Source of the DNA: Acetofilamentum sp.
Lineage (GTDB): Bacteria > Bacteroidota > Bacteroidia > Bacteroidales > DYOH01
NCBI GenBank assembly: GCA_020720625.1
Contig: DYOH01000018.1
Coordinates: forward strand, 1-46,594
DNA length: 46,594 nt
Direction: 5' to 3'
Below are positions 1 through 46,594 of the stretch, one piece after another. The position numbers were made by a program, and so were the translations under genes. The notes beneath the pieces were generated by a model that was given only the letters and a program-made list of their open reading frames with translations, had not been told where the DNA came from and did no database searches. How positions within the stretch are numbered: the first letter of the stretch is position 1; each line of letters opens with the position of its first letter.

Positions 1-1336
1 GGATAAAAAAATCTGCGATCATCCGTTAAATCTGCGTCATCCGCGTTCCAATTAATAATTTGCTTTGCAACAACTCAATAAAGAATTTGAAAATATGATT
101 TTGGAAATAAAGAAATAGGAACGCTGAGCACGCGGATAAACGCTGATTTTCGCTGATAAAACAAAAAAATCTGCGATCATCCGTTAAATCTGCGTCATCC
201 GCGTTCCAATTAAAAATTTGCTTTGCAACAACTCAATAAAGAATTTGAAAATATGATTTTGGAAATAAAGAAATAGGAACGCTGAGCACGCGGATAAACG
301 CTGATTTTCGCTGATAAAACAAAAAAATCTGCGATCATCCGTTAAATCCGTGTCATCCGCGTTCCAATTAATAATTTGCTTTGCAACAACTCAATAAAGA
401 ATTTGAAAATATGATTTTGGAAATAAAGAAATAGGAACGCTGAGCACGCGGATAAACGCTGATTTTCGCGGATAAAACAAAAAATCTGCGATTATCCCTT
501 AAATCTGCGTCATCCGCGTTCCAATTAATAATTTGCTTTGCAACAACAGAATAAAGGGATTGGAAAATAGGATCTTGGAGTAAAGAAATAGGAACGCTGA
601 GCACGCTGATAAACGTCGATTCTCGCGGATAAAGCAAAAAAAATCTGCGATTATCCCTTAAATCCGCGTCATCCGCGTTCCAATTAATAATTTGCTTTGC
701 AACAACAGAATAAAGGGATTGGAAAATAGGATCTTGGAGTAAAGAAATAGGAACGCTGAGCACGCTGATAAACGTCGATTCTCGCGGATAAAGCAAAAAA
801 AATCTGCGATTATCCCTTAAATCCGCGTCATCCGCGTTCCAATTAAAAATTTGCTTTGCAACAACTCAATAAAGAATTTGAAAATATGATTTTGGAAATA
901 AAGAAATAGGAACGCTGAGCACGCGGATAAACGCTGATTTTCGCTGATAAAACAAAAAAATCTGCGATCATCCGTTAAATCTGCGTCATCCGCGTTCCAA
1001 TTAATAATTTGCTTTGCAACAACTCAATAAAGAATTTGAAAATATGATTTTGGAAATAAAGAAATAGGAACGCTGAGCACGCGGATAAACGCTGATTTTC
1101 GCTGATAAAACAAAAAAATCTGCGATCATCCGTTAAATCTGCGTCATCCGCGTTCCAATTAAAAATTCTCTTTGCATGAAAAGATTGATGAATAGGAAAA
1201 TAGGATCTTGGAATAAAGAAATAGGAACGCTGAGCACGCGGATAAACGCTGATTCTCGCGGATAAAGCAAAAAAAATCTGCGATTATCCGTTAAATCCGC
1301 GTCATCCGCGTTCCAATTAATAATTTGCTTTGCAGC
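1..1336. repeat. Tandem array of nine ~158-bp units, each with an internal inverted repeat
   Basis: The same anchor (ATCTGCGAT) starts near 11, 169, 327, 484, 643, 802, 960, 1118 and 1276, giving a period of 157-159 bp. Each unit has two parts. One is an imperfect inverted repeat of about 85-90 bp that begins GGAACGCTGAGCACG and ends CATCCGCGTTCC, with arms of about 40 bp around an A-rich loop. The other is an AT-rich spacer of about 65-70 bp. Within the arms the heptamers CGCGGAT/CGCTGAT recur about every 10 bp. The first unit is cut by the window edge, so the array may be longer. Spacers fall into types (A A A B B A A C). No start codon, ribosome site or conserved gene is associated, so I read it as non-coding. 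Short CGCGGAT-rich repeats of this kind are, as I recall, scattered in other Bacteroidota, but I cannot confirm that here. Confidence 0.93.
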
Positions 1337-1995
1337 AACAAATTAAAGAATTGACAATTCAAATTAATAATTTTCAAAGTTAGTAAGGCGTTAATAATCA
1401 ATAACAACATACATGAAACCGTGAATTGAAATTTTCAGATTATTTTGTACATAAAAGCTTTATTGACAAAGATGAAGTTATTGCCTTATTATTGAAAGTT
1501 TTTAATTTGAGATAGGTTGCGAAGGTATAAAATAATACAGAAAATGCTCGTAATCAGCATGATGTCGCAAATCTTAATTTACCAATCATAACGGATATAT
1601 CGTGCAGTTGTGCCTGACAATAAATCCCATTCTGAAAGAAAAAAACCTAAATATTTTGTTCATAAAATACAAATTCATTATTTTAAGGAATAAAAAAATT
1701 GTCGCATAAAATCAAATAAGATAAACACGCAAAATGCATACCGTCAAAAGATGCCTGATAATGAGTTCCATAATCAATTTTAATTTTTGAATACAAAATG
1801 ATTTACTTGGTACAATGAAAAAAAATGACGATGTGAAGTTTTATCTATTTATAGATTAGTTGTTTAATGGTTAAAAATGTTTGCTGCAGTGTATCTTAAA
1901 GAATCTTGAAGATGAGCCGAAAACAAGAATTAACAGACTTTAATAAAATTATATCGAAATTATGTTTTTGTAATAATCACCAAATTAATTTACTT
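1337..1995. other. Intergenic stretch without a recognisable gene
   Basis: About 660 bp of very AT-rich sequence between the tandem array and the lipoprotein gene. I see no long reading frame, RNA gene or clear hairpin. An in-frame extension of the downstream gene to 1906 exists, but it lacks signal-peptide character and is probably untranslated. Confidence 0.6.
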
Positions 1996-2877
1996 ATGAA
2001 AAAAAATATTATTTTCTTACTAGTGATTTTATTTATTGTATCGTGTCAGAAAAATTCCTGGGATGATGTGCTGCAAGAAAATTCGATAGAGGCATATTCA
2101 AAATTTATTGAGGAGAATCCGGAGAGCGAATTTTTAGAAATCGCCAAATTTAAGCTCGACAGTCTTCAAAATATGACAGATTCTTTGGCTTGGATTGATT
2201 CCAAAAATTTAAATACCGCTCTTGCATATCAGAATTACATAAAAGAATACCCAACAGGAAAATACCTGGAAGATGCTAAAAAAATGCTTCTAGAAACAAT
2301 AGCAGTAGAAAAGTGGAAACAGATTGAACCAAAAAAATCGATTCCGGATATTTATCAATTTACCCAAGAATATGCCGGAAGCAAAATTTGTGATTTTGCA
2401 CAAGCAACACTGAACGAAATGCTGAAAAAAGAGTTTAAAACGATGTACAAGGATGTTGTTGAGTTTATTGAAGGCATTTCAGTGGATAAAAATTATGTAG
2501 CTGTAGCACCATATATCGACAAACAATTGATTTACAACGATACAACTGCATGTTTCGGTGTTTCTGGTGAAGGTTGTGATGTAAATATACAGACAATTAT
2601 TGCAGATAGTTCTGGTTACCAAAACACAAACATATATAGTGCCTTAACTTGTTTAGCAGAGAACTATAAGAACGGCGGATTTGAAAGAACTTATTATGAT
2701 TTTGATGGTACAGTGCGGGAAAAAGAGTTTTTTGCGTATCAATTAAATTATTTGCCTGATGGGTTGAAAATTATTGTTTATGAAAGTTATTCGGAATACA
2801 CCTTTACTTTTGCGCGAAGAAATAATAAACTCTACCTAATAGAAATTTTAGCTTACAACGAAGAAACGGATGTTTGA
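1996..2877 (+). CDS. Lipoprotein with degenerate TPR-like repeats
   Basis: Predicted 293-residue secreted lipoprotein. The chosen ATG at 1996 gives MKKN, a hydrophobic core and the lipobox IVSC with the lipidated Cys at about residue 17. An upstream in-frame ATG at 1906 would bury this signal, so it was rejected. Residues ~30-140 hold three degenerate helical-hairpin repeats with the pattern YxxFIxExPxSxF...A...L, as in the TPR_6-type repeats of BamD-like lipoproteins. The C-terminal ~140 residues look beta-rich and match nothing I recognise. It stands alone, transcribed toward a convergent tRNA, with a strong hairpin between them. A role in envelope protein interactions is inference only. 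Confidence 0.75.
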   Translation: MKKNIIFLLVILFIVSCQKNSWDDVLQENSIEAYSKFIEENPESEFLEIAKFKLDSLQNMTDSLAWIDSKNLNTALAYQNYIKEYPTGKYLEDAKKMLLETIAVEKWKQIEPKKSIPDIYQFTQEYAGSKICDFAQATLNEMLKKEFKTMYKDVVEFIEGISVDKNYVAVAPYIDKQLIYNDTTACFGVSGEGCDVNIQTIIADSSGYQNTNIYSALTCLAENYKNGGFERTYYDFDGTVREKEFFAYQLNYLPDGLKIIVYESYSEYTFTFARRNNKLYLIEILAYNEETDV

Positions 2878-2952
2878 ATAATGTGCCTCGCAAAAAGCAG
2901 TGCTTAATAAATATAAACTTCTCTGGCGATGGATATTCTTTCAAACGAACAA

Positions 2953-2986
2953 AAAATCCTGACAAACATCTGTTTGTCAGGATTTT
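2953..2986. terminator. Perfect 15-bp hairpin terminator, bidirectional
   Basis: AAAATCCTGACAAAC (2953-2967) and GTTTGTCAGGATTTT (2972-2986) form a perfect stem around the 4-nt loop ATCT. A-runs and T-runs flank both sides, so it can stop transcription of the lipoprotein gene from the left and of the tRNA transcript from the right. Confidence 0.85.
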
Positions 2987-2994
2987 AAAATAAG

Positions 2995-3068
2995 TCGGGG
3001 TGACTAGACTCGAACTAGCGGCCTCACGCCCCCCAGACGCGTACTCTAACCAACTGAGCTACACCCCG
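2995..3068 (-). tRNA. tRNA-Pro (anticodon GGG)
   Basis: On the minus strand the acceptor arm CGGGGTG (3068-3062) pairs with CACCCCG (3002-2996), followed by discriminator A at 2995. The D-arm GCTC...GAGT, the anticodon loop CTGGGGG and the T-arm GCTAG-TTCGAGT-CTAGT are all present. Loop positions 34-36 read GGG, which decodes CCC/CCU proline codons. The 3' CCA is not encoded and must be added enzymatically. It is the last element of the leftward cluster and is followed by the 2953-2986 terminator. Confidence 0.95.
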
Positions 3069-3156
3069 AGCTTTTGAGCCTGCAAAATTAATTGCTTCGC
3101 ACGAAATACCAAAATTTATTCTATCTTTTTTTCAGATTTGTTTGTTTAATTTTGCT

Positions 3157-3609
3157 TCAGGCCATTCGTTTTGTAATATTGGCTCTTACAGCATCTTCGA
3201 TATGTTTATAAAAATCGCTTCTCTGCTGAGCACTCAATTTTTTTTCGCCGCTGCTGCTTATTTTAAAATAATTTTCGACTATTGGTGCCAAGCTTCCAAA
3301 AATATCCGACGAAAATTCTACATGCACGGATGACTGGGTTACTGAATCTATCAAGGCCAGAATAGCTTCAATGCGTGGTTTCAGCAGAATATTAAGTTCG
3401 GCTATAAGTGCCTCTGTTTCTTCTGATTTACTTTTATTCTCAGGCAATGTTGTGGTCATGATAAATTCCAGATATTCTCCTTCTAGGCGGCTCAATAAAT
3501 CTTGTGCTTTTAAGGCAGCTTTTTTTGCATCCCGGCTGGCAGCTATGATGGCAACGATAAAAAATACAATGAGGGCGGTTAGTGCGTAAACCCAAAAACT
3601 TATTCTCAT
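3157..3609 (-). CDS. Small membrane-anchored protein of unknown function
   Basis: Predicted 150 residues. A single hydrophobic helix (residues ~6-25) is followed at once by RDAKKAALK, so by the positive-inside rule the rest lies in the cytoplasm. The remainder is mainly helical and charged, with a stretch around residues 35-95 that could form a coiled coil. No catalytic motif is visible. It lies 21 bp downstream of the DHOD-like gene in the same direction, so it is probably the end of that operon. I do not recognise the family. Confidence 0.6.
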   Translation of the reverse strand: MRISFWVYALTALIVFFIVAIIAASRDAKKAALKAQDLLSRLEGEYLEFIMTTTLPENKSKSEETEALIAELNILLKPRIEAILALIDSVTQSSVHVEFSSDIFGSLAPIVENYFKISSSGEKKLSAQQRSDFYKHIEDAVRANITKRMA

Positions 3610-3630
3610 AATCTATTTATTTACAGAGTC

Positions 3631-4611
3631 TTACTCCAGGCTTGAGAAATATTTCATAAATTGAGCTCTTTCGTAAATTGCCGGATTTTTCAAATTTTTA
3701 TAACTCATCTTGCCTTTGAACGCCTGAACAGATTCGAAGTTCATTTTTTTCATCCATTGGCTTATTGCTTCATTAAATACATTAATCTGCTCAATTCCTT
3801 CCTGATACAACACCGATGCCAGTTGCACGGTGCTTGCACCTGCCAAAATTAACTTTATGGCTGCCACCGGGTCGTGCACTCCGGTAGTTGCAGATATTTC
3901 TTTCATGGCGGTTCGGCCATCAAGTAATCCTACCCATCTAAGCACCTTATGGTAATCGGTGTTATGACTAAAAACTGCGGCATTGCTCATTTCCATGTTT
4001 TCAGTATCGATATCGGGTTCGTAAAAGCGATTAAAGAGTACTAATGCATCGGCACCATGCGCCTTTAATTGCTCGGCCATATAGGCAAGATTGGTAAATT
4101 GATTACTAATTTTAACTGCAACCGGTATGTTTACCTTTTCTTTTACTGATTTTACAATATCAAAATAGATTTGCTCTAATTTGGCCGAAGGGATATTTGC
4201 ACTTATCGGTATTAGGTGTATATTTAATTCCAGTGCATCGGCACCGGCATCTTTTATCTGGTTGGCAAAGTTTGTCCAATCGGCAGCCGAAACGCAGTTA
4301 ATACTGGCAATAATTGGGGTTTTTACGCTTTGTTTGGCTAGCTTTATGTGCTCAAAATATTTCTCTAAATTATGGCTTTTTGTGTAGTTTGAGATGTAAT
4401 CTCCTGCCTCTGAATAAGCGGGGCTGGTTTTCAACAATTCTGATGTTTCGTGCAATATTTGTTCTTCGAAAAGCGATTTTAATATTATGGCTCCTGCGCC
4501 AAATTTCTCCATCTGCTTTATTTTTTCTATGCTATTGCTTAACCCATTGCTGCTTACAATAATAGGACTTGATAACTGTAGTCCGAGATAATTTGTTTTT
4601 AAATTGTTCAT
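3631..4611 (-). CDS. Dihydroorotate dehydrogenase-like flavoprotein
   Basis: Predicted 326-residue TIM-barrel protein of the class I DHOD-like family. It opens with YLGLQLSSPIIVSSNGLS, typical of PyrD-type N-termini. Other family segments are PIIASINCVSAADW (about residues 100-113), an ELNIH strand, a VAVKIS strand whose Lys normally contacts FMN or substrate, and a GASTVQLASVLYQEG phosphate-binding region near the C-terminus. In true class 1 enzymes the active-site loop reads NxSCPN with a catalytic Cys (Ser in class 2). Here the equivalent reads NIHLIP, with neither. It is therefore probably not the pyrimidine-pathway PyrD but a paralogue found in Bacteroidota whose substrate I cannot name. 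It is co-directional with YggS and ZupT upstream. Confidence 0.75.
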   Translation of the reverse strand: MNNLKTNYLGLQLSSPIIVSSNGLSNSIEKIKQMEKFGAGAIILKSLFEEQILHETSELLKTSPAYSEAGDYISNYTKSHNLEKYFEHIKLAKQSVKTPIIASINCVSAADWTNFANQIKDAGADALELNIHLIPISANIPSAKLEQIYFDIVKSVKEKVNIPVAVKISNQFTNLAYMAEQLKAHGADALVLFNRFYEPDIDTENMEMSNAAVFSHNTDYHKVLRWVGLLDGRTAMKEISATTGVHDPVAAIKLILAGASTVQLASVLYQEGIEQINVFNEAISQWMKKMNFESVQAFKGKMSYKNLKNPAIYERAQFMKYFSSLE

Positions 4612-4674
4612 GATGCTATTTTTTCTAAATATCGTAAAATTACAGATTTTTCAATTACAATTTCTTTTTTTTAA

Positions 4675-5349
4675 CTATTGATGATAATTTCTTTCGCCGA
4701 AAATACTGCTCCCAACGCGCACCATGGTGCTGCCTTCTTGAATAGCAAGCAAATAATCGCCCGACATGCCCATCGAAATTTCTTTAAACGTACTGTATAA
4801 TTCAAAATACTGTTGTTTTATTTTGTCGAAGCAAATTTTAAGTGCTTTAAATTCAGTTGTTATTTGATTTTCGTCTTCGGTATTACTGGCCATGCCCATT
4901 AAGCCGCATACCTGTATATTTTTGAGTTGTTTATACTCTTCCGATTGTATTATGGCTTCTAATTCAACGCAATTTAGCCCAAATTTTGTTTCTTCGGTGG
5001 CAATAAAAATCTGCATGAGCACTGGTATTACCCTATTGTGTTTAATGCCTTCTCTGTTAATGGTTTGCAAGAGTTTTAAACTGTCTACGGCATGTATCAG
5101 GCTAACGAAAGCTGCTATATACTTAACTTTATTGCTTTGTAAATGACCAATTTGATGCCACTGAATGTCTTTCGGCAATTGTTCATATTTTTCTTGCATT
5201 TCCTGCACTTTGTTTTCTCCAAAAATACGGACTCCGGCTTCGTAAAGGGCTAAAATATCGCTTATTGGTTTCGTTTTAGAAACTGCTACCAATGTAACTA
5301 TTTCGGGTATCGTTTTTTTTATTCTCCAGTAATTTTCAATTAAATTCAT
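4675..5349 (-). CDS. yggS: YggS/PLPBP-family pyridoxal-phosphate homeostasis protein
   Basis: Predicted 224 residues, the usual family length. This cytosolic single-domain TIM-barrel protein binds PLP without known catalysis and buffers PLP supply. Visible hallmarks are LVAVSKTKP with the PLP-binding Lys25, FGENKVQEM, WHQIGHLQSNK, GLMGMA, and the C-terminal SMGMSGDYLLAIQEGSTMVR phosphate-binding segment. It follows the zinc transporter gene by 13 bp and precedes the DHOD-like gene by 63 bp, so co-transcription is likely. I see no functional link that explains the grouping. Confidence 0.93.
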   Translation of the reverse strand: MNLIENYWRIKKTIPEIVTLVAVSKTKPISDILALYEAGVRIFGENKVQEMQEKYEQLPKDIQWHQIGHLQSNKVKYIAAFVSLIHAVDSLKLLQTINREGIKHNRVIPVLMQIFIATEETKFGLNCVELEAIIQSEEYKQLKNIQVCGLMGMASNTEDENQITTEFKALKICFDKIKQQYFELYSTFKEISMGMSGDYLLAIQEGSTMVRVGSSIFGERNYHQ

Positions 5350-5362
5350 TTTTTTTTGATAC

Positions 5363-6166
5363 TTAGATAAATAATAATAAACTCACAGCCATAACCGCCA
5401 TTCCGGCAATAAGTCCGTAAATAGATAAATGGTGTTCACCGTATTCCTGGGCGGTAGGTAACAATTCGTCGAGCGAAATAAACACCATAATTCCTGCCAC
5501 AGCAGCGAAAATAAGTCCAAAGGTAATATCGTTCATAAATGGCAAAATGAGAAAAAAACCGATTAATGCGCCAACCGGCTCAGCCAATCCACTGGAAAAG
5601 CTTAAAAAGAATGCCTTTTTTCTGTTTCCGGTGGCAAAAAACAATGGAATACTAACTGCAATACCTTCGGGAATATTGTGTATGGCTATGGCAACGGCAA
5701 TGGGCACGCCTAAATATGGGTCGTTGAGTGCGGCCATAAAAGTGGCAAGTCCTTCCGGAAAATTATGAATAGCAATGGCCAATGCCGAAAACAAGCCCAT
5801 TTTAAGTAATTTTTTATTTTTTACTTCATCCGGAATATCCTCCACCTTTCGGGCTTCGTGCGGATTTTCCACTTCGGGAACCAATCTGTCTATGATGGCA
5901 ATAAATGCTATTCCTCCAAAAAAACCGGCCACGGTAAGCCAGCTACCCATCATCTCGCCCTTTGCAACTACCAAACTTTCTTTGGCTTTAAAAAATATCT
6001 CTACCAGAGATACATAGATCATAACTCCTGCCGAAAATCCTAAGGAAATGGATAGAAACTTTGTATTGGTTTTTTTTGTGAAAAAAGCCATGGCACTGCC
6101 AATTCCGGTAGACAATCCGGCAAAAACTGTTAAACCAAAGGCAAAAAAAACGGCACTCCAATCCAT
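5363..6166 (-). CDS. zupT: ZIP-family zinc transporter (ZupT-like)
   Basis: Predicted 267-residue inner-membrane protein with about eight hydrophobic helices. The two ZIP metal-site motifs are clear: HNFPEG (His134-Glu138) and HNIPEG (His163-Glu167), on the helices that form the binuclear metal centre. ZupT proteins import Zn2+ and, less selectively, Fe2+, Mn2+ or Co2+. A charged cytoplasmic loop (residues ~95-122) is shorter and less His-rich than in many eukaryotic ZIPs. The gene starts 4 bp after the stop of the DUF389 gene, so the two are almost certainly one transcript. Confidence 0.92.
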
Positions 6167-6170
6167 ATAA

Positions 6171-7676
6171 TTATTGATAATTTATTAGTCGAATGGAGTC
6201 TAGCATAAGTCGAAGCTTTAGCCATTTGGAAATTTTATCGCTCTTATCTCTTTGAACTGCTAAAGAAACACCATTTTTCCATTCCACCATCAAAATGGGA
6301 ATTGTATCAATTATGGTGTCGTTTTCGATTTCGAAACTTTTTGCAAATGCAAATTTGTTTAGTTCAGGGTATTGAATCTTTAGTTCTTTGCTGATGGTTT
6401 TTAGTGGAATGCTATCGCTTTTATATTTAAGTAATTTATTCTCCAGAAAAAATATTTTCTCATCCTTCGTTCTAATAATTTGTTCATTTTTTTCGTAAAG
6501 TTCTTCTAAAATTCCTGTGCGAAGTTCTTTGCTTAACGTGTTACTCAAATCGTTTAATTTATTTGCCAGTGCGCTGGTGTTATCGCGGGCTTGATGAACT
6601 TTAAACTCAGTTTTTTGGGTTATGGCAAAGAATTTATCCCACAAGGAATTGTCGGCCACAAGCGAATATTTTGGTAGTAAATTATTTAGACTATCTATTT
6701 TGTAATCGTCTATTTCTTTTCCTATAATAAACACCTCTATAAGCGAAAGTGTATCGCTAAACGTAGTTTTTATATTGATAACTTCGCTTCCGCTAAATTT
6801 TACATGCTCTTTTACAAAATTATTTGCCTGAGCATTGTATCTTGATTCCTGTATTACATCCCAAAAAAGTTTAGTTGATGGCAGAATTACAAGGATTACA
6901 AAAATTATCATGTATTTATTAAATTTTTTTTTCGAATTTTTTTCCATCAAATGTTTTACCGGAAATTTAAAGTACCTTACCATTACGAAAGTGGCCAAAC
7001 TAATGAAAACGGAGTTTAAGAAAAAGAGATAAAAAGCGCCTAGAAAATAATTAAACTGCCCCGATGCCAAGCCATATCCAGCGGTACACAATGGTGGCAT
7101 AAGTGCTGTGGCTATTGCCACACCCGGAATCACATTGCTTTTTTCGTATCTCGAACCGGCAATTATACCTGCAAATCCGCCAAATGTAGCAATAAGCACA
7201 TCCAGAATTGTAGGTTTAGTTCTTGCCAACAATTCCGAACTTGTATCGGATAGCGGTGATAGCCAAAAATAAAAGGCCGATGTAAATAAACTGATAACAA
7301 TGGCAATACCAAAGTTTTTGAGTGCTCTTTTCAAAATGGGCCAATCATTTGTTCCCACGGCAAGCCCTATGGCCAAAATTGGTCCCATGAGTGGCGAAAT
7401 TAGCATGGCTCCAATAATTACGGCTGTAGAGTTGGTATTTAGCCCAATGGAAGCAATAAAAATTGAAGCTACAAGTATCCACGCCGAATGGCCTCTAAAA
7501 ACCATGTCGCGTTTTATTCCTTCAATCGAACCCGAAATATCTGTTCCGTCTCTGATGCTTAGAATATCAGACAAATTTGCTTTTATTTTTGTCCATAATA
7601 TTTTAGAGTCATGTAAAACAGCTTTTGGTGTAGCAAAATCTTTTTGTTCGTCTGTCAAAGGTATATTTTCTTCCAT
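6171..7676 (-). CDS. DUF389 (TIGR00341-type) membrane protein
   Basis: Predicted 501 residues. Residues ~50-260 carry about six membrane helices with the DUF389 signature: a [20 protein letters not shown]-like segment followed by the conserved [11 protein letters not shown] and [14 protein letters not shown] segments. The C-terminal ~240 residues are soluble. They contain a long helical stretch ([18 protein letters not shown] region, likely coiled coil) and then a small alpha/beta tail. The function of the family is not settled. It is the first gene of the leftward cluster with ZupT and YggS, and the cyclase gene diverges from it across ~120 bp. Confidence 0.85.
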
Positions 7677-7744
7677 AAGTAAATCTTATGCAACAATATT
7701 ACAAAAATTTCTTTATAATGATGAGTAATTATGCTATGAAATAC

Positions 7745-7752
7745 CAAATATA
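7745..7752 (-). promoter_or_regulatory. Possible -7 box for the DUF389-zupT-yggS cluster
   Basis: On the minus strand this reads TATATTTG, an exact match to the Bacteroidota -7 consensus TAnnTTTG, about 68 bases upstream of the DUF389 start codon. I do not find a good -33 TTTG at the expected distance, so support is partial. Confidence 0.3.
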
Positions 7753-7798
7753 TTTACTATATTGCTTGTGATTTTTATTATAAATTATAAATCAGGAT

Positions 7799-9277
7799 AT
7801 GGATTCAAAAGATCAGGATTTAGTGTACCGCATAAAAAAACTCATTGAAGAAAACAAGGAGCTTACTGAGCAGAACAAAAAAATTAGCACCGAGTTCGAA
7901 AAAATCGAAAATGAATTGGAAAGGTATAAAAAGCTGATAGCCATAGTTCCGCAGGAATTACTTCCAAAAGATGTAATGGCTAATCTAAATGAGCGAACAC
8001 TGCGTTTTAAAATGGCTACTGTTCTTTACCTTGATATTCAGGGATTAAAAGATATTGCTTCGGAACGAAATTCTCAGGAGATAATTGATGAGCTCGACGA
8101 AATATTCATTCATTTTAATAGCATTACCACCAAATATAAAATTCAGAAAATAAAAACCATAGGCGATGCATATATGGTTGCCGGTGGTGTTCCGGTAAAA
8201 AATATTACCAATCCCATAGATGTGGTGTTGGCAGCCCTCGAAATGGAAGAATACCTGAGCAACCTAAAAGAGCAGTACGAGGCCCAAAACAAAAAGTTTT
8301 GGAACCTTCGGTTGGGCATACATACTGGCCCTGTTACGGCCACTGCTTATGGTAAGAAGAAAATTTCATACGATCTTAAAGGTGATACCGTTAATATTGC
8401 CACACGTATGGCTGCTGCCAGTGATACCGGAAAAATTAATATCTCTGTGATGACTTTTGAACTTATTCGCGAATATTTTATTTGCGAATTTCATGGCAAA
8501 ATTCCGGTAAAATATATGGGAGATTTGGATATGTATTATGTAAAGCGCATAAAACATGCCTATAGCCTTGATCGCAAAGTAGGACGGGTGTCGAACGATA
8601 TTTTCAGGATAAAGTACAATCTTCGTCAGATTACTGATTTACAAGAGCTGGTTTTGGATATGCTCGAGAGAGAATTGCCGCATTATTTGTACTATCATAA
8701 TTACAAGCATACCATAGATGTTGTAAATCAGGCTGAACTTATTGGCTATGGCGAAGGAGTAGACGATGAGGCTATCTTAATTTTGCGTACAGCAGCCTTA
8801 TTTCATGATGCAGGCCATATTAACGGCGGTTACGATGGGCATGAATACCGCAGTACTGTTATTGCAAGAGAATGGCTTCCAAAATATAACTATACGGAGG
8901 AACAAATAGACCGTATTTGTGATGTAATCATGGCCACAGAGCTTCCTCCGCGCCCTGAAGGTAATTTGCTCAAGCGAATTATTTGCGATGCGGATCTTGA
9001 TTATCTCGGCAGGAGCGATTTTATTCCGGTTTCGAATAATCTTTACCGGGAACTTAAAGCGCAAAGCAAAATAAACTCGCTCAACGATTGGAATAAAATG
9101 CAGGTAAAATTTCTGTCGAATCACCAGTTTTTTACCGAAACGGCCAATAAATTGCGCGAAGTAAATAAACAGAAACAAATTGATAGAATTTCGGACATTA
9201 TTGTTGAAGATTTGGATGAAGCAAAAAAATTAGAAGAAGATTTTGAAAAACAAATTACCTTAAAAAACGATAAGTGA
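7799..9277 (+). CDS. Class III adenylate cyclase fused to an HD-type hydrolase domain
   Basis: Predicted 492 residues, soluble. Residues ~1-50 form a charged coiled coil. Residues ~70-255 are a class III cyclase homology domain that appears complete: metal ligands Asp79 (YLDIQG) and Asp123 (IGDAYM), adenine-selecting Lys119 and Asp192 (SYDLKG), and Asn199 plus transition-state Arg203 in TVNIATRM. The Lys/Asp pair predicts cAMP rather than cGMP. Residues ~285-440 carry an HD fold with HNYKHTID (His304), FHDAGH (His336, Asp337, His340), GHEYRS and DADLDYLGRS, resembling cyclic-nucleotide phosphodiesterase or other HD hydrolases. One polypeptide may thus make and break a cyclic nucleotide. The HD substrate is inference. 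It is a single gene, divergent from the DUF389 operon and closed by a terminator at 9454-9492. Confidence 0.88.
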   Translation: MDSKDQDLVYRIKKLIEENKELTEQNKKISTEFEKIENELERYKKLIAIVPQELLPKDVMANLNERTLRFKMATVLYLDIQGLKDIASERNSQEIIDELDEIFIHFNSITTKYKIQKIKTIGDAYMVAGGVPVKNITNPIDVVLAALEMEEYLSNLKEQYEAQNKKFWNLRLGIHTGPVTATAYGKKKISYDLKGDTVNIATRMAAASDTGKINISVMTFELIREYFICEFHGKIPVKYMGDLDMYYVKRIKHAYSLDRKVGRVSNDIFRIKYNLRQITDLQELVLDMLERELPHYLYYHNYKHTIDVVNQAELIGYGEGVDDEAILILRTAALFHDAGHINGGYDGHEYRSTVIAREWLPKYNYTEEQIDRICDVIMATELPPRPEGNLLKRIICDADLDYLGRSDFIPVSNNLYRELKAQSKINSLNDWNKMQVKFLSNHQFFTETANKLREVNKQKQIDRISDIIVEDLDEAKKLEEDFEKQITLKNDK

Positions 9278-9453
9278 AATGATGCTTTTCGACTAATTTG
9301 TTGAAAATATTAACTTTAGACAACATGATAAATTCACTGGTAAAAAAGGAGGAATAATAGAAACAAAGTTCATTTTTCGATTCCATTTTTATTCCAAAAG
9401 CAATGGCTATATTTAATAGCTATCATGGTCAATAAATTATTGATTAACGAAAC

Positions 9454-9492
9454 AAAAAACCTTGCACATATTTTTTTATGGCAAGGTTTTTT
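9454..9492. terminator. 12-bp hairpin terminator between convergent genes
   Basis: AAAAAACCTTGC (9454-9465) and GCAAGGTTTTTT (9481-9492) form a perfect stem with a 15-nt loop. It can serve the cyclase gene on the plus strand and rho on the minus strand. The rest of the 9278-9586 gap shows nothing convincing. Confidence 0.85.
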
Positions 9493-9586
9493 AGATATAT
9501 CCTACATTATTTAATGAGCAATTTTATTAAAACAAAACCGCTTTTATTGCATTCAGAAAAAACTAAGCACAATGCTCGGTGTATCT

Positions 9587-11164
9587 TTAATTACTATTCA
9601 TAGAGATTAAAAATTCTTCGTTGCTACGGGTTTTCGAAAGTTTATCGCGCATAAATTCCATAGCCTCCACAGAATTCATGTCGGCCAGATAATTTCTAAG
9701 GATGTACATTTTATTCAGGAAGTCTTTATCAAGCAGCAAGTCGTCGCGACGAGTGCTCGAAGCATTGATATCTACTGCCGGATAAATACGTTTGTTGGAT
9801 AGTTTTCGATCGAGTTGCAATTCCATGTTGCCAGTACCTTTAAATTCCTCGAAAATAACTTCGTCCATTTTAGAACCTGTATCAATAAGTGCGGTAGCAA
9901 TAATGGTAAGCGAACCACCATTTTCAATGTTTCTGGCGGCACCGAAGAATCGCTTTGGTTTATGCAAAGCATTAGCATCTACACCACCCGAAAGCACTTT
10001 TCCGCTGGCAGGCGATACAGTGTTATATGCACGCGCCAAACGGGTAATAGAGTCGAGTAAAATAACCACATCCTGTCCGCATTCAACCAATCGTTTTGCT
10101 TTTTCGAGCACAATCGAGGCCACTTTCACATGTCTGTCGGCGGGTTCGTCGAAAGTAGAAGAAATAACTTCCGCTCTTACACTTCTCTGCATGTCGGTAA
10201 CCTCTTCGGGGCGTTCATCAATAAGCAGAACAATAAGATATACGTTTGGATGATTAGCTGCAATGGCGTTGGCAATATCTTTTAATAAAATGGTTTTACC
10301 GGTTTTAGGCTGGGCTACAATTAAGCCACGTTGCCCTTTTCCAATGGGTGCAAACATATCAACAACCCTGGTCGATAAATTTACTTTGGAATGACCTGAT
10401 AAATCAAATTTTTCGTTTGGAAACAAAGGAGTTAGATAATCAAACGGAACACGATCGCGAATAAAACCGGGATCACGGCCATTAATTTCTTCGATTTTTA
10501 TCAGCGGAAAAAATTTTTCGTTTTCTTTTGGCGGACGAATGTATCCTTGAACAGTGTCGCCGGTTTTTAAGCCAAAAAGTTTAATCTGTGATTGAGATAC
10601 ATAAATATCATCGGGAGAGCTAAAATAATTATAATCAGAAGAGCGCAAGAATCCGTAACCATCGGGCATAATTTCTAATACTCCGGAAGCCAAAATTAAT
10701 GTTTCAAAATCGGCTTTATCCTGATTTTTTCTTTCATGCTTGGTTAGCTGAAGATTTTTTTTCACGATACGTGGCCTGTTATCAGATTTATCTTGCGTTT
10801 CGTTATTTTCAACAGTTTCGGCATTAGCAAGGGCTTCTGTATTTTGTTTTTCAGCTACAATTTCTTCATCTTCTGCAATTTCTTCGTTTTCGTTTTCTTT
10901 CTCATCCTTATCTTCAAGTTCAAAATCGGTATATTCATCTTCCTTGCCAGGGAATATAAGTTCATCTTCTACCATATTTTTCTCTGGTTTAGGAAATTCG
11001 CGTTTTACTTTTTTTCCGGTTGAAGCGTCAATAGCCTGTTGATCTAAAATTTGGTAGATAAGCTCGTTTTTCTTTAAGCTATCTGCCTTCTTTATTTTCA
11101 TGCTTTTGGCTATTTCTCTCAATTCCGTAACTAATTTTTTATTCAAATCGAGGATATCGTACAT
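9587..11164 (-). CDS. rho: Transcription termination factor Rho
   Basis: Predicted 525 residues; the hexameric RNA-dependent ATPase that ends transcription at C-rich unstructured RNA. In order: a helical Rho-N domain (1-50, [16 protein letters not shown]); an acidic low-complexity insertion (about 60-130, rich in Glu/Asp/Asn); the RNA-binding cold-shock-like domain (about 155-225, [15 protein letters not shown]); and the ATPase domain with Walker A AQPKTGKT (284-291), Walker [11 protein letters not shown], and the Q/R-loop region around GTGNMEL. The insertion makes it ~100 residues longer than E. coli Rho, as is usual in Bacteroidota. It diverges from rpoD. Confidence 0.97.
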
Positions 11165-11485
11165 AAATTCATTATAATTTAATTATGATGGGTTTCAAAA
11201 AAATTTCTGCCATTAAATGCTAAATAATTTTAAAATAAAAAGATAAGGTTTATAATTATGAGTTGTGGTTTTTCTAAGTGATTTTTTTTTTTGATGATGC
11301 AATAATAAAGATTAATAGAATAACTGCAAAATATTTTTTTCGGTAAATGCTAAATTATTGCAAAAAATTGATGGCCATAGCAAATTTGTTAAAACTTACA
11401 AAAAAAATTTAAAAAGACAAAACAAAAATTTACATTTAGCATCGATTTAACCCAACTATTTTACTAATATCTAACGCTACAAATC
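11165..11485. other. Intergenic region between divergent rho and rpoD
   Basis: About 320 bp of extremely AT-rich sequence that must hold both promoters and leaders. I see TACATTTAG near 11431, close to a TAnnTTTG box and ~47 bp upstream of rpoD, but no matching -33 element. No hairpin or RNA gene is evident. Confidence 0.4.
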
Positions 11486-12349
11486 ATGAGACAACTAAAA
11501 ATTACCAAACAGGTAACCAATAGGGAAACTCCATCACTCGACAAATACTTGCAGGAAATTGGACGAGTGGCTTTGCTTTCGCCTGAGGACGAAGTTGAAT
11601 TAGCCAGAAAAATCAAAAAGGGAGACGAAAAATCCTTACACAAACTCGTGAGTGCCAATTTGCGCTTTGTTGTTTCGGTTTCAAAGCAATATCAGAATCA
11701 AGGACTTAGTTTGCCTGATTTAATTAACGAAGGCAACATGGGTTTAATGAAAGCGGCAAGAAGATTTGATGAAACCAAAGGGTTTAAATTCATTTCGTAT
11801 GCTGTTTGGTGGATTCGGCAGGCTATTTTGCAGGCACTTGCAGAACAGGCCAGAATAGTGAGATTACCTTTAAATAAAATTGGCGCTGTAAATAAAGTAA
11901 ACAATGTGAGTGCCCGCTTAGAACAAAAATTTGAGCGTGAACCTACGCATCAGGAAATTGCACAAGAACTTGAACTTGCCCCCGAAGATGTGAAAGAAGC
12001 CATTAAACACAATAATAAACACGTTTCGATGGATCAGCCTATGAAGGACGATGAAGATTCTGATTTTTATGACGTTATGATGTCGGAAGATTCTCCGCAC
12101 CCCGATAAAAAGCTCATTCATGAATCTTTGCAAATGGAGATAGAAAGAACCTTGTCGGTGCTTACTCCACGCGAAGCCGATATTATCAGGCTGTATTATG
12201 GTCTTAACGGAAAAGGTACGCAAACGTTGGAAGAAATTGGTGCGGAACTTACTTTGACAAGAGAGCGGGTACGTCAGATTAAAGAAAAGGCGATTAAAAG
12301 GCTTCGTTGCTCACCAAGAAACAAGATTTTAAGAAATTATTTAGGATAA
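11486..12349 (+). CDS. rpoD: Primary sigma factor RpoD/SigA (Bacteroidota short form)
   Basis: Predicted 287 residues, the compact housekeeping sigma of Bacteroidota that lacks region 1.1 and the long non-conserved insert. Region 1.2 ([15 protein letters not shown], residues ~17-45), region 2 ([44 protein letters not shown], ~55-115), region 3 (~120-200), and region 4.2 with the helix-turn-helix [20 protein letters not shown] near the end are all intact. It directs RNA polymerase to TTTG/TAnnTTTG promoters. Monocistronic, followed by a strong hairpin at 12374-12409. Confidence 0.97.
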
Positions 12350-12373
12350 TTTTTAGCGTATATCTCTTTTTTT

Positions 12374-12409
12374 AAAACCATTCCAAAGCATATTTAATGG
12401 AATGGTTTT
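12374..12409 (+). terminator. rpoD terminator
   Basis: AAAACCATTCCA (12374-12385) pairs perfectly with TGGAATGGTTTT (12398-12409), 12-nt loop, followed by TTCC. It sits 25 bp after the rpoD stop. Confidence 0.85.
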
Positions 12410-12808
12410 TTCCTTTTGGAATTAGCAATCTGCATTATACAGTATTTTTTATTGTTTTAACCCACATAATTAAGTATATTGATGACTTAGTTCTTCGAAG
12501 AATTTTTGCTTTCATCATTCGTTTGTGGTTTCATCCATTTTGATTTATCAGCTGAAAGGTGTATAAATTGGGCAACTAAACTATTTAGTTGGAGATATTA
12601 TTTTTAGCATCGAATCAATTTATTTTTTTCTTGCTTATTTTTAATTTACTTATAATTAGCATATAACAGACTAAAAAAAACACTACTGTATAAAGCAAAT
12701 AAGGTAGCGATTATAAGCCTGATTTTTTTTAACCGGATTATCATTCGCTTTATTCCAATAGTTTAAAAGAATTTTATAATTTTACCGCAATTTAGCTAAA
12801 AGAAAAAA
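12410..12808. other. Intergenic region upstream of the PASTA operon
   Basis: About 400 bp without a gene, lying after the rpoD terminator. A weak -7-like TAATTTTA lies near 12776-12783, but there is no clear -33 partner. No RNA structure is recognised. Confidence 0.4.
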
Positions 12809-13693
12809 ATGGAGAATACACCTAGAACAACAAGCATAGGAAAAATCCTTAAAGAGTATTTGGTTTCTAAAGACTTTGTTAAACAACTAATTATTGCCTT
12901 TGGCGCAGCAATTTTTCTGGCTCTGACCGGAATTACCGCTCTCAGAATTGTTACACACCATGGCGAAGCCATTTCGGTACCTAATTTTGTTGGGTTATCG
13001 CTTTCCGATGCGCAAGAAGCTGCCAAAGAAAGGGGCATGACGTTGATTGTTATCGACTCAGTGTATCTTGCTCCCGGAAACAAAGGCTCTATTGTGGAAC
13101 AAAATCCGGTTGTAAATTTTAAGGTTAAAGAAAGTCGTAAGATATTTATCACTATTAAGGCTTTTTCTCCAGAAAAAACAGAGATGCCCGACTTACACGA
13201 AATTTCGCTCCAACAGGCCAAAGCAGAACTAGAAAATTATGGGCTAAAAATTGGGAAACTTAGCTATTCTGCCGGCTACGAAAATGTGGTTATTCAGCAA
13301 ACTTTTAAGGGAAAAATCATTTCTCCAGGCACAAAACTAAACAAAAGAGAGAGAATCGACCTTTTATTAGGCCGAGGCCCTTCGCCTTATACTTTGGTTG
13401 CAAATCTTAATGGGTTAAACATCGACGAAGTTTACAATAAACTTAGTTCTGTGGCGCTAAATGTTGGAAATGTTGTTTTCGACAATACCGTGAAAACTCC
13501 TGCAGATAGTGCCGAAGCAATGGTTTGGAAGCAAGAGCCCGACGTAAGGTATAGCGGTAAACTTGAGTTTGGTGCCCGAATTAATGTATTTCTTACTAAA
13601 GACCGCATTAAAGTGCTTACAAACAAAATCTCTGAGATAGAACCGCTTGTGCCGGTGGAAGTGGTAGAAGAAGAATTTGAAGAAAACATTTAG
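12809..13693 (+). CDS. Membrane-anchored PASTA-domain protein
   Basis: Predicted 294 residues: short cytoplasmic head, one membrane helix (about 28-48, IIAFGAAIFLALTGITAL), then three consecutive PASTA domains outside (about 55-115, 120-190 and 192-265). Each shows the VPxxxGLSLxxAxxxxxxxGM pattern. PASTA domains bind peptidoglycan muropeptides or beta-lactams, and in Gram-positives they cap Ser/Thr kinases or PBPs. Here there is no kinase or transpeptidase domain. It heads an operon that ends with D-Ala-D-Ala ligase, which fits a peptidoglycan-related role. That role is inference. Confidence 0.88.
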   Translation: MENTPRTTSIGKILKEYLVSKDFVKQLIIAFGAAIFLALTGITALRIVTHHGEAISVPNFVGLSLSDAQEAAKERGMTLIVIDSVYLAPGNKGSIVEQNPVVNFKVKESRKIFITIKAFSPEKTEMPDLHEISLQQAKAELENYGLKIGKLSYSAGYENVVIQQTFKGKIISPGTKLNKRERIDLLLGRGPSPYTLVANLNGLNIDEVYNKLSSVALNVGNVVFDNTVKTPADSAEAMVWKQEPDVRYSGKLEFGARINVFLTKDRIKVLTNKISEIEPLVPVEVVEEEFEENI

Positions 13694-13707
13694 CATCTGT
13701 GTTTAAA

Positions 13708-15513
13708 ATGAAAAATATTGGCAATATAATCTTAATGTTCATAATGATTCATCCTTTGTTCTTGAATGGACAAGAAATTATTAATTATCAGCACCGGCCA
13801 ATCAATCAATCATCATATAAAAAAACAAAATCGATAAAACTACCGTTTTTCGACGAGTTTTCCAATACCACAGGTGCTGCAAATTCGCTACTTTGGGAAC
13901 AATCGGGTGTTTTTATCAATAATACCTATGCAGTAAATCCTCCATCGGCAGGTGTTGCAAGCTTTGATGCCTGCAACGAGAAAGCCGAAGTATATGAGAA
14001 TGCGGAAACTAATAATTCGTTTATTGCCGATATTTTAACTTCTTTGCCAATAGATTTATCGGAGCCCAATAATAACGATGTTTTTCTAAGCTTTTTCTTT
14101 CAGGCACAAGGAATTGCCAACGCTCCAGAGAAAGCCGATTCTCTTATTCTTCAGTTCTTTGATGTTCTAAACAACAAATGGAATACCGTTTGGTTTGCAA
14201 ATGGCGACACTTTGAAGGATTTTGACTATGTTATCTTGCCTGTTAATCAGGCCGAATATCTAATGGATGGCTTCAGATTCAGATTTTTTAACTATGTTTC
14301 ATTTAATGCTGCCTCTACAAACAGCACAATTACCAATGCAGATTTCTGGCATTTGGATTATATTTATCTCAACAAACTACGCAGTATTTTGGACAATAAT
14401 TTTCAGGATATTGCCTTTACCGATATAAGCAATTCTTTTTTAAAGAATTACACTTCAATTCCCTGGATACATTTCCTTAACAAAGATGGATTACAAACTT
14501 CGGAATTTAGCATAAATCTGATGAATAATGATTTTTCGGGCAGAAAAATTAAAGAGAGAAGCTTGCAATACACCGAAAAAATATCTGGTTCGCAATCGAT
14601 TAACTATCAATTTGGTGCAGTAAATATTAGCGCTCAAACTAACGAAATGTATCAGTTTGATGTTCCTTTTGAATTTGAAAATAATTTTCAGGATTCAGCT
14701 ATTTTCGAAATAAAAGCGCATATTCAAACCGACGATTACGATTATTCTGATAATAATGAAATTATTTATAATCAGATATTTAAAGACTTTTATGCCTACG
14801 ACGACGGCACATCCGAAGCCAGTTACGGAATCATAGGAGAGGGTGCACGCAATGCCATGTTTGCCTGTAAATTTGTCTCAACCCAATCAGGCTACTTATC
14901 GGCTATTGATATTTATTTTAACCAGCCACTCCTGGAGCAATACAGCAAACCATTTTATTTAACTGTATGGAACTCTTCAAACGGACAACCCGGCCAAATT
15001 ATATACCGCAAAGAAGGTGTACGCCCTATATTCGATGGAGATTTGAATCAATTTATACGATTTTCTGTTGACAGTATAACGGCCATACAAGACACTTTTT
15101 TCATTGGATGGATTCAAACCACAGATTATTCCCTAAATGTTGGTTACGATTTAAACAGAAATAGTGCATCGCAGGCATTTTACAATATTGCAGGTAAATG
15201 GCAAAGCTCTGCTCTTAGCGGAAGCGTAATGATTAGACCGGCAGTTACCGATAAACCTAGCCATCTGGAAAATATCGAAACCCAAACAAAGCCTATCATT
15301 TACCCTCATCCGGCAAATCAGTACTTCACTTTGCAAGGAATTGAAAATCAAACAAAACTTAAAATTTTCGACTTAAACGGACGTGTCGTTCATCAGGATG
15401 TGTTCAATGGTCAGAATATTTCGATAAGTCATTTACAGAACGGATTTTATATTATATTATTCTATTCTGATAACCAAGTTATAGCAACACAAAAATTATT
15501 AATAAAACATTAA
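13708..15513 (+). CDS. Secreted protein with C-terminal T9SS type A sorting domain
   Basis: Predicted 601 residues from the ATG at 13708, which begins a good signal peptide (MKNIGNIILMFIMIHPLF, cleavage before QEI). A GTG three codons upstream is possible but less likely. Residues ~25-515 are a large beta-rich ectodomain with no catalytic motif I recognise. The last ~80 residues form a T9SS type A sorting domain: PHPANQYFTL, LKIFDLNGRVV, ISHLQNGFYIILF and a terminal KLLIKH. Such proteins cross the outer membrane by type IX secretion and are cleaved or anchored. The stop overlaps the next gene's ATG by one base (TAATG), so translation is probably coupled. Confidence 0.88.
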   Translation: MKNIGNIILMFIMIHPLFLNGQEIINYQHRPINQSSYKKTKSIKLPFFDEFSNTTGAANSLLWEQSGVFINNTYAVNPPSAGVASFDACNEKAEVYENAETNNSFIADILTSLPIDLSEPNNNDVFLSFFFQAQGIANAPEKADSLILQFFDVLNNKWNTVWFANGDTLKDFDYVILPVNQAEYLMDGFRFRFFNYVSFNAASTNSTITNADFWHLDYIYLNKLRSILDNNFQDIAFTDISNSFLKNYTSIPWIHFLNKDGLQTSEFSINLMNNDFSGRKIKERSLQYTEKISGSQSINYQFGAVNISAQTNEMYQFDVPFEFENNFQDSAIFEIKAHIQTDDYDYSDNNEIIYNQIFKDFYAYDDGTSEASYGIIGEGARNAMFACKFVSTQSGYLSAIDIYFNQPLLEQYSKPFYLTVWNSSNGQPGQIIYRKEGVRPIFDGDLNQFIRFSVDSITAIQDTFFIGWIQTTDYSLNVGYDLNRNSASQAFYNIAGKWQSSALSGSVMIRPAVTDKPSHLENIETQTKPIIYPHPANQYFTLQGIENQTKLKIFDLNGRVVHQDVFNGQNISISHLQNGFYIILFYSDNQVIATQKLLIKH

Positions 15514-16553
15514 TGGAGGAGCAGGATTTTTTTCAACAAGAGGAGCAGGAATTATTTGAACACTATAACTTTAAAGCAGATCCGGGGCAAGGGCCTATGC
15601 GCGTGGACAAATTTTTAAACGACAGAATTACCAATATATCGAGATCGAAAATACAGGCTGCAGCAGATGCCGGAAACATTTTAGTAAATCGAAAACCGGT
15701 AAAATCAAACTACAAAATAAAACCAAACGACGAAGTTAGCGTTGTTATGGAATACCCAAAAAGGGAGATAGAGCTAATTCCCGAAAACATGCATCTCAAT
15801 ATAATTTACGAAGACGAAGATGTTCTTTTGGTGAATAAAGAAGCTGGAATGGTGGTGCACCCTAGTTTTGGGCATTATACCGGCACTTTAATAAACGGAC
15901 TTACCTACTATTTGCAACACTTACCACTTTTTAAAGGCGAAGATACCCGACCCGGTCTTGTGCACAGAATTGACAAAGATACTTCGGGCTTATTGGTGAT
16001 TGCAAAAAATGAAGTAGCCAAATACAACTTGGGAAAACAGTTTTTTGACCACTCTATTGAAAGAAAATATATTGCCCTTGTTTGGGGAAATTTCGACCAA
16101 CCCGAAGGAACAATTACCGGACATATTGGCCGAAACCCCAAAAACAGAAAAGTAATGCACGTTTTTCCTGAAGGTGAGCAAGGGAAACATGCCGTTACTC
16201 ACTATAAAGTTCTCGAAAGCTTCGATTATATTAGCATGCTCGAATTGAAATTAGAAACCGGACGAACACACCAAATCAGAGCACACATGAAATACGTTGG
16301 GCATCCGCTTTTTGGCGATGCCGAATATGGTGGAGACGAAATTATTAAGGGAACCACTTTTACAAAATACAAACAGTTTGTGCAAAACTGTTTTGCTATA
16401 TTACATCGACAGGCCCTACATGCAAAATCTTTGGGATTTGTGCATCCTCGAAGCGGAGAATGGATATTTTTCGATTCCGAAATTCCTTCGGATATGCAAG
16501 CTGTAATCGAAAAATGGCGTAACTATTTGCAGTTTAGAAAAGAAGAAATATAA
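15513..16553 (+). CDS. rluD: RluD-family 23S rRNA pseudouridine synthase
   Basis: Predicted 346 residues. An N-terminal S4 RNA-binding domain (about 28-85, RVDKFLNDRITNISRSK) is followed by the RluA-type catalytic domain. HRIDKDTSGLLVIAKN holds the catalytic Asp154, with the later family motifs LETGRTHQIRAH, HPLFGDAEYGG and LHAKSLGFVHP. Members isomerise uridines in helix 69 of 23S rRNA (RluD) or related sites. The exact target cannot be read from sequence. It is in a tight operon, 1-bp overlap upstream and 11 bp to ddl downstream. Confidence 0.93.
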   Translation: MEEQDFFQQEEQELFEHYNFKADPGQGPMRVDKFLNDRITNISRSKIQAAADAGNILVNRKPVKSNYKIKPNDEVSVVMEYPKREIELIPENMHLNIIYEDEDVLLVNKEAGMVVHPSFGHYTGTLINGLTYYLQHLPLFKGEDTRPGLVHRIDKDTSGLLVIAKNEVAKYNLGKQFFDHSIERKYIALVWGNFDQPEGTITGHIGRNPKNRKVMHVFPEGEQGKHAVTHYKVLESFDYISMLELKLETGRTHQIRAHMKYVGHPLFGDAEYGGDEIIKGTTFTKYKQFVQNCFAILHRQALHAKSLGFVHPRSGEWIFFDSEIPSDMQAVIEKWRNYLQFRKEEI

Positions 16554-16564
16554 ACCTTAATGAT

Positions 16565-17557
16565 ATGGAGAAAAAAAATATTGCCGTTTTAGCAGGCGGA
16601 TACTCTTCCGAATATGTAATTTCTTTACGTTCAGCTCAGGAAATTGCAAAAAATATCGATAATTCGCTTTTCAATGTTTATATAATAAAAATTACCAAGG
16701 AAACCTGGGAAGTAGAAAGCGAAATTGCCTGTGGAATTCCGGTAAATAAAAACGATTTTAGTTTTAGCCTGAATAACCAAAAAACCAAATTTGATGCTGT
16801 TTTTATGGCAATTCATGGAACACCGGGCGAAGATGGCCGATTACAAGCCTATTTCGAGATGCTTGGCATTCCGGTTACTACCGGCAATACTACTGCTATG
16901 GCCCTTAGTTTCGATAAATACTTCTGCAACAAGTATTTAAAGGCGCAGAATATACTGGTTTCAGAATCAATCAGACTAAACGGCATTAACGACTACCAAG
17001 CTGTTGATATTATTAAACTTATTGGTTTGCCCCTTTTTGTAAAACCAACAAATGCCGGTTCAAGCTTTGGAGTATCTAAGGTAAATATTGCCGAAGAACT
17101 CGAAAAGGCCATTGAAAAAGCATTTTCTGAAGGTGGCGAAATTATGATAGAAAAATTTGTGAAAGGTAGAGAGCTAACTGCGGGCGTTTTTATTGCCAAT
17201 GGTAAAGAAATTCTGCTGCCTGTAACCGAAATAATCAGCAAAAATGAGTTTTTTGATTACGAAGCAAAATACACCCCATCGCTATCCGAAGAATTTACTC
17301 CTGCTGATATACCTGTAGAGCTTGCAGAAAAGGTTCAGCAAACCGCCAAAAATATTTATAAATTATTAGATATGAAGGGTGTAGCCAGGGTAGACTTTAT
17401 CTGGACAGGCACAGAATTATTTTTCCTGGAAATAAATACTGTGCCGGGTATGACCCGCGAAAGCATTGTCCCACAGCAGGTAAGAGTTGCAGGTTATAGC
17501 TTAAAAGAATTCAATACATGGCTGATTGAAGATGCTATAAACCGAAATATTAATTAA
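16565..17557 (+). CDS. ddl: D-alanine--D-alanine ligase
   Basis: Predicted 330 residues; ATP-grasp enzyme that joins two D-Ala for peptidoglycan precursor synthesis. N-terminal AVLAGGYSSEYVISLRSAQE corresponds to the first substrate-binding loop. MAIHGTPGEDGRLQAYFEML, PLFVKPTNAGSSFGVSKV (ATP-grasp), EKFVKGRELTAGVF, VARVDF and EINTVPGMTRESIVPQQ (metal-binding Glu/Asn and omega loop) follow in normal order. Last gene of the PASTA-T9SS-rluD-ddl operon. Confidence 0.96.
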   Translation: MEKKNIAVLAGGYSSEYVISLRSAQEIAKNIDNSLFNVYIIKITKETWEVESEIACGIPVNKNDFSFSLNNQKTKFDAVFMAIHGTPGEDGRLQAYFEMLGIPVTTGNTTAMALSFDKYFCNKYLKAQNILVSESIRLNGINDYQAVDIIKLIGLPLFVKPTNAGSSFGVSKVNIAEELEKAIEKAFSEGGEIMIEKFVKGRELTAGVFIANGKEILLPVTEIISKNEFFDYEAKYTPSLSEEFTPADIPVELAEKVQQTAKNIYKLLDMKGVARVDFIWTGTELFFLEINTVPGMTRESIVPQQVRVAGYSLKEFNTWLIEDAINRNIN

Positions 17558-17566
17558 AATAATTCA

Positions 17567-17699
17567 TGAGTCTAGTCTAAAAACCCTGCCAGCGTTGATT
17601 TTTATAAAATGCTGTAACTGTACTAAACAGTTTATAAGTCAATTAAGAAAACGCTGGCAGGGGTATAATCATTTTTTCAATCTTTTTAGACTGAACTCA
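17567..17699. repeat. 133-bp palindromic element flanked by TTCA direct repeats (MITE-like or large terminator)
   Basis: Outer arms TGAGTctAGTCTAAAAA (17567-17583) and TTTTTAGACTgaACTCA (17683-17699) are complementary except for two bases. Just inside, CCCTGCCAGCGTT (17584-17596) pairs perfectly with AACGCTGGCAGGG (17650-17662). The right arm carries a 20-bp extra segment between these blocks. TTCA occurs immediately outside both ends (17563-17566 and 17701-17704), as a 4-bp target duplication would. It lies just after ddl and ends 21 bp before the peptidase start, so it could also act as the operon terminator. Confidence 0.6.
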
Positions 17700-17719
17700 T
17701 TCATCTAAAATCCTTAAAT

Positions 17720-19837
17720 ATGAAAAAGATTGCTTTTTTGATGATTTCAGTAACGCTGTTGGCTGCATGCAAACCAATAGGAAAAAAAGAGAGTTTTATG
17801 TATCCGGAAACAAAAAAAGTTGATACCTTGGATGTATACTTCGGTACTGAAGTGTCGGATCCGTATCGTTGGCTCGAAGATGATATGTCGGAAGAAACAA
17901 AGGCATGGGTAGTAGAGCAAAACAAAGTTACCAATACTTACCTTGCTCAAATTCCATTTCGTGAAAAAATTGCTCAACGACTTACTACACTTTGGAATTT
18001 TGAGAAATTTACTGCGCCTGTAAAAAAGGCCGATAAGTATTTTTTTACAAAAAATGATGGTTTACAAAATCAATCTGTATTGTATTACCAGAAGAATTTA
18101 GAAGACTCAGCCATTGTTTTAATCGACCCTAATAAGCTCTCTGAAGAAGGTACTACTGCGCTTAGCGGCTCTAGTGTTTCGGAAGACGGAAAGTTTATTG
18201 CTTATTCCATTGCCAAGGGCGGTTCCGACTGGAACGAAATTTTTGTTAAAGACATTGAAAGCGGTGCAGACCTGGCCGACCACCTGAAATGGGTAAAATT
18301 TTCGGGAATGGCTTGGTATAAAGATGGATTTTTCTATGGCAGATACGAGGAGCCTCAAGGAAGTGCACTAAGTGCAAAGAATACTTCACAAAAAATTTAT
18401 TATCACAAAGTAAATACTCCACAATCGCAAGACGAACTTATTTTTGAAGACAAAGAAGGTAAACAAAGATTCTACAGCCCACAAGTTACCACCGACGGTA
18501 AGTATTTGGTTATTTACGAATCAGAATCAACATCTGGAAATAATCTATTAATTAAAGATTTAACAAATTCCAATGCGCAATTTGTTACTTTGGGTAATGG
18601 ATTTAAATCTGATTTCTCGGTTATCGACCATAAAGATGGAAAATTTTATATTCTCACCAATTATGAAGCACCAAAATACAAATTGGTAAGTTTGGCCGCA
18701 GAAAAAAATAATCTATCGGATTTTAAAACAGTCCTTGCCGAAAAAGATGACGTTTTAGCTGGTTTAGAAATTGTGCAGGGTAAAATTATTGCCGCATACA
18801 TGCATCATGCACAAAGCAAGTTGGAAATGTTTGCCATAGACGGAAATTTTCTAAAAACCATTGAACTTCCCGGAATTGGTAGTGTTTCACAATTAAGTGT
18901 AAACGAAACGGATAATTATATTTTTTATGCATTTACCTCTTTTATCCGTCCACAAACCATTTTTAAATATTCTTTAGTCGATGGAAAAACGGATATTTAT
19001 AAGCAACCCAAATTAGATTTTAATCCGGACGATTACGAAACACAGCAGGTTTTTTACAACAGCAAAGACGGCACTAAAGTTCCTATGTTTATCACCATGA
19101 AGAAAGGAACACAGCTCAATGGAAATAATCCAACCTTACTCTATTCTTATGGAGGTTTTAATATAAGCCTTACCCCATCCTTTAGTCTAAGTAGATTAAT
19201 CTGGCTCGAAAACGGTTATATTTACGCCCAACCAAATATAAGAGGTGGCGGTGAATACGGAGAAGAATGGCATAAGGCCGGTACATTACTTCAAAAACAA
19301 AATGTGTTTGATGATTTTATTGCCGCAGCGCAGTATCTGATTAGTAATAAGTATACCAATAGCACCCGAATAACCATACATGGCGGTTCTAATGGCGGCT
19401 TGCTTGTGGGAGCCGTAACCAATCAACGGCCTGACCTTTTTGCAGTGGCCATTCCGGCCGTTGGCGTAATGGACATGCTTCGTTATCATAAATTTACCAT
19501 CGGATGGGCATGGGCCAGCGATTATGGCACAAGCGAAGATTCTACAAACTTTAATAATCTCTACAAATACTCTCCTGTACACACCGTGCGCGAAAAAATA
19601 CAATATCCGGCAGTGCTCGTAACAACCGGCGACCACGACGACAGGGTAGTTCCTGCACACTCTTTTAAATATATTGCCGAGCTGCAATCAAAATATAAGG
19701 GAAACAATCCGGTAATGATCAGAATTGAAACCATGGCCGGACATGGAGCCGGAAAACCTACAGAAAAACAGATTCAGGAAATAGCTGATATGTGGGCATT
19801 TGCTTTCCAAAACATGAACGTAGTGCCAAAATATTAA
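17720..19837 (+). CDS. Prolyl oligopeptidase (S9A family) lipoprotein
   Basis: Predicted 705 residues. A lipoprotein signal (LLAAC, lipid Cys at about residue 17) exports it; classical S9A enzymes are otherwise cytosolic in many organisms. After the signal come the N-terminal segment typical of the family (YFGTEVSDPYRWLEDD), a seven-bladed propeller (~90-440), and the alpha/beta-hydrolase domain. The triad is visible: Ser557 in GGSNGGLL, Asp641 in GDHDDRVVP and His675 in AGHGAGKP, nearly the same spacing as in porcine prolyl oligopeptidase. It cleaves short peptides after proline. Single gene, closed by the hairpin at 19858-19889. Confidence 0.94.
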   Translation: MKKIAFLMISVTLLAACKPIGKKESFMYPETKKVDTLDVYFGTEVSDPYRWLEDDMSEETKAWVVEQNKVTNTYLAQIPFREKIAQRLTTLWNFEKFTAPVKKADKYFFTKNDGLQNQSVLYYQKNLEDSAIVLIDPNKLSEEGTTALSGSSVSEDGKFIAYSIAKGGSDWNEIFVKDIESGADLADHLKWVKFSGMAWYKDGFFYGRYEEPQGSALSAKNTSQKIYYHKVNTPQSQDELIFEDKEGKQRFYSPQVTTDGKYLVIYESESTSGNNLLIKDLTNSNAQFVTLGNGFKSDFSVIDHKDGKFYILTNYEAPKYKLVSLAAEKNNLSDFKTVLAEKDDVLAGLEIVQGKIIAAYMHHAQSKLEMFAIDGNFLKTIELPGIGSVSQLSVNETDNYIFYAFTSFIRPQTIFKYSLVDGKTDIYKQPKLDFNPDDYETQQVFYNSKDGTKVPMFITMKKGTQLNGNNPTLLYSYGGFNISLTPSFSLSRLIWLENGYIYAQPNIRGGGEYGEEWHKAGTLLQKQNVFDDFIAAAQYLISNKYTNSTRITIHGGSNGGLLVGAVTNQRPDLFAVAIPAVGVMDMLRYHKFTIGWAWASDYGTSEDSTNFNNLYKYSPVHTVREKIQYPAVLVTTGDHDDRVVPAHSFKYIAELQSKYKGNNPVMIRIETMAGHGAGKPTEKQIQEIADMWAFAFQNMNVVPKY

Positions 19838-19857
19838 GTTTTTGCTTTTCATAAATG

Positions 19858-19889
19858 GAAATGGATTGCTACATTTGGCAATCCATTTC
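19858..19889 (+). terminator. 12-bp hairpin directly before the kinase start codon
   Basis: GAAATGGATTGC (19858-19869) and GCAATCCATTTC (19878-19889) form a perfect stem with an 8-nt loop, followed by GTTTTT. It looks like an intrinsic terminator for the peptidase gene. The T-run ends only a few bases before the ATG at 19899. Confidence 0.8.
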
Positions 19890-19898
19890 GTTTTTATC

Positions 19899-20561
19899 AT
19901 GAACTATAAATTTATTGTTATTGAAGGAAACATAGGCGCAGGAAAAACCACACTGGCTAAAATGCTCGCCGATAAATATAACGGACGATTAATTCTTGAG
20001 CAATTTGCCGATAACCCGTTTTTACCTAAATTCTATGAAGACCCCGAAAAATATTCGTTTCAGTTAGAACTGTCTTTTATGGTCGACAGATTTCACCAAT
20101 TCAACAACAGCCTGATAAATCTCGACTTATTTCAGCAAATCACCATTGCAGATTATCATTTAATGAAATCTTTGATTTTTGCGCAAACCACTCTGAAAGA
20201 AGAAGAATACAAACTTTACCGAAAAATATTCAATATTCTCTATCCAAATTTACCAAAACCCGATTTATATATTTATTTGTATTCCACCCCTGAACGCCTA
20301 ATTAAAAACATTGCAAAAAGGGGGCGTGAATATGAAAAAAATATTTCGGCCGACTATTTAGGCAAGATTCAAAAAAGCTATTTTGAGTTTTTTAAAACTC
20401 AGGAAGGTATAAAATTTGTAATTGTAGACACAAATCATATTGATTTTGTTGAGAATCAAGACCACTTAATACAAATTGAAAAAACTATTTTCGAAAAAGA
20501 TTTTAAAATCGGCATAAATCATGTATTTTCGCAAGATGAAATTGTTAATCAGAAAAGATAA
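19899..20561 (+). CDS. Deoxynucleoside kinase (dNK/dGK family)
   Basis: Predicted 220 residues from the ATG at 19899. A longer in-frame start at 19842 would be translated through a terminator hairpin, so it is rejected. The P-loop GNIGAGKT (10-17), the ERS-equivalent region VDRFHQF and the LID segment KRGREYE identify a deoxyadenosine/deoxyguanosine-type kinase that salvages deoxynucleosides with ATP. Specificity cannot be told. Its only leader is the hairpin just upstream, so expression presumably needs readthrough or a promoter inside the peptidase gene. Confidence 0.88.
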   Translation: MNYKFIVIEGNIGAGKTTLAKMLADKYNGRLILEQFADNPFLPKFYEDPEKYSFQLELSFMVDRFHQFNNSLINLDLFQQITIADYHLMKSLIFAQTTLKEEEYKLYRKIFNILYPNLPKPDLYIYLYSTPERLIKNIAKRGREYEKNISADYLGKIQKSYFEFFKTQEGIKFVIVDTNHIDFVENQDHLIQIEKTIFEKDFKIGINHVFSQDEIVNQKR

Positions 20562-20606
20562 GTACATTTTTTTTGCTTCAGATTTTCTAAAAAGTAAAAA
20601 CATTTA

Positions 20607-20614
20607 TAGATTTG
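20607..20614 (+). promoter_or_regulatory. -7 promoter box upstream of the TPR lipoprotein gene
   Basis: TAGATTTG is an exact TAnnTTTG match, 48 bp before the start codon. The -33 region is only T-rich (TTTTC about 21 bp upstream). Confidence 0.45.
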
Positions 20615-20662
20615 CAATTAATTAGCTCATTTGGGAATAAATACTTAATAATTCAGTAAATT

Positions 20663-22426
20663 ATGAAACAAGTAAAGACTACTATTATTTTAATGCTTGG
20701 AATTGCAGCAACTTTTTTATATAGTTGCGGCGGATTAGAAAAAATGGCCGTACAGCCATCACCAGTAACCTGGACAGTAAATCCACAGGTTTTAGAGATG
20801 CATGCAGGTAGAGTTCCTGTTGAAATTACAGTTAACTTTCCGGCCAAATATTTCGACAAAAAAGCCATTTTGGTTACACGTCCGATTATTAAATGGAACG
20901 GTGGACAAAAAGAATTGGTTCCTTTTACTCTTCAGGGAGAATCAGTTACCGACAATAATAAAGTGATTAAATTCGAAACAGGCGGTACTTTCGTTTATCA
21001 CGACACAGTTGACTTTCAGATGGGTATGATGATATCTACCTTAGAAGCATTCGTAAAAGCATCGGCAGGTGACAAAGAATTTGATATTCCGGTAGGAAAA
21101 ATTGCTACTGGTGTAGTAGCCACGCCACTACTTGTAAAAGAAGGTTTATTAATTGATAACGGAGGCGATGTATTAGGTAAAACTATTGGACAGGATGTTA
21201 CATTAGGAACAAGTTCTTTTAGATCTTATTATGCTGATGTTCATTATGCTTTGCAACAAGCAAATCTTCGTCCGGAAGAATTAAAAGCAGAAGACGTTGA
21301 AGCACTTTTGAAAACTTTGCAAGCAGCTGCAAAAGATGAATCACAAGTTTTAAAAGCTATAGAAATTTCTAGTTATGCATCTCCCGATGGTCCTACTGCA
21401 CTTAACACCAATTTATCAAACAACCGTGGTGGCGCAGCAGAAAACTTCGTGGCAAATAAATTGAAAAGCTTTAAATACGAGAACTACAAAGATTTAGTTA
21501 GTTCTAAAACTACTCCCGAAGACTGGGACGGTTTCCAAGAAGAATTAAACAAATCACAAATCAGAGACAAAGAACTTATCAAACGCGTTCTTTCTATGTA
21601 TTCTGATCCTGAAGTACGCGAAAAAGAAATCAAAAACATTTCTGAAGCTTATACAGATTTAAAATCTAGTGTATTACCTCAGTTACGTCGTTCCAAAGTA
21701 AACGTAAAATTCGAGACTAAAGCAATGACTGCCGAAGAAATTTTGCAGGCCGCACAAAGCAATCCTTCTGTTTTAACTCAGAACGAATTATTCTATGCCG
21801 GAACTTATGCTCCTTCTGCCAAAGAAAAAGTTACGTATTTAAAAGCCTATACACAAGCTTATCCTAACGATTGGAAAGGTTTCACTAATTTGGGTAACGA
21901 GCTTATGGCTATTGGTAAATTGGCCGAAGCAAAAACTGCTTACGAAAAAGCCGACCAATTGAACCAAAACAATGGTGCTATTTTAAATAACCTTGGTGTT
22001 TTAGCGCTAACTGAAGGCAATAAGGAAGAAGCTTACAAATATTTTGTAGCTGCAAAAGAAGCTGGCGAAAATTCTCCTGAATTAAACTACAATATTGGGG
22101 TATTTCAGATTGAAAAAGGTCAGTATGCTAAAGCTGTAAACAATTTTGGCGCAACTTATTCTTTCAACGGCGCATTGGCTCATCTTTTAAACAAAGAATA
22201 TCAGGAAGCTATGAGCACTATTAACGAAGTTGAAAAACAAAATAAAGAAGCTGGTGTATATTATCTTAAAGCTGTTATTGCTGCTCGTCAGAATGATTTA
22301 GATGTTGTTGTTAACTCTTTACGTACTGCAATCAGCAAAGATGAAAAATGGAAAAAATATGCTGTAAACGATATGGAATTTTTCAAATATTTACAAAATG
22401 CGGCTTTTAAAGCTATCTTGCAATAA
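20663..22426 (+). CDS. Outer-membrane-type lipoprotein with OmpA-like segment and TPR repeats
   Basis: Predicted 587 residues. The signal peptide ends at the lipobox LYSC (Cys22) followed by GG, as in surface or outer-membrane lipoproteins. Residues ~35-180 look beta-sandwich-like. Residues ~220-360 include EISSYASPDGP...NLSNNRGGAAENFV, which resembles the OmpA-type helix-strand pattern but is interrupted by an inserted helical region. Residues ~380-580 hold about four TPRs (AYTQAYPNDWKGFTNLG; NNGAILNNLGVLALTEGN; NSPELNYNIGVFQIEKGQ). Codon choice is skewed (AAA, GAA, CGT, GGT), suggesting high expression. Similar architectures occur in Bacteroidales. The function is unknown to me. It has its own promoter and terminator. 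Confidence 0.8.
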   Translation: MKQVKTTIILMLGIAATFLYSCGGLEKMAVQPSPVTWTVNPQVLEMHAGRVPVEITVNFPAKYFDKKAILVTRPIIKWNGGQKELVPFTLQGESVTDNNKVIKFETGGTFVYHDTVDFQMGMMISTLEAFVKASAGDKEFDIPVGKIATGVVATPLLVKEGLLIDNGGDVLGKTIGQDVTLGTSSFRSYYADVHYALQQANLRPEELKAEDVEALLKTLQAAAKDESQVLKAIEISSYASPDGPTALNTNLSNNRGGAAENFVANKLKSFKYENYKDLVSSKTTPEDWDGFQEELNKSQIRDKELIKRVLSMYSDPEVREKEIKNISEAYTDLKSSVLPQLRRSKVNVKFETKAMTAEEILQAAQSNPSVLTQNELFYAGTYAPSAKEKVTYLKAYTQAYPNDWKGFTNLGNELMAIGKLAEAKTAYEKADQLNQNNGAILNNLGVLALTEGNKEEAYKYFVAAKEAGENSPELNYNIGVFQIEKGQYAKAVNNFGATYSFNGALAHLLNKEYQEAMSTINEVEKQNKEAGVYYLKAVIAARQNDLDVVVNSLRTAISKDEKWKKYAVNDMEFFKYLQNAAFKAILQ

Positions 22427-22446
22427 TATTTGATTTGAAGTTAAAT

Positions 22447-22479
22447 AAAAAAACCGTTCGATTTTCGAGCGGTTTTTTT
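22447..22479. terminator. Terminator shared by convergent genes
   Basis: AAAAAAACCGTTCGA (22447-22461) pairs with TCGAGCGGTTTTTTT (22465-22479) with one G-T wobble and a 3-nt loop. Poly-T flanks both sides. The nadD stop codon at 22479-22481 overlaps its right edge. Confidence 0.9.
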
Positions 22480-23051
22480 TATTTCTTATAAAAATTCATC
22501 TCCTGCAAATAGCGATAAGACTTTTCGGGCATAAAAAAACGCATATTATTTCCTTTGTGTATGGCATCCCGAATCATACTCGAGGAAATATCCATCTGGG
22601 GAGCGTTTATTATCCTGTAATTTGTGATGGGGATATTCTCCAGGGAATACCCATGGCGCGGGTAAATTAGAAATGTATAATTTTGCATGAGTATTTCTGC
22701 ATTTTTCCATTTCGACAAACCTTCCATGTTATCAGCTCCCATAATAAGAAGAAATTCATTTTGTGGATATTTTTCCTTTAAATACGCAAGGGTATCTATG
22801 GTTCGGTTTGGCCGGGGCAATTTAAATTCAATATTCGATACTTCAAAGCGCTCGTCGCTTTCAATTGCCAATTCGAGCATATATAATCTTTGATACTCAT
22901 CGAGTAAAGTATTTTTTTGTTTGAATGGGTTTTGTGGGCTTATCACAAACCAAAGCTTATTTATTCCGCCAAATTCCACAATATAATTTGCAATGGCTAA
23001 ATGACCAATATGCACAGGATTAAAAGAACCAAAAAACAAACCAATTTTCAT
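22479..23051 (-). CDS. nadD: Nicotinate-nucleotide adenylyltransferase
   Basis: Predicted 190 residues, cytosolic. It transfers AMP from ATP to nicotinate mononucleotide, the penultimate NAD step. GLFFGSFNPVHIGHL holds the nucleotidyl-transferase HxGH motif (His14-His17), and the C-terminal ISSSMIRDAI is the second ATP-binding motif. Its start overlaps the gmk stop by 4 bp (ATGA), so the two are translationally coupled. Last gene of the leftward run. Confidence 0.96.
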   Translation of the reverse strand: MKIGLFFGSFNPVHIGHLAIANYIVEFGGINKLWFVISPQNPFKQKNTLLDEYQRLYMLELAIESDERFEVSNIEFKLPRPNRTIDTLAYLKEKYPQNEFLLIMGADNMEGLSKWKNAEILMQNYTFLIYPRHGYSLENIPITNYRIINAPQMDISSSMIRDAIHKGNNMRFFMPEKSYRYLQEMNFYKK

Positions 23052-23617
23052 TCGTTTTCGTTTATAAATGCCATTACTTTCAGAAAAGCCTCATCAATGG
23101 CTTTATCCAAATGGCTATTGATAATAACTACATCAAATTTGCTTTGAAAACTCATCTCAAAAGCAGCTTTTTCAATTCTTCTTTCTATCTCAGCAGCATC
23201 GTCTGTTGCTCTGGCCAATAATCTAGCTTTTAAAACTTCAATGGATGGTGCTTGCACAAAAACAGATAATGCCTTATTTTTATATAGTTCCTTTAAATGA
23301 ATACCCCCCAATACATCAACATCAAAAACGACATGTTTTCCCTCAGCCCAAAGTCGCTGTATCTCGGACTTTAAAGTGCCATAAAAACGATTTTCGTAGA
23401 CTTCTTCCCATTCGGCAAACTCATTGTTCTCCACTTTTTCCTTAAATTCTTCAACCGACATAAAATAATAGTCTATGCCGTATAGTTCGTTTCCACGCGG
23501 GCTTCGAGTTGTTGCTGATACGGAAAACGCAAGCTGCTGGATTTTTGTCATAAGTGCCTGCACAATAGTAGTTTTACCCGAACCCGAAGGTGCAGAAAAA
23601 ATAATTAGCTTGCTCAT
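23048..23617 (-). CDS. gmk: Guanylate kinase
   Basis: Predicted 189 residues; phosphorylates GMP to GDP. The P-loop SAPSGSGKTT (8-17), the GMP-binding SATTRSPRGNELYGIDYYF region, EWEEVYENRFYGT, and the DVDVLGG segment (Walker B-like) are all intact, and the length is standard. The gmk-nadD pairing with a 4-bp overlap is common in Bacteroidota. Confidence 0.97.
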   Translation of the reverse strand: MSKLIIFSAPSGSGKTTIVQALMTKIQQLAFSVSATTRSPRGNELYGIDYYFMSVEEFKEKVENNEFAEWEEVYENRFYGTLKSEIQRLWAEGKHVVFDVDVLGGIHLKELYKNKALSVFVQAPSIEVLKARLLARATDDAAEIERRIEKAAFEMSFQSKFDVVIINSHLDKAIDEAFLKVMAFINENE

Positions 23618-23640
23618 ATTTTACTATAAATCAAAAAAGT

Positions 23641-24231
23641 TTAATTTTGAATAAAAAGTTTGTGATAAATTAAATGGCAAACCCAGGCATCGGTGGCTGC
23701 ATATTTTATCTGGGCTTCGGTAAGGGCATCCTTTTCCCAATTGGAGAGTCTTTGCCGTTTAGAAATATTAAAACCAAGAATCAATCCGGCTAATTTTTTC
23801 AGACTTTTACTTTTTATACCGAAATCTTTGACTATATTCTGTAAATCGACAAAACCATTGGGTGTAAATAATGCGTGCTTTTGCAAAGCGCTGATATCGT
23901 CTTTAATGGCCACACCGATTTTTTTGATATTTTCGTCTTCCATAATATCCAATAAGCAAGGAGGTAAGCCAATTTTATTCAATCGAAAAAGAAATGCCCT
24001 GTCTGCCGAGGATAATTGAAGTAAAGAAACATAATTGTTTTCTCCTTTTTTGAAGCTTGGCTTTGTTTCTGTGTCGAAACCCAGAAATTTTTCATTTTTT
24101 AATAAATGACATACTACTTTCATTAACTCATTATCCTCTACCAAAACTACGCTACCCTCAAATGTAATTAATTCCAGTTTGGATAATTCTTCTTCACTAA
24201 TTTCTTCGTTAAACATCATATTATAAATCAA
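23641..24231 (-). CDS. 3'-5' exonuclease of the DEDD (RNase D-like) superfamily
   Basis: Predicted 196 residues: a single exonuclease domain without the HRDC domain of RNase D. Exo I FLGFDTETKPSF (DxE), Exo II around KKIGVAIKDDISAL, and Exo III YAATDAWVCHLIY (the Y-x3-D of DEDDy) are all present, so it should be active. The substrate may be DNA or RNA. Gap of 23 bp to gmk and 3 bp from the DUF5063 gene: same operon. Confidence 0.88.
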   Translation of the reverse strand: MIYNMMFNEEISEEELSKLELITFEGSVVLVEDNELMKVVCHLLKNEKFLGFDTETKPSFKKGENNYVSLLQLSSADRAFLFRLNKIGLPPCLLDIMEDENIKKIGVAIKDDISALQKHALFTPNGFVDLQNIVKDFGIKSKSLKKLAGLILGFNISKRQRLSNWEKDALTEAQIKYAATDAWVCHLIYHKLFIQN

Positions 24232-24234
24232 AAA

Positions 24235-24843
24235 CTAATCAAAAATGTTATCAGGTTTTTGAAAATCTAAAAACTGTTGCCTAAGATTTTTTCTCTCCTG
24301 CTGATTATATGACTCTTCATCAGTCATATAGGCATTATATTTCAAATTATGAAATGCACCTAAAATCCCGAGCAAACGAGGTCCCCAATAGGATTCAAAA
24401 TTATTTCGGCATTCCCATAAAGCATCGTTAATGGCTTCATAAGAACCAATCTGATAGTTAGATGCCACATCTTTCAAATCTTGATAGATATCGGATAGTG
24501 CTTCGGAATAGGAAATTTCTTCCCCTTGATCTTGTACAATATTTTTGGGTAGAAATAAATCCATATATAAGTCATCGGCTCCCAATTTCGACGAAATCTG
24601 TGTGTTAATAAGGTTCCAATCAATTTCAGACACAAATTTTTCTGCACTTCCGTCGTATAATTTTTCAAACTCAGGCAAAACCGATGTCTTTAAATATAGC
24701 AATGCACCAATTTTTAAGGTCTGGTCTACAAACTGTGATTTTGCAATTGATGCAGAATTTTCTAAAAACTGGCAAAACTGATTTGAAACTGTAATAAACT
24801 CTACAACTTCCTTTGCATAAATTATATCGCTTAATTCATCCAT
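24235..24843 (-). CDS. DUF5063-family protein
   Basis: Predicted 202 residues, acidic and mostly helical, no signal peptide or membrane segment. The pattern VVEFITVSNQFCQFLEN, LKIGALLYLKTSVLP and the Trp-rich ECRNNFESYWGPRLL helix matches what I recall of DUF5063 in Bacteroidota. Function unknown. It overlaps the upstream gene by 8 bp and abuts the exonuclease gene by 3 bp, so it is translated with them. Confidence 0.75.
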   Translation of the reverse strand: MDELSDIIYAKEVVEFITVSNQFCQFLENSASIAKSQFVDQTLKIGALLYLKTSVLPEFEKLYDGSAEKFVSEIDWNLINTQISSKLGADDLYMDLFLPKNIVQDQGEEISYSEALSDIYQDLKDVASNYQIGSYEAINDALWECRNNFESYWGPRLLGILGAFHNLKYNAYMTDEESYNQQERKNLRQQFLDFQKPDNIFD

Positions 24844-25246
24844 TTTTTACATTTTCTAGTAGCCAATTTTCGGCTTCATCGGGGTTATAAAAAAAATTAA
24901 GAGGTAAACCAAATAGTTTTGCTGAGTTTAGAATATTATTCAAATAGTATTTTTTAAAAGGATTTCCTGCAAAAATTACAGCTGCTTTGATTAGTCCTCT
25001 TTCAATAGCCGATGGCAAAGCCACTTCCTGAAACCATTTGCGATCTTCGGGGCTTACAACCCTTTGCTGGCGTACATCAGAGATATAAAATCTTACAACT
25101 CTTTCTTCGGCTAATTTTAATGCCTTCTGGAAAGTTGCACGATACTGCTCACTTGTTTGTCTTCCTTTCCAAATAATCTTTATCATCAGCTTTTCAGGTT
25201 CATATACGCCTATGGCATATTCCTCTTCAACAAACACAATTCTCAT
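24836..25246 (-). CDS. STAS/SpoIIAA-like domain protein
   Basis: Predicted 136-residue soluble alpha/beta protein. The alternation of strands and helices (IGVYEPEKLMIKIIWKG; ATFQKALKLAEER; VRFYISDVRQQR; IKAAVIFAG; FGLPLNFFYNPDEAENWL) resembles the SpoIIAA-like (STAS/SEC14) proteins common in Bacteroidota. I see no obvious phospho-acceptor Ser at the anti-sigma-antagonist position. First gene of the run DUF5063-exonuclease-gmk-nadD. Function unknown. Confidence 0.6.
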   Translation of the reverse strand: MRIVFVEEEYAIGVYEPEKLMIKIIWKGRQTSEQYRATFQKALKLAEERVVRFYISDVRQQRVVSPEDRKWFQEVALPSAIERGLIKAAVIFAGNPFKKYYLNNILNSAKLFGLPLNFFYNPDEAENWLLENVKNG

Positions 25247-25416
25247 TTTGCGGTTTTGATGCTAAAGTATAAAACTTTTTTATTACTAAAAAAAATTGTC
25301 TAATCAATCTTACGCTAATATTATTGCATTATAGCGCATGATTATAGCAAGGTAGTATTAAAAATATATAAGTCGTTATATGGCTATATTTTACATATTG
25401 TATATATAAAATATTA

Positions 25417-25449
25417 TTTGCACGATTTAGTCGAATTTCGTAACTTTAG
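25417..25449 (+). promoter_or_regulatory. Bacteroidota-type promoter for the PD40/OmpA gene
   Basis: TTTG (25417-25420) is followed after 20 bp by TAACTTTAG (25441-25449), which differs from TAnnTTTG only at the last base. It is 60 bp upstream of the start codon and is the best two-part promoter match seen in the window. Confidence 0.55.
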
Positions 25450-25508
25450 GCTTAAAGCAATTCACTAATACCAAATAATATTTAAATAATTGATTAATAG
25501 GTGTTATT

Positions 25509-27608
25509 ATGAGATATTTTATACTACTTTGTTCTTTTCTTATTCATTTATATATCAATGGGCAAAACTTGCCTGTTTTGTTTCAGGATAATTTTAATTC
25601 AAATACCCAGGGGTGGAGCGAGTACGATAACGATTTATCGTCGTGCAATATTTCTGGGGGCTATTACTATCTGAAAAATAAAACCAGTGAGTATATCTAC
25701 AGGTACTATAATAACATGTATCTGGATCCGCAGAAAGATTTTGAAATTGTAAGCAAACTGAAACAAATATCCGGAATGGAGAACTATGAGTATGGTCTTA
25801 TTTGGCATACCGAAAGTTGGAGAAACGGGTATAGCTTTGGTATTAGTTCTAATGGGTATTATAGGATTTATAGCTATGAGAATGAAACCTTTAATGAGAT
25901 ACAAGCATGGACGCCACACAGTGGTATAAATCCTAAGGGAAAAAACAACGAGCTTAAGATTAAAAAAATTGGCTCGGAATATAGTTTTTTTATTAATGGA
26001 AAAGAAGTTCATAAAGCTTCTAATTTAAAGCCATTGGGATTTTCTCAGGGCTTTATTCTAGGCTCGGAAATGATGATAGTTGTTGACGATTATTCCATCT
26101 ACCAGCAGGCAACTAAAATAAATGAAGTAAGCCAGCTAACTGTGTTCAAAAAAGAGAATCCGGGAACAAATATCAATACCAAATATTCCGAAATAGCCCC
26201 CATTATTAGTGCCGACGGTAATACCCTTTATTTTGGACGAAGTTACTTAGAGCTGTCTGCTTATCCCGATTCCACCAATTACGATATATACGTGGCCAAC
26301 AAATTACCCAACGGTAAATGGTCTAAAGCCGAAAAAATGCCCTGGCCAATTAATAATGAAGGCGACAATCTTGTAATTTCTGTTTCGCCCGATGGAAATA
26401 CCTTACTCTTGGAAGGGGTTTATTCCAAAACCGGCAAATATCTGGGTGATGATGGTATATCGATAACGCACCGTACAAAAACCGGATGGGAAATTCCTTC
26501 ACAGGTAATTATCGACGATTACTATAACCTGGATATTTATGAAACTTTCTGTCCGTCGCCAAACGGCAATGTTTTGGTTATGAGTGTCGAAAGGACCGAA
26601 ACCCTTGGAGATAAAGATTTATATGTAAGTTTTAGAAAAGAGAACGGAACTTTCACCAAACCGGAGCACATGGGAAGCGATATTAACACTTTTATGGGGG
26701 AAGGCACTCCTTTTATTGCTCCTGACGGTAAAACCATGTATATTTATAGCGAAGGCTTGCCCGGCTATGGTAGCGCTGATATATATGTTACCCGCCGATT
26801 AGACGAGAGTTGGAAAAAATGGAGTAAACCGCAAAATCTTGGTAAAATGGTAAATACCAACGATTGGGACACCTATTATACTGTTTCGGCAAAGGGCGAT
26901 TTTGCCTACCTGGTATCTACTGCCAATGCTATTGGAGCCGGCGATATTTTTAGTATTCAGCTTTCTGAAGAAGCCAAACCCGACCCCGTTGTTTTGCTTA
27001 CCGGGAAGGTGATTGATGCCAAAACGAAGCTGCCTGTGGGAGCGAATATTGAGTATGAAAATCTATCATCAGGAAAAAAACTTGGATTTGCACGCTCTAA
27101 CCCAGTGAACGGCGAATTTACTTTAGTGCTGCCCTATGGATATAAATACGGTATCAGAGCATCCAGCGAAAATTATATCTCCATAAACGAAAATATTGAT
27201 TTGGAAAGTATTTCGGAGTATAAGGAGTTAAAAAAGAATTTGTTACTTAGTCCGATGGAAGTTGGGGCGGCTGTACTTCTAAACAATGTATTTTTTGTAC
27301 AAGGAAAATCTATTCTTACTAAAGAGTCTTATCCGGAGTTGGATAGACTGGTTGAGCTACTCAAAAAAAATCCGGTCATGGAAATTCAACTCGAAGGGCA
27401 TACCGAATCGGGCGGAAACAGAAACGAAGTCCTTTTAAAACAACTATCAGAAGAGCGAGTTGCCGAAGTGAAAAAATATTTGGTAGAGCATGGTATTCAG
27501 GAGGGCAGGATTAGCGGAAAAGGTTTTGGCGGCAGTAAACCCATTGTAACCGGCGAAAAAGACCAAACTATAAATCGCAGAGTTGAATTTGTGATAACCA
27601 AAAAATAA
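25509..27608 (+). CDS. OmpA-family protein with lectin-like N-domain and PD40 propeller
   Basis: Predicted 699 residues. Signal peptide (1-18, ending YINGQ). Residues ~22-200 form a LamG/DUF1080-like beta-sandwich (FQDNFNSNTQGWSEYDN; KKIGSEYSFFINGKEV). Residues ~215-490 carry PD40/WD40-like blades (ISADGNTLYF; VSPDGNTLLL; IAPDGKTMYI). Residues ~495-580 resemble a carboxypeptidase-regulatory-like fold, and residues ~590-699 are an OmpA domain (IQLEGHTESGG; GRISGKGFGGSKP; NRRVEF) that binds peptidoglycan. This resembles the PorE-like T9SS accessory family but lacks TPRs, so I do not name it. Likely a periplasmic protein tethered to peptidoglycan. Confidence 0.85.
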   Translation: MRYFILLCSFLIHLYINGQNLPVLFQDNFNSNTQGWSEYDNDLSSCNISGGYYYLKNKTSEYIYRYYNNMYLDPQKDFEIVSKLKQISGMENYEYGLIWHTESWRNGYSFGISSNGYYRIYSYENETFNEIQAWTPHSGINPKGKNNELKIKKIGSEYSFFINGKEVHKASNLKPLGFSQGFILGSEMMIVVDDYSIYQQATKINEVSQLTVFKKENPGTNINTKYSEIAPIISADGNTLYFGRSYLELSAYPDSTNYDIYVANKLPNGKWSKAEKMPWPINNEGDNLVISVSPDGNTLLLEGVYSKTGKYLGDDGISITHRTKTGWEIPSQVIIDDYYNLDIYETFCPSPNGNVLVMSVERTETLGDKDLYVSFRKENGTFTKPEHMGSDINTFMGEGTPFIAPDGKTMYIYSEGLPGYGSADIYVTRRLDESWKKWSKPQNLGKMVNTNDWDTYYTVSAKGDFAYLVSTANAIGAGDIFSIQLSEEAKPDPVVLLTGKVIDAKTKLPVGANIEYENLSSGKKLGFARSNPVNGEFTLVLPYGYKYGIRASSENYISINENIDLESISEYKELKKNLLLSPMEVGAAVLLNNVFFVQGKSILTKESYPELDRLVELLKKNPVMEIQLEGHTESGGNRNEVLLKQLSEERVAEVKKYLVEHGIQEGRISGKGFGGSKPIVTGEKDQTINRRVEFVITKK

Positions 27609-27619
27609 ATTGAGGAAAA

Positions 27620-27653
27620 ATCATCGGATGTTAAAAATGAAGCATCCGATGAT
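27620..27653. terminator. 11-bp hairpin between convergent genes
   Basis: ATCATCGGATG (27620-27630) pairs perfectly with CATCCGATGAT (27643-27653), 12-nt loop. The T-tract is weak, so it may be a Rho-independent terminator of modest strength. Confidence 0.6.
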
Positions 27654-27670
27654 ATAAAACCATTCAAAAA

Positions 27671-29311
27671 CTAACTGTATTTCTCAGCAAACATTTGTCG
27701 GAGCAATTTTTTATCAATTTTGCCCACACTCGTTTTCGGAATATCATCTAAAACAATAAAACGATCAGGAATAGCCCATTTCTCAATTTTTCCGGATTCA
27801 ACATAAGTCATTAGTGTATTTTTGCAAGCATCAAATGCAGCCTGATCTCCGCCCCCTTGCTTGTGTACTACAAATGCTACCGGACGCTCTCCCCAGCGCT
27901 CATCTGGCACGCCAATAACAGCTACTTGTGCCACCGTATCACATTGGCTAATCATATTCTCAATTTCGAGCGACGAAACCCATTCCCCACCAGATTTAAT
28001 TACATCTTTTAGCCTGTCTGTTATACGGAAATATCCATCTTCGTCTCTATAGGCAATATCTCCGGTATGCAGCCATCCACCTTCCCAAAGTTCTTTGGAT
28101 TTTTCTTCCACTTTAAAATACCCTTTGGTTAACCATGGAGCCCTTGCAACAATTTCGCCCACATGTTTGTGGCCACGCGGAAGTTCCTCGCCTTTTTCGT
28201 TTACAACTTTTAGCTGTACCAAAGGAACCGGAAAACCTGTGCGCGTTACCACATCAATTTGTTCTTCTACCGGCAATTTTTCCATACCCGGCCGGTACAT
28301 AGAAATAGTAAGAATTGGCGCAGTTTCCGACATTCCGTAGCCTGTCATTACATTAATACCTCTTTCGAATGCCATAGCTGCTAATCCTTTAGAGAGGGCC
28401 GAGCCGCCAATAACTACTTTCCATTTAGAAAAATCGAGACTTGCTGTGGCCGGATTGCCAACAACCATTTGCAAAATAGTTGGCACACAATGCGAGAAAG
28501 TAACTTTGTGCATAAGCAAAAGTTTTACAATCATCTCATCGTATTTACCCGGATACACTTGTTTAACACCCATTACGGTAGCCACATAAGGTACACCCCA
28601 TGCATGTACATGAAACATTGGAGTTAGTGGCATATATACATCGTACTGATTAAATCCGGCAGGATGCGGTGCTGTACCAAAAATAGCCAATTCTGCCATG
28701 GTATGCAGCACCAATTGTCGGTGAGTAAAAAATACACCTTTGGGATTTCCGGTAGTCCCGGTAGTATAAAAGGTTGTGGCAACAGTGCGTTCGTCGAAAT
28801 CGGGGAATTCAAAACTATCGTTTTCATTGGCTAATAATTCTTCGTATTCGCCCGAATTTGTAAAAGATGGAGTATATTCATCTCCATCGGAGATGTAAAT
28901 AATATGCTTAACGGTTTCAAAACCCGACAACATTTTGCTCATCAGAGGCTCAAAATCTTTGTGAACGACCAGTATTTTATCCTCAGCATGATTAATGGTA
29001 TACAACATTTGTTCGGGCGATAAACGGATATTGATGGTATGCAAAATAGCCCCCATCATAGGAACGGCCCAATAATGCTCCAAATAACGATGACTGTCCC
29101 AATCCATTACAGCCACCATATCGCCTTTTTGTACTCCCAAGCGGGTTAAAAGGTTTGCCAACTTGTGCACTCTTTTGTACATATCGGCATAGGTGTAGCT
29201 AAATTTGTCGCGATACACGATTTTTTCTTCGGGTCGCCAATCTCTTACATTGGTAAACAATTGCTTAATCAACAATTGATAATCATAGGAAAAATTAGGA
29301 TAGTTACTCAT
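27671..29311 (-). CDS. Fatty-acid--CoA ligase (AMP-forming)
   Basis: Predicted 546 residues from the ATG at 29311. An upstream in-frame extension of 15 residues is unlikely. It activates fatty acids as acyl-AMP and then acyl-CoA. The ANL motifs are all there: TTGTTGNPKGVFFTHR (P-loop, ~residues 176-191), GYGMSETAP, WLHTGDIAYRDEDGY, RITDRLKDVIKSGGEW, and the C-terminal KTSVGKIDKK with the catalytic Lys. The overall pattern resembles the medium/long-chain AlkK-type enzymes. Single gene. Confidence 0.93.
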   Translation of the reverse strand: MSNYPNFSYDYQLLIKQLFTNVRDWRPEEKIVYRDKFSYTYADMYKRVHKLANLLTRLGVQKGDMVAVMDWDSHRYLEHYWAVPMMGAILHTINIRLSPEQMLYTINHAEDKILVVHKDFEPLMSKMLSGFETVKHIIYISDGDEYTPSFTNSGEYEELLANENDSFEFPDFDERTVATTFYTTGTTGNPKGVFFTHRQLVLHTMAELAIFGTAPHPAGFNQYDVYMPLTPMFHVHAWGVPYVATVMGVKQVYPGKYDEMIVKLLLMHKVTFSHCVPTILQMVVGNPATASLDFSKWKVVIGGSALSKGLAAMAFERGINVMTGYGMSETAPILTISMYRPGMEKLPVEEQIDVVTRTGFPVPLVQLKVVNEKGEELPRGHKHVGEIVARAPWLTKGYFKVEEKSKELWEGGWLHTGDIAYRDEDGYFRITDRLKDVIKSGGEWVSSLEIENMISQCDTVAQVAVIGVPDERWGERPVAFVVHKQGGGDQAAFDACKNTLMTYVESGKIEKWAIPDRFIVLDDIPKTSVGKIDKKLLRQMFAEKYS

Positions 29312-29419
29312 AGTATTATAGTTTTGGGGAAAATACAAAAAAATTGGGATATTCATATAAAAATATAAATAAATATTTTCTTTTTATTTTGGGTTATTTT
29401 CAACATTCATAAAATAGAT

Positions 29420-29427
29420 TATCTTTG
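29420..29427 (+). promoter_or_regulatory. -7 promoter box of metH
   Basis: TATCTTTG matches TAnnTTTG exactly, with TTTT (one mismatch to TTTG) ending 19 bp upstream. The start codon is 25 bp further on, so the 5' leader is too short for a cobalamin riboswitch. Confidence 0.5.
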
Positions 29428-29451
29428 TTGGTTGATGCAATACTTAAGAAT

Positions 29452-32400
29452 ATGAACCGACCGGAAATCAAAGAAATCCTAAAAAATAGAGTTTTATTGT
29501 TAGATGGTGCTATGGGCACCATGATACAGCGCTATAAACTTACAGAGGCAGATTACAGGGGCACACGATTTGCCGATTATCCAAGTGATTTAAAGGGAAA
29601 TAACGACCTTTTATGTTTAACACAACCACATATCATTGCCGAAATACACCAACAATATCTTGATGCAGGCGCCGATATTATCGAAACAAATACTTTTAAC
29701 GGTACAAGTATTTCTATGGCCGATTATCACATGGAACATCTTGTTTACGAAATAAACAAAGCAGGAGCAGAAATAGCAGCCAAACTAGTAAAACAATATT
29801 CAACACCCGAAAAACCCCGATATGTTGCTGGTTCTATGGGGCCAACCAATAAAACGGCTTCCTTATCGCCCGATGTTGCACGCCCCGGATACAGAAACGT
29901 TAGTTTTAAAGAGCTCAAAAGAGCCTATTATGAGCAAGCCAAAGGTTTAATGGATGGAGGTGCTGATATTTTTCTGGTAGAAACAGTATTCGATACACTT
30001 AATGCCAAAGCGGCTTTAATGGCCGTAAATGAGCTTCTCAAAGAGAAAAATAGGAAAATACCTGTTATGCTTAGTGGCACAATTACTGATAAAAGCGGTA
30101 GAATTTTAAGCGGCCAAACCCTGGAAGCATTTTTGCATTCTGTTTCGCATATCGATTTATTAAGTATCGGTTTAAATTGTGCTTTTGGTGCCCACGATTT
30201 GAAACCTTACGTGGAAGAACTCTCCGAAAAATCACCTTTTTATATCAGTGCCCATCCCAATGCCGGATTGCCTAACGAATTGGGCGAGTACGATGAAACG
30301 CCCGAAGAGATGGCTTTACAATTAAAAGAATATATCGACAATCAGTATGTAAATATTTTGGGTGGATGTTGCGGCACAACACCTGAGCATATTAAAGCTT
30401 TTGCCGGATTAACAAAGCATGCAAAAACCCATATTCCACCTAAGCATAAGCATATTACTTCATTAAGTGGATTGGAAGCGCTAAACATAACTCCGGATAA
30501 AAATTTTATCAACATTGGCGAAAGGACAAATGTAGCAGGTTCGAAAAAATTTGCCCGCCTTATCAGGGATGAAAACTACGAGGCTGCCATGGAAGTGGCC
30601 AGACAACAAGTTGAAAACGGAGCACAAATTCTGGATGTTTGCATGGACGATGCTATGCTTGATGCGCCTAAGGCGATGGTTCAGTTTCTGAATTATTTGA
30701 TGTCGGATCCTGATGTGGCCCGCATTCCCATTATGGTAGACTCATCTAAATGGGAAGTTATTGAACCTGCTTTACAATGTTTGCAAGGTAAGGCCATTGT
30801 AAATTCTATTAGCATGAAAGAAGGAGAAGATATTTTTCTCGAACATGCACAAAAAATTAAAGAATATGGTGCTGCCGTGGTGGTAATGGCATTTGATCAA
30901 GATGGACAAGCTGCCGATTTCGATGCTAAAATACGGGTTGCAAAAAAAGCTTATGATTTGTTGACACAAAAAATACAGTTTCCACCACAGGATATTATTT
31001 TTGATGTAAACATACTTACTATTGGAACCGGTATCGAAGAACATGCCAATTATGCCATGGATTTTATCAATGCCGTAAAATGGATCAAAGAAAATCTGCC
31101 TTATGCCAAAACCAGTGGTGGAATCAGCAATTTATCGTTCTCTTTTCGCGGAAATGATGTGATTCGGGAAGCCATGCACAGCGTATTCCTTTATCATGCC
31201 ATAAAAGCAGGACTCGATATGGGAATTGTGAATGCCGGTATGCTTCAGGTTTACACCGACATTGAATCTGAATTGCTCGGGCTATGTGAGGATTTAGTAC
31301 TCAATCGAAAAGCCGAGGCTACTGAGAAACTTTTGAATTACGCGGGCAAGCATCAGAGCGAAGCGAAACAAGAAGTAAAAACCATTGAATGGCGGACAAA
31401 ACCAGTAAAGGAAAGACTACAATATGCCTTAATTAAAGGTATTACCGATTATATTGAAGAAGATTTGATAGAAGCACGCCCCTTATTTGCGCAGTCGCTC
31501 GAAATTATCGAAGGACCACTAATGGACGGAATGAATGTTGTTGGAGATTTGTTTGGCGAAGGAAAAATGTTTTTGCCACAGGTGGTAAAGGCTGCTCGTG
31601 TAATGAAAAAGGCTGTTGCCTACCTACTTCCGTTTATCGAAGCAGAGCGCAAAACAGGTGATGTGGTGGCCGGAAAAGCGAGAATTCTGATGGCCACTGT
31701 AAAAGGTGATGTGCATGATATTGGGAAAAATATTGTTGGAGTGGTGCTTTCGTGCAATAATTACGAAGTAATAGATTTAGGTGTGATGGTTTCGGCCGAT
31801 AAGATTTTGGAAAAGGCCATCGAAAACAAAGTGGATATGATAGGTCTTAGTGGGCTTATTACACCATCGCTCGAGGAAATGGTGCATGTGTCCAAAGAAA
31901 TGGAAAAGCGACAATTTACCATGCCTTTGCTCATTGGTGGCGCCACAACCAGTAAATTGCATACTGCCGTAAAAATTGCTCCAAACTATAGCGGTACAGT
32001 AATACATGTTATTGATGCATCGCGAAGTGTTGGTGTGGTTAGTCAGCTACTCGACGAAAAAAATGCTCTTCATTACAAAAAACAGATATCTTCTGAATAT
32101 CAAATAATTAAAGAAAAGTATCAGCAACAGAAGCCTGTAAAGTTTTTGAGTTTGCAAGAAGCCCGTCAGAAAAGATTTAAAATTGATTGGCAAAGCGATA
32201 AAATACAAAAACCTTTAAAAACCGGATTTTTCCTTTTTAATGATTATTCCATTGAAAAACTGAGCGAATATATTGACTGGACATTTTTCTTTCATGCTTG
32301 GGATATTAACGGAAAATATCCGAAAATACTTGAACATCCGGAAAAAGGCGAGGAGGCCCGTAAATTATTAGAAGACGGAAAAAAAATGCTGCAACAGATT

Positions 32401-33126
32401 ATCGGGAAGAAAATGCTGCAAGCCAATGGAATTGCGGGCATTTTTCCGGCCAATACAATTGGCGACGATGTATTACTTTATTCGGACGAAAGCAGGAACG
32501 AAATTCAAACCAAATTTCATTTTTTACGTCAGCAGGAAGAAAAAGACAGCGAAAGCAGTTACGATTATTTCCTTAGTTTAGCCGATTTTGTGGCGCCCAT
32601 AGAAAGTGGCAAAATAGATTATATGGGTGGTTTTGCCGTTACAGCCGGAATCGGTATCGAAAAATGGATAAAACATTTCGAAGAGCAGCATGATGATTAC
32701 AACGCTATAATGCTAAAGATTATGGCCGACCGTTTGGCCGAAGCCATGGCCGAAGTAGTGCATCTGCATGTGAGAAAAGAGATTTGGGCTTATGCACCCG
32801 ACGAAAATTTATCGCTCGATGACATTTTACGTGTAAAATATATTGGTATTCGTCCGGCCATTGGTTATCCTGCATGCCCCGATCATCAGGAGAAAAAAAT
32901 ACTTTTTGATTGGTTGCAAGCAGAACAAAAATCGGGTATTGCACTAACAGAGAGTTATATGATGTATCCGGGAGCTTCGGTTAGCGGCTGGATATTTGCG
33001 CATCCGGAATCGAGGTATTTTGATGTAGGAAAGGTAAATCAGGAGCAATTGACTGATTATGCAACAAGAAAAGATGTGGATGAAGAAATACTAAAAAAAC
33101 TTTTGAACCGAAATTTTACAGAGTAA
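29452..33126 (+). CDS. metH: Cobalamin-dependent methionine synthase, full length
   Basis: Predicted 1224 residues from the ATG at 29452. An in-frame TTG at 29425 lies inside the promoter box and is rejected. Modules in order: homocysteine/zinc domain (1-~325; [21 protein letters not shown], zinc Cys pair in GGCCGT), pterin-binding domain (~345-615; [16 protein letters not shown]), cap and B12 domain (~640-890; DVHDIGKN with cobalt ligand His755, then LGVMVSADK and [10 protein letters not shown]), and SAM-reactivation domain (~900-1215; [12 protein letters not shown]). All modules are present, so it should transfer methyl from methyl-THF to homocysteine and be self-reactivating with a flavodoxin partner. 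Monocistronic. Confidence 0.97.
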
Positions 33127-33143
33127 AAGATGTTGAAAGCTTG

Positions 33144-33184
33144 AATTAGTAAATAACAAATGATTAATATGTTATTTACTAATT
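33144..33184. terminator. 15-bp perfect hairpin between convergent genes
   Basis: AATTAGTAAATAACA (33144-33158) pairs perfectly with TGTTATTTACTAATT (33170-33184), with partly complementary flanks (GCTT/AAAGC). AT-only base pairing, but long. It separates metH from the leftward secreted-protein gene. Confidence 0.7.
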
Positions 33185-33220
33185 TAAAGCATTCTTTTTT
33201 ATGGTGTTAAGCTGTTAGGC

Positions 33221-33658
33221 TTAGTTTAGCAATTGCTCCCAGGTAATTGTTTCTGTTTCGGAGCCTTCTGCTGTGGTAATTTGTATTTGAACACCCGATT
33301 TTGCAAAAATAAGGTTAAGAATCATATTGGGGTCGCCAATAAGGCCTTCTAAAGTTTCAATCACCGGAAGACCAGCTTCAATAGAAAAAGCACCTATGAG
33401 GGTCATGGATGTAATAGATGTTACCAATGAAACAAAATTATCTCTACTGATAATTGCCATTGGTGCATTACCTGTAATTTGTACCTGTAATGAGACCGAT
33501 TGATCGGCAAGCGTTACTAAATAGGCTTCGTCGCTTGTATAATTTGCTCCGGCAATGGTTACAACATCGGATTTAAGTAATCGGTTGTAATCTTTTTGAG
33601 CATAGAGAGAAGAAAGAGAGAACAAGAAATAGGCTAAGAACAACAATTTAAATTTCAT
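33221..33658 (-). CDS. Small secreted protein of unknown function
   Basis: Predicted 145 residues with a clean signal peptide (MKFKLLFLAYFLFSLSSLYA, cleavage before QKD). The mature part (~125 residues) is hydrophobic-polar with no cysteine pairs and no recognised motif. No lipobox. The gene is downstream of the XRE regulator by 31 bp, so they may share a transcript. Confidence 0.65.
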   Translation of the reverse strand: MKFKLLFLAYFLFSLSSLYAQKDYNRLLKSDVVTIAGANYTSDEAYLVTLADQSVSLQVQITGNAPMAIISRDNFVSLVTSITSMTLIGAFSIEAGLPVIETLEGLIGDPNMILNLIFAKSGVQIQITTAEGSETETITWEQLLN

Positions 33659-33689
33659 AAAAAATATGATAAAAGAAAGTCCTACTCTA

Positions 33690-34019
33690 TTAAATCGGAT
33701 TTTCGGAATCCTCCGCCTTGTGATTATTTAATTTTTGATTTATTTCGGCAACTTCCAAGTATATTTTTTTCAAAAACTCAAGAATTTCTTCGTTTTTATC
33801 ACCGTTAAGGGTTTGATTATTATCTATATCTTTAAAGAAATCAGAAAAACTAACGCCAAAAATCTCTAAAACATTTTTCAAACGTTCTAAAGTTAGTTTA
33901 GATTCGCCACGCTCAATGCGTCCGTAATTAACAGCGTCTATACCAAGCTTTTCGGCTACATATTCCTGGGTATAGCCCTTAATTGTCCTCAAATGTCTTA
34001 ATTTTTCTCTAATTTCCAT
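33690..34019 (-). CDS. XRE-family helix-turn-helix regulator
   Basis: Predicted 109 residues from the ATG at 34019. A TTG five codons upstream coincides with a -7-like box, so it is less likely. Residues ~5-58 form the Cro/C1-type HTH (LRTIKGYTQEYVAEKLGI; YGRIERGESKLTLERL), ending with LEIFGVSFSDFF. The C-terminal ~45 residues are helical and charged, perhaps for dimerisation. Target unknown. It may control itself and the adjacent secreted-protein gene. Confidence 0.85.
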   Translation of the reverse strand: MEIREKLRHLRTIKGYTQEYVAEKLGIDAVNYGRIERGESKLTLERLKNVLEIFGVSFSDFFKDIDNNQTLNGDKNEEILEFLKKIYLEVAEINQKLNNHKAEDSENPI

Positions 34020-34347
34020 AACTATTCTATGCAAACTTAAATGTTACAACTGTTAAAACCATTGCGAATTTTATAATAAATTGTGCGTTAAATGAACAAA
34101 TTTTTTCTAATATTGAAATTAGCTTTACTAATTGCAGAAAATGTGCCAAACGCAAATAATTGTAAATTAGTTTTATAAATCAAATTGTACTTGTCAAAAA
34201 ATTATTATAAAAGTCAATAATTGAATTCTTGTAAATCATCTGCAAGAATTGAATTAATTCAGTAAAGAAGTACTTCGGAAAAAATATAGGTAAGATAATG
34301 AAAATGGCTTCAAAGTATTGCCAGAGAATGCCCCCCCCAACAAATAA
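34020..34347. other. Intergenic region upstream of the XRE gene
   Basis: About 330 bp, AT-rich. On the minus strand TAAGTTTG (34039-34032) is a perfect -7 box only 13 bp before the XRE start, implying a near-leaderless transcript, but no -33 partner is clear. An 8-bp inverted repeat AATTCTTG/CAAGAATT lies at 34224-34250. A run of eight C precedes the next terminator. No gene is seen. Confidence 0.4.
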
Positions 34348-34369
34348 GGTTGCAGATTATTCTGCAACC
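34348..34369 (-). terminator. Terminator of the OmpA/TSP3 gene
   Basis: GGTTGCAGA (34348-34356) and TCTGCAACC (34361-34369) form a 9-bp perfect stem with a TTAT loop, 27 bp beyond the stop codon of the leftward gene. The T-tract on the minus strand is short (TTATTTG). Confidence 0.75.
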
Positions 34370-34395
34370 CCTTATAAACTGTATTATAGAAGAAC

Positions 34396-35850
34396 TTATT
34401 CGAATATTACTTTAAATTCAACCCTTCGGTTTTTAGCTCTTCCGGTAGCAGTAGTATTTTCTGCCACAGGTACGGTAGAACCAAATCCTTCGGCAGTAAG
34501 TCGCTCTGCTTCTATACCTTTAGAAACTAAATAGGCTTTAACCGCTTCCGCACGTTTTTTTGATAATTCTAAATTTTTGGCAGCATCACCTTGACTGTCG
34601 GTATGTCCATGAATTTGTAATTTATAGGTAGGTTCGTCTTTCATAATTTTCACAACTTCGTTTAAAATGCCGTAAGAAGATGTGGTAATAATATCTTTAC
34701 CAGCCTGGAATTGAATACCAGCCAAAGCTCTTTCGAAAACTTTTTTGGTTTCTTGCTTAATTTCCGGGCAACCATTATTAGCGGCAATACCTGCTACTTT
34801 AGGACATTTATCCTGAGGATCGGCGATTCCGTCGCCATCTGTATCGGCACAACCATTAAATTCGGTAGTTCCGGCCACAGTGGGGCAAGCATCTTCTTTG
34901 TCCATAATACCATCACCGTCGGCATCGGGGCAGCCATTGTGCAGTTCGGTACCTTTTTCGTTGGGGCAAGCATCGTTTTTGTCCACTATACCATCGCCAT
35001 CGGCATCTGGGCATCCTTGGTTTGCAGCAGTACCTTTTTCGTTGGGGCACATATCATTTTTATCCATAATACCATCACCGTCTGCATCGGGGCAACCATC
35101 TGCAGACATAACGCCAACCTCGTTGGGGCAATTATCAAGGTAATCGGCAATACCATCTTTGTCGGAATCTATTGGGCAGCCAGAAACATCTACTTTAACA
35201 TCTACAGGAGTGCTTCCGCAAGCATCGTTGTTATCGGAAACGCCATCGCCATCTGCATCGGGCATTTTTCCTATATTAAAAGTAAGTCCAAGTGTGTGCA
35301 TCCAGTATCCATCTCCACTTTGATGCGCTTCGCCATCTGCTTTTCCGGAAATTGAGTAGTTTAAAGTTTCTAACCATTGTAAACTAATGGTTTCGTTAAT
35401 TTTGTAATGTAAACCGGCACCAACAACTGGTACAGCAAATTCTATTGAAGCAGTTTTTACTGTGTATTTTTCAGCAAAATGATTAAAACCTAAACCGGCC
35501 ATAACAAAAGGTGAAATTTTTTCGGTTTTTGGAATAAAATTGTAGCGTCCGGTAATATCAAAATGGGTAAATCTTGTTCTAAAATTAACATTTTCGGAAG
35601 CAACAAAACCCGCTTCACCAACATTTAAACCCAAAGTTAAATCCCATTTAGGAGAAAGGTAGTTCGACACAGAAAAACCGCCAAAATTGTACATGGCTTG
35701 ACTAAAATCAAAAAATCCATTACCTAAATCACCATTATAACTAATGATTCCGGTATGTAAGCCGATGCTCCATTTTTTATCGACAGTTTGACCGAAAGTT
35801 AAGCCGGCAGCAACCAGCATAATCAACATAAGCGTACTAAGTTTCTTCAT
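34396..35850 (-). CDS. OmpA-family outer-membrane protein with thrombospondin type 3 repeats
   Basis: Predicted 484 residues from the ATG at 35850 (signal peptide MKKLSTLMLIMLVAAGLTFG; a 20-residue in-frame extension is rejected). Residues ~25-195 resemble an eight-stranded outer-membrane barrel. Residues ~200-365 are about six TSP3-like calcium-binding repeats built on DADGDGIxDxxDxCP, several nearly identical at the DNA level. Residues ~375-484 are the OmpA peptidoglycan-binding domain (IHGHTDSQGD; GFGSTVPVAEN; NRRVEFKV). Typical abundant Bacteroidota surface protein linking outer membrane and cell wall. Near-identical repeats make expansion or contraction likely between strains. Confidence 0.93.
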   Translation of the reverse strand: MKKLSTLMLIMLVAAGLTFGQTVDKKWSIGLHTGIISYNGDLGNGFFDFSQAMYNFGGFSVSNYLSPKWDLTLGLNVGEAGFVASENVNFRTRFTHFDITGRYNFIPKTEKISPFVMAGLGFNHFAEKYTVKTASIEFAVPVVGAGLHYKINETISLQWLETLNYSISGKADGEAHQSGDGYWMHTLGLTFNIGKMPDADGDGVSDNNDACGSTPVDVKVDVSGCPIDSDKDGIADYLDNCPNEVGVMSADGCPDADGDGIMDKNDMCPNEKGTAANQGCPDADGDGIVDKNDACPNEKGTELHNGCPDADGDGIMDKEDACPTVAGTTEFNGCADTDGDGIADPQDKCPKVAGIAANNGCPEIKQETKKVFERALAGIQFQAGKDIITTSSYGILNEVVKIMKDEPTYKLQIHGHTDSQGDAAKNLELSKKRAEAVKAYLVSKGIEAERLTAEGFGSTVPVAENTTATGRAKNRRVEFKVIFE

Positions 35851-35898
35851 ATTTAATTTTTTAGTTAATAAATAATAAGGAATATTAAGTTTCGTTTG

Positions 35899-35906
35899 CA
35901 AAATTA
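35899..35906 (-). promoter_or_regulatory. -7 promoter box of the OmpA/TSP3 gene
   Basis: On the minus strand this is TAATTTTG, an exact TAnnTTTG match, 49 bp before the start codon. The -33 region reads TTATGG, a partial match. Confidence 0.4.
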
Positions 35907-36278
35907 GCAAATTATTCTAAAACCATAATTATTACTTATAAACAATTAATGTAATTAACTATCTGTTAACGTAAATAAATCGGTAAATTGTTTTCGAAAT
36001 TCTTAGAACTCAATTAACTGGTATTAGCAATACTTTATTGAAATCGATTGCATAATATGAAATTGTATGCTTTCGTATTAAGCGTATACTATTTAATGGT
36101 TTATCGGGTTTGGGGATTGCGGGTTACTATCATCCGTTACACGTAACTTGATGCGGGGCAGAATGCTTGAATAACAACTTCATCCCCTATGTTTTATACC
36201 GCATGTTATGCACCGGCGGTTTTTATTTGTGTCTGTATAACCATCAATTTCATTATCAATAAACATCTTATTGCAGTT
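35907..36278. other. Intergenic region with GC-richer inverted-repeat fragments
   Basis: About 370 bp without a gene. 35907-36100 is plain AT-rich. 36105-36230 is richer in G and C and holds small palindromes: GTTAC-AC-GTAAC near 36136, GCAT-GTT-ATGC near 36202, and ACCGC...GCGGT followed by TTTTTA near 36199-36225. The last could act as a weak terminator on the plus strand. These may be remnants of a mobile or non-coding element. I cannot identify one. Confidence 0.35.
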
Positions 36279-38432
36279 TTATATTGCAAACCTCCAAATT
36301 AATTTTCCGATAATAGTCGTTCGTTCCAATTTGATTGTGTTTTCTGTATTAAACTCCTGATTTATTATAAAGTAGAAAAAACTACCAATTTTAGGAATCC
36401 AGTTAATACGGTAATTGAGCAAGATATTTTCATCTTCATTATTCCATTGAGCGAATAAACCTGTTTGTAGTTTAGGATTGAAAGCATAATCAACACGTCC
36501 GCCAATTTCATCGGTTGTAAAGGATTTCTCAGGTAAACTTATGTAGTTTCGCTGCCAATCCAGACTTAAATTAAGATGTTTGTTGAAATTGAAAAAAGCA
36601 GCGAGTGAAAATTCCTGCCTGTGTCCGGTATAGAATTCACCAATATTAACAGACGTTTGTGCAGATATTTTTCGTCCTCTGAAAGTGCTTGCCTGAATTT
36701 CAAAACGGTTATCCCAGTATTCGCCTGCCGGAATATAAATACTGTCAATCAGTTCAAAATCTTCAGTAGGTTCATCGAATATATGTTGTATGTTAAACTC
36801 CATAAATTCACCGCTTTTTGATACGAAGCCGAACGGACGCCATTCATAAAAAACTGATTCTGTTTTTTTAGTTTCTTCATTGATATAATAGTTAATATCA
36901 ATTGGTTTGAATATTAAATTCCTGAAAAATGGAAGGCTTTTAAATCGAGGATTGAATTGAAGTTCGGTATAAAGCATTTGATAGTTGTTTCGATTGGTAA
37001 AACCCATTTCGGGATTAAAACCTTTCTCGACCGTTGTGAACCCACAATCATATTCAATTACATCATTTGGGTAACTTAGGAAAACATTATAGGAAAGGTT
37101 GTCTTTGTTTAAATTGTCATTATTGGCAAAAACTTTGGTTTCAGACAAAGCAAATTCTCCGCCTATAATCAGGTTTTTATTTCCAAAAATTTCAGATGTG
37201 GAATACGTGAAGTCCGCACCATAAACACGGTTATATCCTTTGTCGGAATATTTTTGCGTGCTTATTAAACCAATACTTGATTGTTTAAAAATATCTTGTT
37301 TAACACGGATTATTGAATAGTTGGTTGTTGGAATAGTATCTTCTGCATAGGTCTGTAAAGACATTACACCTATATTGGTACGGTTTAATTTGCCAAATAG
37401 CCTTGCTCCACCGATTATTGGAATTACACTGTTTTGCTCTATTCCAATTTTTCGGCTATAAAAAAGCCTTACGCTTCCAATGTTTAAATCGTAATAATTT
37501 TTTCCTTCCAGAAAGAATTGTCTTTTTTCAGGGTAGTAAAGTGAAAACCTCGACAGATTTATTTGTTTCCTGTCCGATTCTACTTGGGCAAAATCGGTGT
37601 TGGCGGTAAAGTTTAATTTGAATGTCGGTGTAATGTCAAAATTAACTTCGCCACCAATTTTAGCAGCATTAGTAGGTTTATCGTTGCTTAGTTGTGTGCC
37701 TGCAAGTAGGTATGGCTTAATTTCTATTTTTGTCCCTTGGCTAATATTATGAAGTCCTGAAATTTTTCCCCCTTGTGATATTTTTTCAATATCGTACAAT
37801 CTTGACCAGCCTTGCCACATTAACTGTTCTTTTTTTCGGCGGATATTCCTTTCAAAATTTATTCCCCAAACCTGTGAACTGTCATTAGTAAATTTCAATG
37901 TAGAAAAAGGGATAACTATTTCTACAAACCACCCCTGTTCATTTTTGAGCACGGCTACATCCCACACGCCATTCCAATCTTTATTAAAATCTTTGCCCTC
38001 ATCACCAACCCAAACATCAGCCAATGCTCCATTTGGATTTGTTACAAATAAGTAACCGTTGCGATTGTCGTTGAAGGGGCTAATCATAATTTCTATATTA
38101 TCATCGCTTCCCCAACTAAAATCACGGCTCATTTGTTGTGCCGAAATTTTATCTGGTTCACTGTCGAAGCACCAAATGCCGATATACATTTGGTTGGTAT
38201 TATAAACGACTGAAATCCGTGTTTTTTCGGTTGTTGGCATTCCTTCGCTTTGTTCTCTTTGTGTAAAATTTTCAATGGCAATGGCATCCAACCAGCAAGG
38301 TTCGTTCAAATGTCCGTCGAGTTTAATTTCTCCGGCAAAGGGCATTGCTCTAAGTGTATCAGGCTGCGAATGCTGTCCAAACAGATTGTTGCTCAATACC
38401 AATATTAAAATACATATAATTAGTTGTCTCAT
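36279..38432 (-). CDS. DUF5916 outer-membrane protein with CBM9-like N-terminal domain
   Basis: Predicted 717 residues from the ATG at 38432, which gives a signal peptide ending LFGQ. An in-frame extension to 38498 would hide it. Residues ~30-215 form a CBM9-like beta-sandwich (GEIKLDGHLNEPCWLDA; YIGIWCFDSEPDKI; WDVAVLKNEQGWFVEIVIPF). The remaining ~500 residues show alternating aromatic strands typical of the DUF5916 beta-barrel, ending in aromatic RFAI. Proposed to sit in the outer membrane; ligand unknown. It is the last core-looking gene before the accessory region. Confidence 0.85.
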   Translation of the reverse strand: MRQLIICILILVLSNNLFGQHSQPDTLRAMPFAGEIKLDGHLNEPCWLDAIAIENFTQREQSEGMPTTEKTRISVVYNTNQMYIGIWCFDSEPDKISAQQMSRDFSWGSDDNIEIMISPFNDNRNGYLFVTNPNGALADVWVGDEGKDFNKDWNGVWDVAVLKNEQGWFVEIVIPFSTLKFTNDSSQVWGINFERNIRRKKEQLMWQGWSRLYDIEKISQGGKISGLHNISQGTKIEIKPYLLAGTQLSNDKPTNAAKIGGEVNFDITPTFKLNFTANTDFAQVESDRKQINLSRFSLYYPEKRQFFLEGKNYYDLNIGSVRLFYSRKIGIEQNSVIPIIGGARLFGKLNRTNIGVMSLQTYAEDTIPTTNYSIIRVKQDIFKQSSIGLISTQKYSDKGYNRVYGADFTYSTSEIFGNKNLIIGGEFALSETKVFANNDNLNKDNLSYNVFLSYPNDVIEYDCGFTTVEKGFNPEMGFTNRNNYQMLYTELQFNPRFKSLPFFRNLIFKPIDINYYINEETKKTESVFYEWRPFGFVSKSGEFMEFNIQHIFDEPTEDFELIDSIYIPAGEYWDNRFEIQASTFRGRKISAQTSVNIGEFYTGHRQEFSLAAFFNFNKHLNLSLDWQRNYISLPEKSFTTDEIGGRVDYAFNPKLQTGLFAQWNNEDENILLNYRINWIPKIGSFFYFIINQEFNTENTIKLERTTIIGKLIWRFAI

Positions 38433-38457
38433 AATGCAATAAAGTTTCTTTTCATTT

Positions 38458-38604
38458 TCATTTCGATGTATTGCGTTGTCTTTCTCCGCTTGTGCCAAGT
38501 GTGATGTTATACCCTTTTTTTAAATTTATCAACTTCCATATATCATTGATTAACAAGTGGTCAAATGTTTGTATAGGGTCTTTTAATATTTCTTCTGTTT
38601 TCAT
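38458..38604 (-). CDS. Small open frame (48 aa) after the restriction endonuclease gene
   Basis: On the minus strand an ATG at 38604 opens a 48-residue frame (MKTEEILKDPIQ...RQRNTSK) that ends at 38458, before the DUF5916 signal peptide. Composition looks protein-like, with an acidic start, a hydrophobic mid-section (FDHLLINDIWKLINLKKG) and a basic end. It could be a small accessory protein of the restriction cassette or the truncated N-terminus of a lost gene. I do not recognise it. Confidence 0.35.
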   Translation of the reverse strand: MKTEEILKDPIQTFDHLLINDIWKLINLKKGYNITLGTSGERQRNTSK

Positions 38605-38631
38605 ATTTGGTCGAATATCGCAATAATAAAC

Positions 38632-39420
38632 TCAGTCCAATGGATTTAATTTCACCGTATATCCTTTGAAATGTCCGGGCAGAAATGTTGAATTTATTCT
38701 GTATTCATTCTCTTTTTTTGTTTTCTTTCTTTGAACATCACTTAAGAAGATTGCAATATGAGGTGTTTGAGTTTCTGTCAATTTGTTGTATAAAAACTTG
38801 TCTATGAATATTTTGTCTATTCTATCTTTGCTTGATGTTTTCACTGAACCTATTACTTTTAATTCATCGTTTTGTTCGATTATCAAATTATGCTGATAAC
38901 TCATTTTGAATAATTCCTTGTTTTTAACTGTCACAGGAACTTGCACTATTCCTGGTTTACAGTTAAGCCCAATCTCTAAAAGTATCAGACGAATAAAATT
39001 TTCGAATAAATCTCCGTTAAGTTTTCTTGCAGTATTTGATTTTCCGGCAGGTAGTGCGTCAAGTGCTTCTCCTACTGATTGTTGTATCGTGTAAGTTGAG
39101 TTGTTAAGTAAATCTCTAATCGTTGTACTTCTGTTGTTTACATGATTAATAGATCTTAGAATTTTCAAATATTCCGTTGATGACTTTTTAAATTCATTCG
39201 CACTTATCATTAAATTAGTGTTTATTGGTCTTGTTATCTGAAAATTAGCTTCCTTTTTATATTGATAAAAGCTGTAATTATTTTCGTTTTGTGATACAAT
39301 TATTGCTTGTAGATTATCTTCAACATAATTCAAATAATCTGTGCAAAAGTTAATATATCCGGCTAAATCCTGAAATTTAGATTTGTCAGTTGCGTGTTTT
39401 ACAAGTTGTTTTATTGTCAT
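38632..39420 (-). CDS. Type II restriction endonuclease (PD-(D/E)XK superfamily, SVK variant)
   Basis: Predicted 262 residues. Residues ~130-230 fit a PD-(D/E)XK nuclease core. A helix NGDLFENFIRLILLE contains the usual Glu (Glu140), followed by strand HNLIIEQNDELKVIGSVK with Asp185 and Ser192-x-Lys194, and then TSSKDRIDKIFIDKF. The SVK triad replacing (D/E)XK is known from the CCGG-type enzymes (Cfr10I/Bse634I and relatives), so recognition of a CCGG-containing site is plausible but unproven. The start codon overlaps by 4 bp (ATGA) the stop of a methyltransferase fragment upstream, the classic R-M operon arrangement. The reading frame is intact. Confidence 0.68.
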   Translation of the reverse strand: MTIKQLVKHATDKSKFQDLAGYINFCTDYLNYVEDNLQAIIVSQNENNYSFYQYKKEANFQITRPINTNLMISANEFKKSSTEYLKILRSINHVNNRSTTIRDLLNNSTYTIQQSVGEALDALPAGKSNTARKLNGDLFENFIRLILLEIGLNCKPGIVQVPVTVKNKELFKMSYQHNLIIEQNDELKVIGSVKTSSKDRIDKIFIDKFLYNKLTETQTPHIAIFLSDVQRKKTKKENEYRINSTFLPGHFKGYTVKLNPLD

Positions 39421-39566
39421 CTTATTGAATTTCTGCGTTGTAAATTATCAAAATCATGTTTAATCCATTTTTCTATTGACCATTCTGGCACATTGTCTAT
39501 TCGTTCAATTGACCAATCAAGATATTCAGGCGATAAATCGCAAGCAAACCATTTACGTTTTAATCC
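39417..39566 (-). pseudogene. C-terminal remnant of a DNA methyltransferase, cut by an IS
   Basis: The minus-strand frame runs from the IS edge to a TGA at 39417-39419 and encodes ~49 residues: GLKRKWFACDLSPEYLDWS followed by IERIDNVPEWSIEKWIKHDF. The KRKWFACDLSPEYL pattern is the C-terminal motif I region of amino-methyltransferases (N4-cytosine or N6-adenine, permuted order). Everything upstream (target-recognition domain and the catalytic (S/D/N)PPY motif) is missing, and I do not find it across the IS. It overlaps the endonuclease start by 4 bp. Confidence 0.75.
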
Positions 39567-41140
39567 GTAACTCCGTCAAAAATACGTAATATTTTTGCAA
39601 AAAAGTCTTAATTTATTTGGAATTGAGATTTTTTTTATGTTATTTTGCTGTTACGTAAATACGTAATATATGGCAAATTCAAAACATCCACAATGGGCAC
39701 TCGATTGTAAACGACCCGGAACCGAGTTACGAAAAATTAATGGTCGATATTACCTCTATGCCGTAAGCAGTAAATGGGATAAAGATGCAAAAAAAACAAG
39801 AAAAATCAGCGGTAAGCTGCTGGGGAGTATTACAGAAGAAAAAGGGTTTATCGAGTCTAATAAATATAAAATAAGCAAACAGCACTTCGATAAACCATTA
39901 CAAGTCAAAGAGTACGGTGCGAGTAATTTTATCACTTCTCATTTCAATGCTTATATCGAAAAACTCAAAACAGCTTTTCCTGATATTTGGAAAGAAATTG
40001 TGGCCCTAAGTTTTAATCGCATGCTTTACCACAGTTCAATTAAAGATTCGGCATTTTTATTCGAAAAAAGCTATTTGTCGGAACTATATTCCGATATTAC
40101 CTTGAATGACAAAAAGGTATCGGCTTTGTATCGAAAAATAGGAATCGACCGAGCTGCCGTAACTTCATTTATGAAACAGTTTATCAGGAATGACGAGCAT
40201 ATTATTTTTGACGGTACGCAATTCATTTCACATTCAAAACTTATGGATGAAGCAAAAGTGGGTTACAGTTCAAAACATAATTATGAACCGCAACGAAACT
40301 TGTTGTTTCTATTTTCGGTTCAAAGCCAAATGCCGGTTTTTTACCGACTTTTGCTTGGAAACATAACCGATGTAAAAGCTTTCAAAACAACGATGCAGGA
40401 AGCCGAATTTATTAATTCGTTCGTAATTGCGGATAAAGGATTTTATTCCGAAGAAAACGTTGAAACCATGAACAACTTCAAGCTAAACTATGTTATTCCA
40501 CTTCGAAGAAGCAATAATTTAATTGATTACAGCGAAATTCAAAATCCGGAAAAACACGATTTTGACGGTTATTTTGAATATCAGGGGCGATTTATTTGGT
40601 ACAAAAAAAGTGAAAAAGATGGTAAATCCATTTACTTGTATTTGGACAAACAGCTCAAAAGCAAAGAAGAACATGATTATTTGACCCGCATCAATTCGCA
40701 TCCCGATAACTATAATTTCTCGGACTTCAAAAATAAATCACATGTTTTCGGAACCCTGACCTTACTTAGCAATGCAAAAGCAAAAACACCGATTGAAGTT
40801 TATAAGATTTATAAAACAAGGGGCGATATTGAAACCATGATTGATGCACTGAAAAATAATTTAGAATTAGATAAATCGCATATGCAAAATGAAGAAGCCA
40901 TGCAAGGCTGGATGTTTATTTCATTTATTGCCTTACAATGGTATTATGAAATTTATATGCTCATTAAGAAAAAAGAACTCACAGCTAAACATTCGCCCAA
41001 AGAATTGCTAATGCATCTTGCGGAAATAAAGAAAATTAGAATAAACAATAATTGGGTAGTTTCAGAATTTACAAAAAAAACACAACGCATGTTAGATAAG
41101 CTTGGTATTCCTGTTACGTAACGTTTGTGAAGAGTTACAG
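39565..41140 (+). mobile_element. IS4-superfamily (IS1634-like) insertion sequence
   Basis: Ends are drawn from short imperfect terminal inverted repeats: left CCGTAACTC (39565-39573), right GAGTTACAG (41132-41140). Further similarity inside covers the TACGTAA boxes at 39583, 39651 and 39660 on the left and 41114 on the right, which may be transposase-binding sites. TTTAAT occurs directly outside both ends (39559-39564, 41141-41146), as a 6-bp target duplication would. However, the left flank is methyltransferase and the right flank is group II intron, so the two sides do not join into one gene. Total 1576 bp with one intact transposase gene, so possibly still active. Confidence 0.78.
39670..41121 (+). 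CDS. IS1634-like DDE transposase
   Basis: Predicted 483 residues. The DDE triad is visible: Asp in HIIFDGTQFIS, Asp in SFVIADKGFYSEENV, and Glu in the exact IS4 signature Y-(2)-R-(3)-E-(6)-K (YKTRGDIETMIDALK). N-terminal YYLYAVSSKWDKDAKKTRKI resembles the DNA-binding head of this group. No frameshift or stop interrupts it. The stop codon overlaps a TTACGTAA end motif at 41114-41121. Confidence 0.9.
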   Translation: MANSKHPQWALDCKRPGTELRKINGRYYLYAVSSKWDKDAKKTRKISGKLLGSITEEKGFIESNKYKISKQHFDKPLQVKEYGASNFITSHFNAYIEKLKTAFPDIWKEIVALSFNRMLYHSSIKDSAFLFEKSYLSELYSDITLNDKKVSALYRKIGIDRAAVTSFMKQFIRNDEHIIFDGTQFISHSKLMDEAKVGYSSKHNYEPQRNLLFLFSVQSQMPVFYRLLLGNITDVKAFKTTMQEAEFINSFVIADKGFYSEENVETMNNFKLNYVIPLRRSNNLIDYSEIQNPEKHDFDGYFEYQGRFIWYKKSEKDGKSIYLYLDKQLKSKEEHDYLTRINSHPDNYNFSDFKNKSHVFGTLTLLSNAKAKTPIEVYKIYKTRGDIETMIDALKNNLELDKSHMQNEEAMQGWMFISFIALQWYYEIYMLIKKKELTAKHSPKELLMHLAEIKKIRINNNWVVSEFTKKTQRMLDKLGIPVT

Positions 41141-41913
41141 TTTAATACTATCCAACATCATTTTGCATGAATTGGACATGGAAATGGAACGCCGACACCT
41201 TAAATTTGTGCGCTATGCCGACGATTTTAGTGTTTACTGCAAAAGCAAAACCGAAGCACGCAAGATAGGGAACGAACTGTATTTATTTCTGAAAAACCGA
41301 TTGAAATTACCCATAAACTTCGAAAAGAGTGGCATACGCCGCCCTGTGAATTTCAAAATTCCGGGTTACGGCTTCGTGCCACGTACAAGAAAGGCGAAAA
41401 AGGTAAATATCAATTGGTTGTAGAAGACAAACAACTGAAAAACTTAAAATCGAAACTAAAAGAAATCACCCGCAAAACCGCGCCGTTGAGTTTATGCACG
41501 AATTATTATTTTTATGGTGTGCATGAGACCGCTTCGCTAAGTTCGAGGAGCGAATACGGAAAATCAAAGAAGTTGGCAGAGGTTGGATAAACTATTTCCG
41601 CTTTGCCAGCATGTACGAAAAACTACATCAGCTTGACGGCTGGCTTCGAAATCGTATTCGTTATTGCATCTGGCACGACTGGAAAAAACCTGAACGCAAG
41701 CGTAAAAACCTGATACGTTTGGGCGTAAATCCCGAAAAAGCCTACGCATTTAGTCGAACCCGCAAAGGCGGTTGGGCAGTGGCTCAAAGTCCGATTTTAA
41801 ACACCACCGTAACCCTCGAACGCCTAGTAAAACGAGGCTACGAGGCACTAACGACTCATTACCTAAAAGTTAGCCCACATTACCAAAGTTACCCACTTTT
41901 TCCCATTGTTTAA
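41141..41913 (+). pseudogene. Group II intron reverse transcriptase/maturase, truncated and frameshifted
   Basis: Starting at the IS edge, the frame reads LSNIILHELDMEMERR and then FVRYADDFSVYCKSK with the catalytic YADD, so it begins inside the RT palm. The first half of the RT is missing. The sense frame shifts near 41380 (continuing as YKKGEKGKYQLVVEDKQL). It then shifts again near 41540 after an insertion of roughly 47 bp that contains ATGCAC...GTGCAT, before resuming as FEERIRKIKEVGRGWINYF and MYEKLHQLDGWLRNRIRY (maturase domain X), ending at 41913. Three frames and the lost N-terminus make this a dead gene. Confidence 0.88.
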
Positions 41914-41914
41914 C

Positions 41915-41999
41915 GAACCGCCGTATACGTGAACCGTAGGTACGGTGGTGTGAGAGGCGCACTGACGGGGCTACAATCCCGTCAGCCGTCTACTCGATT
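41915..41999 (+). ncRNA. Group II intron domains V and VI (3' end)
   Basis: Directly after the maturase stop, CCGCCGTA pairs with TACGGTGG (one G-U) around an inner ACG/CGT stem, the domain V layout. Then CTGACGGG and CCCGTCAG form a domain VI stem, followed by CCGTCTACTCGAT, a typical bacterial intron 3' terminus ending near 41998. The 5' half of the intron is lost to the IS-linked rearrangement, so splicing in cis is impossible. Confidence 0.8.
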
Positions 42000-42107
42000 A
42001 GGTTTTGTTATTTCATTTTAAACGTTTCAAAAAAATTCAGTATTTATTTCGTTTTCAATGATATTCTCGTTTGATAAATGCGAAATATAGGTTTTAACTT
42101 TTTTATT

Positions 42108-42293
42108 TTAACCCGCATTTAACTTATGGGCATCAGGGATTAAACCGACTAATTTTTGCGGGTCGTGAATTAATACCGGAATATGCTGCGGACATATATA
42201 AAATACACTTTCCTGATACTCAAATCTTGTTACCGGAACTTGCTCATGGCTTGCATTGCATACAATACACTTTTTTTCTGCTTGATTTTCCAT
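42108..42293 (-). CDS. Tiny CxxC/CxxH protein, likely metal-binding
   Basis: Predicted 61 residues. Cys9-x2-Cys12 and Cys34-x2-His37 could hold one Zn2+ or an Fe-S cluster. Between them VPVTRFEYQESVFYI forms a strand pair, as in a rubredoxin or zinc-ribbon knuckle. The C-terminus is VLIHDPQKLVGLIPDAHKL. It is the last gene of the leftward five-gene cluster, 223 bp after the DUF59 gene, so it may have its own promoter. I do not recognise a named family. Confidence 0.6.
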   Translation of the reverse strand: MENQAEKKCIVCNASHEQVPVTRFEYQESVFYICPQHIPVLIHDPQKLVGLIPDAHKLNAG

Positions 42294-42463
42294 TTTAAAA
42301 AATTAATGTTTATTATTATAATTCAGATACTTATATTTTAAAAATTTCTATCAATCTATTAGTTTGTAATAGCGTTTTTTTAACGGCTTTTATTCTGATA
42401 AAAATAACTATCGGTTGACCACAAACCAATTATCATATTCGTTGATATGTTTCTGAAAAGCTC

Positions 42464-42503
42464 CTATTTTAGCTATGATTGTATATTTTCTATGATAAAA
42501 TAG
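42464..42503 (-). terminator. Weak inverted repeat after the DUF59 gene
   Basis: CTATTTTA (42464-42471) and TAAAATAG (42496-42503) are complementary with a 24-nt partly paired interior. AT-only, without a clear T-run. It may attenuate transcription into the last gene. Confidence 0.3.
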
Positions 42504-42516
42504 CCATATCGGGGTC

Positions 42517-42816
42517 TTACATTCCTTTCCATGCCGAAGCTTCGAGTTGTAAGAATTTTTGCCTTTCCTCTTCTGACATAATTACCACCTGATAATCAAA
42601 AATAACACCGAGATTTGTTACAGGGTTTCTGATAGAATTGATCAACTGGTCGGCAATGGGAATATTGGGGAAAGGAAATGCAAAGGTAACTTCTGCTTTT
42701 TTATCGGTTACTTTTACGTCTTTAACAATGCCTAAAGTTGTTAAACTTAAATCAATTGCAGGGTGCATCACGCTTGCGATTGTTTCTTCAATTTGTTCTT
42801 TTACAGCGTTATTCAT
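42517..42816 (-). CDS. Stand-alone DUF59 domain resembling the Mrp/ApbC N-terminus
   Basis: Predicted 99 residues, one alpha/beta domain. The stretch SVMHPAIDLSLTTLGIVKDV closely follows the N-terminal domain of Mrp/ApbC Fe-S carrier ATPases (HPxLxxxLTTL). The conserved Cys found in the MIP18/SufT branch (around TTxxCP) is absent here: the region reads FPFPNIPIADQL. No ATPase domain follows. This suggests a partner for Fe-S or metal-cofactor delivery rather than an enzyme, by inference. One bp separates its start from the stop of the NifX-like gene, so they are coupled. Confidence 0.78.
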   Translation of the reverse strand: MNNAVKEQIEETIASVMHPAIDLSLTTLGIVKDVKVTDKKAEVTFAFPFPNIPIADQLINSIRNPVTNLGVIFDYQVVIMSEEERQKFLQLEASAWKGM

Positions 42817-42817
42817 A

Positions 42818-43138
42818 TTAATTTGTTTTTAAAAAGTTTTCAATTATTTGAGTTAATTTTTCTTCCTGTACCAATTGATAGTTCATGGAGCTGTTTTCTA
42901 CATCCTTTTTCATGTGTTTACCAATAGCGGCAACCAATAAAATACCCACATCGTTGAGTAATTCAATGATTTGTGCATGTGAATGTTCGGCTTCTTCGTC
43001 GTGTTCGTCCATCGTATTTTCTCTGTATTCAGAATGGATAATTTTACCGTTATTTACTTCATACACCATAAAGCCTTTGCTTTGTCCGGTTCTTTTGGTA
43101 ATTGTTTCCCGATTATCGGAAGGAATTGCTATTTTCAT
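42818..43138 (-). CDS. NifX/NifB-C-terminal-like dinitrogenase cofactor-binding family protein
   Basis: Predicted 106 residues, RNase H-like fold of the dinitrogenase iron-molybdenum cofactor-biosynthesis family. MKIAIPSDN at the start and ENRENT-like FMVYEVNNGKIIHSEYREN, then an acidic His-rich loop (DEHDEEAEHSHAQI), VGILLVAAIGKHMKKDV and a final helix match the usual family layout. Members bind Fe-Mo or Fe-S clusters as carriers. No nif genes are in view, so a nitrogenase role is not implied. Middle gene of the cluster, 28 bp from the methyltransferase gene. Confidence 0.85.
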   Translation of the reverse strand: MKIAIPSDNRETITKRTGQSKGFMVYEVNNGKIIHSEYRENTMDEHDEEAEHSHAQIIELLNDVGILLVAAIGKHMKKDVENSSMNYQLVQEEKLTQIIENFLKTN

Positions 43139-43166
43139 CTTTTGTGTTTTATGTGATTTTTAAAAT

Positions 43167-43826
43167 TTATTTTTCCGTTTTCACCGCTTTTAACAAACGA
43201 ACATAATTCTTCAAATAAAAATGTTCTTTAAAATGGCCAAAACCGGCTTCTTTTAGTATTGCTTTCCAATCGCGTTCAATGTAATCAAAGGCATATTTAC
43301 ATTCAATTTTTTTGAATATTAACCGGTGGAAAGCAGGCATTTTTGCCATATCAAATTCGGCAAAATCGAGGATATAAAATATTCCACCGCGCTTTAAATG
43401 AGTAAGTGCGTTTTGAATAACATTACTTCGGATTTCGTGTGGGAAACCGTGGATTACAAAGCTGATAAAAACGATATCGAATTGTTTTTGCAAATCGAAC
43501 GGCTGGTCGATACGTTGTTTTTTAAAACTAATATTCGACTGTCCTTTAAACTTTTGCAAGAACTGATTTTCCATCAGTTCGGAAACATCCAGTCCGGTAA
43601 TATGGCCGTTTTCGCCAAGGTATATTGCCATTAAAGAGGCATTTCTGCCTGTTCCGCAACCTAAATCTAAAATAGAGTTATTCGGTTGAATATCCATTTG
43701 TTTTATGGCTTTTTTTATGAAACCACGGTACAAGCCAAACGACATGGTATTCATTATTTTGTCGTAGTTTTTTGCAACAAATTTGTTGAGTTCAACTCCC
43801 GAATCGGGATAAATTTTTTCTGTCAT
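43167..43826 (-). CDS. Class I SAM-dependent methyltransferase
   Basis: Predicted 219 residues, Rossmann fold. SILDLGCGTGRNASLMA (motif I), HITGLDVSELM (acidic end of strand 2), FDIVFISFVIHGFP (motif II) and LKRGGIFYILDF (motif III) are complete. The overall look is UbiE/small-molecule type. The substrate is unknown; arsenite and quinone methyltransferases look similar, but no diagnostic Cys triad is visible. It starts 21 bp after the fusion gene stop. Confidence 0.88.
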   Translation of the reverse strand: MTEKIYPDSGVELNKFVAKNYDKIMNTMSFGLYRGFIKKAIKQMDIQPNNSILDLGCGTGRNASLMAIYLGENGHITGLDVSELMENQFLQKFKGQSNISFKKQRIDQPFDLQKQFDIVFISFVIHGFPHEIRSNVIQNALTHLKRGGIFYILDFAEFDMAKMPAFHRLIFKKIECKYAFDYIERDWKAILKEAGFGHFKEHFYLKNYVRLLKAVKTEK

Positions 43827-43847
43827 ATCTTTTAAAGTTTGAAGAGT

Positions 43848-45746
43848 TTATTTTATTTTAAAAATGTCATAATAACTTTCTTCCACTTTTCCTTCGATAA
43901 TGTTTTGTTCGGTTAAAACTCTAAAATAATCTCTAACCTTTTCAACTAAGTTATCTCCACTTACATACTTGAAATTAACTCTGTTCAAAAATAATTCCAC
44001 CCTGTCAGCGGGTTGTCGCATCATATCAAATGATAAATCGGCTGCTTCGGGTTTATTATCATTTACCCAGTCAATGGCACTTTTTAGTTCATCTAAAAAC
44101 ACTTTTGCCAATTCAGGATTTTGACGCACAAATTCGCCTTTAAATACAATACCGGCATTAGGAAAACTTCCAAAACCGGGGTTTACTTCATTCCAAATTT
44201 CATTATACGACAGTATGGATACTTCTTCGCCTCTGTCTTGCATTATTTTTAGGGCATAGCTGGCTTCGGGTTCTCTCAGAATAACTGTATCTGCCTGTCC
44301 TTGAACAAAAGCTGCGTAAATTTCCTCCGGTCTTCCGAAAGGTTTGCCGTAAGCAAAATTAAAATCATCGGTATTTAAACCTTTTGCTTTTATCAAGTAT
44401 TTTGTAATTTTTGTCGGCGGTGCTTCTTCAAATAATGGGGTATAAATTATTTTACCTTTTATGTCATCAAAACCTGAGGCTTTGTATCGGGTAAGAATGA
44501 CAAAATTATCCCAAACAAAAAGAGCCGGTATTTTTATATCTGCATTTTGTAATTTTATTGAAGTTATTAAAGCCGAGAAACTAATGTCTGCTTTTCCGTT
44601 GGCAATCCAAGCAAGGTGTTTTTCTGTCTCTTCCCATACTTTTAGTTCTTTTATTTTTATATTTTTTCTGATTACATCGGATTGAAGCAATCGCATAATT
44701 ACCGGATAGGCGACAGGGGTTGCGGATTGTATTATCACTTCGGTTTTTATGCTGTTGCTGTTTTCGTCTGTATCAACAGGCTTTTTATAAAAATAAACCC
44801 AAATTTCCGAAGGTGAAACATATTCGGTTTCGTGTTCAAAGCCCATTTCGGCAAGCATATTTATCATAGGATAGGGTTCAAACCGCTGAATAAGCACAAA
44901 CCCATCATCTTCTGCCGTTGCATACGCTTTTTGAATGATAATATCAAATGGATCGGTTTGCATGGTTCGCACATCAAGTTGTACAAAATCGTTTTTTCGT
45001 TCACGCCAGTCAATATTTTTCTCTTTTTCAGGATTAAAAACAGATATTCTATATTCTCTCGATTTTTCGATATTTACCAATAAGTCTAAGCCTTTTGCTG
45101 TTTTTATTAGTTCAATAGGTTCTTTTATACTAATGATTACAATATTAGATTGTGGTTTTAAATTTGAAAGTTTTTCAATGATTTCAGGCATACTGTCATG
45201 ATTATAAATATACCTTTCCGAATTTTCTTCCCATGTAATAGCATCGCTTAATTCTATTATATTGAATTGAAAATCTTTATCTTTCATACATTCCGGTGCA
45301 ATTTTAAGCAATAAATCTTCTGTTCCGTTGGCTTTATTAAGCACATGCAGGATTTCGCAAACAGAGATACCGCTCACTTTTGCCGCATCGTTAAAACTTG
45401 CAAACTGTGCCAATGTATTATACATTACAGGGTTAAGCAGTTTTTTAAACTTATCGGAAAAACCCAACAGAACGTCTTTAAGGTGCGGATATTTATCGAG
45501 CGTTTCTTTTACTTTATGTTTTGCTAAAATAGGCTCTTTTTTTTCTGTGTTGATGTTCTTCTCTTCACTTTCAATCGCATTAACAGGGCAAACTTCTAAT
45601 GCGTCTTGGCATTGATTTTCTTCTGCCTCATTTTCGGGTTGTTTATACACGTAGGCTATTTGTTCGCTCATTTTAAAATTCTTGTCGGCTACTTCAACGC
45701 AAGCGTGGCAACTGATACATTCTTCTGTTACTTTATATGTTTTCAT
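43848..45746 (-). CDS. Cytoplasmic fusion: ferredoxin, DUF1858, two DUF2249-like domains, NMT1/SsuA-like binding domain
   Basis: Predicted 632 residues, no signal peptide or membrane segment. Residues 1-60: single-cluster ferredoxin with Cys10, Cys13, Cys16 and Cys53-Pro (extra Cys46). Residues ~80-145: DUF1858-like helical domain (LDKYPHLKDVLLG; NPVMYNTLAQFASFNDAAKV; GISVCEILHVLN). Residues ~150-235 and ~240-325: DUF2249-like alpha/beta domains, the second clearer (FVQLDVRTMQTDPFDII; MLAEMGFEH). Residues ~335-632: bilobal type II solute-binding domain (VIIQSATPVAYPVIMRLL; WIANGKADISFSALITS; QGQADTVILREPEASYAL) as in NMT1/THI5/SsuA proteins, which are normally periplasmic. Combining redox and ligand-binding modules suggests a cytosolic sensor or scaffold (inference). 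First gene of the five-gene cluster. Confidence 0.82.
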   Translation of the reverse strand: MKTYKVTEECISCHACVEVADKNFKMSEQIAYVYKQPENEAEENQCQDALEVCPVNAIESEEKNINTEKKEPILAKHKVKETLDKYPHLKDVLLGFSDKFKKLLNPVMYNTLAQFASFNDAAKVSGISVCEILHVLNKANGTEDLLLKIAPECMKDKDFQFNIIELSDAITWEENSERYIYNHDSMPEIIEKLSNLKPQSNIVIISIKEPIELIKTAKGLDLLVNIEKSREYRISVFNPEKEKNIDWRERKNDFVQLDVRTMQTDPFDIIIQKAYATAEDDGFVLIQRFEPYPMINMLAEMGFEHETEYVSPSEIWVYFYKKPVDTDENSNSIKTEVIIQSATPVAYPVIMRLLQSDVIRKNIKIKELKVWEETEKHLAWIANGKADISFSALITSIKLQNADIKIPALFVWDNFVILTRYKASGFDDIKGKIIYTPLFEEAPPTKITKYLIKAKGLNTDDFNFAYGKPFGRPEEIYAAFVQGQADTVILREPEASYALKIMQDRGEEVSILSYNEIWNEVNPGFGSFPNAGIVFKGEFVRQNPELAKVFLDELKSAIDWVNDNKPEAADLSFDMMRQPADRVELFLNRVNFKYVSGDNLVEKVRDYFRVLTEQNIIEGKVEESYYDIFKIK

Positions 45747-45959
45747 CTGTCTAAAAATTTATAACTAATTAATAATCTGCAAATTGAATGCGTATGCTTA
45801 TTTATAAAACTTGTTTTTTCCCGCAGATAGGAACACCTTTATAAATCTGCATTAAATAATATCTTCCGTTAGTCATACCCTTGTGTGTAAAAAATCGTTT
45901 TACATAGGTGTTTCATATTTATTTATGATTTCAGTCTAAAAACTATTTTTGAGACAATG
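45747..45959 (-). promoter_or_regulatory. Long 5' leader of the fusion operon with a hairpin and two tiny frames
   Basis: If the box at 45960-45967 is the promoter, the leader is ~200 nt. It contains a GCAGAT/ATCTGC stem (45823-45828 with 45845-45850). It also holds two overlapping short frames on the minus strand: 45916-45869 (15 codons, MKHLCKTIFYTQGYD) and 45876-45802 (24 codons, MTNGRYYLMQIYKG...). The stop of the first overlaps the start of the second. They could be leader peptides or chance. Confidence 0.3.
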
Positions 45960-45967
45960 CAAAGATA
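45960..45967 (-). promoter_or_regulatory. -7 promoter box for the fusion operon
   Basis: Minus strand TATCTTTG, exact match to TAnnTTTG and identical to the metH box at 29420. The -33 region 19-21 bp upstream is T-rich (TTTT) instead of TTTG. Confidence 0.45.
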
Positions 45968-46080
45968 AAAAGAAAAATATTACTTAAATTAAAAACCATA
46001 AAAAATTTTCAAAAAAAACATCATAAATATTTGGATATTAACAATATAAATGCTATTTTTGAGAAAAATATTTTAAATTT

Positions 46081-46202
46081 ATGTTTAAAACCAATAATCA
46101 ACCGGAATTGTTTAATTTGAAAGGCAATTGCTTGATAATGAGCAACAACAGCTTTTGGAAAAGACACCGGAAAAAGCATTTTACAATATCGTATTTACGT
46201 AA
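46081..46202 (+). pseudogene. Remnant of an IS1182-like transposase N-terminus
   Basis: The ATG at 46081 reads MFKTNNQPELFNLKG and then breaks frame. The next frame continues QLLDNEQQQLLEKTPEKAFY and ends at TAA 46200-46202. MFKTNNQ...LF and LEKTPEKAFYNIVF are the usual start of IS1182-type transposases as I recall them. Only ~40 of several hundred codons remain. The 12-mer CTATTTTTGAGA occurs upstream at 46053 and again at 45943. Confidence 0.6.
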
Positions 46203-46218
46203 GCGCCCTGTAAAGTAC

Positions 46219-46594
46219 CTATTTTAAAAGTGGGAAAATATCAGTAAATTGGTTTGGCAATAATTCGGTCAAACGATTGGCTTTATGTTCAGGAATAGAT
46301 TCCAGAGCATGCTTTAACCATTTATATGGATCAACACTATTTCTTTTACAGGTAGCAAAAAACGAATACATCATAGCCGCACTCTGAGCAGCATCATGTG
46401 AACCGGCGAACAAATAATTTTTACGTCCTAGTGCTACAGGTCGAATACTATTTTCCACCAAATTGTTATCAATTTCAAAACGACCATCATCCACATAACG
46501 ATTTAATCGTGGCCATAACGACAGTGAATATTGAATGGCCTTCCCACGTTCGTCTCAGGCTCTTGCCTTAGACGTTCTATTTCTTAAGGCTTTG
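46219..46594 (-). pseudogene. IS66-family transposase, C-terminal part, interrupted and cut by the window edge
   Basis: The minus-strand frame from about 46545 to 46219 encodes GKAIQYSLSLWPRLNRYVDD, then GRFEIDNNLVENSIRPVALG, then RKNYLFAGSHD, with the IS66 catalytic Glu in ENSIRP and the C-terminal mini-domain (YKWLKHALESIPEHKANRLTELLP). Just upstream an in-frame TGA at 46555-46557 separates it from LRNRTSKARA. The usual ~25 residues between these blocks are missing, which suggests a deletion. The remainder lies beyond the window. Confidence 0.8.

Follow-up and report, generated by a model that had tools for sequence, protein, structure and literature searches.

A single gene of Acetofilamentum sp. 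encodes, in one polypeptide of 632 residues, a ferredoxin, a DUF1858 domain, two DUF2249-type domains and a complete solute-binding domain, an order that we have not found as a whole in any described protein, although its DUF1858-DUF2249-DUF2249 middle is already known from DrpB. The window, i.e. the whole stretch of DNA that was analysed, comprises 46,594 nt (positions 1-46,594 of contig DYOH01000018.1, assembly GCA_020720625.1). We give about even chances to the reading that the product is a cytosolic NO/nitrite response protein, in which a DrpB-type core has been combined with a one-cluster ferredoxin and an SsuA-like binding domain. A role of the fusion in the response of anaerobic bacteria to nitric oxide and related nitrogen oxides, suggested by the gene neighbours, is moderately supported, and the ligand and the mechanism discussed below are those that we infer. 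A literature search found no paper naming the full five-module architecture, nor any described protein in which all the modules follow in this order; the original prediction to this effect thus holds for the entire protein, but not for its middle. The gene and its modules are the following.

43848..45746, minus strand: whole fusion gene, 632 aa, ATG at 45746 and stop at 43848
45561..45746, minus strand: single-[4Fe-4S] ferredoxin head, residues 1-62, CxxCxxC...CP (Fer4_13)
45297..45521, minus strand: DUF1858 domain, residues 76-150, with invariant Cys130 and His134 (PF08984; solved relative 2fi0)
45027..45260, minus strand: first DUF2249-type domain, residues 163-240 (model fold, PF10006 in homologues, hhalign)
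44781..44990, minus strand: second DUF2249 domain, residues 253-322, TusA-like fold (PF10006)
43851..44747, minus strand: NMT1/SsuA-type binding domain, residues 334-632, no cysteine (PF09084, TIGR01728, fold, conserved cleft loops)

The original prediction had proposed, from the letters alone, one 632-codon frame (its strand, minus, was left unstated), with a ferredoxin in residues 1-60, a DUF1858 and two DUF2249-like domains, and a complete solute-binding domain in residues 335-632, and all of these are recovered. Pfam places Fer4_13 at residues 6-58 (E 3e-14), DUF1858 at 76-131 (E 1.7e-12), the second DUF2249 at 256-316 (E 7.8e-8) and NMT1 at 371-563 (E 3.3e-5), all four above the curated cut-offs. 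Pfam does not detect the first DUF2249 copy (about 163-240) in the fusion protein itself; this copy is identified by having the same beta-alpha-beta-alpha-beta-beta order as the second in the AF2 model, by two PF10006 matches in each of the G052 and G084 homologues, and by a profile alignment (hhalign) to DrpB that also covers it. The AF2 model, with 20 homologues as input, has a mean pLDDT of 81 and a pTM of 0.53, so that the orientation of the domains relative to each other is poorly defined. The predicted absence of a signal peptide is likewise confirmed: the protein has no N-terminal hydrophobic segment (Kyte-Doolittle mean 0.26 near the N-terminus), and no transmembrane helix is found in the 632-aa product (best 19-residue mean 1.14). 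An exported binding protein was therefore rejected, the N-terminus being occupied by the ferredoxin and lacking a hydrophobic stretch.

Relatives were found in 10 of the 99 genomes searched (the window's own, one more of the genus, one of the family and otherwise one per family of the order), and a species-level contig set contributed a further twelve, spread over Bacteroidota, Chlorobiota, Campylobacterota, Caldifarciminota (WOR-3) and Neomarinimicrobiota. Homologues of full or nearly full length, 50-81% identical, are present in independently assembled genomes of Bacteroidota, Chlorobiota, Campylobacterota and WOR-3, the nearest (81%) being that of locus L019. Since the same fusion recurs in so many independent assemblies, the risk of two genes joined by an assembly chimera or a frameshift, which had been raised with the original prediction, is discarded. 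The domain order is shared by most of the family, 18 of the 21 tree members being ferredoxin-headed, while L022, L009 and L010 form a well supported headless group. Across the phylum the gene is rare and patchy (2 carriers in 395 genomes). Different phyla interleave in the tree, but most of the deep forks among headed members lack resolution (7 of the 18 inner branches are open), which makes horizontal transfer of the gene likely rather than proved. One homologue (G055, L026 8237-9931) is interrupted in frame by a TAA near residue 565, which truncates the binding domain, and is either a sequencing error or a dying gene.

The head carries the CxxCxxC...CP motif of single-[4Fe-4S] ferredoxins and matches Desulfovibrio ferredoxin I (1dax) by phmmer; Cys10, Cys13, Cys16 and Cys53 are invariant in all 17 ferredoxin-headed sequences of the alignment. 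In L030, a locus from the same genome as headless L010, a separate 62-residue ferredoxin (1585-1773) lies directly 5' of the headless core gene; it shares 51% identity with the L008 head and 45% with the heads of L006 and L013. The occurrence of a domain as a fused unit in one group and as an adjacent gene in another is a classic sign of functional coupling, and such a coupling is what the ferredoxin, fused in the headed group and adjacent in L030, points to.

The core is homologous to DrpB, and is therefore the part of the fusion that is already known. The T. thermophilus protein (L103:5989-6807) consists of DUF1858 and two DUF2249 domains and aligns to the core with a blastp E of 1e-13 and an hhalign probability of 98.5 over 235 columns. 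Both proteins begin their shared part with DUF1858 followed by two tandem DUF2249 domains, and both have a MIP18 gene in the vicinity. They differ in that DrpB is a 273-aa protein with neither ferredoxin nor binding domain, encoded beside narGHJI and the single-DUF2249 DrpA (the MIP18 gene being further on), whereas the fusion has the two added domains and, in place of a nar operon, methyltransferase, NifX and MIP18 genes as neighbours. DUF1858 is found in 20 of 20 homologues. Outside the ferredoxin, the only cysteines that are invariant throughout the 20 aligned homologues are Cys130 and Cys153. Foldseek returned no match at E < 0.001 for the core model; TusA-like folds emerged in further comparison, with the second DUF2249 giving Z 9.2 with YeeD and 8.0 with TusA. 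The catalytic cysteine of the TusA sulfur carrier lies within a CPxP motif, and neither DUF2249 domain of the window protein has a cysteine; indeed, the only one within these domains of any homologue is found in L013 and L014, at the column of window residue 217. A TusA-type sulfur carrier was rejected on these grounds. For T. thermophilus, in which DrpB (DUF1858-DUF2249-DUF2249) is a protein of nitrate respiration, it has been reported that drpAB is required for nitrate-dependent induction and nitrate reductase activity, and that the nitrate reductase protein made by the mutants has little activity (PMC6282519). Furthermore, members of the COG4309 family are co-transcribed with norB in other bacteria (PMC1274295).

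The surroundings of the homologues bear on the same theme, in agreement with the nitrogen-oxide and Fe-S association anticipated for these DUFs, given that qNor, Hcp, NifX and MIP18 are all found as neighbours. A gene for the NO reductase qNor adjoins the fusion at four loci, namely L013 and L014, which are near relatives, and L011 and G109, where it is a C-terminal fragment at a contig end called by similarity to the L013 gene and by COX1. The hybrid cluster protein Hcp is encoded directly 3' of the core gene in L029 and L030. In the L019 cluster a haem-copper oxidase, a CuA-type subunit and a cupin lie beside the fusion; the 10 carriers of the 99-genome set all lack an oxidase of this type. 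Thioredoxin and thioredoxin-reductase-like genes (named from sequence alone) are found in L022 and a gene for a Pyr_redox_2 protein in the neighbourhood of L016, and many of the homologues' neighbours are unrelated or unannotated. DUF2249 genes were also seen about 1 kb from nrfA in two genomes (G048:C85:19859-22277 and G076:C42:20778-23141).

Promoter elements in the relatives add to this picture. In L030 the order is a Crp/Fnr gene, the HcpR2 box GTAACACTTGTTAC, the ferredoxin, the core gene and hcp; the box is the exact HcpR2 consensus, of which the whole genome has 2 exact copies. The box GTAACnnnnGTTAC of the HcpR regulon, found upstream of the headless homologue L030, is absent upstream of the window gene. 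The headless locus thus resembles the Hcp-FrdX/HcpR regulon of anaerobes (PMC1274295), as a ferredoxin-core-hcp operon behind an exact HcpR2 box, whereas the ferredoxin-headed carriers, including the window's genome, lack Hcp. A second locus of HcpR2 type occurs in G084 (L040 794-3013, G084:C92), with a divergent Crp/Fnr gene, the box GTAACTTCGGTTAC, a DUF2249 gene and hcp; the product of this DUF2249 gene has 232 aa and an N-terminal DUF2249-like match under the cut-off. A different palindrome, AATACC-N8-GGTATT, lies 72-108 bp upstream of five homologues, exact in four (0 of 200 shuffles each). It also precedes a DUF2249-pair operon in G055 (DUF2249x2, COX1-like, MIP18). In G051 it stands, with a single mismatch, before a PepSY gene like those found next to qNor and the fusion in L011, L013 and L014. 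Overall it was seen at L026, L027, L028, L016, L018, L076 and L077, before the fusion or other DUF2249 or NO-linked genes. Because the loose form (one mismatch) is common genome-wide, with 7-34 matches per genome, it was counted only where it stands in promoters; the window gene's own promoter has none.

The nitrogen-oxide reading therefore draws on the homology to DrpB, the qNor and Hcp neighbours, the boxes in relatives, the NrfA nitrite reductase encoded by the host genome, the conserved cleft of the binding domain and the precedent of NasS, the last two being taken up below. Against it stand the window's own locus and genome: there is no NO reductase or Hcp among the neighbours of the fusion gene in the window, neither qNor (PF22085) nor Hcp in its genome, and no box. 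Moreover, qNor co-occurrence among the 99 order relatives is not significant (4 of 10 carriers vs 18 of 89, Fisher p 0.22).

In the window the fusion heads a four-gene block on the minus strand, which it shares with the following genes.

43167..43826, minus strand: UbiE-like SAM methyltransferase, 21 bp downstream of the fusion (PF01209, 3.9e-18)
42818..43138, minus strand: NifX/dinitrogenase Fe-Mo cofactor family protein (PF02579, 5e-11)
42517..42816, minus strand: MIP18/DUF59 Fe-S assembly factor (PF01883, 3.4e-8)

These neighbours suggest a possible, though tentative, alternative, namely that the fusion is a maturation or repair factor for Fe-S or other metal cofactors, its ferredoxin and DUFs supplying electrons or handling NO-damaged clusters and its binding domain holding a cofactor precursor or chelate; the response would be the same, with a repair chaperone instead of a sensor. 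MIP18 lies beside the fusion in the window and in L018, and recurs in the box-controlled DUF2249 operon of G055 and in the T. thermophilus nar island; NifX is found in the window, L016 and L025, together with MinD-type ATPases carrying ferredoxin domains; and the nearly inactive nitrate reductase protein of the drpAB mutants (PMC6282519) would fit a defect of maturation. It is on account of MIP18, NifX and this phenotype that maturation or repair follows closely after a response protein. No scaffold or transfer motif was found, however, the non-ferredoxin invariant cysteines being limited to Cys130 and Cys153, and both MIP18 and NifX are missing from most homologue loci.

The binding domain is complete and two-lobed in the AF2 model, in which residues 334-632 superpose on 3hn0 with Z 26.3 over 269 residues. 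Other proteins of the same fold follow (PqqT 25.9, SsuA 24.2, Thi5 23.1, NrtA 21.3, MqnD 20.5 and DszB 18.2), as do the cytosolic regulatory domains of CmpC/NrtC (about 22 and 21). At the sequence level, the SsuA-type profile TIGR01728 matches with an E of 9.5e-9, under its curated cut-off, the comparison of the domain's profile with the PDB gives only a weak SsuA match, and the NrtA-type PF13379 scores 14.4 bits, below its cut-off of 24.7. The loops after the strands lining the cleft, as defined from predicted secondary structure, have an average top-residue identity of 92% vs 72% elsewhere, a value that random loops match in 0.035% of draws. The cleft thus appears to be in use, with a ligand that is probably common to the family, in line with the functional binding domain originally envisaged.

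In its fold the domain is closest to the SsuA/NMT1 binding proteins of ABC transporters (3hn0, PqqT, SsuA; Z 24-26), from which it differs by lacking a signal peptide and by being placed behind four other domains; no transporter permease or ATPase gene lies beside the fusion gene in the window. The original prediction had noted that such domains usually work outside the cytoplasmic membrane. Here the domain is indeed cytosolic, but this is not unprecedented, as exemplified by NasS, Thi5, MqnD and the regulatory domains of NrtC/CmpC. NasS, in particular, is a cytosolic nitrate/nitrite sensor related to binding proteins and without a signal peptide (PMC5424462), and is thus similar in having this fold inside the cell. 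It differs in pairing with the antiterminator NasT, while no nasT-like (ANTAR) gene neighbours the fusion gene in the window, and the fusion is below the NrtA-type cut-off. SsuA, 3hn0 and PqqT (Z 24-26) all resemble the domain more than NrtA does (Z 21), so that nitrate as its ligand, by analogy with NasS, would be a guess.

No stand-alone binding domain of the same subfamily was found in 395 genomes of the phylum, drawn evenly and including only 2 carriers. The nearest stand-alone relatives, about 26% identical, are on plasmids; one, on a Paraclostridium plasmid (L104 2893-6789), belongs to an ABC operon with two cupins that adjoins hemerythrin and ferredoxin genes. Cupin genes adjoin the fusion, too, in L016, L018 and L019.

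An enzymatic function of the fold, as in Thi5, MqnD and DszB, with electrons from the fused ferredoxin, is an unlikely but coherent explanation, and such an enzyme may replace an Hcp-type activity in Hcp-less carriers. Thi5, a cytosolic enzyme of the same fold, is the top Foldseek match of the binding domain (4.4e-15; VIA Z 23), and partners for electron supply recur, be it the fused ferredoxin, the separate one of L030, the thioredoxin pair of L022 or the Pyr_redox_2 protein of L016. Hcp is present in none of the 8 headed carriers (G000, G011, G046, G051, G054, G055, G077 and G085) vs 46 of the 99 genomes (hypergeometric p 0.005, uncorrected and post hoc), which should be read as a lead rather than a result. 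The two headless carriers in the 99-genome set, however, do have hcp, next door to the core gene. Furthermore, Thi5 has a CCCxC iron motif and DszB uses a cysteine nucleophile, whereas the binding domain has no cysteine in 19 of 20 homologues and one in the remaining homologue, so that both are excluded, nor does it have a recognizable flavin, haem or metal site. Identity with the HMP-P synthase Thi5 was rejected, the CCCxC motif being missing. A more specific version, a self-contained, ferredoxin-powered stand-in for Hcp that captures a nitrogen-oxide species or adduct and converts or reports it, seems to us doubtful.

Least probable of all is a role outside nitrogen oxides, for example in the handling of sulfur compounds or cofactors. 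It would be consistent with the sub-threshold TIGR01728 match and a fold near the sulfonate binders, with the TusA fold of the second DUF2249, and with the provenance of many hosts from sulfidic caves and sediments ('SulCav' in several homologue record names is taken by us as sulfidic cave). Both DUF2249 domains, however, are devoid of the TusA catalytic cysteine, and the recurrent neighbours are related to NO, not to sulfur.

If the fusion is a cytosolic NO/nitrite response protein, its gene would be induced when nitrogen oxides appear, and the binding domain would clamp a small ligand in its cleft in a NasS-like manner, be it nitrate, nitrite or another small molecule. Closure of the cleft might then be signalled to a partner by way of the DUF2249/DUF1858 core, with the ferredoxin coupling ligand clamping to the cellular electron supply, and the output would be the tuning, or the maturation and repair, of NO- and nitrite-handling metalloenzymes. 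To our knowledge, no biochemistry has been described for DUF1858 and DUF2249, though both are repeatedly found next to enzymes of nitrate, nitrite and NO in bacteria as well as archaea. Because it links them with an electron carrier and with a binding domain whose cleft is conserved, the fusion offers a direct handle on these domains, and the ligand and redox partner of one soluble protein would make the role of the whole DUF family testable; an Hcp stand-in, if true, would give them their first defined biochemical role. The fusion is also a candidate addition to the short list of cytosolic binding-protein folds.

Finally, the four-gene block is flanked on one side by a DDE transposase and, after it, group II intron RT/maturase remnants (39670-41910) and on the other by an IS66 transposase fragment (46219-46494), from which it follows that it may be a mobile insertion. 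Rfam gave no matches over 36-46.6 kb of the window, and at 36279-38498 the window encodes a DUF5916/CBM9-like protein of outer-membrane type.
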